Source: Arthrobacter sp. UNC362MFTsu5.1
GTDB lineage: Bacteria > Actinomycetota > Actinomycetes > Actinomycetales > Micrococcaceae
NCBI RefSeq assembly: GCF_000685965.1
Contig: NZ_JMLE01000023.1
Span: forward strand, 1 to 64,000
DNA: 64,000 bases
Direction of reading: 5' to 3'
A model generated the notes under the pieces. It saw only the letters and a list, made by a program, of their open reading frames with translations, was not told the origin of the DNA and ran no database searches. Of the stretch, positions 1 through 64,000 are shown one piece after another. The position numbers and the translations under genes were made by a program. Numbering within the stretch: the first letter of the stretch is position 1; each line of letters starts with the position of its first letter.

Positions 1-27
1 GATGCCTAGCTTCGGCTCAGCCCGCTT

Positions 28-76
28 GCCGATTTCACTTCCTGACGGGGGCTTGCTAGGCTAGTACCCGCTTCAT
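28..76 (+). promoter_or_regulatory. Upstream region of first tRNA-Asn, duplicated at 226-275
   Basis: Both tRNA-Asn genes are preceded by a related stretch of 49-50 bases. It starts gccgatttcac, has a central ttgcta, and ends gcttcat directly before the tRNA. The shared stretch probably holds the promoter, but no clean -35/-10 pair stands out, so the exact elements are not assigned. Confidence 0.45.
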
Positions 77-149
77 TCCTCCTTAGCTCAATTGGCAGAG
101 CATTCGACTGTTAATCGAAGGGTTGCTGGTTCAAGTCCAGCAGGAGGAG
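77..149 (+). tRNA. tRNA-Asn (anticodon GTT)
   Basis: A 73-base cloverleaf. The acceptor strands TCCTCCT (77-83) and AGGAGGA (142-148) pair fully, with discriminator G at 149. The anticodon stem TTCGA/TCGAA encloses loop CTGTTAA, with anticodon GTT at 110-112. The T-arm carries the usual GGTTCAAGTCC pattern. No CCA is encoded. A second copy, identical through the tRNA body, lies 199 bases downstream. Confidence 0.97.
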
Positions 150-154
150 CGCAC

Positions 155-190
155 AGTCCCCGTTCCGGGTCACCGGGACGGGGACTTTTT
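155..190 (+). terminator. Intrinsic terminator after first tRNA-Asn
   Basis: GTCCCCGTTCCGG pairs with CCGGGACGGGGAC around a four-base loop, followed directly by TTTTTT. It ends the first tRNA unit, so the two tRNA-Asn genes are probably transcribed separately. Confidence 0.9.
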
Positions 191-275
191 TATACCCGGG
201 AGGGGTATTGGGCTGCGCTGCCGGAGCCGATTTCACATTGGGGCAAAACCTTTGCTAATGTCATACCTGCTTCAT

Positions 276-348
276 TCCTCCTTAGCTCAATTGGCAGAGC
301 ATTCGACTGTTAATCGAAGGGTTGCTGGTTCAAGTCCAGCAGGAGGAG
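276..348 (+). tRNA. tRNA-Asn (anticodon GTT), second copy
   Basis: Identical to the copy at 77-149: acceptor strands TCCTCCT and AGGAGGA, anticodon GTT at 309-311, no encoded CCA. It has its own upstream region and its own terminator, so it is an independent transcription unit rather than part of a polycistronic tRNA precursor. Confidence 0.97.
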
Positions 349-354
349 CGGACA

Positions 355-396
355 GGCCCCGCGGCCGGCGAGCAGCCGGCTGCGGGGCCTTTTTTA
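355..396 (+). terminator. Intrinsic terminator after second tRNA-Asn
   Basis: GGCCCCGC(GGCCGGC) pairs with (AGCCGGC)TGCGGGGCC and is followed by TTTTTT. Its stem sequence differs from the first terminator although the tRNA bodies are identical, so the duplication did not include (or has not preserved) the terminator. Confidence 0.9.
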
Positions 397-407
397 TTGC
401 GGGTTAG

Positions 408-821
408 TCAGACGAAGTCCATCTCCACCTGCAGGAAGCGCTCCGCCTCTGCGATGGCGGCCCGGAAGGCCTCGTCCTCGGTGGGTGACTTCCGCGGCTC
501 GCGCGGGTGCCATTCGTGCGGCGCTGAGTGCACCCTGGTGAAGCCGCTGTTGGGCGGGGCGTAGAAGATGCCAAACCGCTGTACAGGCCATTCAGGGGAT
601 GTCTCAGGGGCCACCAGGAGCGCGGCGTTGAACGCCGGGTTGAACCACTGGGCGATGGGGCGGCGCCGGTCCTCCGTGAAGAGCCCGGCGGCATACAGCG
701 CTGCCGACTGCGGGCTTGTCTGGGAGCATAGCCGTTCCCACCACAGGGGCAGGATGCCGGCGTCGTCGCAGCGCTGCCATGTGGCCGGAAGGGGCGGGTG
801 ATGCTTCTGCCAGTCGGGCAC
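408..821 (-). CDS. Hypothetical protein
   Basis: A 137-residue protein, GTG start, not recognised. It is soluble-looking: no signal peptide or membrane segment, tryptophan-rich at the N-terminal end, and ending in an acidic, probably helical segment (TEDEAFRAAIAEAERFLQVE). It is the first gene on the minus strand after the tRNA-Asn pair and ends 12 bases from the second tRNA terminator. Codon use looks like that of its neighbours, which favours a real gene. No function is proposed. The start is the least certain part, since no clear ribosome binding site precedes it. Confidence 0.6.
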   Translation of the reverse strand: MPDWQKHHPPLPATWQRCDDAGILPLWWERLCSQTSPQSAALYAAGLFTEDRRRPIAQWFNPAFNAALLVAPETSPEWPVQRFGIFYAPPNSGFTRVHSAPHEWHPREPRKSPTEDEAFRAAIAEAERFLQVEMDFV

Positions 822-910
822 AGAACAACTTTATCGCGCGGGCAATTGCCGGAACAGGGCCACTCAGCCCGTGCCCTGCCTCTGGAGGAGATTGCCCGCC
901 GGGGCGTTCG

Positions 911-1090
911 TCAGGGCCGGTTCCACGGACCGGGGTTGACCCGGAAGAGCAGCGCGGAGCCGGCGATCGCCCCCAGGATGATGCCCATTGCCGGGTTCCC
1001 CATCGCCCGGCCGGCGAAGTAACCGGCGACGCCGCCGATCACCGCGCCGAGGAACAGTCCCCTGCGGTTGCGGTGCGGTCTCTTGGCCAT
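911..1090 (-). CDS. Small glycine-rich membrane protein (59 aa)
   Basis: A 59-residue reading frame on the minus strand starting MAKRPHRNRRGLFLGAVIGG. After a basic N-terminus it has two hydrophobic helices (about 11-29 and 34-50) rich in GxxxG-type glycines (GAVIGGVAGYFAGRAMG, GIILGAIAGSALL). This is the look of a glycine-zipper inner-membrane protein. The positive N-terminus predicts a cytoplasmic start. It lies in the gap between the hypothetical protein and the efflux pump gene, all three on the minus strand. Its function is unknown. The GC-rich third positions and the coherent two-helix layout support it as a real small gene. Confidence 0.6.
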   Translation of the reverse strand: MAKRPHRNRRGLFLGAVIGGVAGYFAGRAMGNPAMGIILGAIAGSALLFRVNPGPWNRP

Positions 1091-1140
1091 GGTTCCAGCC
1101 TACCGGGGTGGATCGGGGGCACTCGGTGGATGGCGAGAGC

Positions 1141-2373
1141 TCAGTGGATCGAGGGCACCGTGCGCGGGCGCACCACCAGCCATAGGGCAGCTGCTGCCAG
1201 CAGGATGCTCGTGGCCTGGACCCCGCCCATGACGGTCGCCGAGATGTCGCCGAACCAGCCCACCACGGGGGACACGATGCCGGCCATCATGAACGTTGCC
1301 GCTCCCAGCAGTGACGCCGCGGTTCCGGCCTGGGCGCCGTGCTTGGACAATGCCAGGACCTGGACGCAGGGGAACGTGAAGCCGGTGCCGAGGATGTAGA
1401 ACCAGAGCGGCACCATCACGCCCCAGAGCCCGAAGCCGAGCTGGTCGAAAATAACGATCAGCACGGCCATTACAAACATCCACGCCGTCGAACAAGCCAG
1501 GATCCATTGCGGCGGTACGCGCCGGATCACCCGGGAGCTGGTCTGCACGCCGGCCACGATGCCCAGCGAATTGATGCCGAAGAGCAGGCCGTACTGCTGG
1601 GGTGTGAACCCGTAGACGTCCTGGAACAGGAACGGGGACGCGGACAGGTAGGCGAACAGGCCGGCGAAGTTCATGCCGCCCAGCAGCAGCAGGCCCACGA
1701 AGATCCGGTCCGAAAAGAGCAGCTTGTAGCGCTGGCCCGCCGTCAGGCCTGACGTGCCCCGGAGCTCGCGGGGGAGCGTTTCGCGCACCAGGAGGATGGC
1801 GGCAATAATCACCAGCGTGCCGTAGCCGGCCAGGAAATAGAAAATGCCCGGCCACGGCATGATCAGCAGCAGCTGGGAGCCGATCACGGGCGCCAGGATC
1901 GGAGCCAGGCCGTTGACCAGAGCCATCCGGGAGAACATCCGCACCATGGCGTACCCGGTGAAGAGGTCCCGCACCATGGCCATGGCCACCACGCCGCCGC
2001 CGGCCGCACCGATGCCCATCAGCACGCGGAAGAGTCCCAGGGTGGCAAGGTCCGTGGACAGCGCCGCGCCGAGCGAGGCGGTGATGTGCAACGCGGTGGC
2101 AAGGATCAGCGGGAGCCTCCGGCCGAACTTGTCGCTCAGCGGCCCGACTACCAGCTGTCCCAGGGCGAAGCCGATGGTGGTGCCGGTCAGCGTGAGCTGG
2201 ACTTCCGCCTCCGACACCCCGAGGCTCGCCTCCAGCGCCGGAAAGGCAGGCAGGTAGAGGTCGATCGTAAAAGGGCCCAGTGCCGTCAGGGCGCCGAGCA
2301 GGAGGATGTACAGGAGTTTCCGGTTGCGGCTCAGGGAGTCGCCCGGATTAGCGGGAATGCTCACAGGGACCAA
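1141..2373 (-). CDS. MFS multidrug efflux transporter, Bcr/CflA type
   Basis: A 410-residue protein of the DHA1 family of the major facilitator superfamily. The first helix carries the signature LGALTALGPFTIDLYLPAFP that is characteristic of Bcr/CflA proteins, and motif A (GPLSDKFGRR) follows helix 2. Hydrophobic segments fit twelve helices. Family members export drugs such as bicyclomycin or chloramphenicol, and sulfonamides, by proton antiport, but the substrate here cannot be told. A gap of 175 bases separates it from the divergently oriented gene at 2549. The start is ATG; a shorter start a few codons on is possible. Confidence 0.9.
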   Translation of the reverse strand: MVPVSIPANPGDSLSRNRKLLYILLLGALTALGPFTIDLYLPAFPALEASLGVSEAEVQLTLTGTTIGFALGQLVVGPLSDKFGRRLPLILATALHITASLGAALSTDLATLGLFRVLMGIGAAGGGVVAMAMVRDLFTGYAMVRMFSRMALVNGLAPILAPVIGSQLLLIMPWPGIFYFLAGYGTLVIIAAILLVRETLPRELRGTSGLTAGQRYKLLFSDRIFVGLLLLGGMNFAGLFAYLSASPFLFQDVYGFTPQQYGLLFGINSLGIVAGVQTSSRVIRRVPPQWILACSTAWMFVMAVLIVIFDQLGFGLWGVMVPLWFYILGTGFTFPCVQVLALSKHGAQAGTAASLLGAATFMMAGIVSPVVGWFGDISATVMGGVQATSILLAAAALWLVVRPRTVPSIH

Positions 2374-2548
2374 TCCTAGGGCCCTTGGATCATACTTTTA
2401 CAGCGTTGGAGGGCGCGCCACGGCTTATTACCCGAAGGAGGTGCCGAAGCTGAATGATAGTTTTGACAACGGGGAGTGTGTGAAGCCGCGCAGGCCCCCG
2501 GAATCCACCGGAATCCGAATCAAAGATGGAACCAGTTAGGCGGGATCG

Positions 2549-3406
2549 ATGAGCGGACGACACAGCGGCCGGACAACAGGCGGACTGAGTATTGCGGCGC
2601 TGCCCAAAACTCTGAGGCTTGTTGCCAAGCTGGCACCACGGCAGCTCAACGACGAAATTGCGCTCGCGAAGATCGAGATCAAGCGCAAGGGCATCCAGGT
2701 CGGGGTGGCTGCAGCGTTTTTCGCCGTCGCACTGGTGTTCCTCGCCTTCCTCGTCACCGGGCTCATCGTGGCGGCCATCATGGGGCTCGCCACCATCATG
2801 CCGGCCTGGCTTGCAGCCCTCCTGGTGTGCGCCGTGTTCCTTGTCATCGCCCTCATCGGAGCCCTGATCGGAATGCGCAAATTCAAGAAGGCCATGCCGC
2901 TGGTGCCCGAGGAGACGATCCGCGGCCTCAAGCACGATCTCGGCATCGCCAAGGAAGGCTCGGAATTCAACCCGGCCGTCCTGGATCCGGCCTCCGACGA
3001 GGCCAAGGCCGCCAAGGCCGCCAAGGAAGCGAAGGCAGCCCGGGAGAAGGCGGAGAAGGAAGCCAAGGAAGCGGCAAAGCCGGACCTTGGTCCCGCCCCC
3101 ACCGAAGCTGAACTGAAGAGCCGCCTCGACAAGCGCCGCCGGCACCTCACGGGCGTCCGCGACGAGCTCGGCGAGGAGCTTGACGTCAAGACCCAGGCCC
3201 AGCTCCTGCTGGGTGCCGCTGAAGTGCAGCTGAAAGCCGGCAAGGAACGCGCGGGCCACAAGGCTGAATCCCTCAGCCGCTCTGCCTCCAGCCTCCTGAA
3301 CCGCGCCGGCGAGAGCGAGCTGGGAACCCGCTGGAAGCCGCTGGCTGCCCTGGTCGCATCGGCCGCCGTCCTGGCCGTCCTTCTCCGCAAGCTCCTCAAG
3401 GGCTAG
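2549..3406 (+). CDS. Phage-holin-family / DUF3618-like membrane protein
   Basis: A 285-residue protein. Residues about 15-115 resemble the actinobacterial Holin-X domain: an amphipathic start, then two long hydrophobic helices (VGVAAAFFAVALVFLAFLV and WLAALLVCAVFLVIALIGAL). A charged lysine/alanine/glutamate segment (about 150-185) looks like a coiled coil. The C-terminal third resembles DUF3618 (KSRLDKRRRHLTGVRDELGEEL) and ends in a last helix with basic residues. Despite the family name these chromosomal proteins are not linked to lysis; they are probably envelope proteins. It precedes a phospholipid-synthesis-type gene. The name is reliable; the role is not known. Confidence 0.8.
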   Translation: MSGRHSGRTTGGLSIAALPKTLRLVAKLAPRQLNDEIALAKIEIKRKGIQVGVAAAFFAVALVFLAFLVTGLIVAAIMGLATIMPAWLAALLVCAVFLVIALIGALIGMRKFKKAMPLVPEETIRGLKHDLGIAKEGSEFNPAVLDPASDEAKAAKAAKEAKAAREKAEKEAKEAAKPDLGPAPTEAELKSRLDKRRRHLTGVRDELGEELDVKTQAQLLLGAAEVQLKAGKERAGHKAESLSRSASSLLNRAGESELGTRWKPLAALVASAAVLAVLLRKLLKG

Positions 3407-3457
3407 GACTTACCGGCACTGCCCAGGTAGCCGTAGCGGAAGGGAAGGAGGTGGGGG

Positions 3458-4081
3458 ATGAAGTTCATTAATGCAGGTGCGCGTCCGGGCCAGCGGCACG
3501 TAGACAGTGACGCCGTCTTCACCATCCCCAACATCCTGACGGTGGTCCGCTTCATGGGTGTGCCCCTCTTCATCTGGCTGGTCCTGGGGCCAAAGGAGTA
3601 CGCACTGGCCACGATCGTGCTGGTGGTCATGGGCAGCACCGACTGGGTGGACGGGTATATCGCCCGCCGCTTCAACCAGACCTCCAGGCTGGGCCGGATC
3701 ATGGATCCGATTGCCGACCGGATGGCGCTCATTGCCGTGGCCGTCACCCTGGTGATCGCCGGCGTCGTGGAATGGTGGTACCTGACCGCACTGGTGGTCC
3801 CGGACGCCATCCTGATGGCCGTCTCGCTGTACTACTTCCACAGCCACCCGGACCTCCCGGTCAGCCGGATCGGAAAGATCCGCACTGCGCTGCTCCTGGT
3901 GGGCACCCCGTTGCTGGTGCTCGCCAAACTTCCCATCCCGCTGACTGACGTCTACTTCGTGGCGGCATGGATCTTCCTCGGCCTGGGACTGCTCGGCCAC
4001 TGGGTGGCCGGCTACAACTATTTCCGCGCCATCATCCGTAAGGGCCGGCTCAGGATCTCGAACGACGGCGGACGCGGCTGA
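3458..4081 (+). CDS. CDP-alcohol phosphatidyltransferase family protein
   Basis: A 207-residue integral membrane enzyme. The family motif D-x2-D-G-x2-A-R-x8-G-x3-D-x3-D is complete: D62, D65, G66, A69, R70, G79, D83, D87. These residues bind the metal ions and the CDP-linked donor; the enzyme transfers a phosphatidyl group from CDP-diacylglycerol to an alcohol. The acceptor (glycerol-phosphate, inositol-phosphate or phosphatidylglycerol) cannot be settled from sequence alone. AAGGAGG lies six bases before the ATG. The stop overlaps the start of the next gene (TGATG), so the two are translationally coupled. cdsA, at 12.3 kb, would supply its substrate. Confidence 0.88.
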   Translation: MKFINAGARPGQRHVDSDAVFTIPNILTVVRFMGVPLFIWLVLGPKEYALATIVLVVMGSTDWVDGYIARRFNQTSRLGRIMDPIADRMALIAVAVTLVIAGVVEWWYLTALVVPDAILMAVSLYYFHSHPDLPVSRIGKIRTALLLVGTPLLVLAKLPIPLTDVYFVAAWIFLGLGLLGHWVAGYNYFRAIIRKGRLRISNDGGRG

Positions 4082-4986
4082 TGGTCTGGCTCGCCGTCTT
4101 CCTGGCGGTGCTGGGCGCATTTTGCCTGGCCATCGGTGCGCAGCGCCAGGGCAGCGCCGTCAAGGCGGACACCGGCGGCCTTGCGCTCAGCTCGCACGGC
4201 CTCCTGCGGCTGATCCGCAATCCGCGGTGGGTTTTCGGGCTGTTGCTGCTGTGCGCCGGCATGGCGATGAACGCCGTCGCCCTCGTATCGGCGCCCCTGA
4301 CGGTGGTGCAGCCGATCGGGGCCATCGCCCTGGTGATCACCACAATCGTCAATGCCAAGGACCAGGGACTAAGCATCAACCGCGCCACCGTGGTGGCCAT
4401 CTCGGCGTGCGTCACCGGCTCGGCCGTCTTCGTCCTGCTGGCGGTGAACGTGACCCAGGAAAACCACCACGTAAGTTTCGACGACGAACTCACCATTGTG
4501 CTTCTGCTCACCCTTGCGGTGGGCCTCTTCGGCACGCTGGCCCTGGTGTTCAAACACCGGATGAGCGCTTTCATCTACATCCTCGGGGCCGGAGTGCTGT
4601 TCGGTTTCGTGGCAGTGCTGACCCGCATCATCGGCAAACACCTGCTCGACCCGAACGGGCTGGCCCTGCTCAACGTGCAGTGGTATTCGGTGGTGGCGAT
4701 CGCCGCGGCGGGCGGGCTGGGTTCATGGTTCGTCCAGTCGGCGTACTCCGGCGGGCCGCCGGATCTTGTCATCGCCGGGCTGACGGTCATCGACCCCATT
4801 GTCGGCATCGCCATCGGCATCGCCATCCTCGGTGAACTGCGGCCCGATGTCCACGCCGTGCTGGCGATTGCCATGGGGGCGGCCGCTTCCCTTGCTATCG
4901 TGGGGGTAATCGCCCTCTCGCGGCACCATCCCGAAGTGACCAAGCGCAAGAAGGACGCGCGCAAGGCCGCAGGGCGGGTGTCTTAG
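4081..4986 (+). CDS. DMT-superfamily permease
   Basis: A 301-residue membrane protein with nine to ten hydrophobic helices in two halves, as in EamA/NIPA-like members of the drug/metabolite transporter superfamily. The first half has PLTVVQPIGAIALVITTIVNA and the second half has LTVIDPIVGIAIGIAILGE, the two pseudo-symmetric signature regions. The C-terminal tail is cytoplasmic and basic (KRKKDARKAAGR). Translation is coupled to the upstream phosphatidyltransferase by a one-base TGATG overlap. Substrate unknown; coupling to a phospholipid enzyme hints at a lipid- or envelope-related task, but this is inference. Confidence 0.8.
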   Translation: MVWLAVFLAVLGAFCLAIGAQRQGSAVKADTGGLALSSHGLLRLIRNPRWVFGLLLLCAGMAMNAVALVSAPLTVVQPIGAIALVITTIVNAKDQGLSINRATVVAISACVTGSAVFVLLAVNVTQENHHVSFDDELTIVLLLTLAVGLFGTLALVFKHRMSAFIYILGAGVLFGFVAVLTRIIGKHLLDPNGLALLNVQWYSVVAIAAAGGLGSWFVQSAYSGGPPDLVIAGLTVIDPIVGIAIGIAILGELRPDVHAVLAIAMGAAASLAIVGVIALSRHHPEVTKRKKDARKAAGRVS

Positions 4987-5096
4987 GGCGGGTGATACCC
5001 AGACTTCACCAGAAGTCCCGGCGCGCTACTGCGCCGAGGGACAGCCGGCCGCCACAGCCAGCGCTGACCGCACCGTGACCACCAGGAGCTCTCCAC

Positions 5097-6293
5097 GTGA
5101 CCATGCCCGACAGCCAGCAACCACTCACCATCCTGATTGCTGCGGACACCTACCCGCCCCACGTCAACGGAGCCGCTCAATTCGGATACCGCCTGGCCAA
5201 GGGCATGACGGCACGGGGACACGACGTCCATGTGCTCGCGTGCCGGCCGGACAAGGGCAAGAGCTTCACCGAGTTCCGCACGGAGGGCACCGTGCACCGG
5301 ATCCGCTCGCACTCAGTTCCCACGCACGAGTATTTCCGAATCACGTTTCCCTGGGAGATCAAGAAGGAGATCAGCCTCCTGTTTGACCGCGTCAAGCCGG
5401 ACGTCGTGCACATCCAGAGCCACTACATGATCGGCGAACACGTGCTCTACGAAGCCGAACGGCGCGGAGTGCGGATCGTGGCCACCAACCACTTCATGCC
5501 GGAGAACCTGAACCCCTTCCTGCCGTTTCCGCAGTGGTTCAAGGACATCGTCGGGCGCATCTCCTGGAAGGACATGGGCAAGGTCATGGGCCGGGCCGAC
5601 GTCGTCACGACGCCGACGCCGCTTGCCGCCAAGGCCATGCACCAGCACGCCTTCCTGCGCAAGGTCCTGCCGCTCTCCAACGGCATCGATTCGGCCGCTT
5701 ATGAACTCCGGGAGGGCGAGGTGATGGAGCGCCACCCGCACCCCACCGTGCTGTTCGCAGGCCGCCTTGCCGAGGAGAAGCACGTCAACGTCCTGATCGA
5801 TGCCGTGGCGAAGACTCCTGCCGAGTTGAACGTCCACCTGGAAATCGTCGGCGGAGGCGAGGTCCGCGCTGCCCTGGAAGCCCAGGTGGCACGGCTCGGG
5901 CTGGAATCGCGGGTGAAGTTCCTGGGCCTGGCCAGCGACGACGAACTGCGCGAGGCCTACATCAAGGCAGACCTGTTCTGCATGCCGGGAACCGCCGAGC
6001 TCCAGTCCCTGGTCACCCTGGAAGCCATGTCGGCATCAACACCGGTGCTGCTGGCGGACGCCATGGCGCTGCCGCACCTGGTGCGCGACGGTGAGAACGG
6101 TTACCTCTTCACGCCCAACGACAGCGACGACCTCGCCGCGAAGATCACCCGGGTGCTGAAGCTCCCGGCCGAGGATCTTGCGGCGATGGGCAAGGCCAGC
6201 CGCTGCATGGTGGAGCCGCACAGCATCCAGGGGACCCTTCAGACGTTTGAAGACCTCTATCGCGGGGCCACCTACGACGACAAAGTGGTGTAG
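5097..6293 (+). CDS. GT4-family glycosyltransferase
   Basis: A 398-residue GT-B glycosyltransferase. The N-terminal domain starts LTILIAADTYPPHVNGAAQF, typical of family GT4, with the glycine-rich acceptor loop. The C-terminal domain holds VLFAGRLAEEKHVNVLIDAV and the donor-binding EX7E motif (E-LQSLVTL-E) before AMSASTPVL. Such enzymes use a nucleotide sugar to glycosylate lipids or polysaccharides, as in PimB-like mannosyltransferases. The nearby phosphatidyltransferase makes a glycolipid acceptor plausible, not proven. GTG at 5097 is preferred because AGGAG lies nine bases upstream; an ATG two codons later is the alternative. Confidence 0.88.
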   Translation: MTMPDSQQPLTILIAADTYPPHVNGAAQFGYRLAKGMTARGHDVHVLACRPDKGKSFTEFRTEGTVHRIRSHSVPTHEYFRITFPWEIKKEISLLFDRVKPDVVHIQSHYMIGEHVLYEAERRGVRIVATNHFMPENLNPFLPFPQWFKDIVGRISWKDMGKVMGRADVVTTPTPLAAKAMHQHAFLRKVLPLSNGIDSAAYELREGEVMERHPHPTVLFAGRLAEEKHVNVLIDAVAKTPAELNVHLEIVGGGEVRAALEAQVARLGLESRVKFLGLASDDELREAYIKADLFCMPGTAELQSLVTLEAMSASTPVLLADAMALPHLVRDGENGYLFTPNDSDDLAAKITRVLKLPAEDLAAMGKASRCMVEPHSIQGTLQTFEDLYRGATYDDKVV

Positions 6294-6437
6294 TCCCCGG
6301 ATGGGTCATCCCGCTGCGCCGCCGGCCGCCGGAAGGCTGGTGCGCAAATCAGGCCGCTACTATTGCTAGAGTGTTTTTGCCCCGGAACTGCGGAGGCTCC
6401 CGGCGGAGCCGCGAGTCCGCCAGTCCGCGGGGCGCAC

Positions 6438-6511
6438 GGGGCTATAGCTCAGCTGGTTAGAGCGCGGGACTCATAATCCTAAGGTCCTCGGTTCAAGTCC
6501 GAGTAGCCCTA
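6438..6511 (+). tRNA. tRNA with CAT anticodon (tRNA-Met, or tRNA-Ile2)
   Basis: A 74-base cloverleaf: acceptor GGGGCTA pairs with TAGCCCT (a G-T wobble at the outermost pair), D-arm GCTC/GAGC, T-arm CTCGG/CCGAG, discriminator A. The anticodon is CAT at 6472-6474 in loop CTCATAA. The outermost anticodon-stem pair is a C-A mismatch and the next is G-T, so this stem is weak. CAT can be elongator methionine or, after lysidine modification, minor isoleucine; sequence alone does not decide. It lacks initiator features (the three G-C anticodon-stem pairs). Confidence 0.93.
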
Positions 6512-6518
6512 CCTCCAC

Positions 6519-6563
6519 GGGAGCCGTGGCCGATGCGATGACATCGGCCGCGGCTCCCTTTTT
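6519..6563 (+). terminator. Intrinsic terminator after CAT tRNA
   Basis: GGGAGCCGTGGCCGATG pairs with CATCGGCCGCGGCTCCC around a six-base loop (one G-T/T-G irregularity), followed by TTTTT. This is a strong hairpin ending the tRNA transcript. Confidence 0.92.
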
Positions 6564-6677
6564 GCTGTCCTGCGCTTGCCCGGCACCTCGCCCTGCGGTA
6601 TGTTACTCGTGAGTAACTTAACCGCCGGTGCGACGTCCGCGCCCGTGGTCGCTGCTGATCACACGTGAAGGAACAAC

Positions 6678-7868
6678 ATGTCCAAAGCTGCAATCGACAT
6701 CAACAACCTGCCGTACGCCGATGGCGACTTCTTCGCGTTTGAGCAGCTGCTCAGCGGCAAGGAGCAGGACCGGCTGGCCGAGGTCCGGGAGTTCCTGGCC
6801 CGCGAGGTCAAGCCGATCGCCGTTGACTGCTGGAACCGGGCCGAATTCCCGATGGACCTGATCCCCAAGCTTGCCGAGATCGACCTCGTCAGCCCCGTCC
6901 GGCGCCAGGGCTACTCCAACCTCTTCGCCGGGATCCTGCACGCAGAGGCCACCCGCGCTGACACTTCCATCGCCACCTTCCTGGGTGTGCACGACGGACT
7001 CTTCACCGGTTCCATCGAGGCCCTCGCTTCACAGGAACAGCAGGAAGCCTGGCTGCCCGACATCTACTCGCTGAAGAAGATCGGCGCCTTCGGCCTCACC
7101 GAACCGCTGGGCGGTTCCGATGTTGCCGGCGGCACGCGCACCACGGCGCGCCGCGAGGGCGACAGCTGGATCCTCAACGGCGCCAAGCGCTGGATAGGCA
7201 ACGCCACGTTCTCCGACTGGGTGGTCATCTACGCCCGCGACCTCGCGGACAACCAGGTCAAGGGCTTCCTCGTCGACACCACCACCGAGGGCTACAGCGC
7301 CACCAAGATTGAAAACAAGATCTCGCTGCGCACCGTCCAGAACGCCGACATCACGCTCGAAAACGTCGTGGTGCCGGACTTCTTCAAGCTTGCCAACGCC
7401 AACAGCTTCCGGGACACCAACAAGGTCCTGAAGGTGACCCGTCTCGCCGTGGCCTGGCAGGCGGTGGGCCAGCAGCTCGCCGCCTTCGACGTCGCCCGCC
7501 GTTACGCCGTGGAACGAAGCCAGTTCGGCCGTCCGATCGCATCCTTCCAGCTCGTCCAGAACCAGCTCGTGCAGATTCTTGGCAACGCTGTCAGCTCCAT
7601 GGGCATGATGGTCCGCCTCTCCCAGCTTGAAGACGCCGGCGAGGCGAGGGATGAGCAGTCGGCCCTGGCCAAGGCCTTCACCACGGCACGGATGCGCGAA
7701 AGCGTGGCCATCGGCCGCAGCCTCCTCGGCGGCAACGGCATCGTCACGGACTTCGAGATGGCCAAGATCTTCTCCGACGCCGAAGCGATCTACTCCTACG
7801 AGGGCACGCATGAGATCAACACGCTGGTGACGGGTCGTGCAATCACGGGGATCTCAGCAATCGTGTAG
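6678..7868 (+). CDS. Acyl-CoA dehydrogenase, glutaryl-CoA dehydrogenase-like
   Basis: A 396-residue flavoprotein. FAD-contact signatures are present: AFGLTEPLGGSDVAGGT and WILNGAKRWIGNATFSDW. The catalytic glutamate sits in YEGTHEIN near the C-terminus, followed by LVTGRAITGISAIV, an ending typical of the glutaryl-CoA dehydrogenase branch. That enzyme oxidises and decarboxylates glutaryl-CoA to crotonyl-CoA in lysine and tryptophan breakdown. No other genes of that pathway lie beside it, so a related acyl-CoA substrate remains possible. GAAGGAACAAC precedes the ATG. It is transcribed toward the convergent M23 gene. Confidence 0.87.
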   Translation: MSKAAIDINNLPYADGDFFAFEQLLSGKEQDRLAEVREFLAREVKPIAVDCWNRAEFPMDLIPKLAEIDLVSPVRRQGYSNLFAGILHAEATRADTSIATFLGVHDGLFTGSIEALASQEQQEAWLPDIYSLKKIGAFGLTEPLGGSDVAGGTRTTARREGDSWILNGAKRWIGNATFSDWVVIYARDLADNQVKGFLVDTTTEGYSATKIENKISLRTVQNADITLENVVVPDFFKLANANSFRDTNKVLKVTRLAVAWQAVGQQLAAFDVARRYAVERSQFGRPIASFQLVQNQLVQILGNAVSSMGMMVRLSQLEDAGEARDEQSALAKAFTTARMRESVAIGRSLLGGNGIVTDFEMAKIFSDAEAIYSYEGTHEINTLVTGRAITGISAIV

Positions 7869-7874
7869 CCGGTC

Positions 7875-7899
7875 CGGGCGGCCGTTCGCCAGCCGCCCG
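7875..7899. terminator. Hairpin between convergent genes, no T-tract
   Basis: CGGGCGGC pairs perfectly with GCCGCCCG around a nine-base loop, in the 52-base gap between the convergent acyl-CoA dehydrogenase and M23 genes. It may act as a terminator for either strand although neither side has a T-run. Confidence 0.4.
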
Positions 7900-7920
7900 C
7901 CGCTGGTCCGCCGCGGCCCT

Positions 7921-8490
7921 TCATCCTGAGCCCCCTCCACCAACGGGAAGCAGGATGGAGGGCCGCAGGTCTGTCACCAGGGAGAGCGGGTTGAGGTACT
8001 CCTCGCCCCGCCGCACTCCCCAGTGAATGCACGGCAGTGACGCGCAGTGTCCCTGCACCACCGTCCCGACGACGTCGCCCTTCGACACCGCGGCCCCGGC
8101 CGCCAGGCTGCTTTCGACGGGCTCGAAACTGCTGCGCAGGCCGTTGCCGTGATCGATGGTGATCACGGGCCGGTCCACCACGACGCCCACGAAGCTGACG
8201 GTTCCTGACTCCGGAGCGGTGACCGGGCCGCCGTCGGCCGCTGCCTGCAGGTCCACCCCGCGGTGCCCGCTCAACCACGGCTTGTCCGGGGGATCGAACG
8301 CGCGGAGTACGGCCGGCCTGGGTGCCAAAGGCCAGTCCCAGGTGCCGGGGGCGGTGGTGCCGGGGGCTGCGGCAGGCGTGACCCCTGCGCCAACTGTGCC
8401 CGCTGCGCCAATTGTGCCCGCTCCGCCGGCGGAGGGTGTGATGGCAGAGACGGAGAGCAGGGCGGCGGCCGTGATGGTTCGGAATTTCAT
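7921..8490 (-). CDS. M23-family metallopeptidase-like secreted protein, degenerate active site
   Basis: A 189-residue protein with a signal peptide (MKFRTITAAALLSVSAITPSAGG), an alanine/proline/glycine-rich linker and a LytM/M23 fold. The first zinc-site motif is intact (HRGVDL). The later elements are changed: the usual histidine in the RYAHLSS-like strand is replaced (SSFEPVESSL), and the HxH motif reads HWG. This pattern, also seen in other actinobacterial M23 proteins near rpsB, suggests a non-hydrolytic or altered enzyme acting at the cell wall. It is divergent from rpsB. Two cysteines in GHCASLPCIHWG may form a disulfide. Confidence 0.82.
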   Translation of the reverse strand: MKFRTITAAALLSVSAITPSAGGAGTIGAAGTVGAGVTPAAAPGTTAPGTWDWPLAPRPAVLRAFDPPDKPWLSGHRGVDLQAAADGGPVTAPESGTVSFVGVVVDRPVITIDHGNGLRSSFEPVESSLAAGAAVSKGDVVGTVVQGHCASLPCIHWGVRRGEEYLNPLSLVTDLRPSILLPVGGGGSG

Positions 8491-8599
8491 GCCTCCAGCC
8501 TGTTATCCCGATGCTGCGGCAGGAAGGGCTTTTCACCGCTATGTGGACAAGGCTGCGGTCCCGGAATTGGTCAGATTCGGGGGAGCTGCTGTAGTACAC

Positions 8600-8629
8600 T
8601 TGACGGAGCAGTTTGCTGTGCCCTCAACT
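8600..8629 (+). promoter_or_regulatory. Candidate rpsB promoter
   Basis: TTGACG (8600-8605) followed after 18 bases by TCAACT (8624-8629). The -35 box is good and the -10 weak. It would give a leader of about 300 bases before rpsB. Confidence 0.3.
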
Positions 8630-8805
8630 ATGCCCGGCTAGCGGTTCAAGCCACTTTTGGTCGCTTGGTCCTCAACGCCGTTTAGTCAGCACGTCTCATT
8701 CAGAGGTGTGGGGGAGCAGTGGCTGACTACGCGTATCCAGCCCTCCACAGACGAAGCCTGAAACTTCTGCTGCGGGGGACTGTGCCTCCTGCGGTCCGTG
8801 CCTAG

Positions 8806-8854
8806 GCCCGGATGGGAAGCGCAGTGGATGCCAGGAGCAATGCCCATCCCGGGC
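8806..8854 (+). promoter_or_regulatory. rpsB leader RNA, upstream hairpin
   Basis: GCCCGGATGGG (8806-8816) pairs with CCCATCCCGGGC (8843-8854) with one bulged C, enclosing 26 bases. It is the first of two structures in the 446-base stretch before rpsB (8491-8936), in which no convincing gene is seen. Confidence 0.5.
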
Positions 8855-8878
8855 GAAGCTAATCAACCGTCAACTATT

Positions 8879-8921
8879 GGCAGGGTAAGAGAGCCAGGGG
8901 CTCTCTCATGAATGACCTGCC
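8879..8921 (+). promoter_or_regulatory. rpsB leader RNA, downstream hairpin next to the ribosome binding site
   Basis: Outer stem GGCAGG/CCTGCC (8879-8884 with 8916-8921) and inner perfect stem AGAGAGCC/GGCTCTCT (8888-8895 with 8899-8906) with loop AGG. The structure ends four bases before GGAGCG ahead of the rpsB ATG. The position suits autogenous control by S2, as is known for other ribosomal protein operons, but this is inference. Confidence 0.6.
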
Positions 8922-8936
8922 GGAAGGAGCGTCGGC

Positions 8937-9806
8937 ATGCCCGTCGTAACTATGCGCCAGCTGCTTGACAGCGGCGTCCACTTTGGACACCAGACCCGTC
9001 GTTGGAACCCGAAGATGAAGCGATTCATCTTCACGGAGCGCAACGGCATCTACATCATTGACCTGCAGCAGTCACTGTCCTACATCGACCGTGCCTACGA
9101 GTTCGTGAAGGCCACCGTTGCACACGGCGGCACCGTTCTCTTCGTCGGCACCAAGAAGCAGGCTCAGGAATCCATCGCCGAGCAGGCCACCCGCGTCGGC
9201 CAGCCGTACGTCAACCAGCGTTGGCTCGGCGGTATGCTGACCAACTTCCAGACGGTCTCCAAGCGCATCCAGCGCATGAAGGAACTCGAAGAGATCGACT
9301 TCGACGACGTCGCCGGTTCCGCTTACACCAAGAAGGAGCTGCTGCTCCTTCGCCGTGAACTCACCAAGCTGGAAACCAACCTTGGCGGTATCCGCAACCT
9401 GACCAAGGCACCGTCCGTGCTCTGGATCGTGGACACCAAGAAGGAACACCTCGCCGTTGATGAGGCCAAGAAGCTGAACATCCCGGTTGTTGCCATCCTG
9501 GACACCAACTGCGATCCGGACGAAGTCGACTTCCCGATCCCGGGCAACGACGACGCCATCCGCTCCGTCAACCTGCTGACCCGCGTTGTTGCCGACGCCG
9601 TTGCTGAGGGCCTGATCGCCCGCAACCAGCGCGCAACCGGCACCACGGAAGCACCGGAAGAGCCGCTGGCCGAGTGGGAGCGCGAGCTCCTCGAAGGCAG
9701 CAAGGCTGAAGAGGCTGCCGCTCCGGCCGCCGCAGAAGCTGCTGCTCCGGCTGCCGAGGAAGCCCCGGCCGCTGCCGAGGCTCCCGCCGCAGACGCGGAC
9801 AAGTAA
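8937..9806 (+). CDS. rpsB: 30S ribosomal protein S2
   Basis: A 289-residue S2 protein. The N-terminus [27 protein letters not shown] and the central signature [32 protein letters not shown] are unmistakable. S2 joins the small subunit late and helps recruit S1. The last 40 or so residues form an alanine/glutamate-rich tail ([18 protein letters not shown]), longer than in E. coli but common in actinobacteria. GGAAGGAGCG precedes the ATG. It is followed by tsf, the usual rpsB-tsf arrangement, with a strong hairpin between them. Confidence 0.98.
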
Positions 9807-9852
9807 GACAAATAAATCCGGACTCCCGGTGCTGCCAGCAGCGCCGGAACTG

Positions 9853-9895
9853 CTGACAGGATGGCCGCTCACTCGGTGAGCTGCCGTCCTGTCAG
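9853..9895 (+). promoter_or_regulatory. rpsB-tsf intergenic hairpin
   Basis: CTGACAGGA (9853-9861) pairs with TCCTGTCAG (9887-9895), and the inner GCTCAC pairs with GTGAGC (9867-9872 with 9876-9881). No T-run follows. It could be a partial terminator, processing site or stabiliser that sets the ratio of S2 to EF-Ts. Confidence 0.6.
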
Positions 9896-9934
9896 TCCGT
9901 ACACCACATAAAATTTCTAGACAGAGGGGTTCAC

Positions 9935-10771
9935 ATGGCGAACTACACTGCCGCTGATATCAAGGCTCTGCGTGAGCGCACTGGCGCCGGCATGATGGAT
10001 GTCAAGAAGGCTCTTGACGAAGCCAACGGTGACGCCGAAAAGGCCATCGAGATCATCCGCATCAAGGGCCTGAAGGGCGCTACCAAGCGTGAAGGCCGCT
10101 CCACCGCGGAAGGCCTGGTTGCTGCCAAGGTCGCCGGCGGCGTCGGCGTGATGATCGAAGTCAACTGCGAGACCGACTTCGTTGCCAAGGCTGACAAGTT
10201 CATCCAGCTGGCCGACAAGGTCCTGGCCGTTGCAGTCGAGTCCGGCGCTGCCGACCTCGAGACCCTGCTGGCCACCGACGTTGACGGCAAGCCGCTGTCC
10301 GAGGTTGTCGTCGAAGAAGGCGCCATCCTGGGCGAAAAGGTTGTTGTCCGCCGCATCTCCCGTATCGAGGGTGCAACGGTCGACGCTTACCTGCACAAGA
10401 CCTCCAAGGACCTCCCGGCCCAGGTCGGCGTCCTGTTCGCTGTCGACGGTGAAGGCGAAGCCGCCGCCACCGCAGCGCACGACGTCGCCGTCCACATCGC
10501 CGCGATGTCCCCGAACTACCTCTCCCGCGAGGATGTTCCGGCCGAGCTCGTCGAATCCGAGCGTCGCATCGCCGAGGAAACGGCCAAGGCTGAAGGCAAG
10601 CCCGAGGCTGCAATGACCAAGATTGTGGAAGGCCGTGTTACGGGCTTCTACAAGGGCGAGGTCCTCCTCGACCAGGCATTCGCCAAGGATGCCAAGAAGT
10701 CTGTCGCGCAGGTCCTCGAAGAGGCCGGCGTCAAGGGCACCGCGTTCACGCGTTTCCGCGTCGGTTCCTAG
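9935..10771 (+). CDS. tsf: Translation elongation factor Ts
   Basis: A 278-residue EF-Ts, the nucleotide exchange factor for EF-Tu. The N-terminal UBA-like domain reads ANYTAADIKALRERTGAGMMDVKKALDEANGD, including the TGAGMMDVKKAL signature. The core has the conserved EVNCETDFVA motif that contacts EF-Tu. Length matches actinobacterial homologues. AGAGGGGTTCAC precedes the ATG. It is the second gene of the rpsB-tsf unit and is followed by a terminator. Confidence 0.98.
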   Translation: MANYTAADIKALRERTGAGMMDVKKALDEANGDAEKAIEIIRIKGLKGATKREGRSTAEGLVAAKVAGGVGVMIEVNCETDFVAKADKFIQLADKVLAVAVESGAADLETLLATDVDGKPLSEVVVEEGAILGEKVVVRRISRIEGATVDAYLHKTSKDLPAQVGVLFAVDGEGEAAATAAHDVAVHIAAMSPNYLSREDVPAELVESERRIAEETAKAEGKPEAAMTKIVEGRVTGFYKGEVLLDQAFAKDAKKSVAQVLEEAGVKGTAFTRFRVGS

Positions 10772-10781
10772 TTAGGCACGC

Positions 10782-10814
10782 AAAGGGGTGGTCACTTCGG
10801 TGGCCGCCCCTTTT
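10782..10814 (+). terminator. Intrinsic terminator after tsf
   Basis: AAAGGGGTGGTCAC, loop TTCG, then GTGGCCGCCCCTTTT (one G-T pair and one mismatch in the stem). It ends the rpsB-tsf transcript, so pyrH probably has its own promoter. Confidence 0.88.
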
Positions 10815-10858
10815 GCATGCAACCGCTGCCTTAAGGGCTGCACCTATGGCCGGGGGGA

Positions 10859-10888
10859 ATGACACCTTTGGCCATCCGGCACGATAAC
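10859..10888 (+). promoter_or_regulatory. Candidate promoter of pyrH-frr-cdsA
   Basis: ATGACA (10859-10864), 18-base spacer, GATAAC (10883-10888), about 30 bases before the pyrH start and just downstream of the tsf terminator. Confidence 0.4.
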
Positions 10889-10919
10889 CTAGCTCAGAGC
10901 TCATTTACGGGAAGGCACC

Positions 10920-11657
10920 ATGGAAACCGTCAACAATTCTGTCCAGTCAGAGAAGAGCCGGCGTCGCGTCCTCCTGAAACTCTCCGGCGAGGTCTTCGGC
11001 GGCGGAAAGCTGGGCGTGGACCCGGACACCGTCCGCGGGGTCGCCAAGCAGATCGCCGCAGCAGTACCCGACGTCGAGGTTGCAATCGTTGTGGGCGGCG
11101 GTAACTTCTTCCGCGGCGCCGAACTGTCCCAGAGCGGCATGGACCGGTCCCGCGCCGACTACATGGGCATGCTGGGTACCGTGATGAACTGCCTCGCCCT
11201 GCAGGACTTCCTGGAACAGGCCGGCGTCGAGACCCGCGTGCAGAGCGCCATCACCATGGGCCAGGTGGCCGAGGCCTATATCCCGCGCCGCGCCATCCGC
11301 CACATGGAAAAGGGCCGCGTCGTGATTTTCGGCGCCGGTGCCGGGCTGCCGTACTTCTCCACCGACACCGTGGCTGCCCAGCGTGCGCTGGAAGTCCACG
11401 CCGACGTCGTCCTGATGGCAAAGAGCGGAGTGGACGGCGTCTACACCGCCGACCCCAAGAAGGATCCGGGCGCTGAAAAGCTGGACCGGCTGAGCTACGA
11501 CGACGCCCTGCGCCGCGACATCCGCGTGATGGACCAGACCGCCATGACCATGTGCAAGGACAACAACCTCACCATGGTGGTGTTCGGCATGGAAGGCGAA
11601 GGCAACGTGACCCGGGCGATCCGCGGAGAGCAGCTGGGCACCGTAGTCACCCCCTAG
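10920..11657 (+). CDS. pyrH: UMP kinase
   Basis: A 245-residue bacterial UMP kinase of the amino-acid-kinase fold, phosphorylating UMP to UDP in pyrimidine synthesis. Signatures: [14 protein letters not shown] (phosphate-binding N-terminus), [20 protein letters not shown] and [20 protein letters not shown] (nucleotide site). The first dozen residues ([13 protein letters not shown]) are a non-conserved extension. GGGAAGG precedes the ATG. It is followed after 108 bases by frr, the standard pyrH-frr pairing. Confidence 0.97.
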
Positions 11658-11684
11658 CAACAGCTAGGATGATTTGAGGAAGGC

Positions 11685-11703
11685 CGGCCCGCAGGGCGGG
11701 CCG
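11685..11703 (+). promoter_or_regulatory. Hairpin 1 in pyrH-frr spacer
   Basis: CGGCCCGC pairs with GCGGGCCG around loop AGG, directly after pyrH. No T-run follows. Confidence 0.5.
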
Positions 11704-11720
11704 CAAAGACGGAACGAACC

Positions 11721-11746
11721 GTGCATTCCGGCCAGCCGGAATGCAC
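11721..11746 (+). promoter_or_regulatory. Hairpin 2 in pyrH-frr spacer
   Basis: GTGCATTCCGGC and GCCGGAATGCAC form a perfect 12-base inverted repeat with only two bases between. It ends about ten bases before GAGGAG, the frr ribosome binding site. It may tune read-through or translation of frr. Confidence 0.5.
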
Positions 11747-11765
11747 CAATTTCTGAGGAGAGACC

Positions 11766-12323
11766 GTGATCGAAGAGACCTTGCTCGAAGCCGGGGACAA
11801 GATGGACAAGGCAGTCGAGGTAGCCAAGGAAGACTTCGCCTCGATCCGGACCGGCCGCGCCACGCCAGGACTCTACAACCGGGTGCTGGTGGACTACTAC
11901 GGTTCACCCACCCCGCTGCAGCAGCTGGCATCGTTCGCCGTTCCCGACGCGCGGACCATCCTGATCACCCCGTTCGACAAGACGGCCCTCCGCGACATCG
12001 AGCGGGCCCTCAGCGACTCCGAGGTGGGCGCCAACCCGTCCAACGACGGCAACGTCATCCGGATCACCATTCCGGAGCTGACCAAGGAACGCCGCAAGGA
12101 ATACGTCAAAATCGTCAAGGCAAAGGGCGAGGACGCCAAGGTGTCCATCCGGAACATCCGCCGCAAGGCCAAGGAAACCCTGGACAAGCTGGTCAAGGAC
12201 GGCGAAGCAGGCGAGGACGAGGGTGCGCGCGGCGAGAAGGAACTCGACGCCATGACCAAATCGCACGTTGACGGCATCGACGACCTGCTCAAGCGCAAGG
12301 AAGCCGAGCTGCTCGAGGTCTGA
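11766..12323 (+). CDS. frr: Ribosome recycling factor
   Basis: A 185-residue recycling factor, which with EF-G splits the post-termination ribosome. It has the usual length and the conserved RTGRATPGLYNRVLVDYYGS near the N-terminus, followed by PELTKERRKEYVKIVK and VSIRNIRRKA. GTG start with GAGGAG seven bases upstream. The stop overlaps the cdsA start by one base (TGATG), so cdsA translation is coupled to frr. Confidence 0.98.
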   Translation: MIEETLLEAGDKMDKAVEVAKEDFASIRTGRATPGLYNRVLVDYYGSPTPLQQLASFAVPDARTILITPFDKTALRDIERALSDSEVGANPSNDGNVIRITIPELTKERRKEYVKIVKAKGEDAKVSIRNIRRKAKETLDKLVKDGEAGEDEGARGEKELDAMTKSHVDGIDDLLKRKEAELLEV

Positions 12324-13243
12324 TGGATCAGGCACAGCAGGCGCCCGGACCCAGGGTCCGGGCCCGGGGGAAGCAGCGCTCCAACCCAACGCCCAAGGCC
12401 GGCAGGAATCTTCCGGCCGCCACCGTGGTGGGTCTCGCAATGCTTTTCGCCGTCTTGGGGGGTCTCCTGTTCCTGCCGCTCGGATTTGTGCTGGTCACTA
12501 CCACCTTCGCGGTGTTCGGTGTCTGGGAGATCTTCCGTGCCCTTGAAGTAAGCGGTACCCGCCTGCCCATCGTTCCAGTGATGGTGGGCACGGTGGGAAT
12601 GCCGCTGGCCGCCTACTTCGGCGGTCTGGAGAGCCTGCTGTTTGCGCTGTTGGCCAGCAGCGTGGCGGTCCTGCTGTGGCGGACCATTGAGAGCGCCGCC
12701 GGATCGGCCCGCAGCATCTTTGCCGGCGTCTTTACGCTGGCCTGGGTGCCGTTCTTCATCAGCTTTGCGATCCTGCCGCTGCACGGGGTGGGCAGCGTGA
12801 CGCCGGTGGGCCTGTGGCCGGGCGGCGTGATTCCGGCCGGCGCATGGCAGATCGCCACCATGCTCCTGCTGGTCGTTTCCAACGACACCTTCGGCTACCT
12901 TGTCGGCGCGTCCTTCGGGAAGCACCCCATGGCGCCCAAGATCAGCCCCAAGAAATCGTGGGAAGGGTTCGCCGGATCCATCGCCGGCGCCATTGCCGTG
13001 GGTGTCCTGGCCTGCATTTTCCTGCTGGACAAGCCCTGGTGGGTCGGCGTGGTGCTGGCCGTGGGCATGGTGGCCGCGGCCACCATCGGCGACCTCTCCG
13101 AATCCATGGTCAAACGGGAACTCGGCATCAAGGACATGAGCAGCATCCTGCCCGGCCACGGCGGCGTGATGGACCGCCTGGACTCAATCGTCTTCGCCTC
13201 GCCGGCAGCGTTTATCCTGTTCACAGCTGTTTCGGGAGCCTGA
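12323..13243 (+). CDS. cdsA: Phosphatidate cytidylyltransferase (CDP-diacylglycerol synthase)
   Basis: A 306-residue membrane enzyme making CDP-diacylglycerol from phosphatidic acid and CTP. The CdsA signature is complete near the C-terminus: SMVKRELGIKDMSSILPGHG followed by GVMDRLDS, with the catalytic KR, KD and DR-D residues. SPKKSWEG precedes it. About eight hydrophobic helices are visible. The first 30 residues are basic and disordered-looking. Coupled to frr by a one-base overlap. Its product feeds the CDP-alcohol phosphatidyltransferase at 3.5 kb. Confidence 0.97.
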   Translation: MDQAQQAPGPRVRARGKQRSNPTPKAGRNLPAATVVGLAMLFAVLGGLLFLPLGFVLVTTTFAVFGVWEIFRALEVSGTRLPIVPVMVGTVGMPLAAYFGGLESLLFALLASSVAVLLWRTIESAAGSARSIFAGVFTLAWVPFFISFAILPLHGVGSVTPVGLWPGGVIPAGAWQIATMLLLVVSNDTFGYLVGASFGKHPMAPKISPKKSWEGFAGSIAGAIAVGVLACIFLLDKPWWVGVVLAVGMVAAATIGDLSESMVKRELGIKDMSSILPGHGGVMDRLDSIVFASPAAFILFTAVSGA

Positions 13244-13320
13244 GGCATCCTGCCCGGCAACAGATCCGCACCTTAGACTGGTGCGGAGCAAAACAGCTGA
13301 ACAGCACTGAAGGAAGCAAA

Positions 13321-13905
13321 GTGACAGTGGACATTCAACGGCAGATACCTGCGTCATTTGACCGCGTGCAGCGGAATGAATACGGCTACAACGCCAAGCA
13401 GGTGGATGAGTTCCTCCAGCGGGCGCGGGTTTCGTTCGAGAATCCGGGAGCGGCCGGCCAGGCCATCAAGAGCGCCGACGTCCGGGCTGTCTGCTTCGAT
13501 CCTGTCAAGGGCGGCTACGCCGCGGCCGGTGTGGACGCGGCCCTGGACCGCCTGGAGGACGCCTTCGCACGGCGGGAGCGGGACGAGCTCATCGGCGCCC
13601 GCGGCGAGGAGGCCTGGCTCCGCGAAATCGGCAAGCTGTCCGGGCTGCTGCGGGGCAGGTTGCACCGTCGCGACGGTGAGCGGTTCCGCCGGCCCGCAGG
13701 CAGCCGGGGCCGGAGCTACAACACCGTGGACGTGGACAACCTGTGCCATGACCTCATCGGCTACCTCGAGGCGGACCAGCCGCTCAGCGTCGACAATGTC
13801 CGCCGCGCGGTCTTCCGTCAGGCCAAGGGCAAGGACGGCTACGAAGAAACCCAGGTGGACGCGTTCCTGGATCGCGTGGTCGAACTCATGGCAGCCATCG
13901 ACTGA
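13321..13905 (+). CDS. DivIVA-domain repeat protein
   Basis: A 194-residue protein with three DivIVA-like segments. The first is SFDRVQRNEYGYNAKQVDEF near the N-terminus. The second is CFDPVKGGYAAAGVDAALDRLEDAF in the middle. The third is RRAVFRQAKGKDGYEETQVDAFLDRVVELM at the C-terminus, given here in outline as FR-GYEETQVDAFLDRV. The GY-x5-VD-FL pattern matches the membrane-curvature-binding turn of DivIVA/Wag31. Unlike true Wag31 there is no long coiled coil. The start is GTG at 13321 after AAGGAAGC. It occupies the place after cdsA where rlmN often lies in actinobacteria. A role at poles or septum is inference. Confidence 0.82.
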   Translation: MTVDIQRQIPASFDRVQRNEYGYNAKQVDEFLQRARVSFENPGAAGQAIKSADVRAVCFDPVKGGYAAAGVDAALDRLEDAFARRERDELIGARGEEAWLREIGKLSGLLRGRLHRRDGERFRRPAGSRGRSYNTVDVDNLCHDLIGYLEADQPLSVDNVRRAVFRQAKGKDGYEETQVDAFLDRVVELMAAID

Positions 13906-13933
13906 CAGCTTCTCCTGGCGGCCCGCAACGTCC

Positions 13934-15430
13934 TTAGCGGTCTGAGTGTCCCTGCCGTTCGGTGGCCAGCGGTCGTTCCGGCGTGTGGAGCCTGGTCATC
14001 ACCTTCGTGAGCGTCCTCGGCACGCGGCCCTTCGTGGCACGGGAGACCAGGACCATCACGGCGAACGCCGCCGGGACTGTCCAGGCCGCCGGCTGTGCAA
14101 GCCACTGCGGCATCGCGGCGCCGGACGCCGCCGGACCGGACAGGGCGCCCGCAACCAGGGCGCCGCCGCACAGCACGCCGCCGGTCACCATCCCGGCGAT
14201 CGCTCCTGCGTCCGTGAGGCCGCGCCACCAGATCCCCAGCAACAGGGCGGGGCAGATTGTTGAGGCTGTGAACGCGAAGACGAGGCCCACGCTGCCGGCC
14301 AGGGCCAGGGAATCGGTCATAAAGGCAAAGCCCAGGGGAACAGTCGCCGAAATCAGCGCGGCCAGGCGGAAGCCGCGGACGCTCCCGCCCAGGACATCCT
14401 GGCTGATGACGCCTGCGAGCGAGACCACCAGCCCCGAGGTGGTGGACAGGAACGCCGCGAACGCTCCCGCCACCACGAGTGCTGAGAGCATGTCCCCGGC
14501 CGGGCCGCCGATCAGGCGGCCGGGCAGGAGCAGGACCAGCGCATCGGAGCGTTCGCCCTGGGCCAGACCCGGGGCGAACATCCGCCCGAGCAGACCGTAC
14601 GCGGTGGGAAAGAGATAGAACACGGAGAGCAGCCCCAGCACGATCAACGTGGTGCGGCGGGCCGACTGCCCGTCCGGGTTGGTGTAGAACCGCACCAGGA
14701 CGTGCGGCAGACCAAGCGTGCCAAAGAGCAGCGCCACCAGCAGCGAGATGTTCTGGTAGGGCCCGTTGGGGGCCAGCCCGGTGGGGTTCGTGTTGGCTTC
14801 GGCCAGGGCCGGTGTCCCGTTGCCCGCCAGCACGAGGGCGATGAACACAATGGGCACGGCCAGGGCTGTGAGCTTCAGCCAGTACTGGAAAGCCTGCACA
14901 AAAGTGATGGAACGCATCCCGCCCGCCACCACCGTCAGGCACACCACAATGACGACCGCCACGGACCCCACCCAGGACGGCAGTCCGGTGGTGATGCGGA
15001 TCGTCAGGGCGGCGCCGTGGAGCTGAGGCACAATGTAAAGCCAGCCCACCACCACAACCACCAGGCTGGTCACGCGGCGGACCGCCCGGGAATCCAGCCG
15101 CACCTCGGTAAAGTCCGGGAGCGTATAGGCGCCTGATCGCCGCAGCGGAGCGGCAACGAAGAGCAGCAGCATCAGGTATCCCGCGGTGTAACCGATGGGA
15201 AACCAAAGCGCATCGGTACCGGACAGCAGGACCAGTCCCGCCACGCCCAGGAAGCTCGCGGCAGAGAGGTACTCGCCGCCGATCGCGGACGCATTCCACC
15301 AGGGCCGGACCGTCCGGGACGCCACGTAGAAGTCGCCGGTGGTGCGTGAAATCCGCAATCCGTAAAACCCGATGACGGCGGTGGCCACGGAAACACCAAC
15401 CAGCGCCGCGATGCCCACCACCGGGTTCAC
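13934..15430 (-). CDS. Sodium:solute symporter (SSS family), acetate-permease-like
   Basis: A 498-residue transporter with about thirteen hydrophobic helices. The SSS hallmarks are present: DFYVASRTVRPWWNASAIGG then EYLSAASFLGVAGL, the same layout as in the ActP-like gene at 18.3 kb. It probably imports a small monocarboxylate with sodium. The gene starts seven bases after the end of a DUF485 gene, its usual partner, and both follow the LytTR regulator gene on the same strand. The substrate could be acetate, pyruvate or propionate; sequence does not decide. Confidence 0.88.
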   Translation of the reverse strand: MNPVVGIAALVGVSVATAVIGFYGLRISRTTGDFYVASRTVRPWWNASAIGGEYLSAASFLGVAGLVLLSGTDALWFPIGYTAGYLMLLLFVAAPLRRSGAYTLPDFTEVRLDSRAVRRVTSLVVVVVGWLYIVPQLHGAALTIRITTGLPSWVGSVAVVIVVCLTVVAGGMRSITFVQAFQYWLKLTALAVPIVFIALVLAGNGTPALAEANTNPTGLAPNGPYQNISLLVALLFGTLGLPHVLVRFYTNPDGQSARRTTLIVLGLLSVFYLFPTAYGLLGRMFAPGLAQGERSDALVLLLPGRLIGGPAGDMLSALVVAGAFAAFLSTTSGLVVSLAGVISQDVLGGSVRGFRLAALISATVPLGFAFMTDSLALAGSVGLVFAFTASTICPALLLGIWWRGLTDAGAIAGMVTGGVLCGGALVAGALSGPAASGAAMPQWLAQPAAWTVPAAFAVMVLVSRATKGRVPRTLTKVMTRLHTPERPLATERQGHSDR

Positions 15431-15437
15431 CGCCGCC

Positions 15438-15788
15438 TCACCTGTCCTCCGCCAGGTCCCGGTACCGGGCCTCGTTGCGGCTGGCCGACCGGATGTAGAG
15501 CCACGCGCTGAGGCCGATCACGGGGTAGATCCCGGCACCCAGGAGCAACCAGCCGAAGGGGATGCCCGCGATGGTGGCCTCCGCGAGGCCCGGCACCAGC
15601 CCCAGCATGAGGGGAAAAGCCAGCAGGATCAGCAGGAAGCCGGCGGCCACCACCAGGGACAGGCGCAGCTGGGAACGGATCAGGGACCGGACGAACACCT
15701 GGCCCACGTCGGATTCCTCGGCGGCCACGCGGGAGTCCATCACCGGTTTGGCCTCGGAGCGCGGCGCCGTCACCTTGACGCGGGTCAT
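15438..15788 (-). CDS. DUF485-like small membrane protein
   Basis: A 116-residue protein with two hydrophobic helices (LSLVVAAGFLLILLAFPLMLGLVPGL and FGWLLLGAGIYPVIGLSAWLYI) preceded by the basic SLIRSQLRLS and followed by a charged tail. This is the layout of DUF485 partners of SSS symporters. Its start overlaps the end of the LytTR regulator gene by four bases, and the symporter follows seven bases after its stop, giving a tight four-gene minus-strand operon with the sensor kinase. Confidence 0.75.
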   Translation of the reverse strand: MTRVKVTAPRSEAKPVMDSRVAAEESDVGQVFVRSLIRSQLRLSLVVAAGFLLILLAFPLMLGLVPGLAEATIAGIPFGWLLLGAGIYPVIGLSAWLYIRSASRNEARYRDLAEDR

Positions 15789-16504
15789 GCCTGCGGCCGG
15801 ATCCGGGTGGCTTCAAGTTTCTCCCGGACCGACGGCAGGTGGCGGCGGCTGATCGGCAGTTCGGCACCTGCCACGGTGACCGTGGGCCGGGCGGCGGCAA
15901 GCTTCATGTGGCTGACGTGATTGAGCGCAATGAGGTAGGACCGGTGCGTGCGGAGGAAGCCGGCCTCCGCCCACTGCTGTTCCAGGTCGGCCAGCGGGAC
16001 CCGGATCAGGTAGCTGGCGTCCGCCGTGTGCAGCCGGGCGTAATCGCCCTGGGCCTGGACGTACGTGACGTCGTCGCGCCGGATCATCCGGGTGGTGCCG
16101 CCGAGGTCCACCGTGATCATTTCCGGCGTTGCGGCGCCGTCCTTCATGAGTTCACTGATGCGGCCCACCGACCTGGCCAGGCGCTCGGCGCGCACGGGCT
16201 TCAACAGGTAGTCGACGGCGGCGAGTTCGAACGCTTCCAGCGCGCAGTCCTCGTCCGCGGTCACGAAGACCACCGCCGGGGGCTTGCTGCTCCGGGAGAT
16301 GGCCCGGGCAATGTCCAGGCCGGACAGGGCGGGCATGTGGATGTCCAGGAACACCGCGTCCACCGTCTCGGCATCGAGCACACGGAGGGCCTCTGCGCCG
16401 GAAGACGCCCGGTGGATGGCGCCGATCCGGTCGTCCCGGCCAAGCAGGAACGCCAGTTCCTCGACGGCGGGCAGCTCGTCGTCAGCGACGAGGACGTTAA
16501 TCAT
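15785..16504 (-). CDS. LytR/AlgR-family response regulator (LytTR)
   Basis: A 239-residue regulator. Receiver domain about 1-120 with acidic pair D8/D9, phospho-acceptor D54 (VFLDIHMP), T in FVTADEDCAL and the K in YLLKPVRAER. LytTR DNA-binding domain about 135-235 (ITVDLGGTTRMIRRDDVTYV, FLRTHRSYLIALNHV). LytTR proteins bind paired direct repeats at promoters. The partner kinase gene lies just upstream on the same strand, and the symporter genes on both sides are likely targets. Confidence 0.93.
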   Translation of the reverse strand: MINVLVADDELPAVEELAFLLGRDDRIGAIHRASSGAEALRVLDAETVDAVFLDIHMPALSGLDIARAISRSSKPPAVVFVTADEDCALEAFELAAVDYLLKPVRAERLARSVGRISELMKDGAATPEMITVDLGGTTRMIRRDDVTYVQAQGDYARLHTADASYLIRVPLADLEQQWAEAGFLRTHRSYLIALNHVSHMKLAAARPTVTVAGAELPISRRHLPSVREKLEATRIRPQA

Positions 16505-16539
16505 GGTTCTAGATTATCCCTGTGTGCCGGATGGCGCTT

Positions 16540-17757
16540 TCACGCATCGTGGTGGGGCTGCGACTTGGGCACGCGCATGGTGATCAGGGTTCCCTCCCCG
16601 GGTGCCGTCTCGATGACCAGGCCGTTGTCTTCGCCGTAGACCTGGCGGAGCCGGGCGTCCACGTTCCGCAGCCCCACATGGTCCCCGTCGCTGTGCCCGG
16701 CCAGCATGGACCGCAGCTGTTCGGGATCCATCCCCACGCCGTCGTCCTCGATGGTTACTTCCGCGAACGCCCCGGAATCGTTCGCCGCAATGGTGATGTG
16801 GCCCGGACCCTCCTTGGCCTCCAGGCCGTGCCGGACCGCGTTTTCGACGAGGGGCTGCAGGCTGAGGAACGGGATCACGGTACTCAGCACCTCGGGGGCG
16901 ATCCGCAGGCTTACCTGCACGCGGTCGCCGAACCGGGCGCGTTCCAGCAGCAGGTAGCGGTCGATGCAGCGGAGCTCTTCGGCGAGGGTGGTGAAGTCCC
17001 CGTGGCGGCGGAAGGAGTAGCGGGTGAAGTCGGCGAATTCCACCACCAGTTCCCTGGCCCGCACGGGGTCGGTGTTGATGAAGGACGCGATGGCGTTCAG
17101 GGAGTTGTAGATGAAGTGCGGGCTGATCTGGGCGCGGAGGGCCCGGACCTCGGCCTCCATCAGGAGGGTGCGGGAGGCATCGAGTTCGGCGAGTTCAACC
17201 TGGGCAGCCACCCAGTCGGCCACTTCGCCGGTGGCCCTGACCAGGCCGGCCCCTGCGGACGGCGCAAAAGCCGCCACAACGCCCACCACACGCGCGCCGG
17301 CCTTGATGGGGGCAATCACCACTGCGCGTTCGACGTCGGGCGTGATCGGGCCGGAGGCGGTGTCGCCGGCGAGCATCTGCAGCTCGCCCGCCGGGATCAC
17401 CGCCGTGTGGCCGCCGTCAAGCACCTTGGCGGCGAGGCCCATCAGGGACGGTTTCAGTTCTTCGGCGGCGCCGTCCCAGGCGAGCACCCCCGAGGTGTCG
17501 GTGATGGCCAGGGCATCGCAGCCCAGGATGCTGCGGAGCTGCTTGCTCGCTTTCGCCGCGCCCGCGGGGTTCAGGCCGGTGCGCAGGTGCTGGCCGGCCC
17601 GGGAGGCCGCGTGCAGGGTCTTGTAGGTGGCCCGTTCCGCGTCGGTGCCGAGCTCCCGGAAGGACCGGAGGACCTTCAGGCCCACTCCGACGACGACGGC
17701 GATCGCCATGGCGATCACGGCGATCGCGGCGGCGGTGAACAACGGGGAGTCCGGCAT
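16540..17757 (-). CDS. LytS-like sensor histidine kinase
   Basis: A 405-residue kinase. One N-terminal helix (FTAAAIAVIAMAIAVVVGVG), a GAF-like region about 60-190, then a His_kinase domain with phospho-acceptor H214 in QISPHFIYNSLNAIASF and an HATPase domain with VENAVRHGL and EDDGVGMDP. It lacks the multi-helix 5TM sensor of classical LytS. ATG at 17757 is chosen because it sits directly before the membrane helix; an in-frame start 36 codons upstream (17865) is possible. Partner of the LytTR regulator 35 bases downstream. Confidence 0.9.
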   Translation of the reverse strand: MPDSPLFTAAAIAVIAMAIAVVVGVGLKVLRSFRELGTDAERATYKTLHAASRAGQHLRTGLNPAGAAKASKQLRSILGCDALAITDTSGVLAWDGAAEELKPSLMGLAAKVLDGGHTAVIPAGELQMLAGDTASGPITPDVERAVVIAPIKAGARVVGVVAAFAPSAGAGLVRATGEVADWVAAQVELAELDASRTLLMEAEVRALRAQISPHFIYNSLNAIASFINTDPVRARELVVEFADFTRYSFRRHGDFTTLAEELRCIDRYLLLERARFGDRVQVSLRIAPEVLSTVIPFLSLQPLVENAVRHGLEAKEGPGHITIAANDSGAFAEVTIEDDGVGMDPEQLRSMLAGHSDGDHVGLRNVDARLRQVYGEDNGLVIETAPGEGTLITMRVPKSQPHHDA

Positions 17758-17872
17758 GGTGCCCAGCGTAGCCTGCCCGGCGTAGCCGCGGTGCACCGTT
17801 TGGCGCAGCATCAGGACCGCTGAGCGACGGCCCCGCGGGCTTCTCTGGAATGTAAGCACCGTCACGGGGCAC

Positions 17873-17888
17873 AGTGATTGCAGTCACA
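17873..17888. promoter_or_regulatory. CRP/GlxR-like palindrome before the DUF485-actP operon
   Basis: AGTGA-N6-TCACA, matching nine of ten bases of the CRP/GlxR consensus TGTGA-N6-TCACA. It lies 69 bases before the DUF485 start and about 115 bases before the divergent kinase start. GlxR control of acetate use is known in Corynebacterium; binding here is predicted, not shown. Confidence 0.65.
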
Positions 17889-17956
17889 TTGGCTGGGACT
17901 GTCTGTGGGGGACAGGGGCAGCAGGTGTGGACGGCAAGTCTCAATGAGGAGGAATG

Positions 17957-18337
17957 ATGGGTAACGATGCCCCAACTCCGGACGCAGCGGCGTCCGTGGA
18001 CTTCAAGCAAGTCCAGTCGACCAAGCAGTTCCAGGAACTGCGCAAGCGTCACCGCAGCTTTGTCTTTCCGATGGCCGTTGCGTTCCTGCTTTGGTATTTC
18101 GCATACGTCCTCCTGGCCGACTATGCGGTCGGCTTCATGTCCACGAAAGTCTGGGGCAACATCAACATCGGGCTGATCCTGGGCCTGCTGCAGTTCGTTT
18201 CCACGTTCGCCATCACGGGCTGGTACGTGAGCTACTCCAACCGGCGGCTCGATCCCATCGCGGCAGAAATCCGCCACGAAATCGAGGGCCACGAGTTCGA
18301 TAAGGAAGGCAACAAAATCAGCGGGGTAACCAAATGA
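17957..18337 (+). CDS. DUF485 family membrane protein
   Basis: A 126-residue protein with two helices (FVFPMAVAFLLWYFAYVLLADYA and INIGLILGLLQFVSTFAITGWYV) and the motif YSNRRLDPIAAEIR after the second. This is a clear DUF485 protein, the small partner encoded ahead of acetate permeases. GAGGAGG is close upstream; ATG at 17957 gives better spacing than the overlapping ATG at 17954. Its stop overlaps the actP start by four bases (ATGA). Confidence 0.93.
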   Translation: MGNDAPTPDAAASVDFKQVQSTKQFQELRKRHRSFVFPMAVAFLLWYFAYVLLADYAVGFMSTKVWGNINIGLILGLLQFVSTFAITGWYVSYSNRRLDPIAAEIRHEIEGHEFDKEGNKISGVTK

Positions 18338-19953
18338 CGCTTATGATTCCCGCAGCCGTGGACGTTGCGGACCTCAAGGAAACCACCCTGCTGAACATGG
18401 GCATCTTCGGCCTGTTCGTGGCCGTCACCATGATCATCGTGATCAAGGCCAGCCGCAACAACAAGACGGCGGCAGACTACTACGCCGCCGGACGTTCGTT
18501 TACCGGCCCGCAGAACGGCACCGCCATCGCCGGCGACTACCTCTCCGCCGCCTCGTTCCTGGGCATCACCGGCGCCATCGCCATCAACGGGTACGACGGC
18601 TTTATGTACTCCATCGGCTTCCTGGTCGCCTGGCTGGTCGCCCTGCTGCTGGTCGCCGAGCTGCTCCGCAACACCGGCAAGTTCACCATGGCCGACGTCC
18701 TCTCCTTCCGCCTCAAGCAGCGCCCCGTGCGCATCGCGGCAGCCATCTCCACCCTCGCGGTCTGCTTCTTCTACCTCCTGGCGCAGATGGCCGGCGCCGG
18801 CAGCCTGATCTCCCTGCTCCTCGGCATCAGCGACTGGGGCGGGCAGGCCCTGGTGATCATCGTCGTCGGCGCCCTGATGATCATGTACGTCCTGATCGGC
18901 GGCATGAAGGGCACCACCTGGGTCCAGATCATCAAGGCCATGCTCCTGATTGCCGGTGCGGCCGTCATGACGTTCTGGGTCCTCGCCATCTACGGCTTCA
19001 ACCTCTCCGACCTCCTGGGCGGCGCGGTGGAAACCTCCGGGAATCCGAACGTCCTCAACCCGGGCCTGCAGTACGGCAAGACCGAAACCTCCAAGCTTGA
19101 CTTCATGTCCCTGGGCCTGGCCCTCGTGCTCGGAACCGCGGCCCTGCCCCACGTCCTGATGCGCTTCTACACGGTTCCCACCGCCAAGGAAGCCCGCAAG
19201 TCCGTGGTCTGGTCCATCTGGCTGATCGGCCTGTTCTACCTGTTCACCCTTGTCCTGGGCTACGGCGCTGCGGCACTGGTCGGCGCTGACACCATCAAGG
19301 CTGCCCCGGGCGGCGTGAATTCGGCCGCACCGCTGCTGGCGTTCCACCTCGGCGGGCCGCTGCTGCTCGGCTTCATCTCCGCGGTGGCCTTCGCCACCAT
19401 CCTGGCCGTCGTCGCAGGCCTCACCATCACCGCGGCGGCATCGTTTGCCCACGACATCTACGCCAGCGTTATCGCCAAGGGGAAGGCCGACGCCGACACC
19501 GAGGTCAAGGTGGCGCGGCGCACCGTGGTGGTCATCGGGCTCCTGGCCATTGCCGGCGGCATCTTCGCCAACGGCCAGAACGTGGCGTTCCTTGTGGCCC
19601 TCGCCTTCGCGGTAGCGGCATCGGCGAACCTGCCCACCATCGTGTACTCGCTGTTCTGGCGCAAGTTCACCACCCAGGGCGCAATCTGGAGCATGTACGG
19701 AGGGCTGGGCTCGGCGATCATCCTGATTGCCCTGTCGCCGGTGGTCTCGGGTGCCAAGACGTCCATGATCCCGGGCGCCAACTTCGCGATCTTCCCGCTG
19801 AGCAACCCCGGCATCGTCTCCATCCCGCTCGCGTTCTTCCTGGGCTGGCTCGGTTCGGTGCTGGACAAGAAGCTGGAAGACACCACCAAGCAGGCCGAAA
19901 TGGAAGTGCGCTCCCTGACCGGCGTAGGTGCCGAGAAGGCCGTGGACCACTAG
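18334..19953 (+). CDS. actP: Cation:acetate symporter ActP-type
   Basis: A 539-residue SSS transporter with about thirteen helices. It has ADYYAAGRSFTGPQNGTAIA and GDYLSAASFLGITGAIAING, the ActP signature region, and TAALPHVLMRFYTVPTAKEA in the middle. It imports acetate and other short monocarboxylates with a cation. Translation is coupled to DUF485. A CRP/GlxR-like palindrome lies upstream, and a LytS/LytTR two-component system is divergent. It ends at a strong terminator. Confidence 0.95.
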   Translation: MTLMIPAAVDVADLKETTLLNMGIFGLFVAVTMIIVIKASRNNKTAADYYAAGRSFTGPQNGTAIAGDYLSAASFLGITGAIAINGYDGFMYSIGFLVAWLVALLLVAELLRNTGKFTMADVLSFRLKQRPVRIAAAISTLAVCFFYLLAQMAGAGSLISLLLGISDWGGQALVIIVVGALMIMYVLIGGMKGTTWVQIIKAMLLIAGAAVMTFWVLAIYGFNLSDLLGGAVETSGNPNVLNPGLQYGKTETSKLDFMSLGLALVLGTAALPHVLMRFYTVPTAKEARKSVVWSIWLIGLFYLFTLVLGYGAAALVGADTIKAAPGGVNSAAPLLAFHLGGPLLLGFISAVAFATILAVVAGLTITAAASFAHDIYASVIAKGKADADTEVKVARRTVVVIGLLAIAGGIFANGQNVAFLVALAFAVAASANLPTIVYSLFWRKFTTQGAIWSMYGGLGSAIILIALSPVVSGAKTSMIPGANFAIFPLSNPGIVSIPLAFFLGWLGSVLDKKLEDTTKQAEMEVRSLTGVGAEKAVDH

Positions 19954-19973
19954 CCCCTGCGGGTTGAAACGAA

Positions 19974-20013
19974 AACAGGAGCTTCCGCGAAAACCGCGGG
20001 AGCTCCTGTTTTT
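19974..20013 (+). terminator. Intrinsic terminator after actP
   Basis: AACAGGAGCTTCCGCG pairs with CGCGGGAGCTCCTGTT (one mismatch) and runs into TTTTT. Confidence 0.92.
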
Positions 20014-20049
20014 GTGTCTGAACCTTGTTTTGTGTCTGAAACCCTGGGA

Positions 20050-20901
20050 TCAGGCCTTAGGCCGGAGTTTGATGTTGATCATCTTCATGTCCTTGTTGCC
20101 GTCGAAGCGGTAGGCCAGATCCACTTCCTTGCCGTCGCAGCTGATGACCCCGGCGACGTCGGCAGCGTTATTGCCGTTTTCCGTGCTGACCTTGAGGTCG
20201 TTGTAGCTCGGTTTGCAGGTACCGTCCAGCTCGAGGCTTTGGACGCCGGCCGCGAATTCTTCCTTCGAGAGCTTGTCCTGCAGGGCCGGGTCGAGGAAGT
20301 CGTCGTAGGCGGCATCGGTGTCACCGGCGATGACGAGCTGCGTAAAATCGTCCGCCAGCCCTTTGGCCTTGGCAGTAGCGCCGCCCACGAGGTTAACCAG
20401 CAGCGCCACCCCCACGACGGCGAGGAGCACGACTCCGCCGACGATGCCCAGGATGATCCACAGTTTCCTGCGGTTCCTGGCCGGCGGCTGCTGGCCAGGA
20501 GCGCCGTAAGGCCCGGGGACGGCAGGGGCGCCGTACGGGGAGCCTTGGTACTGCGGATGCCCGCCCTGCGGCGTTCCGTACTGCGCAGTTCCGTATTGCG
20601 GGTGCCCGGCAAGCGGATCCGTGGACGGCGGCGGTCCGTACTGTGGCTGTCCGTGCTGCGGCTGCCCGTAGTCGGGAGTCCCGTAGTGCGGAGTCCCGAA
20701 ATGCGGAGCGGGCGGCTGCTGGCCGGAGGGCTCATGCGGCGGAAGGGGCGGCTGTCCGGGAACTTCCGGTTGGGGGACGCCCGGCTGCGGGGTGCCTTGC
20801 TGCGGCGCGGCGCGCGGCGGGACGGGAGGCGGCTGCTGCCGCCGACGGCCCCCGCCGGGGCCCGGTTCGGCAGGCTGGTACGGTTCCTGAGGATTGCTCA
20901 A
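20050..20901 (-). CDS. Proline/glutamine-rich single-pass membrane protein
   Basis: A 283-residue protein. Residues 1-135 are low complexity: proline, glutamine and glycine with repeated PxYGxP units (HYGTPDYGQPQHGQPQYGPP). One helix follows (LWIILGIVGGVVLLAVVGVALLV) after basic NRRK. The extracytoplasmic domain of about 115 residues has two cysteines (GTCKPSYND, GVISCDGKE) and resembles DUF4878-type lumazine-like fold domains. TTG at 20901 is chosen since GGAAAGG lies seven bases upstream; a longer in-frame start at 20970 exists. Function unknown; similar architecture is common in actinobacterial envelopes. Confidence 0.75.
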   Translation of the reverse strand: MSNPQEPYQPAEPGPGGGRRRQQPPPVPPRAAPQQGTPQPGVPQPEVPGQPPLPPHEPSGQQPPAPHFGTPHYGTPDYGQPQHGQPQYGPPPSTDPLAGHPQYGTAQYGTPQGGHPQYQGSPYGAPAVPGPYGAPGQQPPARNRRKLWIILGIVGGVVLLAVVGVALLVNLVGGATAKAKGLADDFTQLVIAGDTDAAYDDFLDPALQDKLSKEEFAAGVQSLELDGTCKPSYNDLKVSTENGNNAADVAGVISCDGKEVDLAYRFDGNKDMKMINIKLRPKA

Positions 20902-21017
20902 GATCAAGCCTTTCCGGCAGCCGGCCTGGCCACTGCCTGATTGCACGGGCCGTTCACGGCCGCGATTCATTCAACTGCACCCAGCCTATAACCCCGCGCC
21001 CATAGCCCGGGCCCGCG

Positions 21018-21491
21018 TTACCCCTCGGCGTAGCCCCGCTCGAGCAGCGGCTGGACCCGGAAGGGGATCAGCTCTCCCATGGCGAGGGCGGTGTCCGTCC
21101 GGTCCACTCCTTCACAGGCCAGGATCTTGCCGTTGATCCGGAAGAGGTCCTCGGCGTCCAGCGCCACCACCCGCAGCAGGAGGTCGGCCGAACCTGTCAG
21201 TCCGTAGCCTTCCAGGATTTCCGGGATGCCGGCGAGATCCACCGCCAGCTGGCCCAGTTTCTGCTGCTGCACATGGACGGAGATGAACGCCATCAGCGGG
21301 TATCCAAGTGCGGCCGGACTGATGCGCCGTTCGAAGGACAGGAAGACGTGCTTCTTCTCCAGCTGGGCCAGCCGGGCCTGCACGGTGTTGCGCGAGAGCC
21401 CGAGCTTCTGGGCCAGAGCCACCACTGTCCGCTTCGGGTCCTTGGCGAGGGCGGAAAGGAGTCGCGTGTCGGTGCCATCCAAAGCTTGCAT
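21018..21491 (-). CDS. Lrp/AsnC-family regulator, BkdR-like
   Basis: A 157-residue regulator: helix-turn-helix about 5-50 (LDGTDTRLLSALAKDPKRTV, LAQKLGLSRNTVQARLAQLE) and a RAM/AsnC ligand domain (IPEILEGYGLTGSADLLLRV). Lrp-type BkdR proteins control the bkd operon in Pseudomonas and Streptomyces, and this gene is divergent from bkdA, so the same task is likely here. ATG at 21491 is chosen because the family begins just before LDGTDTRLL; a GTG six codons upstream (21509) is possible. No clear ribosome binding site is seen. Confidence 0.9.
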   Translation of the reverse strand: MQALDGTDTRLLSALAKDPKRTVVALAQKLGLSRNTVQARLAQLEKKHVFLSFERRISPAALGYPLMAFISVHVQQQKLGQLAVDLAGIPEILEGYGLTGSADLLLRVVALDAEDLFRINGKILACEGVDRTDTALAMGELIPFRVQPLLERGYAEG

Positions 21492-21558
21492 AATGCGCAA
21501 GATTAGCACGACGGATACCGCACGGGCAGTGCATTCTGCTCAGTATTATCTATGGTGG

Positions 21559-21587
21559 TTGTACCCAATGAGCATTGTGAGTATCGT
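21559..21587 (+). promoter_or_regulatory. Candidate bkdABC promoter
   Basis: TTGTAC (21559-21564), 17-base spacer, TATCGT (21582-21587). The CRP/GlxR-like palindrome covers the -10 box, which would suit repression. Confidence 0.4.
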
Positions 21588-21593
21588 CACAAT
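21574..21593. promoter_or_regulatory. CRP/GlxR-like palindrome before bkdABC
   Basis: ATTGTGA-GTATCG-TCACAAT, a perfect seven-base inverted repeat. The core TGTGA-N6-TCACA is an exact match to the CRP/GlxR consensus. It lies in the 196-base region between the Lrp-type regulator and bkdA and could serve either gene. Confidence 0.75.
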
Positions 21594-21687
21594 TATCCGG
21601 GGCAACGGCGCCCGGGCGGCTGGCGTGCACGGGGATCACGAGTTTCCTGAGCGCCGGTGACACGACGTATGAAGGTTGCGTGCAACT

Positions 21688-22866
21688 GTGTTTACAGACG
21701 AGTTGGGTCAGGGCGGCAACGCCGCCGGTGGCCCGGACAACAGTGCAGGACATCACAGCGGGACGGGCGAGAGCCGGGTCCAACTCATCACCCCGGGGGG
21801 TGAACGCGTCAGCCATCCGCAATACGACGCCTGGGTCCGGGATGTCACTGATGAGCAGCTGGGTTCCCTCTATGAGGACATGGTGGTCATCCGGCGGATC
21901 GATACCGAAGCCACCGCCCTCCAGCGGCAGGGGGAACTCGGCCTGTGGCCGCCGCTCCTGGGGCAGGAGGCCTCCCAGGTCGGTTCCGCGAGGGCTCTCC
22001 GCGACGATGACTTCGTGTTTTCCAGCTACCGCGAGAACGGTGTCGCTTACTGCCGCGGCGTGGACCTGGCCGACATCCTCACGGTGTGGCGGGGCAACGC
22101 GTCGTCGGGCTGGGATCCGTACACCGTCAACATGGCCACTCCGCAGATCATCATCGGAGCCCAGACCCTTCATGCCACCGGCTACGCCATGGGCATCCAA
22201 AATGACGGCGCAGACTCCGTGGCCATTACGTACTTCGGCGACGGCGCCACCAGCGAGGGTGACGTCAACGAGGCCATGGTCTTCGCCGCCAGCTTCCAGT
22301 CCCCGGTGATCTTCTTCTGCCAGAACAACCACTGGGCCATTTCCGAGCCGGTCCGCCTGCAGTCCCACATCAGGATCGCCGACCGTGCTTCCGGGTTCGG
22401 GATTCCCAGCGTCCAGGTTGATGGCAACGACGTGCTTGCGGTGATGGCGGCCACCCGCGAGGCAATCGAACGGGCACGCCACGGCGGCGGACCGACGTTC
22501 ATTGAAGCGGTCACCTACCGGATGGGTCCGCACACGACTGCCGACGACCCCACCCGGTACCGGGATGCCAACGAACTGGAAGACTGGGCGGCCAAGGACC
22601 CGATTGCCCGGGTGAAGGGCCTGCTGGAACGCAAGGGACTCCTGACCGAGCAACTCGAGGCCCAGGTGGCTGCCAAGGCCGACGCCGTTGCCCGGGAGCT
22701 GCGGGCCGGTTGCATCAACATGCCGGATCCCCAGCCGCTGGACATCTTCAAGCACGTCTACAGCACCCCCAACTCCTGGCTGGACCGCCAGGAGGACCAC
22801 TACTCCCGTTACCTGGCTTCCTTCGGCGATCCCGAGGGTGCCAACTCTGAAGAAGGTGCTCGCTGA
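21688..22866 (+). CDS. bkdA: Branched-chain 2-oxoacid dehydrogenase E1 alpha subunit
   Basis: A 392-residue thiamine-diphosphate subunit. The ThDP motif runs from GDG to NN: YFGDGATSEGDVNEA followed by FFCQNNHWAI. The phospho-loop-type region YRMGPHTTADDPTRYR follows. E1 oxidatively decarboxylates 2-oxo acids from leucine, isoleucine and valine and passes the acyl group to E2. Context (Lrp regulator, leucine pathway genes) favours branched-chain over pyruvate substrates. GTG at 21688 lies twelve bases after GAAGG; a TTG at 21676 is possible. Coupled to bkdB by TGATG. Confidence 0.9.
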   Translation: MFTDELGQGGNAAGGPDNSAGHHSGTGESRVQLITPGGERVSHPQYDAWVRDVTDEQLGSLYEDMVVIRRIDTEATALQRQGELGLWPPLLGQEASQVGSARALRDDDFVFSSYRENGVAYCRGVDLADILTVWRGNASSGWDPYTVNMATPQIIIGAQTLHATGYAMGIQNDGADSVAITYFGDGATSEGDVNEAMVFAASFQSPVIFFCQNNHWAISEPVRLQSHIRIADRASGFGIPSVQVDGNDVLAVMAATREAIERARHGGGPTFIEAVTYRMGPHTTADDPTRYRDANELEDWAAKDPIARVKGLLERKGLLTEQLEAQVAAKADAVARELRAGCINMPDPQPLDIFKHVYSTPNSWLDRQEDHYSRYLASFGDPEGANSEEGAR

Positions 22867-23876
22867 TGACCCAGATGACCTTTGCCCGGGCAATTAACTC
22901 CGGCCTCCGCAAGTCCCTCGAAAACGACCCCAAGGTCATCCTGATGGGCGAGGACATCGGCACGCTCGGCGGTGTGTTCCGCGTGACCGACGGTCTGCAG
23001 AAGGACTTCGGCAAGCACCGCGTGGTGGACACCCCGCTCGCCGAGTCCGCCATCATGGGCACCGCCGTCGGCCTTGCCTACCGCGGCTACCGGCCGGTGG
23101 TGGAAATCCAGTTTGACGGGTTCATCTATCCGGCGTTCGACCAGATCGTGTCCCAGGTGGCCAAGCTCCATTACCGTACGCAGGGCCACGTCAAGATGCC
23201 CATCACCGTGCGCGTCCCCTTTGGCGGCGGCATCGGTTCCCCGGAGCACCACTCCGAGTCGCCGGAGGCGTACTTCACCCACACGTCCGGCCTCCGCGTG
23301 GTCAGCGTCTCCAACCCGCAGGACGCCTACACCATGATCCAGCAGGCGATTGCCAGCGACGATCCCGTGCTGTTCTTCGAGCCGAAGCGCCGCTACCACG
23401 ACAAGGGCGAAGTGGATGAGTCGATCGATCCCGCCACCGCGCTGTCGATGGAGAAGGCCCGTGTGGTGACCGAGGGCAAGGACGTCACGCTCGTCGCCTA
23501 CGGCCCGCTGGTCAAGACTGCCAAGGACGCCGCCCTGGCCGCTGCCGACGAAGGCGTGTCGATTGAGGTCATCGACCTGCGGTCGCTGGCGCCCGTGGAC
23601 TTCGCCACGCTGGAGGCCTCGGTGCGGAAGACGGGACGGCTGGTGATTACGCACGAGGCCGGGCAGTCCGGCGGGCTCGGTGCCGAACTGGCCGCAAGCA
23701 TCACCGAACGCTGCTTCTACCACCTCGAAGCCGCCCCGGTCCGGATCACCGGCTTCGACGTCCCGTACCCGTATTCGAAACTTGAAATGCATCATCTTCC
23801 GGGTCTGGACAGAATCCTTGACGGTGTGGACCGTGCCCTGGGCCGTCCCAACTCCCTCAGCGGGCTGGAAGGATGA
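22866..23876 (+). CDS. bkdB: Branched-chain 2-oxoacid dehydrogenase E1 beta subunit
   Basis: A 336-residue transketolase-like beta subunit. Typical elements: LMGEDIGTLGGVFRVTDGL near the N-terminus, DTPLAESAIMGTAVGLAYRG, VPFGGGIGSPEHHSESPEAY, and a C-terminal domain from about 200 (VTLVAYGPLVKTA, EVIDLRSLAPVDFATL). It forms the alpha2beta2 E1 with the upstream gene. Start overlaps the bkdA stop by one base and its stop overlaps bkdC by four, so the three subunits are translationally coupled. Confidence 0.95.
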   Translation: MTQMTFARAINSGLRKSLENDPKVILMGEDIGTLGGVFRVTDGLQKDFGKHRVVDTPLAESAIMGTAVGLAYRGYRPVVEIQFDGFIYPAFDQIVSQVAKLHYRTQGHVKMPITVRVPFGGGIGSPEHHSESPEAYFTHTSGLRVVSVSNPQDAYTMIQQAIASDDPVLFFEPKRRYHDKGEVDESIDPATALSMEKARVVTEGKDVTLVAYGPLVKTAKDAALAAADEGVSIEVIDLRSLAPVDFATLEASVRKTGRLVITHEAGQSGGLGAELAASITERCFYHLEAAPVRITGFDVPYPYSKLEMHHLPGLDRILDGVDRALGRPNSLSGLEG

Positions 23877-25255
23877 GCGCCGCCATGATCAAGGAATTCA
23901 GGCTCCCGGACCTCGGCGAAGGGCTGACGGAATCGGAAATCCTCAGCTGGAAAGTGGCTGTGGGCGATACCGTGGCGTTGAACCAGGTCATTGCTGAAGT
24001 GGAAACGGCCAAGGCCGTCGTTGAACTGCCGTCACCGTTCGCCGGTGTGATCACCGCCCTCCACGAACAGCCGGGAACCGTGGTGGAAGTAGGTAAGCCG
24101 ATCGTTTCCTTCGAGGTTGAAGGTGACGACGGCGGGCCGTCCACCGGCGGCGGCCAGGCTCCGGCCGGAGCCGCCAAACGGGAACCCAACCTCGTGGGGT
24201 ACGGCGCCGTCGTCGAAAGTTCCGGCCGTCCGGCACGGCGCGCCCGTGCGTTCGCTGCGCCGGTCGAAACCGCGGCCCCGGCTGCCCCGGTGGTTGAACC
24301 GGTCGAAACCCGGACCCCGGCTGCGCCGGTGGTTGAGCGGGTCGAAACGCCGGCCCCTGCCGAACGCCCGCGGTCCACGCCGCCGGTTCGGAAACTCGCC
24401 AAGGACCTTGGCGTAGAGCTCACGGCAGTGACCGGCACCGGCACCGGCGGGCTGATCACACGCGACGACGTGCGGAACTTCGTTGGCGGGGGAGACCTCC
24501 CTGCGGCTGCCCGGGCCCTGGCCGGAGCGGGAGAGGGAACCGCCGCCGCGGGCGGGCGCGAAACGCGGACGCCGATCAAGGGGGTCCGCAAGCTCACGGC
24601 CGCGGCGATGGTGTCGAGTGCTTTCACGGCACCGCACGCCACGGAATTCCTGACCGTCGACGTCACGCCCACCATGGAGCTGCTGGCGCGGCTCAAGGCA
24701 AGCCGGGCCTTTGAAGGCTTCAAGCTGACACCGCTGACGCTCGTGGCCAAGGCGCTGCTGATTGCCCTCCGCCGCCAGCCGTCGCTGAATTCGCGGTGGG
24801 ACGAAGCGAACCAGGAGATCGTGCAGTTCAACTACGTGAACCTTGGCATCGCCGCGGCCACCCCCCGGGGACTGACCGTGCCGAACATCAAGGACGCCGA
24901 CCGGATGTCCCTGACTGAGCTGTCCACGGCGCTCACGGCGCTGACCGAGACCGCCCGCGCGGGCAAAACCAGCCCGGCCGAGCTCTCCGGCGGCACCGTC
25001 TCCATCACGAACATCGGAGTTTTCGGCATCGATGCCGGCACGCCGATCCTCAACCCGGGCGAAGCGGCCATCCTCGCTATGGGCGCCGTGCGGAAGATGC
25101 CCTGGGAATACAAGGATGAAGTGGCCCTCCGCCAGGTCATGACCCTGAGCCTGTCTTTCGACCACAGGCTGGTCGACGGCGAACAGGGGTCACGCTTCCT
25201 GGCGGATATCGGGGCAATCCTGGCGGACCCGGGCATGGTCCTGGCCATGGTCTAG
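23873..25255 (+). CDS. bkdC: Branched-chain 2-oxoacid dehydrogenase E2 (dihydrolipoamide acyltransferase)
   Basis: A 460-residue E2. One lipoyl domain (about 5-80) with lipoyl lysine K47 in VETAKAVVELP. A linker of about 70 residues rich in A, P, V and E. A peripheral-subunit-binding domain (about 165-200: PPVRKLAKDLGVELTAVTGT). A catalytic domain (about 225-460) with SFDHRLVDGEQG holding the catalytic histidine and aspartate. No E3 gene is in the window. The linker contains a tandem 13-residue repeat (see the 24260-24353 feature). ATG at 23873 overlaps the bkdB stop; an ATG four codons later is possible. Confidence 0.95.
   Translation: MSAAMIKEFRLPDLGEGLTESEILSWKVAVGDTVALNQVIAEVETAKAVVELPSPFAGVITALHEQPGTVVEVGKPIVSFEVEGDDGGPSTGGGQAPAGAAKREPNLVGYGAVVESSGRPARRARAFAAPVETAAPAAPVVEPVETRTPAAPVVERVETPAPAERPRSTPPVRKLAKDLGVELTAVTGTGTGGLITRDDVRNFVGGGDLPAAARALAGAGEGTAAAGGRETRTPIKGVRKLTAAAMVSSAFTAPHATEFLTVDVTPTMELLARLKASRAFEGFKLTPLTLVAKALLIALRRQPSLNSRWDEANQEIVQFNYVNLGIAAATPRGLTVPNIKDADRMSLTELSTALTALTETARAGKTSPAELSGGTVSITNIGVFGIDAGTPILNPGEAAILAMGAVRKMPWEYKDEVALRQVMTLSLSFDHRLVDGEQGSRFLADIGAILADPGMVLAMV
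24260..24353. repeat. 39-base tandem repeat in the E2 linker, with REP-like core
   Basis: Three imperfect copies with an exact 39-base period (matching T at 24264, 24303 and 24342), encoding VETAAPAAPVVEP, VETRTPAAPVVER and VETPAPAERP. Copies contain CGGTGGTTGA and GGTCGAAAC, which resemble the dispersed palindromic sequence (GGTTGAGCnnGTCGAAACC type) that I recall as common in Arthrobacter-like genomes; that link is from memory. Confidence 0.75.
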
Positions 25256-25285
25256 TCTGCCGACCTCGGCAAACCGACGCCAGCA

Positions 25286-25331
25286 AAACTGCCGGCCGCC
25301 CCTTCCGAACGGAAGCGGCGGCCGGCAGTTT
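25286..25331. terminator. Bidirectional terminator between bkdC and tetR
   Basis: AAACTGCCGGCCGCC pairs perfectly with GGCGGCCGGCAGTTT, with the loop itself partly paired (CTTCCGAACGGAAG). It sits between convergent genes and can serve both strands. Confidence 0.85.
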
Positions 25332-25344
25332 GATTCTGCGGCTG

Positions 25345-26022
25345 TCAGCTGAGCGGCTGAGGCGTCGCCGCCACCAGCAGGGCGGCGAGGGCCATGCTTT
25401 CCAGCAGGGGGCGGGCCGACTTGACCGCGACCCGCCGGCCATGGCTGCGGACCGAATGCGGTGTCGAGTTGATAAGGCCGAAGGCGGCGTGCGCGCGCAT
25501 CCGGAGTTCGGCGGTATCGGTGCCCGTGTGCAGTGCCTGCAGCACCTCAACCCACAGCTCCACGTAGTTGCGCTGCAGGGTGCGGACCTCGGCCTGGTCG
25601 TCGTCGGAGAGGTTGCTGAAGTCGCGGTCCTGGACCCGGATGACGTCGGGATTGCTCAGGGCGAAGTCCACATGGAACTGCACCAGGCGGGCCAGTGCCG
25701 CGGCGGGATCACCGGCGTCTGCAACCACCCGGCGGCCGCCGTCCAGCAGTTCCTGGCTCACGCTGAGCAACAGTGCCCCGAGGACCGCCTGCTTGCCCGC
25801 GAAATGGCGGTAGACGGCAGGACCGCTGACCCCTGCCGCGGCACCCAGGTCCTCCAGCGAAACGCGGTTGAAGCCGTTGACGGCAAAAAGGGTGGCAGCG
25901 GAGGACAGCAGCGCCTGCCGCCGGCTTTCCTTCGCCTGGCTCCTTTGGGTCATTTGGCTGTTCTGGGTTGTTTGGACCCGCTCGCCCGCCGGGCTGCCGG
26001 GACCGCGCTCGATGATCGGCAC
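25345..26022 (-). CDS. TetR-family regulator of the acyl-CoA carboxylase operon (predicted)
   Basis: A 225-residue regulator. Helix-turn-helix about 35-80: [45 protein letters not shown], the canonical TetR layout. The C-terminal ligand domain is helical. GTG at 26022 is chosen because AAGGAGG lies four bases upstream; the first 30 residues are then a disordered tail. Divergent from accD1, with paired GTTA-N8-TAAC repeats between them. It corresponds in position to Rv2506 of M. tuberculosis. Confidence 0.88.
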
Positions 26023-26077
26023 ATTTCCTCCTTGGAACTGCAAATCCTAGCAATGCGGGCGCGTGTTGGACATCACA

Positions 26078-26119
26078 GTTAATAGAGACTAACCTAAATC
26101 TCAGTTATGCGGTACTAAC
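26078..26119. promoter_or_regulatory. Paired GTTA-N8-TAAC operators between tetR and accD1
   Basis: Two copies of GTTA-N8-TAAC, at 26078-26093 and 26104-26119, 26 bases apart; each contains ACTAAC at its right end (direct repeat ACTAACC). They lie in the 146-base divergent region and are the best candidate TetR operators. A weaker CRP-like CGTGT-N6-TCACA sits at 26062-26077. Confidence 0.55.
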
Positions 26120-26168
26120 CGAATCGCTCAGGACGGCCTTGCCAGGCGTCCGGGAACGGAAGCAGTCA

Positions 26169-27776
26169 ATGGAGACAATCGCCAGCCTGGTGGACACCGG
26201 CAGCGCCGCCTACGCCGCGAACCGCGAGGCCCAGCTGGGGCTGGCCCGCGAGCTAAAGGAACGCCTCGCCACAGCAGCGCTCGGCGGCCCGGAGAAGTCC
26301 CGGGAACGCCATGTGGCACGCGGCAAGCTGCTGCCCCGTGAGCGCATCGACCAGTTGCTTGACGACGGCAGCCCCTTCCTCGAGATCGCGCCCCTCGCGG
26401 CGAACGGCATGTACAACGATGACTCGCCGGGGGCCGGTGTCATCGCCGGGATCGGCCTGGTGCACGGCCGGCAGGTGCTGGTCATCTCCAACGACGCCAC
26501 GGTCAAGGGCGGCACGTACTACCCGATGACGGTGAAGAAGCATCTCCGGGCGCAGGAAATCGCCCTGGAGAACCGGCTGCCCTGTATCTACCTCGTGGAT
26601 TCCGGCGGGGCGTTCCTGCCCAAGCAGGACGAGGTCTTCCCGGACAAGGAGCACTTTGGCCGGATCTTCTTCAACCAGGCGAAGATGTCCGCGGCCAAAA
26701 TCCCGCAGATCGCCTCCGTGATGGGCTCCTGCACGGCCGGCGGCGCCTACGTCCCGGCCATGAGCGACGAAACCGTGATCGTCCGCAACCAGGGCACCAT
26801 TTTCCTGGGCGGCCCGCCGCTGGTGAAGGCCGCGATCGGCGAGATCGTCACGGCGGAGGAACTCGGCGGCGGCGACGTCCACTCGAAGATTTCCGGCGTC
26901 ACTGACCACCTGGCCGAGAACGATGAGCACGCCCTCCAGATCGTCCGTGACATTGTCTCCACCCTGCCGAAGCCGGCCGCGCCCGTCTGGGACGTGGACA
27001 CCGCCGTCGAGCCCGCGGCTGACCCGGACGAGCTCTACGGAACCGTCCCCACCGACGTGAACGCCCAATACGACGTACGCGAGGTGATCGCGCGGCTGGT
27101 GGACGGCAGCCGTTTCCACGAATTCAAGAAGAACTACGGCACCACCCTGGTCACCGGTTTCGCCAAGCTGCACGGACACCCGGTGGGCATCGTGGCCAAC
27201 AATGGCGTGCTGTTCAGCGAGTCCTCGCTCAAGGGCGCCCACTTCATCGAGCTCTGCGACCAGCGGGGCATCCCGCTGGTCTTCCTGCAGAACCTCTCCG
27301 GCTTCATGGTGGGCAAGGACTATGAACAGGGCGGCATCGCCAAGAACGGCGCCAAGATGGTCACCGCCGTCGCCACGGCACGCGTGCCCAAGCTGACAGT
27401 GGTGATCGGCGGCTCCTTCGGTGCAGGCAACTACTCCATGTGCGGACGCGCCTATTCGCCGCGGTTCCTCTGGATGTGGCCGGCGTCGCGGATCTCCGTG
27501 ATGGGCGGCAACCAGGCCTCCGGCGTCCTCGCCACCGTCAAACGCGACCAGTACGAGGCCCGCGGCGAGGAATGGTCGGCCGAGGACGAGGAAGCCTTCA
27601 AGGCCCCGATCAAGCAGCAGTACGAGGACCAGGGCAGCCCGTATTACTCCACCGCGCGCCTCTGGGATGACGGCGTCATCGACCCCGCGGACACCCGCAC
27701 CGTCCTGGGACTGGCGCTCGACGTCGTCTCCCGCACCCCGCTGCCGGAGACCTCCTTCGGCCTTTTCCGGATGTGA
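26169..27776 (+). CDS. accD1: Acyl-CoA carboxylase beta subunit (methylcrotonyl-CoA carboxylase type)
   Basis: A 535-residue carboxyltransferase. N-terminal half has [21 protein letters not shown] and [21 protein letters not shown]-terminal half has [20 protein letters not shown] and [20 protein letters not shown]. These match the methylcrotonyl-CoA carboxylase beta family, which carboxylates 3-methylcrotonyl-CoA in leucine breakdown. ATG at 26169 is used; the in-frame TTG at 26139 would add ten poorly conserved residues. Overlaps or abuts the alpha-subunit gene. Equivalent to Rv2502c. Confidence 0.94.
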
Positions 27777-27781
27777 CAGCC

Positions 27782-30028
27782 ATGACTACTCCTTCAACTC
27801 CCCAGCAGCCGGCGCCGGCCGCGAAGCCGCTCTTCGGCACCGTCCTCGTCGCCAACCGCGGCGAGATCGCCTGCCGTGTGATCCGCACCCTCCGCGACCT
27901 CGGCATCCGGTCTGTGGCCGTCTACAGCGACGCCGACGCCGGTGCCCGCCACGTGCGCGAAGCCGACGCCGCCGTGCGCATCGGCCCCGCCGCGGCAGCC
28001 GAGAGCTACCTCAAGATCGATGCGATCATCCAGGCGTGCCGCGAGAGCGGAGCCGATGCCGTGCACCCGGGCTACGGCTTCCTCAGCGAGAACGTCGACT
28101 TCGCCCGCGCCCTGGAGAAGGCGGGCATTACCTTCATCGGCCCCGGCGTTGAATCCCTCAACGTCATGGGGGACAAGATCCGGTCCAAGAACCACGTGTC
28201 CGGCTACGGCGTGCCCGTGGTTCCGGGCATCGCAGAGCCGGGCATGACTGACGCGCAGCTGATCGACGCCGCCGCCGGAGTGGGCTTCCCGCTGCTGATC
28301 AAGCCGTCCGCAGGCGGCGGCGGCAAGGGCATGCACATCGTGGAGCGCCCCGAGGACCTGGAAGCCACCCTGGCCACCGCCCGCCGGGTCGCAGCCAGCG
28401 CTTTCGGTGACGACACCCTGTTCCTGGAACGTCTCGTGACCACGCCGCGCCACATCGAGGTGCAGGTCCTCGCGGACAACCATGGCAACGTCATCCACCT
28501 GGGGGAGCGCGAGTGCTCCCTGCAGCGCCGCCACCAGAAGGTCATCGAGGAAGCCCCCTCGCCGCTCCTGGAATCCCTCCCCGACGGCGCCGCCGTCCGT
28601 GCGCGGATCGGCGAGGCAGCCTGCAACGCGGCCCGCAGTGTCCACTACAGCGGTGCCGGCACCGTCGAGTTCCTGGTCTCGGACAACGCGCCGGACGAGT
28701 TCTTCTTTATGGAGATGAACACGCGACTGCAGGTGGAGCACCCGGTCACCGAAATGGTCACCGGAATCGACCTGGTCGAATGGCAGGTGCGCATCGCCGC
28801 CGGCGAGGAACTCACCGTCCGCCAGTCCGACGTCGTTCTCAACGGGCACTCGGTGGAGGCGCGCGTCTACGCCGAAGTCCCGGAACGGAACTTCCTGCCG
28901 TCCACCGGGACTGTGCTGCAGCTCGACGAAGTGCCGGGCCCAAGGCAGCGCCCCGGCGCCCCCGCCCGCAACGAAGTCGAGACAGCAGGTGGCCGCATCC
29001 GGGTGGACTCGGCCCTGTTGGAGGGGCTGGAGATCTCCTCCAGCTACGACCCCATGGTTTCCAAGGTCATCGCGTGGGGGCAGGACCGCACTGCCGCCCT
29101 GGACACCCTGGACCGCGCGCTTGCCGACTACACGGCACTGGGCATCGACACCAACGTCGAATACCTGCGCCTGCTCATCAACGACGCCGACGTCCGCGCC
29201 GGGCGCCTCGACACCGGCCTGATCGAACGGAAGATGCCGGACTTCAGCTTCCGGCGCGCGGGCGACGCCGAACTTATTGTCGCCGCCTTGTACGCCCTGG
29301 ACCAGGCGGAAGAACAGCTCCGGAGCGGACCTGCGGCCGGCCCGTGGCGGCGCCGCAACGGTTGGCGAATCGGCGCCGCGGCGCCGCGGCGGATCAGTCT
29401 GGGAACCTCCGACGGCGGCGTCGCCACGGTGGAGGTGAGCCGGCCTGCGGCAGGGGAACCGGCCACTGTGCGCGTGAACGGAGGGCCGCAGCTCACGGCC
29501 CTCCTCCAGTACCCGGGTCGCCAACGTCCGGTGCTCACCCTCAACGGCGAAGTCAGCAGGTATGGGCTTGTACCGGTGCACACCGGTCAGCCCGCCCAGA
29601 GCTGGCTCGAGCCCGATCCCCGCGTCCTGTCGGAAGTCTTCCTCGGCAACGACGGCTGGTCCTGCCGCCTGGAAATCCTCACCCGCGAAACCCGGCTGGC
29701 ACGGGTTCTGGCGGCGATCGAACGCGAGGAAGGCGCGGCTGATCCGGCGGTGCGCTCGCCGATGCCAGGCACCGTGGTGTCCGTCTCCGTCAGCAACGGC
29801 GACACCGTGCAGGCCGGCCAGGTCCTGGTCTCGGTGGAGGCTATGAAGATGGAGCACCAGCTCGTGGCGCCCCTCGACGGCACGGTCCACATCAGCGCCA
29901 GGTCCGGTGACCTGGTCAAGGCAGACCAGGTGCTTGCCACGGTCCACCCCGCCGAACTGCCTACGGCGGAGAACGCAGCCGAGGACGCGGTGGAGGAATC
30001 CGTCATCGCCATGGGCGCGGCGGACTAG
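27782..30028 (+). CDS. accA1: Acyl-CoA carboxylase alpha subunit (biotin carboxylase + BCCP)
   Basis: A 748-residue fused subunit. Biotin carboxylase about 18-460 ([20 protein letters not shown], the ATP-grasp loop [26 protein letters not shown]). A middle domain of lower conservation about 480-650. A biotinyl domain at the C-terminus with biotin lysine K689 in EAMKMEHQL. It charges biotin with CO2 for the beta subunit upstream. A GTG at 27773 overlapping the accD1 stop (GTGA) is an alternative start. Equivalent to Rv2501c. The last 25 residues are an acidic tail. Confidence 0.94.
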
Positions 30029-30095
30029 CACCCCCGCTTCAACACCAAATACATCAAACAGACCCGATTCACAGTTCAGACAAGGAAGTCCCAAC

Positions 30096-31259
30096 ATGGC
30101 TGATTTTGAGCTCAGCGAGGAATACCAGGACCTCAGCAACACCGTCCGCGAATTCGCCGACGAAGTGGTGGCGCCGGTGTCCGCCAAACACGACGAGGAA
30201 CACAGCTTCCCGTACGAAGTCGTCAAGCAGATGGCGGACATGGGGCTCTTCGGCCTCCCCTTCCCGGAAGAGTTCGGCGGCATGGGCGGGGACTACTTTG
30301 CCCTCGCCCTGGCCCTGGAGCAGCTGGGGCGGGTGGACCAGTCCGTGGCCATCACGCTGGAAGCCGGAGTTTCACTGGGTGCCATGCCCGTGTACCGCTT
30401 CGGCACCGACGCCCAGAAGGAGGAGTGGCTGCCGTCGCTGGCCTCGGGCCAGGCGCTCGCCGGCTTCGGCCTGACGGAACCCGAAGCCGGTTCCGACGCG
30501 GGCGGAACGAAGACCACAGCCCGGCTCGAAGGGGGTGAGTGGATCATCAACGGCAACAAGGAGTTCATCACCAACTCCGGTACGGACATCACCAAACTGG
30601 TCACAGTCACGGCCGTCACCGCAAAACACGAGCGCGGGGACGGCAGCATCAAGAAGGAAATCTCCACCATCCTGGTGCCCACCAGCACACCCGGATTCAA
30701 AGCGGAGAAGGCGTACAACAAGGTGGGCTGGAATGCCTCCGACACCCACCCGCTCACGCTCAAGGACGTCCACGTGCCGGAGGCGAACCTCCTCGGCGAG
30801 CAGGGCCGCGGCTACGCGAACTTCCTGTCCATCCTGGACGAGGGCCGCATCGCCATCGCCGCCCTGGCCACGGGAGCGGCCCAGGGCTGCGTGGACCTGT
30901 CGGTGAAATACGCGAAGGAACGCAGCGCGTTCGGGCAGAACATCGGCAAGTACCAGGCCATCGCATTCAAGATCGCCCGCATGGAAGCCCGGGCCCACAC
31001 GGCACGGCTTGCCTACTACGACGCCGCGGCACGGATGCTTGCCGGGAAGCCGTTCAAGACGCAGGCGGCCATCGCTAAGATGGTCGCAGGCGAGGCAGCC
31101 ATGGACAACGCGCGGGACGCCACCCAGGTGTTCGGCGGCTATGGCTTCATCAACGAATTCACCGTGGCGCGCCACTACCGCGACTCCAAGATCCTTGAGG
31201 TCGGCGAGGGCACCACGGAGGTCCAGCTGATGCTGATCGCCCGCGAACTCGGCCTTTAG
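30096..31259 (+). CDS. Acyl-CoA dehydrogenase (isovaleryl/short branched chain type, predicted)
   Basis: A 387-residue flavoprotein with the full family layout: [73 protein letters not shown], and the C-terminal [16 protein letters not shown], whose glutamate before GT aligns with the usual catalytic base. In the leucine cluster it would desaturate isovaleryl-CoA or another branched acyl-CoA, feeding the carboxylase encoded upstream. It matches fadE19 (Rv2500c) in context. CAAGGAAG lies nine bases before the ATG. Confidence 0.92.
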
Positions 31260-31317
31260 CTTCCCCGTCGGGGAGCCACCAGGGGCCCGAACCAGCGCGT
31301 GTAACCAGGAAGGATCG

Positions 31318-32121
31318 ATGATGATTGACAAGGTTGTTGCCAGTGCCGAGGCCGCGGTTGCCGATATCCCCGACGGCGCCTCGCTCGCCGTCGGAGGCTT
31401 CGGGCTGTGCGGCATCCCGGTTGCACTGATCGACGCCCTCCACCGGCACGGGACCACGGACCTGGAAACCGTCAGTAACAACTGCGGGGTGGACGACTGG
31501 GGGCTGGGCATCCTGCTGAAGGACGGCAGGATCCGCCGCACCGTCAGCTCCTATGTCGGGGAAAACAAGGAGTTCGCCCGCCAGTACCTCTCCGGCGAAC
31601 TCGAGGTGGTGCTGACCCCGCAGGGGACGCTCGCGGAGAAACTGCGCGCCGGCGGCGCCGGCATCCCGGCGTTCTACACGCCCGCCGGCGTCGGAACCCA
31701 GGTGTCCGACGGCGGCCTGCCGCAGAAGTACGACGCCGACGGCAGCATCGCGATCGCCTCCGCGCCCAAGGAAGTCCGCACGTTCAACGGCGCGGACTAT
31801 GTGCTGGAGGAGTCGCTCACCCCGGATTTCGGACTCGTCCACGCCTGGAAGGGCGACCGGCACGGAAACCTCGTATTCCACGCCACGGCCATGAACTTCA
31901 ACCCGCTGTGCGCCATGGCCGGCCGGATCACCATCGCCGAGGTGGAGGAACTGGTGGAGCCGGGCGAACTGGATCCCGAACACGTCCACGTTCCCGGCAT
32001 CTTCGTCCAGCGGGTGGTCCTCGCACCGCAGGGCGAGAAGCGCATCGAAAAGCGGACGGTCGCAGTGTCCGCCGGCGCCGCCGGAGCACCAAAACAGGTA
32101 GCAGAGCAGGCAGGAGCATAG
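31318..32121 (+). CDS. scoA: 3-oxoacid CoA-transferase subunit A
   Basis: A 267-residue subunit of succinyl-CoA:3-ketoacid CoA transferase. The N-terminus ([35 protein letters not shown]) and [18 protein letters not shown] are typical. It would activate acetoacetate, the end product of leucine breakdown, or move CoA to a dicarboxylate. Two ATG codons overlap (31318, 31321) after AGGAAGG. The residues after about 245 ([18 protein letters not shown]) are a non-conserved tail. Followed by scoB two bases after the stop. Equivalent to Rv2504c. Confidence 0.93.
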
Positions 32122-32123
32122 CC

Positions 32124-32891
32124 GTGGAATCGATCAACACGCCGGGCGCCCCGCCCCGCCCCGAAGCCGTCCGCCACGAGTACCGGCCGTCCGCCGTCGG
32201 ACATCCCGAGGGCACCAGCCCCGAAACGAAAGGCTGGACCCGCAACGAACTGGCCGCCCGGGTGGCCCGCGAACTCCACAACGGGCAGTACGTCAACCTC
32301 GGCATCGGGATGCCCACGCTGATCCCCAACTACATCCCGGCGGGTATCGAAGTGGTCCTGCACTCGGAAAACGGCATCCTGGGCGTGGGGCCGTATCCCG
32401 CGGAGGACCAGGTGGACCCGGACCTGATCAACGCCGGCAAGGAAACCGTCACCGTGAACAAGGGGGCCGCGTTCTTCGACTCCGCGACCTCCTTCGGCAT
32501 GATCCGCGGCGGCCATGTGGATGTGGCAGTGCTCGGCGCCATGGAAGTGGCGCAGAACGGCGACCTGGCCAACTGGATGATCCCGGGCAAGATGGTCAAG
32601 GGCATGGGCGGCGCCATGGACCTGGTGTTCGGGGCCAAGCGTGTGATCGTGATGATGGAGCACGTGGACCGCAGCGGCAAGCCCAAGATCGTCCAGCAGT
32701 GCACGCTGCCGCTGACCGGCAAGGGGTGCGTGGACCGGATCATCACCGACCTCGCCGTGATCGACGTCGTCACCGAAGGCGGTTCCTCCCGCCTGGTGCT
32801 GCGCGAACTGGCCCCCAACGTGACAGCCGAGGAAGTCGCCGCGGCCACGGGGGCGGAACTCTTCGAAGAAGACCAGGAACTGACCGTATGA
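32124..32891 (+). CDS. scoB: 3-oxoacid CoA-transferase subunit B
   Basis: A 255-residue beta subunit. The catalytic glutamate is in [11 protein letters not shown], which forms the glutamyl-CoA thioester. Also typical: [15 protein letters not shown] and [19 protein letters not shown]. The first 45 residues are a proline-rich extension without counterpart in the core family. GTG start with AGGAG ten bases upstream. Its stop overlaps the maoC start by four bases (ATGA). Equivalent to Rv2503c. Confidence 0.93.
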
Positions 32892-33445
32892 CCAGTGCTG
32901 AGCCGGAACAGAGTGCTGAGGAGGCTTCGACGGGCTCAACCACCGCCGGCCCGCGCGTCGTCGAACAGCGGGGCCTCTACTTCGAGGAGCTGGAAGAAGG
33001 GGTGGTCTACGCGCACCGCCCGGGCCGGACGGTGACCGAGACGGACAACGTCCTCTTCACCACCATGACCATGAACACCCAGGCCCTGCACCTCGACGCC
33101 GCCTGGAGCGCCGGGCAGCCGTTCGGGCAGCGGCTGATGAACTCGATGTTTACGCTGGCCACCGTGGTGGGGCAGTCCGTCCCGCAGCTGACCCAGGGAA
33201 CCATCATTGCCCAGCTGGGACTGACCGACGTCTCGTTCCCGCACCCGCTGTACCACGGCGACACCCTGTACACGGAGACGGTCATCACCGGCAAACGCCT
33301 GTCCTCGTCCCGTCCCGGGCAGGGAATCGTGACTATGCGGCACACCGGCCGGAACCAGGACGGCGTGGTGGTGGCGCTGGCCTCGCGCAGCTGCCTGATG
33401 TGGACGCGCGAGGCGCACGAAGCCGCCGAAAAGAGGACAATCTAA
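32888..33445 (+). CDS. MaoC-family (R)-specific enoyl-CoA hydratase-like protein
   Basis: A 185-residue hot-dog-fold protein. Core: [40 protein letters not shown] and [19 protein letters not shown]. It resembles the Rv2499c group. In the cluster it is the only hydratase, so it probably hydrates methylglutaconyl-CoA to 3-hydroxy-3-methylglutaryl-CoA; MaoC proteins give R products, matching the CitE-type lyase next door. Residues 1-25 ([14 protein letters not shown]) are disordered and encoded by a REP-like sequence. Coupled to scoB by ATGA. Confidence 0.88.
32925..32945. repeat. REP-like sequence inside the MaoC reading frame
   Basis: CTTCGACGGGCTCAACCACC, whose reverse complement GGTGGTTGAGCCCGTCGAAG matches the motif in the E2 linker (24288-24310 and 24327-24349). 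It encodes the disordered STGSTTAG segment. Confidence 0.6.
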
Positions 33446-33447
33446 GC

Positions 33448-34281
33448 ATGACTTTCCTGATGGGTCCCGCCCTGCTCTTCTGCCCTGCCGACCGTCCCGA
33501 GCGCTACCAAAAGGCCGCAGAGCGTTCCGACGCCGTGATCGTGGACCTGGAAGACGCCGTCGCCCCTGCCGACAAGCAGCGCGCCCGCGGCGCCATCCTC
33601 GCCCAGCTCGGCGCCACCGGCGACGTCCCGGAACTGGATCCCAGCCGGACGATCATCCGGATCAACCCGGCCGGCACGGAGGAGTTCGAAAAGGACCTGC
33701 ACTGCCTCAAGCACACCCCGTACCGGCATGTGATGCTCGCCAAGGCCGAGAACGCCGGCCAGCTGAAGGCGCTGGAGGGCTACAGCGTGATTGCGCTCTG
33801 CGAGACGGCCGCCGGAATCATCAACGCCGCCGCCATCGCCGCCGAACCCAACGTGGTGGGCCTGATGTGGGGTGCCGAGGACCTGCTCGCATCGCTCGGC
33901 GGTACCTCCAGCAGGAACGACGACGGCGGGTACCGGGCAGTGGCGCTGCACGCCAGGTCAACAGTGCTGCTTGCGGCGGGGGCCTTCGGCAAGGAGGCCA
34001 TCGACGCGGTGTACGTCAACATTCCGGACCTGGACGGGCTGGCAGCCGAGTCACGCGACGCCGTCGCCTCGGGGTTCGGGTCCAAGGCCTGCATCCACCC
34101 CAGCCAGGTTGCCGTGGTCCGGGGCGCCTACGCTCCCGCGGAATCCGACGTCGCAGCCGCCAAGGAACTCCTCGAGGCCGCCGCCGCCGCCGGGAGCGGC
34201 GTGTTCCAGTTCAACGGAAAAATGATCGACGGCCCCATCCTGAAGCACGCGGAATCCACCCTGCGGCGCGCCGTCCGCTAG
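33448..34281 (+). CDS. citE: HpcH/HpaI-CitE-family beta-hydroxyacyl-CoA lyase
   Basis: A 277-residue TIM-barrel lyase. Signatures: GPALLFCPADRPERYQKAAE, VIVDLEDAVAPADK (metal-binding DLED), VMLAKAENAGQL, and GLMWGAEDLLASLGG. It is called citE in genomes but no citDF genes are present, so citrate lyase is unlikely. The M. tuberculosis counterpart by context, Rv2498c, was reported as a bifunctional lyase for (R)-HMG-CoA (leucine) and citramalyl-CoA (itaconate). It starts two bases after maoC and ends the operon at a strong terminator. Confidence 0.9.
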   Translation: MTFLMGPALLFCPADRPERYQKAAERSDAVIVDLEDAVAPADKQRARGAILAQLGATGDVPELDPSRTIIRINPAGTEEFEKDLHCLKHTPYRHVMLAKAENAGQLKALEGYSVIALCETAAGIINAAAIAAEPNVVGLMWGAEDLLASLGGTSSRNDDGGYRAVALHARSTVLLAAGAFGKEAIDAVYVNIPDLDGLAAESRDAVASGFGSKACIHPSQVAVVRGAYAPAESDVAAAKELLEAAAAAGSGVFQFNGKMIDGPILKHAESTLRRAVR

Positions 34282-34306
34282 GAACGCCCCGCAAAGCGCA
34301 AAGCGC

Positions 34307-34350
34307 AAAGCCACAGGCCGGGAGTCGTTGGACTCCCGGCCTGTGGCTTT
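34307..34350. terminator. Bidirectional terminator after the leucine cluster
   Basis: A perfect 20-base stem (34307-34326 with 34331-34350, starting AAAGCCACAGGCC, ending GGCCTGTGGCTTT) with loop GTTG. It separates citE from the convergent universal stress gene. Confidence 0.93.
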
Positions 34351-34384
34351 CCATGATGCTCCGGCCCGATAGAGCCGCAGGGTG

Positions 34385-34777
34385 CTAGCCGGCCTTCACC
34401 GCCAGCACCGGGCAGTCCGCCTCGAGCAGGATCCGCTGGGACGTGCTCCCCAGGATCAGTTTGCCCACCGGGGTGCGGCGGCGCAGCCCGATCACAATCA
34501 GGTCGGCGTTGTGCTCCTCCGCGGCGTCCAGTACCTCCGCGGCCGCATCGTGCCCGCGGACCGGCTGCTTGATCACGTGGTCAATGCCCTGCGTCGCGAG
34601 CCGGTCCTCGATGCTCTGGATCTCGGGCTCCTGTGCGTACCGGTTATCCACCAGCGCATCACCCTTGGACGAGTTGATGACCAGCAGCCTGCTGTTGCTC
34701 TTCCGCGCCTCGGCGATGGCCTGGGCCAGTGCCGCTTCGCCCTCGGGGGTCGGGACGTATCCCACCACGATCGTCAT
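34385..34777 (-). CDS. Universal stress protein (UspA family)
   Basis: A 130-residue single-domain UspA protein: N-terminal strand MTIVVGYVPTPEGEAALAQA and the ATP-binding loop G-LRRRTPVGKLILGSTSQR (G-2x-G-9x-GS pattern, slightly altered) before the last strand CPVLAVKAG. Such proteins bind ATP or AMP and modulate stress and energy metabolism. CAAGGAGCAACC precedes the ATG. It follows tctA on the same strand after 72 bases and may be cotranscribed with the tct genes; co-occurrence with tct genes is frequent. Confidence 0.92.
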   Translation of the reverse strand: MTIVVGYVPTPEGEAALAQAIAEARKSNSRLLVINSSKGDALVDNRYAQEPEIQSIEDRLATQGIDHVIKQPVRGHDAAAEVLDAAEEHNADLIVIGLRRRTPVGKLILGSTSQRILLEADCPVLAVKAG

Positions 34778-34849
34778 GGTTGCTCCTTGTTTCTGCTGGA
34801 TGGTTCTGCTGAGTGCGGGTAAGGGGCGGGCAAAACGCCCGGCGGCTGT

Positions 34850-36388
34850 TCAGTCGCTGTAGTCGGCTGCGCCGGAGTTGGCGGGAAGCAGCGGGCGGCG
34901 CCCCGGGCGGGCCTTGCGCCAGAGCCGCATCAGCAGCGGCCAGAGGAGGATGACTGCCACGATGACGTAGATGCCGACGGCGATCGGCTCGCTCCACAGC
35001 CCGGCCGGATTGCCGGCGCTGAGCTGGAGGGTCTTGCGGAGCTGCCCCTCGAGCCGCGGCCCCAGGATTACGCCCAGGATCAGCGGCAACACGGGGAGTC
35101 CGAAGCGCCTCATCATGAAGCCCAGCGCACCAAGCACCAGCAGGATGACCAGGTCGAACGCCTGCAGGTTCACCGAGTAGGCGCCCAGCGTGGCGAAGAA
35201 CAGGATCCCGGCGTACAGGTACGGCCGCGGGAGCTGGAGGAGCTTCGCCCACAGCGGCGCCAGCGGAAGGTTGATGATCAGGAGCAGCAGGTTGCCGATG
35301 AACAGGCTGGCAATCAGTGCCCAGACCAGCGGTCCCTGGCTCGCGAACAGCTGCGGACCGGGCTGGATGCCGTAGGACGTGAATGCTGCCAGCATGACGG
35401 CGGCAGTCGCGTTGGTGGGCAGGCCCAGGGCGAGCATGGGGGTCAGCGTGCCCGCAGCCGCGGCGTTGTTCGCCGCTTCCGGCCCGGCAACTCCTTCGAT
35501 GGCGCCGTGGCCGAATTCCTCCGGGTGCTTGGAGAGCCTTTTCTCCGTGACGTAGGAGAGGAACGTGGGGATCTCGGCGCCGCCGGCGGGGAGTGCTCCG
35601 AACGGGAAGCCGAAGGCTGTACCGCGGAGCCACGGCTTCCAGGACCGCTTCCAGTCCTGCTTGCCCATCCACGGGCGTCCCACCGGAATGACGTGCAGGG
35701 GCGTGCGGCGCAGGTGCGCGGCCACCCACAGGGCTTCACCGACGGCGAAGATGGCCACGGCCACCACCACGATGTCCAGGCCGTCCGCCAGGAGCGGCAT
35801 GCCGAAGGTGAGGCGTTGCTGGCCGGTGACCGAATCCATGCCCACCAGGCCGATCGCCAGGCCCAGGCCCAGGGCCGCGAAACCGCGCAACCGGGAAGAA
35901 CCCAGCACGGCGGTGACGGCCAGCAGGGCGAGCACCATGATCGCGAAGTAGCTGGGGGAGCCCAGGCTGACGGCGAACTGGACCACGATCGGCGCGCAGA
36001 CGGCGAGCAGCGTGGTGCCGATGGTGCCGGCAACAAATGAACCGATGGCGGCGGTGGCCAAAGCCTGGGCCGCCCTGCCGGCTTTTGCCATCTTGTTGCC
36101 TTCGATGGCGGTGACCACCGACGAAGACTCACCGGGCGTGTTGAGCAGGATGGACGTGGTGGAGCCGCCGTACATGCCGCCGTAGTAGATGCCCGCGAAC
36201 ATGATGAAGGCGCTGGTGGGCTCCAGGGCATACGTGACCGGGAGCAACAGGGCCACGGTCATTGCCGGGCCGAGGCCCGGGAGGACACCCACGGCCGTAC
36301 CGAGGACCACGCCGATGACGGCGTAGAGGAAATTCATGGGGGTCAGCGCGGTGGCGAAACCATCCATGAGGGAGGAGAAGACGTCCAT
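34850..36388 (-). CDS. tctA: Tripartite tricarboxylate transporter, large permease TctA
   Basis: A 512-residue permease with about twelve helices. TctA hallmarks: [23 protein letters not shown] in the first part, [22 protein letters not shown], and in the second half [19 protein letters not shown] and [15 protein letters not shown]. With TctB and the binding protein TctC it imports citrate or related tricarboxylates with sodium or protons. Start overlaps the tctB stop by one base (TAATG). Confidence 0.95.
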
Positions 36389-36900
36389 TAGAGAATCCCT
36401 TCCAGCAGGCCGGCGGGCAGTGCGATGCCGAGGCCCAGGAAAAAGCCGTAGAAGGTCAGGATGGACAGGGCCAGGGAGATGAGGCCGTCACGGACATAGT
36501 GCCGTCCGCCGAGGGCCCACACGCTGCCCCAGAACAGCACGGTTCCGGAGATCACCCAGCCGGCCCAGTCGATGAGCAGGATATTCGCGATGAAGGCGCC
36601 CACCAGGGGGAGTACCGTCTTCCAGTCGGCGGGGTGGGCCAGGTCAACGTCCTCGCCGCCTTCCGCCTCGCCCTTGCCGCCGCGCAGCACGTTCACTGCC
36701 AGGAGCACGGCGCAGACGACGAGCAGGCCGGCCACGATGAAGGGGACTGTCCTGGGACCCACGGGGTCCGACTTGGAATAGGGTGTCGCCAGGCCGTTGG
36801 CGTCGAGGAACACCATCACCCCGGCCGCCCCGAGCAGGAGGGCGACCCCCAGCTCGGAGCGGCCTTTGAGCCGTGAGGCCAGCGTTGGTGAAGAGCTCAC
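36388..36900 (-). CDS. tctB: Tripartite tricarboxylate transporter, small permease TctB
   Basis: A 170-residue protein with four hydrophobic helices ([79 protein letters not shown]), the TctB layout. A short charged loop ([14 protein letters not shown]) follows helix 2. Overlaps tctC by four bases and tctA by one, so the three subunits are translationally coupled. Confidence 0.9.
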
Positions 36901-37904
36901 GCCAGGCCAAGCTTCGTGAGGACGTCCGCCACCCGCTTGTCCTGCTCGGTCAGGAAGGTCTTGAATTCGTCACCGGTGACGAAAGCGTCGGTCCAGCTGT
37001 GCGTCTTCAGCGTCTCCTTCCAGGCCTCGGTACCGTGCATCTTCTCGAGGGCTGCGATGAGGGTTGCCTTGTCGGCGTCGCTGATTCCCGGAGGGGCAAC
37101 GATGCCGCGCCAGTTGGTGAACACCAGGTCGATGTTGGATTCCTTCAGCGTGGGGGCGTCAACGCCGTCCAGCCGCTCCGCGCCGCTGGTGGCGAGCACA
37201 CGGACTTCGCCCGATTCAATCTGCTTGAGGTACTCACCGGCGCCGGAGGCCGCGAAGCCGAGCTTGTTGCCGAGGATGGCCGGGAGAAGGTCTCCGCCGC
37301 CGTCGTAGGAAACAAAGTTGACCTTGGTGGCGTCGATTCCCACTGCGCCTGCGAGCTGCATGGGCAGCAGGTGGTCGGGGCCGCCGGGGGAGGAGCCGCC
37401 GCCGACAGCGATGGAGCCGGGATCGGCCTTCCACGCCTTCACGAGGTCGTCGATGGTTTTGTACGGCGAGTCCTTGCTGACCATGATGGCGCCGGGCTCT
37501 TCAATGAGCTTGGCCAGCGGAGTGGTGTCCGTCAGCTTCGATGCTGACTTGTTGGTGTAGCTGGCGCCCACCACGCCCAGGCCCATCAGCATGGTGAGGT
37601 CGCCGTTGCCCTTTTCGTTGACCACGCGGGCCAGGCCCACGGTTCCGCCGGCGCCGGCGAGGTTGAAGACTTCGGTGTTGGTGGCGATCTTCTCGTCGTC
37701 GAGAACCTTCGCGGCTGCGCGGGCGGTGGTGTCATAGCCGCCGCCGGGCGTGTTGGGGACGAGGATCTGCAGCCCGGTGACGGGGCCGGCGGCAGCGCTG
37801 GAGCTGCCGCTCGTGGAGCTCTTGCCGGTGGCACCGCAACCGGTGGCCATCAGGGCGATGCCGGCGGCGACGGCGGCAATGCGCAATGCGCGGATCTGGC
37901 GCAT
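36897..37904 (-). CDS. tctC: Tricarboxylate-binding lipoprotein TctC
   Basis: A 335-residue solute-binding lipoprotein of the Bug/TctC family. Lipobox LMATGC after a basic, hydrophobic start; then a short serine/glycine linker. Core: LQILVPNTPGGGYDTTARAA and NLAGAGGTVGLARVVNEKGN, which form the ligand-clamping loops. ATG at 37904 is chosen since the lipoprotein signal begins there and GAAGAGGAA precedes it; an in-frame start 20 codons upstream would spoil the signal peptide. First gene of tctCBA; divergent from the CitA-type kinase. Confidence 0.93.
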   Translation of the reverse strand: MRQIRALRIAAVAAGIALMATGCGATGKSSTSGSSSAAAGPVTGLQILVPNTPGGGYDTTARAAAKVLDDEKIATNTEVFNLAGAGGTVGLARVVNEKGNGDLTMLMGLGVVGASYTNKSASKLTDTTPLAKLIEEPGAIMVSKDSPYKTIDDLVKAWKADPGSIAVGGGSSPGGPDHLLPMQLAGAVGIDATKVNFVSYDGGGDLLPAILGNKLGFAASGAGEYLKQIESGEVRVLATSGAERLDGVDAPTLKESNIDLVFTNWRGIVAPPGISDADKATLIAALEKMHGTEAWKETLKTHSWTDAFVTGDEFKTFLTEQDKRVADVLTKLGLA

Positions 37905-37981
37905 GGTGTTCCTCTTCTCAGTAAAGTTCTTGGTCAAGCTGGTCAGCAAAACTGACTGGTGCATTTGATGCTAGGTGCGGA

Positions 37982-37997
37982 AGTGAGCGGCATCACT
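37982..37997. promoter_or_regulatory. CRP/GlxR-like palindrome between tctC and the CitA-type kinase
   Basis: AGTGA-GCGGCA-TCACT, a perfect five-base inverted repeat with the CRP/GlxR spacing and eight of ten consensus bases. It lies 77 bases before tctC and about 156 before the divergent kinase gene. The rest of this 249-base region shows no other clear site. Confidence 0.5.
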
Positions 37998-38153
37998 CTT
38001 GTGTACGCAGAGAAAGTTAAGTTCATTTCGTTCACGTTTCCGGCGCTCAACCGGAGCTCCTGCCAGTCTCACGGCGGGGCGGGCCGCGCATCCGCCCGGC
38101 AGGGCGCGCTGGGGTATAGTTCCGGTACCCACCCACCAGAGGAAAGAACCACA

Positions 38154-39794
38154 GTGACTCGACGAAGAGGAATGTCCCTCGCCGGGCAATATCTGGTCCT
38201 CCAGCTGCTGATTGTCCTGGCCGTCCTCGTCGCCGTCGTCGCGATCTCCCTCGCCCAGTCCGCAGCAGCGTTTGAGCGGATCGAGGGGCGCCGTGCCCTG
38301 TCCGCCGCTGAAGCGCTGGGCAGCAATCCCGCCGTCAGGGCGTTGCTTCCCTCCGCCGAACCGCGCGGCAGTGCGGCCCTGTCCGCGGTCGCGGAGTCGG
38401 TCCGCACAGTGTCCGGGTCCGCGCAGGTGGCGCTCGCCCGGACTGACCGTACCGTGGTGGCGTCGTCGGATCCCGGACTTCTCGGCCGTCCGCTGGAACT
38501 TGGCCCGAGCAGGGTGATGGAGGGCCGCGCCTGGACGGGCGTGGTGGGCGGAACAGCCACCCCGGTCCTTTCGGCCCACGTACCGGTCCTTGATGATTCC
38601 GGGAAAATGATCGGCATCGCGTCCATCAGCCGGAACTACCCGTCCACGTGGGAGCGGCTGGGGGACGCGGTGCCCAACCTGCTGACCTACCTTGGAGTGG
38701 CCAGCGTCCTGGGGGTTGCCGGCTCCCTGCTGCTGGCCCGCAGGGTCAAGCGGCAGACCCTTGGCATGGAGCCCAGCGAAATCTCGGGCCTGGTGGAGAA
38801 CCGCGAGGCGATGCTGCACGGACTGAAGGAGGGGGTGGTGGCGCTGGACCTCCACGGCCGGATCACGGTGGCCAACGACAGTGCCCGGGCGCTGCTGGGC
38901 CTGCCCGCGGACTGCGTGGGCAAGGACCTTGCCGGCCTGCCCGTTGAACCTGCGCTCAAGGAAGTGTTGACAGGCGAGCAGCCCGGACAGGACCAGATGG
39001 TGCTGGTGGGGGAGCGCCTCGTGGTGCTCAACCGGGTGCCCATCCGGTCCAGGGGCCGCGTGATGGGTTCGGTTGCCACCTTGCGCGACCGGACGGAGCT
39101 CTCATCCCTGGAACGCGAGCTCGGGGCAACGCGTACTGCCACGGACACGCTCCGGGCGCAGGCCCACGAATTCGCCAACCAGCTGCACGTGATCTCGGGC
39201 CTGATCCAGATCGGCGAGTACGATTCCGTGGTGCAGTTCGTCAACGGCGTCACCGTGGACCGGACACGCCTCAACGACGACGTGACCAGCCGCATCCAGG
39301 ACCCGGCGCTCGCCGCCCTGCTGATCGCCAAATCCAGCCTCGCAGCGGAGCGTGGCGTGCCATTGCAGCTGGATCCCGGTTCGGTGCTGGCGCCGGTGGG
39401 CGATGAGCTTTCCCGGGACCTGGCCACGGTGGTGGGGAACCTCGTGGACAACGCTCTCGACGCCGTCACGGGAGTCGCCGAAGGGGCCGTCCGGGTCCGC
39501 GTTGAGGACACTCCCGAGGAAGTGGTGGTGACGGTCCGGGACACCGGCCCCGGCATTGACGGGGCAGCGGCCGATGAGATTTTCCGGCAGGGGTTCAGCA
39601 CCAAGAAGCCCGGCCCGGCCGGCGGCCGGGGCTTTGGCCTGGCGCTCTCGCGCGTCGTCTGCCGGCGGAGCGGCGGCGAACTTACGGTGGCCAACGACGG
39701 CGGGGCCGTGTTCACCGCACGGCTCAAGCGGGCGCCGTTGAAACGGACGCCCGCACAAGGGGTGCCGGCTACGGGAAGGGTGGCCGGGCCATGA
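38154..39794 (+). CDS. CitA/DcuS-family sensor histidine kinase
   Basis: A 546-residue sensor. Helix 1 about 8-35 (YLVLQLLIVLAVLVAVVAIS), extracytoplasmic PAS-like sensor about 36-165 ending ISRNYPSTWE, helix 2 about 172-195, cytoplasmic PAS about 215-320, then H338 in AQAHEFANQLHVISGLIQIG, the CitA-type H-box, and the ATPase (LVDNALDAV, DTGPGID, GRGFGLALSRVV). Such kinases sense external citrate or C4-dicarboxylates and control the adjacent transporter. GTG start after AGAGGAAAG. Its stop overlaps the regulator gene (ATGA). Confidence 0.92.
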   Translation: MTRRRGMSLAGQYLVLQLLIVLAVLVAVVAISLAQSAAAFERIEGRRALSAAEALGSNPAVRALLPSAEPRGSAALSAVAESVRTVSGSAQVALARTDRTVVASSDPGLLGRPLELGPSRVMEGRAWTGVVGGTATPVLSAHVPVLDDSGKMIGIASISRNYPSTWERLGDAVPNLLTYLGVASVLGVAGSLLLARRVKRQTLGMEPSEISGLVENREAMLHGLKEGVVALDLHGRITVANDSARALLGLPADCVGKDLAGLPVEPALKEVLTGEQPGQDQMVLVGERLVVLNRVPIRSRGRVMGSVATLRDRTELSSLERELGATRTATDTLRAQAHEFANQLHVISGLIQIGEYDSVVQFVNGVTVDRTRLNDDVTSRIQDPALAALLIAKSSLAAERGVPLQLDPGSVLAPVGDELSRDLATVVGNLVDNALDAVTGVAEGAVRVRVEDTPEEVVVTVRDTGPGIDGAAADEIFRQGFSTKKPGPAGGRGFGLALSRVVCRRSGGELTVANDGGAVFTARLKRAPLKRTPAQGVPATGRVAGP

Positions 39795-40477
39795 TCAACG
39801 TCCTGATCGTCGACGACGACTTTATGGTGGCCAAAGTCCACGCCGGGTTCATCCAGCGCACGCCGGGATTCGCCGTCGTCGGAGTTGCGCACACCGGAGC
39901 CCAGGCCATGGCGGAGACCGCCCGGCTGCAGCCCGACCTGGTCCTCCTGGACATCCACCTGCCCGACATCAACGGCCTGGACCTCATGGCCAGGCTGCGG
40001 GAAGCGGCGCCGGAACTGGACGTGCTGGTGATCAGCGCCGCCCGCGAGGTGGAGACCGTCCGCCGCGCCCTGCGTGGCGGGATTGTCCACTACCTGATCA
40101 AACCTTTTTCGCAGGCGGACCTGCAGGAACGGCTGGAGCACTACCGCAGCGCCTACCAGGGACTCGACCTGTCCAAGGACGTGGCCGAGCAATCGGACGT
40201 CAACCGGGTCTTCGGGCTGGAAAGCGCGGAACGCGCCGAACGGACGGAACCGCGCCTGCCCAAGGGCTGCAGCCCGGAAACCCTCAGCCGTGTGGTCGCT
40301 GTGCTCGAGTCCGCCGGGGCGGACTTTTCGGCCGCCGAAGTCGCGGACCTGCTGGGCACATCGCGGGTCAGCGCCCGCCGGTATCTGGAATACCTCCACG
40401 ACGAGGCGAGGGTCGACGTCCGCCTCAAGTACGGTGCCGGCCGTCCGGAGCGCCGTTACGCACTCAAGTCAGCGTGA
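39791..40477 (+). CDS. CitB/DcuR-family response regulator
   Basis: A 228-residue regulator. Receiver about 1-120: acidic D8-D10, phospho-acceptor D54 (VLLDIHLPDINGLDL), S in LVISAAREVE and K in YLIKPFSQADL. C-terminal winged-helix region about 160-225 (LSRVVAVLESAGADFSAAEV, LLGTSRVSARRYLEYL) as in CitB/DcuR. Paired with the kinase upstream; the likely target is the divergent tctCBA promoter, by analogy with Corynebacterium CitAB. Confidence 0.92.
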   Translation: MINVLIVDDDFMVAKVHAGFIQRTPGFAVVGVAHTGAQAMAETARLQPDLVLLDIHLPDINGLDLMARLREAAPELDVLVISAAREVETVRRALRGGIVHYLIKPFSQADLQERLEHYRSAYQGLDLSKDVAEQSDVNRVFGLESAERAERTEPRLPKGCSPETLSRVVAVLESAGADFSAAEVADLLGTSRVSARRYLEYLHDEARVDVRLKYGAGRPERRYALKSA

Positions 40478-41944
40478 CCCCGGCGGCAGGGACAGCGGCG
40501 GAATGGCCTCGTAGAGCAGGGTCCTGATCCATCGCTGGCCCGTTTCGCGGTATTCCGCCCGGGTCGCGAAGCGGTACAGGTAGCTGTGGACGCGCACCCA
40601 ACGCGGGCGGGCGCCGTCGAACGGGTCCTTGCGCAGGAGCCGCAGGACAGCTCCGTCGGCTTCGAGCAGCTTGGCCAGGAAGGCGTAGAACCACTCCTCG
40701 TGGACGGTGCGCAGGGGCAGGAACCACATCAGCCAGTCCAGCCGGAGGTGGTACGGAGCCCACTGGCGCGGCAGCCGGCGGACATCGCCCGGCTTCCCGC
40801 GGAAACCGTACTCGCGCCAGTCTGAACCGTCGTCCGGTTCGTCGTCGAGCGTGCCTTCCACCACAATCTCGATCCGCAGTTTGGTCACCGTGCCGAACGC
40901 CCCGTAGGTGTTGACCAGCTGCCACCGGTTGAAGCTGGCGTTCATCAGCTGCCGGTGCTGTAGCAGGTTCCGGACCGGCCAGTAGCTGAGCACCAGCAGA
41001 AGCACCGTTACGGCAAGCACGACGGCGAGCCACCACACCGGGGTCCGCGCACCGCCGTCGGCGGCACCGTAGGTGTGCCAGTCCAGCGGAATGACGGGGA
41101 GCACGGCGTGCGCCACCGGATCGCTCACTGCGGCGAAAGCCAGCAGGATTGCCATCCAGTTCAGCCAGGCGAAGTTTCCGCTGGCCACGAGCCACAGCTG
41201 GGTGAAGACGATGATGCCCGCGGCGATGCCGGCCAGCGGTTGCGGGGCGAAGAGGAAGAACGGCACCACCAGCTGCGCGAAGTGATTGCCCAGGACCTCC
41301 ATCCGGTGCAGGGGCCTGGGGAGGAGGTGCGCCTGCCGGCTCAACGGACCGGGCATCGGCTGGGTCTCATGGTGGTAGTACAGGGCGGTCAGGTCGCGCC
41401 ACTCGCTGCCGCCGCGGATTTTGATCATGCCGGCGCCGAACTCGAGCCGGAACAGCAGCCACACCAGCAGGATCAGGATGGTCCGGGGCGGCGGTGTCTG
41501 GTCCGAGCCAAGGAAGGCCACCGTGAAGCCGGCCTCCAGGAGCAGCATCTCCCAGCCGAAACCGTAAAAGGTCTGTCCCACGTTGACGATCGACATGTAC
41601 AGCAGCCACAGTGCCAGGAAGGCGATCATCGGCAGCCAGGGCGGTCCCAGCTGCGGAAGTCCCAGGACGAGCGTGGCCGAAACGGCCATGCCGCACCAGC
41701 AGACGAGCCGCAGGAGGCGGTCCGAGTAGCGCCACAGGAACAGGCTGGGCCGGCGGCGCCGCCGGAAGCTGTCCAGGTAGTCGGGGACCGGGAGCAGCCC
41801 GCGCTCGCCGAGCAGCGCCGGGAACTGGTTGCGGCAGGAGAGGAACGCCACAAGGAAGATCGTCGCGACGCCGCGCTGCAGCACCTGCCGGGCAAATTCA
41901 TACTCCGGCGCGTCGAACCATGCGGCCCACTCCACGCTGTTCAC
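40469..41944 (-). CDS. Lipase maturation factor-like membrane protein
   Basis: A 491-residue membrane protein with about ten helices, related to LMF1: VNVGQTFYGFGWEMLLLEAG, FRLEFGAGMIKIRGGSEWRD, LTALYYHHETQPMPGPLS, and the C-terminal soluble part WREYGFRGKPGDVRRLPRQW, YHLRLDWLMWFLPLR. Human LMF1 helps lipases mature; the bacterial role is not established. GTG at 41944 is chosen because family members begin just before the WFDAPEYEFARQ segment; upstream in-frame sequence reaches 42205 but runs under dxr. It overlaps the C-terminal end of the preceding plus-strand regulator by nine bases. Confidence 0.87.
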   Translation of the reverse strand: MNSVEWAAWFDAPEYEFARQVLQRGVATIFLVAFLSCRNQFPALLGERGLLPVPDYLDSFRRRRRPSLFLWRYSDRLLRLVCWCGMAVSATLVLGLPQLGPPWLPMIAFLALWLLYMSIVNVGQTFYGFGWEMLLLEAGFTVAFLGSDQTPPPRTILILLVWLLFRLEFGAGMIKIRGGSEWRDLTALYYHHETQPMPGPLSRQAHLLPRPLHRMEVLGNHFAQLVVPFFLFAPQPLAGIAAGIIVFTQLWLVASGNFAWLNWMAILLAFAAVSDPVAHAVLPVIPLDWHTYGAADGGARTPVWWLAVVLAVTVLLLVLSYWPVRNLLQHRQLMNASFNRWQLVNTYGAFGTVTKLRIEIVVEGTLDDEPDDGSDWREYGFRGKPGDVRRLPRQWAPYHLRLDWLMWFLPLRTVHEEWFYAFLAKLLEADGAVLRLLRKDPFDGARPRWVRVHSYLYRFATRAEYRETGQRWIRTLLYEAIPPLSLPPGSR

Positions 41945-41999
41945 GTTACGCCTGCCGCGCACGGCGTCAATGACCCCCGGTACCTGCCCGCCGGAACGT

Positions 42000-42018
42000 C
42001 CGCCGGAGCGTCCGGCGG
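42000..42018. promoter_or_regulatory. Hairpin in the divergent LMF-dxr region
   Basis: CCGCCGGA-GCG-TCCGGCGG, a perfect eight-base stem, 35 bases before the dxr ATG. A related CCGCCGGA half lies just upstream (41989-41996). GATACT at 42041-42046 is a possible dxr -10 box and would give an almost leaderless mRNA. Confidence 0.4.
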
Positions 42019-42052
42019 CGGCGGGACGGCCTGCGTGCGGGATACTTAACGG

Positions 42053-43237
42053 ATGCAGCCACGCAGAATCGTTCTCCTCGGATCCACCGGTTCCATCGGC
42101 ACCCAGGCGATTGACGTCGTCGACGGCGCCCCGCACCTTTTCGAGGTTGTGGCACTGAGTGCAGGCGGCGGGAACCTGGACCTCCTTGCCCGCCAGGCGG
42201 TCCATACGAAGGCCAGGGCCGTCGGTACGGCCAGCGGCGATGCGTCCGCCTTGCAGGAACTGATCGACGACGCCGCCCGCGCGGCCGGGGTGACCGGCTA
42301 CCGCCCGGAGATCATCACCGGCCCGGACGCCTCCACCAGGATTGCGGAAATCGGGGCCGACGTGGTGCTCAACGGCATCACCGGCTCGATCGGCCTGGCG
42401 CCAACGCTGGCGGCCTTGAAGTCCGGCGCCACGCTGGCGCTTGCCAACAAGGAGTCGCTGATCGTGGGTGGCGCCCTCGTGAAGGCTGCCGCCCGGGAAG
42501 GCCAGATCGTCCCGGTCGATTCAGAGCATTCGGCCATCGCGCAGTGCCTCCGGTCCGGGACAGCCGACGAGGTGGACCGGCTCATCCTGACGGCCTCCGG
42601 CGGACCCTTCCGCGGCAGGACCCGCGAGGAGCTCCACAACGTCTCGCCGCAGGATGCCCTGGCGCACCCCACCTGGGACATGGGCCTGATGGTCACCACC
42701 AACTCCGCCAGCCTGGTGAACAAGGGCCTCGAGGTGATCGAGGCGCACCTGCTGTTCGACATCCCGCTGGACCGCATCGACGTGGTGGTGCATCCGCAGT
42801 CCGTGGTCCATTCCATGGTGCAGTTCGTGGACGGCTCCATCATCGCCCAGGCCTCGCCGCCGGACATGCGCCTTCCCATCGCCCTCGGGCTGGGCTGGCC
42901 GGACCGGGTGCCGAAGGCAGCCGCGGCGTGCGACTGGACCCAGGCGACCAGCTGGACGTTTGAACCGCTGGACACTGAAGCATTCCCCGCCGTTGGCCTG
43001 GCCAAGGACGCCGCCAAGCAGGGGAGCACCTACCCGGCCGTGTTCAACGCCGCCAATGAAGAGGCCGTGATGGCCTTCCACGCCGGCCGGATCCGGTTTA
43101 CCGACATTGTGGATACCATCGAAGCGGTGCTCAGCGAACACCCAGGATCTTCCGGGCTGACAGTGGAGTCCGTACTGGATGCTGAAGCGTGGGCACGAGC
43201 GCGCACCCACGAACGTTTAGCAGTGAGCAGTCTCTAG
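42053..43237 (+). CDS. dxr: 1-deoxy-D-xylulose 5-phosphate reductoisomerase
   Basis: A 394-residue NADPH enzyme making 2-C-methyl-D-erythritol 4-phosphate, step two of the MEP isoprenoid pathway. Cofactor motif [14 protein letters not shown]; metal and substrate site [39 protein letters not shown] and [13 protein letters not shown]; flexible loop near [11 protein letters not shown]. Length is normal. No ribosome binding site is seen before the ATG, and GATACT nine bases away hints at a leaderless transcript. Followed by the site-2 protease after 18 bases; ispG of the same pathway lies 3 kb on. Confidence 0.97.
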
Positions 43238-43255
43238 GAAGCAGCAGATCTCAGC

Positions 43256-44587
43256 ATGAGTCCCGTCATTCTCTTTATCCTCGGTGTCGTCTTTGTGGCG
43301 ATCGGCATCGCAGTCTCCATCGCGCTGCACGAGGTGGGCCACCTCGTTCCGGCCAAGCTGTTCAAGGTGCGGGTCACCAAGTACATGATCGGCTTCGGCC
43401 CCACCCTGTGGTCCAAGCGCAAGGGGGAGACCGAGTACGGCATCAAGGCGATCCCGCTGGGCGGCTACGTGTCCATGATCGGCATGTACCCGCCGAACAA
43501 GGACGACGGCACGGTGCGTCCCTCCAGCACCGGCATGTTCCAGACCCTCGCCACCGAGGCGCGCTCCATGGCCCACGAGGAAGTGGGACCCGGCGATGAG
43601 AAGCGGGTCTTCTACCGGCTGCCGGTGTGGAAGAAGGTCATCGTGATGCTGGGCGGCCCTGCCATGAACCTGCTGATCGGGGTGGCGCTGACGGCCGTGC
43701 TCCTGATGGGCTTCGGGATCAGCACCCCCACCACCACCATCGCGGACGTCTCCAAATGCCAGGTCAAGGCCGGGGAAACGGTGGACCCGGATTCCGCCGA
43801 CTGCAAGCTCACTCCAGCAGCTGCGGCGCAGCTCAAGCCCAACGACACCATCACCTCCTTCGACGGCAAGGCGGTGACCAGCTGGGAGGAACTGACAGGC
43901 TGGATCCGCGCCTCCGCGGGACGGGAAGTCAGCATCACGGTGGTACGCGACGGTTCGCCCGTCACCACCACTGTGACGCCGGTGCTCTCGGCGCGGCCGG
44001 TCATCGGCGCCGACGGGCGGCAGGCCGCCGATTCGAACGGGACCCTGCAGTACCAGGAAGTCGGTTTCCTGGGGATCGGTGCCCAGACCGCCCTGGTGGC
44101 CCAGCCGGCGTCGTCCGTGCTGCCCATGGCGGGGGAAAACATCCAGCAGGTTGCCGGCGTCGTCCTGAACCTCCCCGCACGGGTGGTGGGCGTTGCCAAG
44201 GCGGCCTTCAGCGAAGAGCCCCGCGATCCCAACGGGCCCATCAGCGTTGTTGGTGTGGGCCGCGTGGCCGGTGAAGTTGCCGCCATGGAGCAGGTTCCGC
44301 TGCAGTCCAGGCTGGCCGCCCTGGTGGGATTGCTGGCCGGACTGAACTTCGCGCTCGCGGTGTTCAACCTGGTCCCGCTGCTGCCCTTGGACGGCGGCCA
44401 TGTTGCCGGCGCGCTGTATGAAGGAGCCCGACGGCGGCTGGCCAAGCTGTTCGGCCGGCCGGACCCCGGGGCGTTCGATATCGCCAAGCTCCTGCCCGTG
44501 ACCTACGTCGTGGCTGCCCTGCTGATGGGCATGAGTGCCCTCCTGATCTACGCGGACATCGTCAAGCCCGTCAACCTGTTTGGCTAA
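43256..44587 (+). CDS. Site-2-type intramembrane metalloprotease (RseP/Rip1)
   Basis: A 443-residue M50 protease. Zinc motif HEVGH at residues 25-29 in the first helix; third ligand region FNLVPLLPLDGGHVAG near the C-terminus. A PDZ-like domain lies between (LKPNDTITSFDGKAVTSWEE). Helices at both ends enclose it. Rip1-type proteases cleave anti-sigma factors and other membrane proteins. The dxr-rip-ispG order is conserved in actinobacteria, but here ispG is displaced by a three-gene insertion. Confidence 0.94.
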   Translation: MSPVILFILGVVFVAIGIAVSIALHEVGHLVPAKLFKVRVTKYMIGFGPTLWSKRKGETEYGIKAIPLGGYVSMIGMYPPNKDDGTVRPSSTGMFQTLATEARSMAHEEVGPGDEKRVFYRLPVWKKVIVMLGGPAMNLLIGVALTAVLLMGFGISTPTTTIADVSKCQVKAGETVDPDSADCKLTPAAAAQLKPNDTITSFDGKAVTSWEELTGWIRASAGREVSITVVRDGSPVTTTVTPVLSARPVIGADGRQAADSNGTLQYQEVGFLGIGAQTALVAQPASSVLPMAGENIQQVAGVVLNLPARVVGVAKAAFSEEPRDPNGPISVVGVGRVAGEVAAMEQVPLQSRLAALVGLLAGLNFALAVFNLVPLLPLDGGHVAGALYEGARRRLAKLFGRPDPGAFDIAKLLPVTYVVAALLMGMSALLIYADIVKPVNLFG

Positions 44588-44690
44588 TCAGCCCATTCCG
44601 GCTTGGATTCCATAATCAGCTCTTTTTGACTGATGTTAATAAATCAGCCGAAAACGATTGATGTTTGGAAATCAGTCGATTATGTTTGCG
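44587..44690 (+). repeat. Four iterons, exact 28-base period, at the satD promoter
   Basis: ATCAG begins at 44587, 44615, 44643 and 44671, each preceded by A and followed by C/T then C. At offset 15 lies an inverted partner: CTGAT at 44630 (perfect), TTGAT at 44658, and degenerate versions for the other two, so each unit is ATCAG-N10-CTGAT or a decayed form. The region is AT-rich against a GC-rich background. It is probably the operator of a DNA-binding protein, plausibly SatD itself. Confidence 0.75.
44658..44686 (+). promoter_or_regulatory. Candidate satD promoter giving a leaderless mRNA
   Basis: TTGATG (44658-44663), 17-base spacer, TATGTT (44681-44686, matching TANNNT). The satD ATG at 44693 lies where transcription should start, and there is no ribosome binding site. 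Iterons three and four overlap both boxes. Confidence 0.55.
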
Positions 44691-44692
44691 GT

Positions 44693-45367
44693 ATGTACGT
44701 TCTCACCATCGACCAGCGCGGCAGCACCGGGGACCGGGACCGCGTTCCCGGCCTGCTTGCCGAGCTCCACCGGAAGTCCACAGCCGGCCGGTTCGAACGT
44801 TCCGTCGGCGACGAAGTCCAGGGGGTGGTGGAAAAGCCTGCGGAAGTGGTGGACATCGCCCTTCATTGCCTGCGCAGCGGCCAGTGGTACGTGGGAATCG
44901 GAGTGGGGGCAGTTGACCTCCCGTTGCCGGCCAGCCCGCGGGAAGGATCCGGTGCGGCGTTCGTCGCCGCCCGGCTGGCAGTGGAAAAAGCCAAGTCCGC
45001 CGCCGCCCATGTTCCCTTGTCCGTGATTCCCGGCGGGCTGCGCCGCGGCGGTGCGGCGCCCCCGGAGGCAGGAACCGGCATCAGGGCCTGCGCGAACGCC
45101 GAGGCAGTCCTCCGGCTGATTGGCCGGCTGGTGCAGGACCGCACGGAGGCCCAGTGGAAAGTGGTGGACACCCTCCGCGCACTGCAGCAGGACGCGTCAG
45201 TCAGGCACGGCAGCCAGAAGCTGGCCGCAGCAAAACTCGGAATCACGGAGCAGTCGGTGAGCCGCGCCGTCCTGAGGTCCGGCTGGCAGGAAGAATGGGC
45301 GGCGAGGCCCGCCGCAGAGATGCTCCTGGCCGTGGCCCATGACGCCGTGCTGGAAGGAAACAGGTGA
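44693..45367 (+). CDS. SatD-family protein with C-terminal helix-turn-helix
   Basis: A 224-residue SatD-like protein. N-terminal strand YVLTIDQRGSTGDRDRVPGL with FERSVGDEVQGVVEKPAEVV resembles nucleotidyl-cyclase-like SatD folds. C-terminal SQKLAAAKLGITEQSVSRAV is a helix-turn-helix. ATG at 44693 is chosen by homology to the family N-terminus and the TANNNT box six bases upstream; an in-frame start at 44633 lies inside the iterons. Its stop overlaps the next gene (GTGA). SatD proteins are poorly characterised; autoregulation is inference. Confidence 0.8.
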   Translation: MYVLTIDQRGSTGDRDRVPGLLAELHRKSTAGRFERSVGDEVQGVVEKPAEVVDIALHCLRSGQWYVGIGVGAVDLPLPASPREGSGAAFVAARLAVEKAKSAAAHVPLSVIPGGLRRGGAAPPEAGTGIRACANAEAVLRLIGRLVQDRTEAQWKVVDTLRALQQDASVRHGSQKLAAAKLGITEQSVSRAVLRSGWQEEWAARPAAEMLLAVAHDAVLEGNR

Positions 45368-45927
45368 ACGCCCTCTGGATTACCCTCGCCCTGCTGACGG
45401 CTGGTTTCGCCGGCTGGCCTGTCACCGCGCTGGTGTTCCGGTTGGCCCGGACCATCGACGACAAGGCGGACGCGGCCACGGCGGCAGAAGACCGCGCCGC
45501 CCGGGACCGTGCCGCCGACGAAGCTGCCAACGACCCCGCCGCCGATGTCACAGTGGACCGGGCCGCCGCGGACAGTGAATCAGCGGGCCGGGAAGCCGTC
45601 GACGGCGAGATCACCGTAGCCGGAGACGTGGCCGCAGACGCTGCCGGAAAGGTGCCTGCAGCGGCGGGCGCTCCGCCGGCACCAACCACACGGATCCTGC
45701 GCGGAGGAGCCATCATCGGCGTCCTGGAACGGCTGGCTGTGTGCCTGGCCATCCTGACGGGGCAGCCCGTGGCGATCGCCTACGTCGTGGCCATCAAGGG
45801 TCTGGGGCGCTTCGCGGAACTGAAAGAGACTCCTGTTGCTGCAGAGAGGTTCATCATCGGAACGCTGTCATCCATGCTGTGGGCCGCCGGAGTCGCTGCC
45901 CTCGTCAAGATCCTCTTCCTTAGCTGA
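45364..45927 (+). CDS. Membrane protein with DUF3307-like C-terminus
   Basis: A 187-residue protein. Helix 1 at the N-terminus (LWITLALLTAGFAGWPVTALVF), an acidic alanine/aspartate-rich segment about 32-105 (DRAADEAANDPAADVTVDRA), then LRGGAIIGVLERLAVCLAIL and KGLGRFAELKETPVAAERFI with a last helix. The RGG-IG-LER motif and the FIIGTLSS ending resemble the C-terminal part of DUF3307 proteins, which are often found beside SatD. GTG start overlapping the satD stop. Function unknown; the two probably act together. Confidence 0.75.
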   Translation: MNALWITLALLTAGFAGWPVTALVFRLARTIDDKADAATAAEDRAARDRAADEAANDPAADVTVDRAAADSESAGREAVDGEITVAGDVAADAAGKVPAAAGAPPAPTTRILRGGAIIGVLERLAVCLAILTGQPVAIAYVVAIKGLGRFAELKETPVAAERFIIGTLSSMLWAAGVAALVKILFLS

Positions 45928-45969
45928 ACCGGATACATACTCCGGCGGGCAGGGCGATAGGGTATCCGT

Positions 45970-46263
45970 ATGACTGTTTTTGCTGTTGAGTACGTATACG
46001 CCGCTGAGTCCACCGAAGCACGGAACGCCGCCCGCCCGGCACACCGGGAATGGACCGCTGCCCTTGCCGGTGAAGGCGCACTCCTGGCCAGCGGGCCTTA
46101 CGGCGACGGAGCCGGTGCCCTGCTGATCTTCAAGGCCGCCGACGAAAACGCGCTGAACGGGATCCTCAAGCAGGATCCTTTCGCTGCCGCCCAGGTCATT
46201 GCGGGCACGCGCACCACGGAATGGAACCCGGTGACCGGCCTGCTGGCCGAGCACGCCGCTTAA
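45970..46263 (+). CDS. YciI-family protein
   Basis: A 97-residue YciI-like dimeric alpha+beta barrel protein. The strand-helix pattern FAVEYVYAAESTEARNAARP-AHREWTAALAGEGALLASGP and the C-terminal DPFAAAQVIAGTRTTEWNPV are typical. The conserved R/H and D residues of the putative pocket are present (AHREW, QDPF). TAGGGT at 45958-45963 lies six bases before the ATG, so it may be leaderless; CGGATAC/GTATCCG (45930-45936 with 45962-45968) flank this box. Exact function unknown. Confidence 0.88.
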   Translation: MTVFAVEYVYAAESTEARNAARPAHREWTAALAGEGALLASGPYGDGAGALLIFKAADENALNGILKQDPFAAAQVIAGTRTTEWNPVTGLLAEHAA

Positions 46264-46313
46264 CCCGCCGGAACCACCCCACCATCGATACTTCGACCTA
46301 AATAGGAGTCCAC

Positions 46314-47480
46314 GTGACCTCGGTCAGCCTGGGAATGCCGTCAGCACCGCCACCCGTCCTCGCACCCCGCAGGAAAACCCGCCAGATCAAGGTGGGCTCG
46401 GTGGGCGTCGGCTCGGATTCGCCCATCAGCGTGCAGTCGATGACCACCACGCCCACCACGGACATCAACGCCACGCTGCAGCAGATTGCTGAGCTGACGG
46501 CCTCGGGCTGCGACATCGTGCGCGTGGCCTGCCCGTCAGCGGACGACGCCGAGGCGCTGCCGATCATCGCGCGGAAGTCCCAGATCCCCGTCATCGCGGA
46601 CATCCACTTCCAGCCCAAGTACGTCTTCGCCGCCATCGAAGCGGGTTGCGCGGCGGTTCGCGTCAACCCCGGCAATATCCGCAAGTTCGATGACCAGGTC
46701 AAGGAAATTGCCCGTGCCGCCAAGGACCACGGCACGTCCATCCGGATCGGCGTCAATGCCGGATCGCTGGAGCCCGGAATCCTCAAGAAGTACGGCAAGG
46801 CAACTCCCGAGGCTTTGGTGGAGTCGGCTGTCTGGGAGGCATCGCTGTTCGAGGAGCACGGCTTCCACGACTTCAAGATCTCCGTGAAGCACAACGACCC
46901 CGTGATCATGGTTGCCGCGTACGAGATGCTGGCCGAGCAGGGCGACTGGCCCCTTCACCTGGGCGTCACCGAAGCCGGGCCTGCCTTCCAGGGCACCATC
47001 AAGTCCGCCACGGCCTTCGGCGCCCTCCTGTCCCGGGGAATCGGCGACACCATCCGTGTTTCCCTTTCGGCTCCTCCGGTCGAGGAAATCAAGGTGGGCA
47101 ACCAGATCCTGCAGTCGCTGAACCTGCGTCCCCGCAAGCTCGAAATTGTTTCCTGCCCCTCCTGCGGCCGCGCCCAGGTGGATGTGTACACGTTGGCCGA
47201 GCAGGTGACGGCCGGCCTGGAAGGGATGGAGATCCCGCTGCGTGTTGCCGTGATGGGCTGCGTCGTCAACGGACCGGGCGAGGCCCGCGAAGCTGACCTG
47301 GGCGTCGCCTCGGGCAACGGCAAGGGACAGATCTTTGTGAAGGGCGAGGTCATCAAGACTGTCCCCGAGAGCGAAATTGTTGAGACACTGATCGAAGAGG
47401 CCATGAGAATCGCTGAAGAGATGGGGGAGGCCGATGGCGAAGATGCTGTCAAGGGTAGCCCCGTGGTTAGCGTCTCGTAG
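46314..47480 (+). CDS. ispG: (E)-4-hydroxy-3-methylbut-2-enyl-diphosphate synthase
   Basis: A 388-residue 4Fe-4S enzyme of the MEP pathway, converting ME-cPP to HMBPP. Signatures: [39 protein letters not shown], and the cluster cysteines in [12 protein letters not shown] and [15 protein letters not shown] start with TAGGAG five bases upstream. Its 3' end overlaps the GNAT gene by up to 47 bases. Pathway partner of dxr at 42 kb. Confidence 0.97.
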
Positions 47481-48330
47481 GGAGACCGCAGGATCCGGTA
47501 TCTCAATCCGGGTCCTGTCCGGTCCGGACACTGCCACGCTGCGGGAGTTGGCCAGGAGGGACGTTGTAGCCAACGTCTTCATCCTGTCCCACCTGGCGGC
47601 CACGGGAACAGCCGCGCCCACCATGGGCGGGGCCAGCATCTTTGGCGTGTTCGACGGCGACACCCTGGTGGGTGCGTGCTGGGCCGGAGCGAACCTCGTT
47701 CCGGTGCAGCTGGACCCGGACCTTGCCGGGCTCGTGGCCGAGCACGCACAACGCTCCGGCCGCCGGTTCGCTTCCATCTTCGGCCCCGCCGAAACGGTCC
47801 TGGCCATGCATGAACAGCTGGAACAGCTGGGGCAACCGGCGCACGAGGTTCGCGCGGACCAGCCGCTGATGACCATCGCAGGCCCGCCCGGCGTGCCCGC
47901 TAACACGGAGCTGGGTGTCGGCCAGCTCGCCGACTTCGACAGGATCCTGCCCGCCTGCGCCGCCATGTTCGAAGAAGAAGTGGGATATTCGCCGTTCCTG
48001 GGCGGCCGCGAGTTTTACAGCAGGCGCGTGGAAGGCCTCATCAGGCAGGGCCATTCCCTTGTCCACCTCGATGGGGACGGCCAGGTCATGTTCAAGGCCG
48101 AACTCGGCGCCGTCACCCCTGAGGTGACCCAGGTCCAGGGCGTCTGGATGAACCCCTCCTTCCGCGGCCTCGGACTCAGCGCCGGCTACATGGCCGCCGT
48201 CGTTATGCTGGCGCAGAAACTGGCGCCCATCACCAGCCTGTATGTCAACGACTACAACGCCCGGGCGCGGGCCACCTACGAGCGGGTGGGCTTCCACCAA
48301 GTGGGCACCTTCGCTACAGTTCTGTTCTAG
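47434..48330 (+). CDS. GNAT-family acetyltransferase with N-terminal DUF4081-like domain
   Basis: A 298-residue protein. N-terminal part ([48 protein letters not shown]) resembles DUF4081; the C-terminal GNAT domain has [20 protein letters not shown] (acetyl-CoA pyrophosphate loop) and [18 protein letters not shown]. It matches the gene after gcpE in M. tuberculosis (Rv2867c). The ATG at 47434 gives a 47-base overlap with ispG; ATG at 47443 is a close alternative and the conserved domain starts about 25 residues in. Substrate unknown. Confidence 0.88.
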
Positions 48331-48370
48331 CTGGCCCCAACGGCCGGCGTTCGAACTTATTGGGGGATAA

Positions 48371-49120
48371 ATGAATACGTCCGTTGTGCGCTTTTTCGGG
48401 GCTTCTGCCCTCCTGGTGCTTGGCCTGTCCGCCTGCGGCGGTCCTGCCGCCCCTGCTGGCGCCGGGGCGTCCCCGGAAACGTCCGCCGCATCTGTCACCC
48501 CCAGCCCCACGCCAACGGAAGCGGCATTCACCATGCTGACCTCCGAGGAACTCGCGGAGATCGCCGGAGCCGTGAAGGACTCAGGCAGCGTACCCCTCTC
48601 CGTCTTGCCTGCCGACAAGGTTTCGCAGGCGCTCGACCAGATGATGTCCCTCATGACCGACGTGCAGGTGGAGCCGGCCGAGTGCAATTCCATCGCCACC
48701 GGGACGGCGATCAAGCCGGACAGCAACACCACCATGGCGGTGGGTGCCTCCACTTCGTCTACGGCGGAACTCACCCAGACGCTCTCCCTCGTGTCAGGCG
48801 TGGCGAAGGAAGAACTGGACCAGACGCTTGCCCGTCGCAGCAGCGAGATCGAAGACTGCAGCAGCATCAGCATGAACATCCAGGGAATGTCCATGACAGC
48901 CGAGACCACCCGGCTTGACAGCGGTGCCGGCACCGAGGGCGCGATTGCCATGCAAACGGACGTCACCTTGCCTACAGGCGGAACCCAGAGCACCGTGATG
49001 GCCTTCGCCGTCAAGGGCGGAGTCCTGATCTCGGCGCAGGCCACAGGGACCGGCGTTACGGAGTCCGACCTCGCGGCTGCGGAAGCCATGCTGGACCAGG
49101 CAGCCGCCCTGATCGACTAG
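48371..49120 (+). CDS. Putative lipoprotein
   Basis: A 249-residue exported protein. Signal peptide with lipobox LGLSAC (cleavage before C at about residue 22), a 30-residue alanine/serine/proline/threonine linker, then a domain of about 190 residues with a single cysteine pair (PAECNSIATG, IEDCSSISMN). It resembles uncharacterised actinobacterial sensor-like lipoproteins, but I cannot name a family. GGGGGATAA lies just before the ATG. It stands alone between the GNAT gene and proS. Confidence 0.8.
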   Translation: MNTSVVRFFGASALLVLGLSACGGPAAPAGAGASPETSAASVTPSPTPTEAAFTMLTSEELAEIAGAVKDSGSVPLSVLPADKVSQALDQMMSLMTDVQVEPAECNSIATGTAIKPDSNTTMAVGASTSSTAELTQTLSLVSGVAKEELDQTLARRSSEIEDCSSISMNIQGMSMTAETTRLDSGAGTEGAIAMQTDVTLPTGGTQSTVMAFAVKGGVLISAQATGTGVTESDLAAAEAMLDQAAALID

Positions 49121-49337
49121 CGGAACGGCCGCCGGGGAGAACGCGGTAACACAGAGTCAACTGTCGAAAACTGCGTGACGACTCTTGTAATGGTGCCGTG
49201 AATCACATAGGTTCTTCCTAGCCGCGCCGATGGGGTGCGTGCGGTCTCAGGGGGAAATCAGCAGATGGCACTGGACGTTGACCTTCCCAGCAGGCACGCC
49301 TAGCGCTTCCTCCGGACTTCTGGGTCCGACGGGCCGT

Positions 49338-49409
49338 AAGAGCCACGCCAAAACAGGATGACCAGCCGGCAACGGCCAGGGGCTTCCTTTCAGTTCTGGC
49401 GTGGCTCTT
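49338..49409. repeat. Long inverted repeat upstream of proS
   Basis: AAGAGCCACGCCA (49338-49350) and TGGCGTGGCTCTT (49397-49409) form a perfect 13-base inverted repeat enclosing 46 bases. The arms can extend through CCGACGG and CCGTCCGG outside. No T-run follows. This is the main structure in the 441-base stretch 49121-49561, in which I see no convincing gene. Confidence 0.6.
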
Positions 49410-49488
49410 CTCCGTCCGGCGCGGGAACGCGCGGGGGTGAGGGGCATTGGCTCCGGCGGCCGGGAACCCGGCACCCGCCGCGCCACGG

Positions 49489-49494
49489 TAGATT
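49489..49494 (+). promoter_or_regulatory. Candidate -10 box of proS
   Basis: TAGATT (TANNNT type), 67 bases before the proS GTG. No good -35 box is seen. If correct, transcription starts downstream of the 49338-49409 inverted repeat. Confidence 0.3.
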
Positions 49495-49561
49495 AGTACC
49501 CAGACGAATTTGCCCAGCCCGTCATCTGAACAGGCACCTCCCAAGAAACGGATTCCTACCC

Positions 49562-51373
49562 GTGGTCCTTCGACTATCCAAGCTGTTCCTGCGCACCCTG
49601 CGCGAAGATCCCGCCGATGCCGAGGTGGCGAGCCACCGGCTCCTGGTCCGTGCCGGGTATATCCGCAGGGCAGCGCCGGGCATCTACACCTGGCTGCCGC
49701 TTGGCCTGAGCGTGCTGCGCAAAGTGGAGAAAGTCATCCGCGAGGAAATGACCGCCATCGGCGCCCAGGAAGTCCACTTCCCGGCCCTCCTGCCCAAGGA
49801 GCCCTACGAGGCCACCAACCGGTGGACCGAGTACGGCGAGGGCATTTTCCGGCTCAAGGACCGCAAGGGCGGGGACTACCTCCTGGCGCCCACGCACGAG
49901 GAAATGTTCACCCTGCTGGTCAAGGACCTGTACTCCTCGTACAAGGACCTTCCGCTGAGCATCTACCAGATCCAGAACAAGTACCGCGATGAGGCCCGGC
50001 CGCGCGCCGGCCTGCTGCGCGGCCGCGAGTTCATCATGAAGGACTCCTACTCGTTCGACGTCGACGACGCCGGCCTGGACGCGAGCTACAACGCACACCG
50101 CGCCGCCTACCTGAAGATCTTCGAGCGCCTCGGCCTTGAAGTGGTTCCGGTGGCCGCCACGGCAGGTGCCATGGGCGGCTCCCGGAGCGAGGAGTTCCTG
50201 CACCCCACCGAGATCGGCGAAGACACGTTTGTGCGCTCCGCCGGCGGCTACGCGGCCAACGTGGAGGCCGTGACCACCGTGGTGCCCGCGGAGATCGACT
50301 TCACCAACGCGCCTGCCGCAGAGATCCGGGACACCCCGAACACTCCCACCATCGACACGCTCGTGGACGCAGCCAACCAGCTGGTTCCCCGCGACGAGAA
50401 CGACGGCGGCGCCTGGACGGCCGCTGACACGCTGAAGAACGTCGTCCTCGCCATCACCCTTCCCACCGGGGAGCGGCAGATCGTCGTCATCGGCGTGCCC
50501 GGTGACCGCGGCGTCGACCTGAAGCGGGTAGAGGCCAACATCGGCGCCTACCTGCCGGTCGCCGGCGAGATCACCGTTGAGGCCGCCGGCGAGGAAGACC
50601 TTGCCCGCAACCCCCTGATCGTCCGCGGCTACCTGGGCCCCGGCATGTCGCTGAGCGCACCGCTCCTCGGACTCGAAGGTGCCGCCAAGCTCCTGTACCT
50701 GGTGGATCCCCGCGTGGTCAGCGGCACCGCCTGGGTCACCGGCGCCAACATGGCCGGAAAGCACGTCTTCGGCCTCGTGGCCGGCCGCGACTTCGGCTGG
50801 GACGGCGTGATCGAGTGCACCGAAGTGCGTGCCGGCGACGAGGCCCCGGACGGATCCGGTCCGCTGGAGACCGCCCGCGGCATCGAGATGGGCCACATCT
50901 TCCAGCTCGGCCGCAAGTACGCCGAAGCCCTTGAACTGAAGGTCCTGGACCAGAACGGCAAGCAGGTGGTGGTCACCATGGGTTCCTACGGCGTCGGCGT
51001 TACCCGCGCCGTCGCGGCCCTGGCCGAATCCAACCACGATGCCAAGGGCCTGGTCTGGCCCCGCGCAGTGGCTCCCGCCGATGTCCACGTCGTGGCTGTG
51101 GGCCGGGGCGAGGAAATCTTCGCGGCGGCCGAGAAGCTCTCGCTCGAGCTTGAAGCCGCAGGCCTCGAGGTCATCTACGACGACCGCCCCAAGGTGTCCC
51201 CGGGCGTCAAGTTCGGCGACGCGGAGCTCGTCGGAGTGCCCACCATCCTGGCTGTTGGCCGCGGACTGGCGGACGGCGTTGTGGAGATCAAGGACCGCCG
51301 CAGCGGTGAGGCGGAGAACGTGGCCGTGGAGAAGGCCGTTGACTATGTGGTCAACGCCGTCCGCAGCAAGTAA
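49562..51373 (+). CDS. proS: Prolyl-tRNA synthetase
   Basis: A 603-residue class II synthetase of the bacterial type with the inserted editing domain. Motif 1 region [20 protein letters not shown], motif 2 region [19 protein letters not shown] and [11 protein letters not shown], then [17 protein letters not shown]-type segment (here [20 protein letters not shown]). Editing domain about 230-400. Motif 3 [16 protein letters not shown], then the anticodon-binding domain. GTG at 49562 begins the conserved [12 protein letters not shown]. Length matches the family. Confidence 0.97.
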
Positions 51374-51391
51374 CCCTGCACGGCTGAAGGA

Positions 51392-52186
51392 GTGATCTCG
51401 GGATTCGAGTCGCTGGAGCCCGCCACGCTGATCCTCATCATCGTGGCGGGCTTCGCCGCAGGGTGGATTGACGCAGTGGTGGGCGGCGGGGGACTGATCC
51501 AGCTCCCGGCGCTGCTGCTGGTGCCGGGCATCAGCCCGGTCCAGGCTCTCGCCACCAACAAAATGGGTTCCATTTTCGGGACCACCACCAGCGCCGTGAC
51601 GTACTACCGGCGGGTCAGGCCGGACCTGCGGACCGCCATACCCATGGCAGTCATTGCGCTGGCCGGGAGCTTCGGCGGCGCGGTGCTGGCCGCCACCCTG
51701 CCGGCGAGCGTCTTCAAGCCCATCATCGTTGCGGCGCTGGTGGCCGTCGCGCTGTTTACGGCGTTCAAACCCAACATCGGCGACCTGACCTCGCTCCGCC
51801 ACGACGGCCGGACCCACTACGTGGTGGCCTGCCTCATCGGAGCGGCCATAGGATTCTACGACGGCCTGATCGGGCCAGGGACAGGTTCATTCCTGATCAT
51901 CGCGCTGGTGTCCGCGATGGGCTACGCGTTCCTCGAGGCCAGCGCCAAGGCAAAGATCGTGAACATGGCCACCAATGCCGGTGCCCTGATCTTTTTCCTG
52001 CCGCACGGCTCGCTGCTCTGGGGCGTGGGGCTGGTGCTGGGACTCGCCAACATGGCGGGCGGCTACCTCGGGGCGCGGACCGCGGTGAAGCAGGGCAGCA
52101 CCTTCATCCGCAACGTTTTCCTCGCCGTCGTCGGCGCCCTCATCCTCAAGCTCGGCTTCGACATCTGGCAGGACACCTTCGCCTAG
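51392..52186 (+). CDS. TSUP-family (TauE/SafE) transporter
   Basis: A 264-residue membrane protein with eight or so helices. TSUP signatures in both halves: GFAAGWIDAVVGGGGLIQLP and GAAIGFYDGLIGPGTGSFLI. Members move sulfite, sulfonates or organosulfur anions; the substrate here is unknown. GTG at 51392 lies immediately after GAAGGA, closer than usual, but no better start precedes the first helix. It is 18 bases downstream of proS and may be cotranscribed. Confidence 0.9.
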   Translation: MISGFESLEPATLILIIVAGFAAGWIDAVVGGGGLIQLPALLLVPGISPVQALATNKMGSIFGTTTSAVTYYRRVRPDLRTAIPMAVIALAGSFGGAVLAATLPASVFKPIIVAALVAVALFTAFKPNIGDLTSLRHDGRTHYVVACLIGAAIGFYDGLIGPGTGSFLIIALVSAMGYAFLEASAKAKIVNMATNAGALIFFLPHGSLLWGVGLVLGLANMAGGYLGARTAVKQGSTFIRNVFLAVVGALILKLGFDIWQDTFA

Positions 52187-52252
52187 CAGGCTAGCCGACG
52201 GGGATGCGAAAGACCCTCCCGGCCGGGAGGGGCGCGGGCGTACCATGCTCCT

Positions 52253-53719
52253 ATGTCAACAGGGGACGAGCCTTTCCGCGACGCCTTGGACGCAGCAGCC
52301 GGGCACGCCCGTGAATGGCTGGCAAGCCAGCAGACCCGCCGGGTAGGGCCCCGGGCCACGGCAGGGGAGCTGGAGGCCGTCTTCGGCGGCCCCCTGCCCC
52401 GGGCCGGCATGCCGGCAGAAGAAGTGATCGACTATCTCGCGGCCGAGGCGGAACCCGGCCTGATGGCCATGCCATCGGGCCGTTTTTTCGGCTGGGTCAT
52501 CGGCGGCACCCTGCCCGCCGCCCTGGCTGCGGACTGGCTGGTCAGTGCCTGGGACCAGAGTTCCATGCTCCGTGCCGCCACGCCCGCCACGGCGGCCCTC
52601 GAGGCCGCAGCCGGGCACTGGTTCCTGGAGCTGCTGGGCTTGCCGGAAACGGCCGACGTCGGTTTCGTCACCGGCGCGACCATGGCCAACTTCGCCGGCC
52701 TGTCCGCCGCCCGCTGGCGCGTCCTCAAGAAGGCCGGCTGGGACGTGAACACCGGTGGCCTTGCCGGCGCACCGGCACTGCGCTGCATAGTCGGCCAGGA
52801 ACGCCATGACTCGATCGATCTCGCCTTGCGGTACCTGGGCCTGGGAAGCCCCATCGTGGTGCCTTCGGACCGGCAGGGCCGCATGGATCCGGCGGAGCTG
52901 GACTGTGCACTGGACCGCGCCGCCCTGGACCGCTCCGGCCTGGACCGCACCGGTCCGGACCGCGCCTTGGTCCCGGCATCGGACGGCACCGCCGTGTCAG
53001 CCGCCCCGCCGATTGTGTGCCTGCAGGCCGGGAATGTGCATTCCGGCGCGTTCGATCCGTTCCTCCAGGCAATCACCGTCGCGAAGGCACATGGCGCCTG
53101 GGTGCACGTTGACGGGGCTTTCGGACTCTGGGCGGCTGCGGTGCCGGAACTTGCCGCCCTGACCGCAGGCCTCCACCTTGCTGACTCGTGGGCAACCGAT
53201 GCGCACAAGACACTCAACGTGCCCTACGACTGCGGCATCGTGGCTGTGCGGGACACGGAGGCGCTTGAGGCCGCCATGAGCGTCGACCCCAGTTACATCA
53301 TCCGGGATGCCGGCGCGGCAGCGGATCCCTTCCAGACCGTCCCGGAACTCTCCCGCCGTGCGCGCGGCGTTCCCGTGTGGGCGGCGCTGAAGTCCCTTGG
53401 CCGGGATGGCGTTGCGGCGCAGGTGCGCAATCTGGCGAGCCGCGCTTCGCAGTTGGCGGAGCAACTGTCGGCGCTGGACGGCGTGGAAATACTTAACGAC
53501 GTCGTCTACACACAGGTCTCGCTGGCCTTCGGCGATGACGCCACCACGCGGGCCGTGACGGCCCGGATCATCGAGGACGGGCTGGTGTGGATGTCCGGTT
53601 CCCGCTGGCAGGGGCGGGATATCCTGCGTCTTTCAGTGAGCAACTGGACAACGGACGACGCCGACGTCGAGGCAGCCGTCGCGGCCGTGCGGAAAGCGCT
53701 GGCAGCAGTTCGCGGCTAG
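52253..53719 (+). CDS. PLP-dependent decarboxylase / aminotransferase-fold enzyme
   Basis: A 488-residue group II decarboxylase-like protein. The PLP lysine lies in SWATDAHKTLNVPYDCG; upstream VHVDGAFGLWAA gives the aspartate that contacts the pyridine nitrogen, and GFVTGATMANFAGLSAARW the phosphate site. It is related to aromatic-L-amino-acid and glutamate decarboxylases; substrate unknown. Residues about 220-239 are a four-fold LDRxx repeat encoded by a 15-base tandem repeat (52910-52969), an insertion not expected in the family core. Confidence 0.9.
   Translation: MSTGDEPFRDALDAAAGHAREWLASQQTRRVGPRATAGELEAVFGGPLPRAGMPAEEVIDYLAAEAEPGLMAMPSGRFFGWVIGGTLPAALAADWLVSAWDQSSMLRAATPATAALEAAAGHWFLELLGLPETADVGFVTGATMANFAGLSAARWRVLKKAGWDVNTGGLAGAPALRCIVGQERHDSIDLALRYLGLGSPIVVPSDRQGRMDPAELDCALDRAALDRSGLDRTGPDRALVPASDGTAVSAAPPIVCLQAGNVHSGAFDPFLQAITVAKAHGAWVHVDGAFGLWAAAVPELAALTAGLHLADSWATDAHKTLNVPYDCGIVAVRDTEALEAAMSVDPSYIIRDAGAAADPFQTVPELSRRARGVPVWAALKSLGRDGVAAQVRNLASRASQLAEQLSALDGVEILNDVVYTQVSLAFGDDATTRAVTARIIEDGLVWMSGSRWQGRDILRLSVSNWTTDDADVEAAVAAVRKALAAVRG
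52910..52969. repeat. 15-base tandem repeat in the decarboxylase gene
   Basis: Four units of the type CTGGACCGCxCCGGx start at 52910, 52925, 52940 and 52955, encoding LDRAA, LDRSG, LDRTG, PDRAL. The repeat keeps the frame. Confidence 0.85.
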
Positions 53720-53743
53720 GCCCGGCCGCTGAACCACAGCCGC

Positions 53744-54751
53744 CTAGCCCGGCCCTGCTTCACCCGGGGCCGGGAGGTCATGCGCAGCTGGCAATCCGTC
53801 CAGGGTGCCTCCGGCCAGCGTGCTGGCCACCCAGAGCGAACGGGCCAGATCGCCGCCGTGATGGGGACGCGAGGCATAGGACAAGGCGTTCTCAACTTCG
53901 CGGGCAAGGCTCCACTGCCGGGCCGCCTCGGCATCCAGCCCGGCCGCCTCGCTGAAGTCGCGGCACCTCTCCAGCAGTCCCCGCCGGGGATTAGAGCGGG
54001 AGAGGTCCCGGATGCGGTTCCACAAGAGCGGGGCCACGGAGAACTCTGCCTCGCCGATCATCGGCTGCGGGTCGATGGCCGCAAAACCGCCCTGCGGCCG
54101 GGCCAGGATGTTCAGGAAATGGAAGTCCGTGTTGACCAGGACGTCGGTACCGGCGCGGCGGCCCACGGCTCCGCGCGTCTGGCAAACTTCCAGGGCAGCC
54201 TCCAGCAGCCAGCGCGGAAATGGCCGGCCGAGCTGCTCCCAGTCCGCCGGAAGATCATCGCTCCACTGCTCGGCGCGGGCCGCCACATGGTCGAATTCCT
54301 GCCACTCCGGGCGATGGTCCGGCCTCAGGCCCAACTGCCGTGTCAGCCCGCCCCAGACGGCTGCGGCCGCATCGAGCGGAACGTCCTCAAGGGAACGGCA
54401 GGCGTCCAGCCTTTCCAACAGCATGGAACACGTCCCGGCGTCGGATTCCAGGAGCCGCACCGCGCCGTTGCCGTCCCACAGCCGGAGGGCGAAACGCTCC
54501 ACCCGGGCTTCGTCGTGCGGGTAGGCAACCTTGAGGACTGCGGGGGTGCCCTTCCGGGTTACCGGGACAACTACGGCTCCGTGGCCGTTCCAGGGGAGCT
54601 CACCGGGCGCCAGATCCACCTCAAGGTCCCACCGCTCCAGGCGTCCGCAAATCAGTCCCTGGAGTGAACCCAGCCACGCGCGTCCGCCGCTTGTCCTGCC
54701 GTACCGGCGGCTCAGGTCAGGCGGGATGGGGACATCGGCGAGTGCTTTCAT
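53744..54751 (-). CDS. Aminoglycoside/hydroxyurea phosphotransferase-like kinase (APH6 type)
   Basis: A 335-residue kinase-fold protein. N-lobe: VVVPVTRKGTPAVLKVAYPHDEA (ATP-binding lysine) and LRLWDGNGAVRLLESDAGTC. Catalytic loop VNTDFHFLNILARPQ (D-x-H-x-x-N pattern) and metal-binding AIDPQPMIGEAEFS. This is the layout of APH(6)/hydroxyurea kinases. A resistance role cannot be assumed; many chromosomal members have unknown substrates. ATG at 54751 begins MKALADVPIPPDLS; upstream in-frame sequence is not coding-like. Confidence 0.85.
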   Translation of the reverse strand: MKALADVPIPPDLSRRYGRTSGGRAWLGSLQGLICGRLERWDLEVDLAPGELPWNGHGAVVVPVTRKGTPAVLKVAYPHDEARVERFALRLWDGNGAVRLLESDAGTCSMLLERLDACRSLEDVPLDAAAAVWGGLTRQLGLRPDHRPEWQEFDHVAARAEQWSDDLPADWEQLGRPFPRWLLEAALEVCQTRGAVGRRAGTDVLVNTDFHFLNILARPQGGFAAIDPQPMIGEAEFSVAPLLWNRIRDLSRSNPRRGLLERCRDFSEAAGLDAEAARQWSLAREVENALSYASRPHHGGDLARSLWVASTLAGGTLDGLPAAHDLPAPGEAGPG

Positions 54752-54794
54752 CGGATCCAGCGTAACTGCTGGCCCGCCGGCAGTTGGCGGAAGG

Positions 54795-55526
54795 TCAGGC
54801 GACCACGCCGCTGGCCCCCAGCAGGTTGCCGATCCCGAAGGTCGCGATGAGGGCCAGGGCACCGCCGAGCACCACCCTGAACGCAGCCTTCGACTTCGAG
54901 CCTCCGCCGATCCATGCTCCGAGGGCGCCGGTCAATGCCAGCGCCACCAGCACTGCCGCGAACGTCAAGGGGACCCGGATCTCCTCCGGCGGCAGAAGGA
55001 TTGCCAGCATGGGGAGGATCGCTCCGATCAGGAACGCGATGGCGGACGCGAAGGCGGCATGCCACGGGCTGACGATGTCGGTCTCATCGATGTGGAGTTC
55101 GGCGGAAAGGTGCGCGCCGAGGGCGTCGTGGGCGGTGAGTTCCTCGGCCACCGTGCGGGCCGTGGCGGCGCTGAGGCCCTTGCCCTGGTAGATGGCGGCG
55201 AGCTCCTCGAGCTCCTCCTCGGGCTGTTCAGCCAGTTCGCGTCTTTCTTTTTCGATGAGCGCCTGCTGGCTGTCCTTCTGGCTGCTGACGGATACGTATT
55301 CGCCCAGCGCCATCGAGATGGCGCCACCCACGACGCCGGCCGCACCGGCGATCAGGATAGGGCCTGAGTCCGTGGTGACGCCTGCCACGCCCACCACGAT
55401 TGCCGCGACGGAGACGATGCCGTCGTTAGCGCCCAGAACTCCGGCACGCAGCCAGTTCAGGCGATGGGCGATGTCGTTGTGGTGCGGTTCGTTTTCATGC
55501 TGCGTTGCTGCTCCCGCGATGTCCAT
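54795..55526 (-). CDS. VIT1/CCC1-family metal transporter
   Basis: A 243-residue membrane protein. The VIT signature is at the N-terminus: RLNWLRAGVLGANDGIVSVA and GGAISMALGEYVSVSSQKDS. A cytoplasmic charged loop (EKERRELAEQPEEELEELAA) follows, matching the metal-binding region of VIT1, then three helices. Members move Fe(II) or Mn(II), mostly for export or storage. ATG at 55526. A DtxR/IdeR-like half-good box lies 52-70 bases upstream. Confidence 0.92.
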   Translation of the reverse strand: MDIAGAATQHENEPHHNDIAHRLNWLRAGVLGANDGIVSVAAIVVGVAGVTTDSGPILIAGAAGVVGGAISMALGEYVSVSSQKDSQQALIEKERRELAEQPEEELEELAAIYQGKGLSAATARTVAEELTAHDALGAHLSAELHIDETDIVSPWHAAFASAIAFLIGAILPMLAILLPPEEIRVPLTFAAVLVALALTGALGAWIGGGSKSKAAFRVVLGGALALIATFGIGNLLGASGVVA

Positions 55527-55577
55527 GGGTATAGCAAACCATCGGCCACCGCGGCCTGCCAGTAATACAAGGCTAAG

Positions 55578-55596
55578 AAAGGTAAGGCACGCTTAG
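55578..55596. promoter_or_regulatory. DtxR/IdeR-like iron box (imperfect)
   Basis: AAAGGTAAGGCACGCTTAG matches 13 of 19 positions of the box TWAGGTWAGSCTWACCTWA; the left half is excellent, the right poor. A second partial copy (AAGGCTAAG) lies just upstream at 55569-55577. Position before a VIT metal transporter gene makes it worth testing. Confidence 0.4.
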
Positions 55597-55608
55597 GCGA
55601 GGCAGGTT

Positions 55609-56862
55609 CTATCCGGCGTCCGACGGCGCAGGCGACGCCCCCGGCGCTGTCGATTCCTGCGACGGGCTGTCCTCCGGGAGCTCCGGAAGCTGCGCTGTAT
55701 CCACCACGATGCCCGGCAGGGGACCAGGGTCGGAGCCCCACAGTACGGCGCGGTTGGCGGCGGCGAGAAGGCCCGAAATGGCCCATTGCCGCGTGCTCCC
55801 GCCGCTCAACGCCACCAGGTCCCCGTAGACCGGAAGGGTTCCTGCTTCAAGGCTTCCCAGCCCGGCGGCGGGGGAAGCGAGGAATGAGGGGCCGAGGGTG
55901 TACCCGGCCTCCCGCGGCGGAATATCCACGCACAGGGCGCGGCTGAGGGCCTCGGCTTCGGCAAGGACCGATTCATGCCGGGCCAGCAGCGCCGACGCCG
56001 AGCCGGCGGCGGCTCCGTCGAGGCGGGCAAGCGCCACCTGGTAGCCGTAGATCGTTTCGGCCTCGGTCTTGACAGTCATCGCCAGCGCTGTCTTCGGGGT
56101 GGCCGATCCTCCAGCCGGATCGGACTCGGTGGTGGCTGGCGGGCAGGAACCGCCCGCTGTTGGCGATGCGGATGCCGACGACGGGGCCGGCGGCTCGGTT
56201 GTCGGTGAAGCGGCTGCCGGTGAAGCGGCTGCCGGTGAAGCGGCTGCCGGCGAAGCGGCGGGGGACCCTGGCGCCGCCGGGGCAGCTGCCCCCAGCGCCG
56301 GTGCCAGCGAGGCCGCCTGAAGAACCTGGGCGGTGCCGACGGCGGCCAGCAGCCGTGCCATCCCGCCGTCGGACGCTGCCGCATCCTCGAGGCGCTGGCT
56401 GCCGCTGGCGGACAACGCCGCGACGAGTGCCGCGGGGGAATCCGCACCCTCGGCCGGTGCCCCCTCGGCCTGCGCCGTCGGAGTTGCGGTGGCCGTGCCG
56501 GCTCCCGATGCGGAAGCAGCACCCGTGGCCGACGCGGACGGTTCCGGACCGGTCCCGGTCAGCGCCCTCGCCTGGGTTGTCAGCAAAGTCACAGTGCGCA
56601 GCAGGGCCTGGCGCTCGGCGCCGGAAAAGGAGTCAGCCATTTTCCTTCCCGCAAGGCGCAGCTGCGTCGTTTCGGCAAGCGCGGAGGCACGTGCCCGTTC
56701 GGAAAACGCGGGTTCCGGCGCCTCCTGCGGAGGTCCGGGAGTCAGGGCCAGCCCCAGGCTGATGACGAGTATGGCCAACGATGCCAGGATGCCGTACCGG
56801 AAATAGTGTGCCGGCCGGGGTTTTTCCTTGGTGTCGTCTTTCACAACAGACCATGTTGTCAT
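55609..56862 (-). CDS. DUF4439 ferritin-like domain protein
   Basis: A 417-residue protein. Basic start, one membrane helix (YGILASLAILVISLGLALTP), a helical region about 50-100, an alanine/proline/serine-rich stretch about 110-250 containing (SPAAA) repeats, and a C-terminal ferritin-like DUF4439 domain about 280-400 (AETIYGYQVALARLDGAAAG, LLARHESVLAEAEALSRALC). Its gene is divergent from rimP, a common arrangement in Micrococcaceae. ATG at 56862 is chosen; GTG at 56844 or an upstream start at 56919 are possible. Function unknown. Confidence 0.82.
   Translation of the reverse strand: MTTWSVVKDDTKEKPRPAHYFRYGILASLAILVISLGLALTPGPPQEAPEPAFSERARASALAETTQLRLAGRKMADSFSGAERQALLRTVTLLTTQARALTGTGPEPSASATGAASASGAGTATATPTAQAEGAPAEGADSPAALVAALSASGSQRLEDAAASDGGMARLLAAVGTAQVLQAASLAPALGAAAPAAPGSPAASPAAASPAAASPAAASPTTEPPAPSSASASPTAGGSCPPATTESDPAGGSATPKTALAMTVKTEAETIYGYQVALARLDGAAAGSASALLARHESVLAEAEALSRALCVDIPPREAGYTLGPSFLASPAAGLGSLEAGTLPVYGDLVALSGGSTRQWAISGLLAAANRAVLWGSDPGPLPGIVVDTAQLPELPEDSPSQESTAPGASPAPSDAG
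56201..56260. repeat. 15-base tandem repeat in the DUF4439 gene
   Basis: Four copies of GCCGGTGAAGCGGCT (first and last slightly changed) at 56201, 56216, 56231 and 56246; on the coding strand they give SPAAA repeats. The two middle copies are identical, a sign of recent slippage. Confidence 0.9.
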
Positions 56863-56949
56863 GCCCGGCAGCAAGCGAGTGCACCACGGTGGCCATAAAA
56901 TGGCTACGCTAGTACACACAACATCATCTAGCGGGAGGCGGCCGGCATC

Positions 56950-57567
56950 GTGAGTAATGCAGAAGCCACGACTTCATCAGACCGGACCGGGACGGGCAAG
57001 GCTGAGGCCGAATCCGTGCACAACCCGGAAGCCGAGCGCGTCCGGGCGCTGCTGGAACCCTCGGTCCAGGCAAACCGGCTTTACCTGGAGGACGTATCCA
57101 TTCAGGTTGCCGGTGCAAACCGTGTGGTCCACGTAGTGGTGGACCTGCCGCAGGAGGAGACCGGCGGAGTAAGCCTTGACGTTATTGCCGAGATTTCCAA
57201 GGAGCTCTCCGGCATCCTGGACAGCGACCCCAGCTACGACAGCCGCCCCTACGACCTCGAGGTTTCCTCGCCCGGCGTGGGACGGCCCCTGTCCGAACCG
57301 CGCCACTGGCACCGTGCCCGCGGCCGCATGGTCAAGGTGAACGTCATTCAGGGCGAGAACCTGACCGGCAGGATCCAGGCCGTTGATGAGGACGGCGTGA
57401 CACTGATTCCGGAGATCGCCGCCAAGAAGGGCATGAAGCCCAAGCAGGGCGAGCCGGAGAAGATTCCTTTCGACAGGATCCGCAATGGAAAAGTCGAGAT
57501 AGAGTTCAGCCACCTCGATGAGGTCGGTCTGGAAGATGAAAACAATGGACCTTCTGAGGAGGCCTGA
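56950..57567 (+). CDS. rimP: Ribosome maturation factor RimP
   Basis: A 205-residue protein for 30S assembly. The core starts about residue 25 ([20 protein letters not shown]) with [20 protein letters not shown] and [20 protein letters not shown], the RimP signature; C-terminal Sm-like domain follows. The first 20 residues are an extra tail. GTG start after GCGGGAGGCGG. Its stop overlaps nusA by one base (TGATG). Confidence 0.96.
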
Positions 57568-58547
57568 TGGATATTGACATGAGCGCACTGAGACTTCTGG
57601 AGCGTGAGCGTGAAATCCCGCTGGACCTCCTGATCCCCACCATCGAGCAGGCGCTGCTGGTGGCGTACCACAAGTCTCCGGGAGCCTTCGAGAAGGCCCG
57701 CGCAGAGCTGGACCGCAAGAGCGGCCACGTAACCATCTGGGCAACCGAAATCGACGACGACGGCGCCCCCATCGGTGAGTTCGAGGACACCCCGGCCGGG
57801 TTCGGCCGCATCGCTGCGAGCACGGCACGCCAGATCATCCTGCAGCGGCTGCGCGACGTCGAGGACGACAACGTCCTGGGCGAGTTCAAGGGCCGCGAGG
57901 GCGAACTTGTTGCCGGCACCATCCAGCAGGGCAACAACCCGCACATGATCCAGGTGAACCTTGGAACGGTGGAGGCGCTGCTGCCCCCGCCCGAACAGGT
58001 GCCCGGCGAGAAGTACATTCACGGAAACAGGCTTCGCGCCTTCGTCATCGACGTGCACCGCGGCACCAAGGGTCCGTCCATCACGTTGTCCCGCTCGCAC
58101 CCCGGACTGGTCCGGAAACTCTTCGAGCTGGAAGTTCCGGAGATCGCCGACCGTTCGGTGGAGATCGTGGCACTCGCCCGCGAAGCCGGGCACCGCACCA
58201 AGATCGCTGTCAAGGCCAACATCCCCGGCATCAATGCCAAGGGTGCCTGCATCGGTGAAATGGGCTCGCGTGTCCGGGCCGTCATGACCGAGCTCAACGA
58301 CGAAAAGATCGACATCGTTGACTTCAGCGAGGATCCGGCCAGCTTCATTGCCAGCGCATTGTCGCCGTCAAGGGTGAATTCCGTCACCATCACGGATGAG
58401 GCGACCCGCTCCGCACGTGTGGTGGTGCCGGACTACCAGCTGTCGCTTGCCATCGGCAAGGAGGGCCAGAACGCCCGCCTGGCCGCCAAGCTCACCGGCT
58501 GGCGGATCGACATCGTCTCCGACGCCGCGGTTCAGCGCGAAAACTAG
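57567..58547 (+). CDS. nusA: Transcription termination/antitermination factor NusA
   Basis: A 326-residue NusA: N-terminal RNA-polymerase-binding domain about 1-130, S1 domain about 110-190 ([19 protein letters not shown]), two KH domains about 195-320 ([40 protein letters not shown]). It lacks the acidic C-terminal repeats of E. coli NusA, as is normal in actinobacteria. Coupled to rimP by a one-base overlap. Followed by ylxR after a 217-base spacer. Confidence 0.97.
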
Positions 58548-58626
58548 CCCGCCGTTGCGGAGGGCACCCTCGGACTGTCCCGCCCGGTTTCGACCCGTCG
58601 TTTCGGGGCCGGGGCACCTGAGGGGC

Positions 58627-58632
58627 TAGAAT
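58627..58632 (+). promoter_or_regulatory. Candidate -10 box between nusA and ylxR
   Basis: TAGAAT (TANNNT type), close to the -10 consensus. No clear -35. It would give a separate transcript for ylxR-infB with a leader of about 125 bases. Confidence 0.35.
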
Positions 58633-58689
58633 AGACATTGACCGTGCCTTATGGCCGGTATCCGTGCGCCTTGAGCGTGCCCGCAGAAC

Positions 58690-58710
58690 CTGCGTTCCTT
58701 TGGAGCGCAG
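58690..58710 (+). promoter_or_regulatory. Hairpin in the ylxR leader
   Basis: CTGCGTTCC pairs with GGAGCGCAG (one G-T pair) around loop TTT, 55 bases before the ylxR start. Confidence 0.4.
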
Positions 58711-58764
58711 CACCGGCGGGCGGGTTCGGGGCGGCAGATTTGTAAGGGCAGGAAGATACTCACC

Positions 58765-59106
58765 GTGGCGCACACGCAACACTTTGAGGATCAGCCGCAG
58801 CGTACCTGCATCGGATGCCGGAAGAAGGGTCCGCGGTCTGAGCTACTCCGGCTCGTCGCCGAAGGCAGCGGTTCCGCCGCTGTCGTGGTGGACGAACGAC
58901 GCCGGATGGCTGGCCGGGGTGCTTGGCTGCACTCCAGCGAAACGTGCCTGGCGCTGGCTATCAAGCGGCGTGCGTTCGGACGTGCCCTCCCGGGCACCAC
59001 CGGAATTGCCGCCGTCGAGCGCCGGATAACGGCAGGCACGCAAGCCGTGGACACTCCGGTGGCCGCAGCAACAACCGTCCAACCTGAAAGCGGGTCAGAA
59101 AACTGA
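58765..59106 (+). CDS. ylxR: YlxR-family RNA-binding protein
   Basis: A 113-residue YlxR (DUF448) protein: RTCIGCRKKGPRSELLRLVA with the conserved C-x2-C, and GRGAWLHSSETCLALAIKRR. YlxR genes lie between nusA and infB across bacteria; the protein binds RNA, and in some species has been linked to RNase P. GTG start with AGGAAG upstream. The last 30 residues are a variable tail. The stop overlaps a chain of micro-ORFs leading to infB. Confidence 0.94.
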   Translation: MAHTQHFEDQPQRTCIGCRKKGPRSELLRLVAEGSGSAAVVVDERRRMAGRGAWLHSSETCLALAIKRRAFGRALPGTTGIAAVERRITAGTQAVDTPVAAATTVQPESGSEN

Positions 59107-59148
59107 TGGAAACCCGATGAGTTCCCAGCGATGAGTGCGCAACGATGA
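59106..59148 (+). other. Chain of three overlapping micro-ORFs (METR, MSSQR, MSAQR)
   Basis: Three reading frames, 59106-59120 (METR), 59117-59134 (MSSQR) and 59131-59148 (MSAQR), each ending CGATGA. The first start overlaps the ylxR stop by one base, and each later start overlaps the previous stop by four (ATGA). The last two units are 14-base repeats (ATGAGT-CA-CG). Whether they are translated is unknown. Confidence 0.4.
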
Positions 59149-59216
59149 CAACTTTGTTGCGCTCTGCAATGGACCTTTCAGCTGCACTCGCGGCGGAGGT
59201 CCGCAGTAAGAAGTAG
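59145..59216 (+). CDS. Possible 23-residue leader peptide before infB
   Basis: MTTLLRSAMDLSAALAAEVRSKK, starting by ATGA overlap with the last micro-ORF and ending TAG 42 bases before the infB start, in the same frame as infB. It has a hydrophobic start and a basic end. It has no ribosome binding site of its own, so it would depend on coupled translation from ylxR. Codon use is less GC-biased than in neighbouring genes. This could be a real leader peptide or a chance frame. Confidence 0.35.
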   Translation: MTTLLRSAMDLSAALAAEVRSKK

Positions 59217-59258
59217 ACGGTTCGTGCCTGGCTCGGTGCGGACCGAGACAGGAGAAAT

Positions 59259-62165
59259 GTGGCCAAGGTCCGCGTACATGAGCTTGCTAAAGAGCTCGGT
59301 ATTACTTCCAAAGATGCAGTAACCAAACTGCAGGAACTGGGCGAATTCGTTCGCTCCGCCTCTTCCACCATTGAGGCCCCCGTTGTGAGGAAACTCCGCA
59401 ACGCCTACCCCGCCGCCGGCGCTTCGAAGTCCGAAGCTCCCGCTGCAGCGCCCAAGGCACCCGCCAGCCCCTCGGCTTCCCGTCCGGCCCCCGCGCCGGG
59501 CCCGGCAGCTCCGAAGGCTCCGGAACCCAAGGCTGAAGCTCCGGCCGCAGCCCCGGCCCCGTCGGCGCCTGCTCCCGCTGCAGCCCCTGCCCCCGCAGCC
59601 CCGGCTCCAGCAGCAGCTGCGCCGGCAGCCCCGGCCGCACCGTCCACCGGTGCTAAGCCCGGCGCACGCCCGGCCCCCAAGGCTGAAGCTCCCGCGGCCC
59701 CGTCGCGCTCCGGCGGCCAGGGCGGTTCGGCACCGCGTCCGGGCGGTCCCCGTCCCGGCAACAACCCCTTCGCCACGTCCCAGGGCATGCCCCGGGGCCG
59801 CGGCGGCGACAACGAACGTCCGCCGCGTCCGGGCAACAACCCGTTCGCGCCTTCCCAGGGCATGCCCCGTCCGGGCGGAAGCCGCACCGAGGGCGAACGC
59901 CCCGGCGGCCCGCGTCCGGCAGCCGGTGCAGGTGGACCCCGTCCGGGTGCTCCGCGTCCCGGCGGCACCCAGGGTGCACGTCCCGGCGCTCCGCGTCCGG
60001 CCGGTGCTCCCGGTGCACGTCCCGGTGCAGGCGGCGGAAACCGTCCTACTCCGGGCATGATGCCTAACCGCACCGAACGTCCCGCACCCGCTGGTGCAGG
60101 CCGTCCCGGCGGCGGTGGCCGCGGCCCCGGACGCCCGGGCGGCGCACCGGGTACCGGTGGTGCTCCGGGTGCCGGTGGCGGTGCTCCGGCCGGCGGTGGC
60201 TTCGGCAAGGGCGGCCGCGGTCGCGGTGGCACCCAGGGTGCCTTCGGTAAGGGCGGCGCAGGCCGTGGCAAGCAGCGCAAGTCGAAGCGTGCCAAGCGTC
60301 AGGAACTCGAGCAGATGAGTGCTCCGTCGCTGGGTGGCGTAAGCGTGCCCCGCGGCGACGGCAACACCGTTGTCCGGCTCCGTCGCGGCTCGTCCATCAC
60401 GGACTTTGCCGACAAGATCGAGGCGAACCCCGCTGCACTGGTGACCGTACTCTTCCACCTCGGCGAAATGGCCACGGCCACGCAGTCGCTGGATGAAGAG
60501 ACCTTCGCCCTGCTGGGCGAGGAGCTTGGCTACAAGCTCCAGGTCGTGTCCCCGGAGGACGAGGAGCGCGAGCTGCTCAGCACCTTCGACATCGACTTCG
60601 ACGCAGAGCTGGAAGCCGAAGGCGACGAAGTACTGGAGGCACGTCCTCCGGTTGTCACCGTCATGGGTCACGTGGACCACGGTAAGACCCGCCTGCTGGA
60701 TGCCATCCGTAACTCCGACGTTGTCGCGGGCGAACACGGCGGCATCACGCAGCACATCGGTGCTTACCAGATCACCACCGACCACGAAGGCATCGAACGC
60801 AAGATCACCTTCATCGATACTCCGGGCCACGAGGCGTTCACCGCCATGCGTGCCCGTGGTGCGAAGGTCACCGACATCGCCATCCTGGTGGTCGCAGCGG
60901 ACGACGGCGTGATGCCGCAGACCGTTGAGGCCCTCAACCACGCACAGGCGGCCAACGTGCCGATCGTCGTGGCTGTGAACAAGATCGACAAGGAAGGCGC
61001 CAACCCGGACAAGGTCCGCGGCCAGCTGACCGAGTACGGACTGGTTCCCGAGGAATACGGTGGCGACACCATGTTCGTGGAGGTCTCTGCCCGCCAGAAC
61101 CTCAACATCGACGAGCTGCTCGAGGCAGTCCTGCTCACCGCAGACGCTGCCCTGGACATGCGCGCCAACCCGAACAAGGACGCCCGCGGTATCGCGATCG
61201 AAGCCAACCTGGACAAGGGCCGCGGTTCCGTGGCCACCGTCCTGGTCCAGTCCGGTACGCTGCACGTCGGCGACACCATCGTGGCAGGCACGGCCCACGG
61301 CCGCGTCCGTGCGATGTTCGACGACGACGGCAGCGTCCTGACCGAGGCCGGCCCGTCCCGCCCCGTGCAGGTGCTGGGTCTGTCCAACGTCCCGCGTGCA
61401 GGCGACACCTTCTTCGTGACCGCTGACGAGCGCACCGCCCGCCAGATCGCCGAGAAGCGTGAAGCAGCCGACCGCAACGCCGCCCTGGCCAAGCGCCGCA
61501 AGCGCATCAGCCTGGAAGACTTCGACCAGGCCGTCGCCGAAGGCAAGATCGACACCCTCAACCTCATCCTCAAGGGTGACGTGTCCGGTGCCGTGGAAGC
61601 CCTCGAAGACGCGCTGCTCAAGATCGACGTCGGCGAAGGTGTCCAGCTCCGCGTTATCCACCGCGGTGTCGGTGCGATCACGCAGAACGACGTCAACCTG
61701 GCAACGGTCGACAGCGCCGTCATCATCGGCTTCAACGTCAAGCCCGCCGAGCGTGTTGCCGAACTGGCAGACCGCGAAGGCGTGGACATGCGCTTCTACT
61801 CCGTCATCTACGCAGCAATCGATGACATCGAGCTGGCCCTCAAGGGCATGCTCAAGCCGGAGTACGAAGAGGTCCAGCTTGGCACCGCCGAGGTCCGCGA
61901 AGTGTTCCGTTCCTCCAAGTTCGGCAACATTGCCGGTTCCATCGTTCGCTCGGGTGTTATCCGACGCAACACGAAGGCCCGCATCAGCCGCGACGGCAAG
62001 ATCATCGGCGACAACCTCACCGTTGAGACGCTCAAGCGCTTCAAGGACGACGCAACCGAGGTCCGCACGGACTTCGAGTGTGGTATCGGCCTTGGCTCGT
62101 ACAACGACATCAACGAAGGCGACATCATCGAGACCTTCGAGATGCGCGAGAAGCCGCGCGTCTAG
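59259..62165 (+). CDS. infB: Translation initiation factor IF-2
   Basis: A 968-residue IF-2. N-terminal IF2_N domain (1-54: [20 protein letters not shown]). A long low-complexity region: proline/alanine about 55-145, then glycine/arginine/proline about 146-340 with two [15 protein letters not shown] copies. The G domain starts about residue 465: G1 GHVDHGKT at 470-477, [20 protein letters not shown]. Then domains II, III and the fMet-tRNA-binding domain IV. It places initiator tRNA on the ribosome. GTG at 59259 follows AGGAGAAAT. Length is normal for actinobacteria. Confidence 0.98.
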
Positions 62166-62185
62166 GTTGTCCTAGCGTTACAGGT

Positions 62186-62311
62186 GCGGGGCCGTTGGGT
62201 TTTTCCCGGCGGCCCCGCCCCTTCGCCGGATGGTTTTCGATCTTCGATCGCAAACCATCCGGCTCCGATAGGCCCGATGCCACTCCCTGGCCGCCGGAAA
62301 AAACCCAACGG
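62186..62311. promoter_or_regulatory. Nested and mutually exclusive inverted repeats between infB and rbfA
   Basis: Outer arms 62192-62214 (starting CCGTTGGGTTTTT) and 62289-62311 (ending AAAAACCCAACGG) pair over 23 bases with one mismatch. Inside, GCCGGATGGTTT pairs with AAACCATCCGGC (62225-62236 with 62252-62263). An alternative perfect stem GCGGGGCC/GGCCCCGC (62186-62193 with 62211-62218) uses the left outer arm and excludes the long pairing. Confidence 0.7.
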
Positions 62312-62412
62312 GAGTCCGTCGTAGACTCGCCTTTAGTGCGTGGCAGATAACTGAAACGTGCGACGCAGCCCAAGTGGCCGTCGTCGTACATCCAAAATTT
62401 TTAGGAGTGGAA

Positions 62413-62922
62413 ATGGCTGATCCCGCACGGGCTGCCAAGTTGGCGCAGCGGATTAAGGTTGTTGTTGCGGAGGCGCTGGGCCGGAGGGTGAAGGATCCCC
62501 GCCTGGAGGGCGTCACCGTGACCGATTCGCGCGTCACCAATGACCTGCAGCACGCCACGATCTACTACACCGTCTTCGGGGATGAAGTGGCGCACGCCGA
62601 TGCCGCCAAGGGCCTGGAGAAGGCCAAGGGCGTTCTCCGGCAGGAAGTGGGCCGCAACATCACGGTCCGGCTGACTCCCACCCTCGAGTTCGTGGCTGAC
62701 CAGATCCCGGTGAATGCCTCCAACCTCGAAGAACTGCTCCGTGCCGCCAAGAAGCGCGACGCCGAGGTTGCCGCCCTGGCTGCCAGCGCCAAGCACGCCG
62801 GCGACGCCGATCCTTACAAGAGCGACATTCCCGAGGATGTCGAAATCGACGAGGACGACTTCGACGAAGAGGACGAAGACCTCATCGACGACGAAGAAAT
62901 CAACGAAGACGGCAACAAGTAG
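62413..62922 (+). CDS. rbfA: Ribosome-binding factor A
   Basis: A 169-residue protein. KH-like core about 1-115: ARAAKLAQRIKVVVAEALGR, VTVTDSRVTNDLQHATIYYT, RLTPTLEFVADQ. It helps mature the 5' end of 16S rRNA in the 30S subunit. The last 40 residues form a very acidic tail (DEDDFDEEDEDLIDDEEINE), longer than in E. coli. ATG at 62413 follows TTAGGAG; upstream in-frame starts are not conserved. It completes the rimP-nusA-infB-rbfA set. Confidence 0.97.
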   Translation: MADPARAAKLAQRIKVVVAEALGRRVKDPRLEGVTVTDSRVTNDLQHATIYYTVFGDEVAHADAAKGLEKAKGVLRQEVGRNITVRLTPTLEFVADQIPVNASNLEELLRAAKKRDAEVAALAASAKHAGDADPYKSDIPEDVEIDEDDFDEEDEDLIDDEEINEDGNK

Positions 62923-62940
62923 GACGTCGCATGCATGATT

Positions 62941-62973
62941 GTGGCCGGACCCGGAAGGGGTCCGGCCACTTTT
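62941..62973 (+). terminator. Intrinsic terminator after rbfA
   Basis: GTGGCCGGACCC pairs with GGGTCCGGCCAC around a five-base loop, followed by TTTTG. Confidence 0.9.
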
Positions 62974-62990
62974 GTGTCCAGGGAGCGGCC

Positions 62991-64000
62991 TCAGTGGCGG
63001 GAGTGGCCGTCCAGGTCAATGGACACCAGTTTGCCGTCGGGCGCCTGGTTCGGCGCCGGGAGGGCATCCGTGCTTGCGTACAGCTTGGAATCCCTGATGG
63101 AGACGTCGGCCGTGAGCTTGCCTGTCAGGACAGTTCGCTGCCCGTCGTCGCCGTTAATCCTGAGCACGCCGTTGCCGAACAGCGACGCGACGTAGATGTC
63201 GCCGTCGTCGTCAAGTGCCAGCCCGGTGGGGGAGAGCGCGTCGTCGGCAAATAGCCTAACCCTGCCGTTGTCCGGGTTGACCTTGTAGACGGACCCGGGT
63301 GCGCCAAGCCGCGGATCTTCCGGTCCGCCGGGAAGCGTGGTGACGTAGAGCCACCCGTCGGGCCCGACTGCCACGACCGTGGGCACGGGTTCAAATGCAT
63401 ACGTCCGTCCCACAACACAGTCCGGCAGTTGCAGTGCAGCCGCAACCTCCGCAGTGATCCGGTAGGGCTGGGGCGGCAGGACGGCGACGGTTTCCGTGTC
63501 ACCTGAACGGAGGTCCACGGAGACCACGCTGTTGGCTCCCGCATCGGCCACATAGGCCGTGCGGCCGGACAGGGCGATCGAGTACGGATGGGAATCCACG
63601 TCGCCTGTGTACGAGGCGGGCGGCATGCCTGCGGGCAGCTGCGCGGCGCACTCAGCCGGCAGGTTGCGGAAACCGTAGCGGGTCCCGCCGTCGGCGTTTT
63701 CGTTCGACTCCAAGGAAGCGAAGTCCCCGAATGTCCACTGCGTACCGTCATCGCTGATGGCCCGGATATGGCCTGCCAGCGGCCGGTCGTCCATCGGGCC
63801 CGCGCCCTGGCTTTCCAGCAGGTACAGTGTGGACCGGCGCTCCGCGGTGCCCGCCACGTCCCAGTCAGGAGCCGAGTAGACGGTGGACTTGCTGCCGTCG
63901 GCGAGAACCCGGGTCAGGCGGCCGGCGAATTCTCTCCAATGGCCTTTGATGAGTATCAAGAGCCTTGAGACCACGGATTGGCTACCGCAATGAACGGCCG
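62991..64000 (-). CDS. ScyD/ScyE-family protein, 5' end missing or disrupted
   Basis: A partial beta-propeller-like protein; the frame stays open to the window edge. Recognisable family text runs from FAGRLTRVLADGSKSTVYSA to the stop, with repeated propeller strands: HPYSIALSGRTAYVADAGAN, VAVGPDGWLYVTTLPGGPED, GLALDDDGDIYVASLFGNGV. Upstream of FAGRL (beyond about 63930) the translated sequence (SVVSRLLILIKGHWRE) no longer looks like the family, which usually has a signal peptide and a first propeller repeat there. Either the gene is truncated or a junction lies here. Secreted location and function are only inferred. Confidence 0.7.
   Translation of the reverse strand, partial: AVHCGSQSVVSRLLILIKGHWREFAGRLTRVLADGSKSTVYSAPDWDVAGTAERRSTLYLLESQGAGPMDDRPLAGHIRAISDDGTQWTFGDFASLESNENADGGTRYGFRNLPAECAAQLPAGMPPASYTGDVDSHPYSIALSGRTAYVADAGANSVVSVDLRSGDTETVAVLPPQPYRITAEVAAALQLPDCVVGRTYAFEPVPTVVAVGPDGWLYVTTLPGGPEDPRLGAPGSVYKVNPDNGRVRLFADDALSPTGLALDDDGDIYVASLFGNGVLRINGDDGQRTVLTGKLTADVSIRDSKLYASTDALPAPNQAPDGKLVSIDLDGHSRH

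Follow-up and report, generated by a model that had tools for sequence, protein, structure and literature searches.

A CRP/GlxR-type palindrome conserved over the -10 box of a likely bkd promoter in Micrococcaceae

In the DNA of Arthrobacter sp. UNC362MFTsu5.1 analysed here (64,000 nucleotides, hereafter the window), a CRP/GlxR-type palindrome lies directly on the -10 box of a likely branched-chain 2-oxoacid dehydrogenase (bkd) operon, opposite to a divergent gene of the Lrp/AsnC family. We describe this architecture, its distribution among relatives and the presence in the same genome of a CRP orthologue and of a cyclase-domain protein. The reading that we favour, and hold to be fairly probable, is that the palindrome is an operator from which cAMP-CRP represses bkd, that the Lrp-type regulator acts from upstream sites, and that the operator was added in the Micrococcaceae.

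The palindrome and its promoter

The promoter region contains the following features.

21559-21564, plus strand: -35 box TTGTAC of the bkd promoter (TTG stands here in all 187 distinct family loci)
21574-21593, unstranded: candidate CRP/GlxR operator ATTGTGA-N6-TCACAAT (core 21576-21591; ATTGTGAGTATCGTCACAAT), called from sequence and family conservation
21582-21587, plus strand: -10 box TATCGT within the palindrome (TAnnnT stands here in all 187 distinct family loci)

The window reads ATTGTGA-GTATCG-TCACAAT at 21574-21593, i.e., the exact consensus core that a sequence-only reading of this DNA had reported. This is the sole match of the window to ATTGTGAN6TCACAAT with fewer than three mismatches; when up to three are tolerated there are five matches, for 0.54 expected from shuffles. 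Exact TGTGAN6TCACA occurs seven times in the genome (5.1 Mb, 68 contigs) and the reversed control pattern never, whereas the form with an embedded -10 box, GTGANTANNNTCAC, is found in six places (bkd and pckG among them) versus two for its control. The available text of two papers gives the GlxR site either as TGTGA-N6-TCACA (PMC7999487), which the window site matches, or, in Corynebacterium glutamicum, as the longer TGTGANNTANNTCACA (PMC4254451). The window departs from the latter in that the central TA of its spacer GTATCG is one base leftward, as expected if this TA belongs to the -10 box.

To quantify conservation, we used genomes grouped as the same family, which we take to be the Micrococcaceae, since the closest relatives with a name belong to Arthrobacter and Pseudarthrobacter. 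The 204 family loci with lrp were reduced to 187 that are distinct in their first 120 bases (17 duplicate intergenic regions were dropped). Three loci (L212, L213, L221) with distant relatives of lrp and without a detected E1-alpha were discarded, L210 and L259 are the same place and were counted once, and ten E1-alpha relatives at 42-50% identity (L240-L249) were set apart as probable paralogues. The core is exact in the 80 named loci, at 86-87 nt from the lrp start codon. Over the 187 distinct loci the best palindrome has no mismatch in 161, one in 22 and two in four, so that 183 have at most one and none has more than two, which rules out a chance match. The first base of the core is loose at bkd (T in 165, C in 17, A in 5). 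Among the probable paralogues, the palindrome is exact in none of the ten, has one mismatch in two and more than three in three. The extended symmetry described in the sequence-only reading is perfect in the window and partially kept elsewhere: in an alignment of 81 rows, the outer pair retains its left T in all 81 and its partner A in 66, and the next pair outward retains its left A in 71 and its right T in 58.

The overlap with a -10 box, which had been proposed as plausible, is a constant of the family. The promoter reads TTGTAC-N17-TATCGT in the window, and in all 187 distinct loci a TTG lies 17 bp upstream of the palindrome core, with a spacer of 17 bp between the -35 and the -10 boxes. 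The 187 loci have 12 types of palindrome spacer, every one of the form [GC]TANNN; this conservation is explained by the -10 box sitting in the spacer. A generic scan for sigma-70 consensus reported no promoter here (8 of 12 consensus matches were counted, for a scan threshold of 9), so the promoter call rests on conservation and not on consensus strength. From this geometry the bkd start site is predicted at about 21594.

The divergent regulator gene and the probable binder

On the other side of the promoter we found the following features.

21018-21491, minus strand: Lrp/AsnC-family regulator gene (lrp), ATG at 21491, PF13404 and PF01037
21486-21500, unstranded: putative Lrp-type site TTGCATAATGCGCAA spanning the start codon of lrp, in conserved columns
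21500-21508, minus strand: putative extended -10-like element TGCTAATCT of lrp, in conserved columns
21528-21542, unstranded: putative Lrp-type site AGTGCATTCTGCTCA (GnGCAnnnTGCnCA), in 158 of 187 family loci
21569-21583, unstranded: putative Lrp-type half-site TGAGCATTGTGAGTA that shares bases with the left palindrome arm (with an invariant or almost invariant TG and a moderately conserved AGCA)

The regulator has the AsnC-type helix-turn-helix and the ligand-binding domain of its family, and E1-alpha is divergent from its gene in all 80 named loci and was found beside it in 122 of 123 further family loci, which bears out the earlier mention of a divergent Lrp regulator. The three GCAnnnTGC-like sites are predicted to bind Lrp. 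Their centres are spaced by 42 and 41 bp, roughly four helical turns, which would suit a multimeric Lrp. The first site is partly coding, so its conservation has a second cause; its place on the lrp start would suit the autoregulation that we propose. The central one, at about -59 from the predicted bkd start, would be suitable for activation. In loci of other families, GC[AG]nnnTGCnCA is present in 15 of 18, and in 11 of these at the same distance from lrp. The TGCTAnnnT of lrp (21491-21508) is conserved in the rows of the genus, and the lrp mRNA is predicted to be nearly leaderless.

Could the Lrp-type protein, or another dimeric regulator, be what binds the palindrome instead of CRP? Lrp-type proteins often bind several sites close to their own gene, and one Lrp-type half-site overlaps the left arm. 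Yet the arms are unlike the GCAnnnTGC sites, and similar arms are present upstream of pckG. The distribution of the palindrome is also at odds with this idea, which we regard as quite unlikely: it is missing in 18 of 18 outgroup loci that have lrp, and it is kept where bkd has no adjoining lrp, although an Lrp acting from elsewhere could be at work in the latter.

These lrp-less loci come from nine of 18 searched genomes, picked for having given no strong lrp match there earlier (L237 has lrp and was left out). Among the nine bkd-type loci whose fetched stretch contains no lrp, the palindrome is exact in six, with one mismatch in two and with three in one; TAnnnT is inside the palindrome in nine of nine, and TTG is at the right distance in eight. 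In one of them (L233), the palindrome has decayed and the promoter is intact. Conversely, among 18 lrp loci from other families of the order (L267, a Micrococcaceae locus returned by the order search, was removed from this count), none has the palindrome with at most one mismatch; the best has two, in a single locus, and the others have three to four. Still, 12 of the 18 retain TTG-N20-TAnnnT with an unchanged distance to the start of lrp (69-70 nt). Since these outgroups have the promoter and the Lrp sites without the palindrome, the former look older and the palindrome seems to be an addition of the family.

The sites upstream of pckG in 30 genomes point to CRP, with an exact core in two, one mismatch in 17 and two in five, but the six with three or more mismatches count against this reading. 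Their first core base is loose, as at bkd. The 19 best pckG sites have TAnnnT in the forward reading in no case and on the other strand in six. In most of the inspected pckG upstream stretches (those of L272-L301 and of L224, which is the pckG promoter of this Arthrobacter), the CRP-type site is directly adjoined by a palindrome like TAGACCGGTCTA, and in L224 a GntR/FCD-like ORF fragment lies upstream of it.

The genome encodes the corresponding regulator.

L228, 454-1131, minus strand: CRP/GlxR orthologue, with a GASRETVNKALA helix identical to that of the solved chain 3mzh

The recognition helix GASRETVNKALA thus matches in the orthologue and in 3mzh, a chain from M. tuberculosis. A GlxR orthologue was found in 196 of 197 family genomes, and this near-universal presence of crp makes it uninformative to discriminate between readings. 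There is also one hit to the Guanylate_cyc domain, in the cyclase-domain protein. Taken together, the persistence of the palindrome in lrp-less loci, its absence from outgroups, the pckG sites, the orthologue with its GASRETVNKALA helix and the Guanylate_cyc hit make CRP/GlxR the most likely binder, in agreement with the sequence-only reading.

If CRP is the binder, its main role here might be activation of lrp, with or without repression of bkd; the palindrome is centred about 90-92 bp upstream of the start predicted for this gene, close to the classical class I CRP position of -92.5. In 184 of the 187 distinct loci, 86-88 nt separate the palindrome from the start codon of lrp, and GlxR is described as an activator in most cases in the available part of a study on C. 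glutamicum (PMC4254451). Against this, the spacing is 104 in two loci, the nine lrp-less loci keep the palindrome at bkd with the -10 box inside, and 12 of the 18 outgroup loci lacking the palindrome share the distance between promoter and lrp. The fixed spacing therefore does not need CRP, and we discarded it as evidence for an action on lrp, which we consider unlikely to be the main role of the site.

Sign of the proposed control, operon identity and a candidate leader RNA

We infer the sign of bkd control, as we do the binder, the start site and the signals, from the sequence. With a start near 21594, the operator is centred at about -10.5, which is a repressor position and predicts repression by cAMP-CRP, a sign on which the earlier reading was silent. 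The cAMP-bound orthologue would occupy the palindrome placed directly over the -10 box. At high cAMP the dimer would cover this box and block initiation by RNA polymerase at bkd, and the promoter would open as cAMP falls. The divergent Lrp-type regulator would sense amino acids and act at the upstream sites, including the one near -59, and at its own start codon, where its most likely effects would be activation of bkd and restraint of lrp itself. In the Micrococcaceae lineage, the operator would have been superimposed on an older promoter already linked to Lrp, and it would have been retained where lrp is not beside bkd.

What is known of GlxR speaks on both sides of this model. In the part of the literature available to us, GlxR is a repressor or an activator depending on the position of the site, its binding depends on cAMP, and it represses glyoxylate genes on glucose (PMC3972247), while cAMP in C. 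glutamicum is higher on glucose than on acetate (PMC4254451). If this pattern of cAMP holds in Arthrobacter, sugar would raise cAMP and CRP would shut the bkd promoter. The predominance of activation by GlxR in C. glutamicum (see above) and its binding to targets in vivo even without CyaB, as given in the accessible text of PMC7026483, count against the model. The former would also fit a CRP that activates bkd via a second, more downstream promoter at class II or class I spacing, the overlap with the -10 box being secondary. We consider this very improbable: about 30 bp downstream of the centre of the palindrome, the 81 aligned rows show no conserved element resembling a -10 box, and the invariant -35/-10 pair is the upstream one. 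Repression from the -10 box stays our preferred reading. As to the dual control by amino acids and cAMP suggested earlier, the layout fits, with separate conserved Lrp-type sites and a palindrome that persists at bkd without an adjoining lrp and is lacking in the outgroup families with lrp; the signals themselves are deduced.

The operon consists of three genes.

21688-22866, plus strand: 2-oxoacid dehydrogenase E1-alpha, GTG start (PF00676, TIGR03181), preceded by GAAGG at 21671-21675
22866-23876, plus strand: E1-beta (PF02779, PF02780)
23873-25255, plus strand: E2 acyltransferase (PF00198, PF00364, PF02817)

The start of E1-alpha was picked by eye from relatives. A heterodimeric E1 with an E2 (21688-25255) is the composition of a bkd operon, and the label given in the sequence-only reading is likely right, though the evidence points both ways. 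E1-alpha exceeds the cut-off of the NCBIfam pyruvate dehydrogenase family TIGR03181 (462.6 versus 411.35), and its best solved relative is a named pyruvate dehydrogenase E1-alpha (243 bits, versus 164-184 bits for the 2-oxoisovalerate entries). In favour of bkd are the neighbours and fragments found elsewhere in the genome. Downstream of the operon are a TetR gene, a carboxylase pair, an acyl-CoA dehydrogenase and CoA-transferase subunits, a set (partly read from ORFs) that resembles leucine degradation. AceE-type E1 pieces are found at the ends of contigs C1, C12 and C16, none of them above the cut-off because each is partial, and indicate a separate pyruvate dehydrogenase. They include two different C-terminal parts, which suggests two AceE copies split at assembly breaks. 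The TetR gene, of the SACE_7040 family (NF050111, above the cut-off), separates the bkd operon from the carboxylase genes (25345-26043, minus strand) and may be a further regulator of the cluster.

Between the predicted start and E1-alpha, two hairpins could form in the leader.

21597-21616, plus strand: candidate hairpin H1 with hexaloop AACGGC, from its loop motif and pairing tests, with weak points
21632-21646, plus strand: candidate hairpin H2 with pentaloop CACGA, from its loop motif and pairing tests

A RANGVN motif is at a fixed place just past the predicted start in 184 of 204 loci (72 distinct segments), and a CAHRA motif is farther downstream in 140 of 204 (81 distinct segments). Generic stems are common in such a G+C-rich leader (106 of 123 loci, for 76 expected from shuffles), so only tests anchored on the motifs or based on covariation carry weight. 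When pairing was anchored on the loops alone, four of the six pairs of H1 and three of the six of H2 formed more often than in any of 500 shuffles; when the loop pattern was relaxed and the stem had to have four or more pairs, H1 is found in 89 of 124 loci versus 9% of shuffles. In 30 chosen aligned leaders, 92.0% of the cells pair and 12 cells change on both sides, for 89.7% and 4.6, respectively, in shuffles (neither value reached in 500 shuffles). In the same alignment the number of additional pair types is unremarkable (108 of 500 shuffles), and the cells changed on both sides number 13 after sliding by one column. The covariation term of RNAalifold is small (-0.91). The folded leader of the window is no stabler than shuffles (z of 0.30), and Rfam gave no leader match above the gathering score. 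A model of the leader gave 16 matches in the genome at E-values up to 10, that at bkd being 1.1e-23; the next (3.6e-4) falls within an acyltransferase-like coding frame and was taken as chance rather than as a second copy. Across 30 other chosen loci, the model gave 13 weak matches in 11 loci (best 24.0 bits). A dual-hexaloop reading of ANTAR type was set aside, since the loop of the second hairpin has five bases. We tentatively raise the possibility, to be taken as a lead and not as a finding, that the bkd mRNA starts with an undescribed cis-acting leader, with a RANGVN hexaloop and then a CAHRA pentaloop hairpin before the ribosome site; cAMP-CRP, Lrp and RNA would then meet within about 200 bases.

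Implications and comparison with known systems

If the proposed control is correct, the conversion of leucine, isoleucine and valine into acyl-CoA precursors would be under a cAMP-CRP off switch across much of the Micrococcaceae. This switch would have been added to an older Lrp-linked promoter and would outlast the absence of lrp from the locus. The promoter would provide a conserved model of a CRP operator that contains a -10 box, and it would become directly testable in which direction cAMP acts in actinobacteria other than Corynebacterium. Within titles and the openings of abstracts, where few subscription papers are covered, we recognised no report of CRP/GlxR control of bkd in Micrococcaceae, and none of the papers listed had bkdA and GlxR together.

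In Pseudomonas, bkdR encodes an Lrp-type activator divergent from the bkd operon. The locus described here is alike in layout, which is the basis of the comparison rather than sequence, with a gene of the Lrp family transcribed away from a likely operon for a branched-chain oxoacid dehydrogenase; it differs in having a CRP-type palindrome on the -10 box in Arthrobacter. The BkdR of Streptomyces (SCO3832 and its S. albus homologue) is likewise an actinobacterial regulator of the branched-chain dehydrogenase complex, and the portion of its description that is available mentions no CRP site (PMC8176718). The closest parallel for the operator is the GlxR regulon of C. glutamicum, which, as far as the available texts describe it, has the same core palindrome and an orthologous cAMP-binding regulator of CRP type that represses or activates according to position. 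The differences are in the target, which is here a 2-oxoacid dehydrogenase operon, and in the operator itself, which embeds the -10 box and has its central TA shifted by one base relative to the C. glutamicum consensus.
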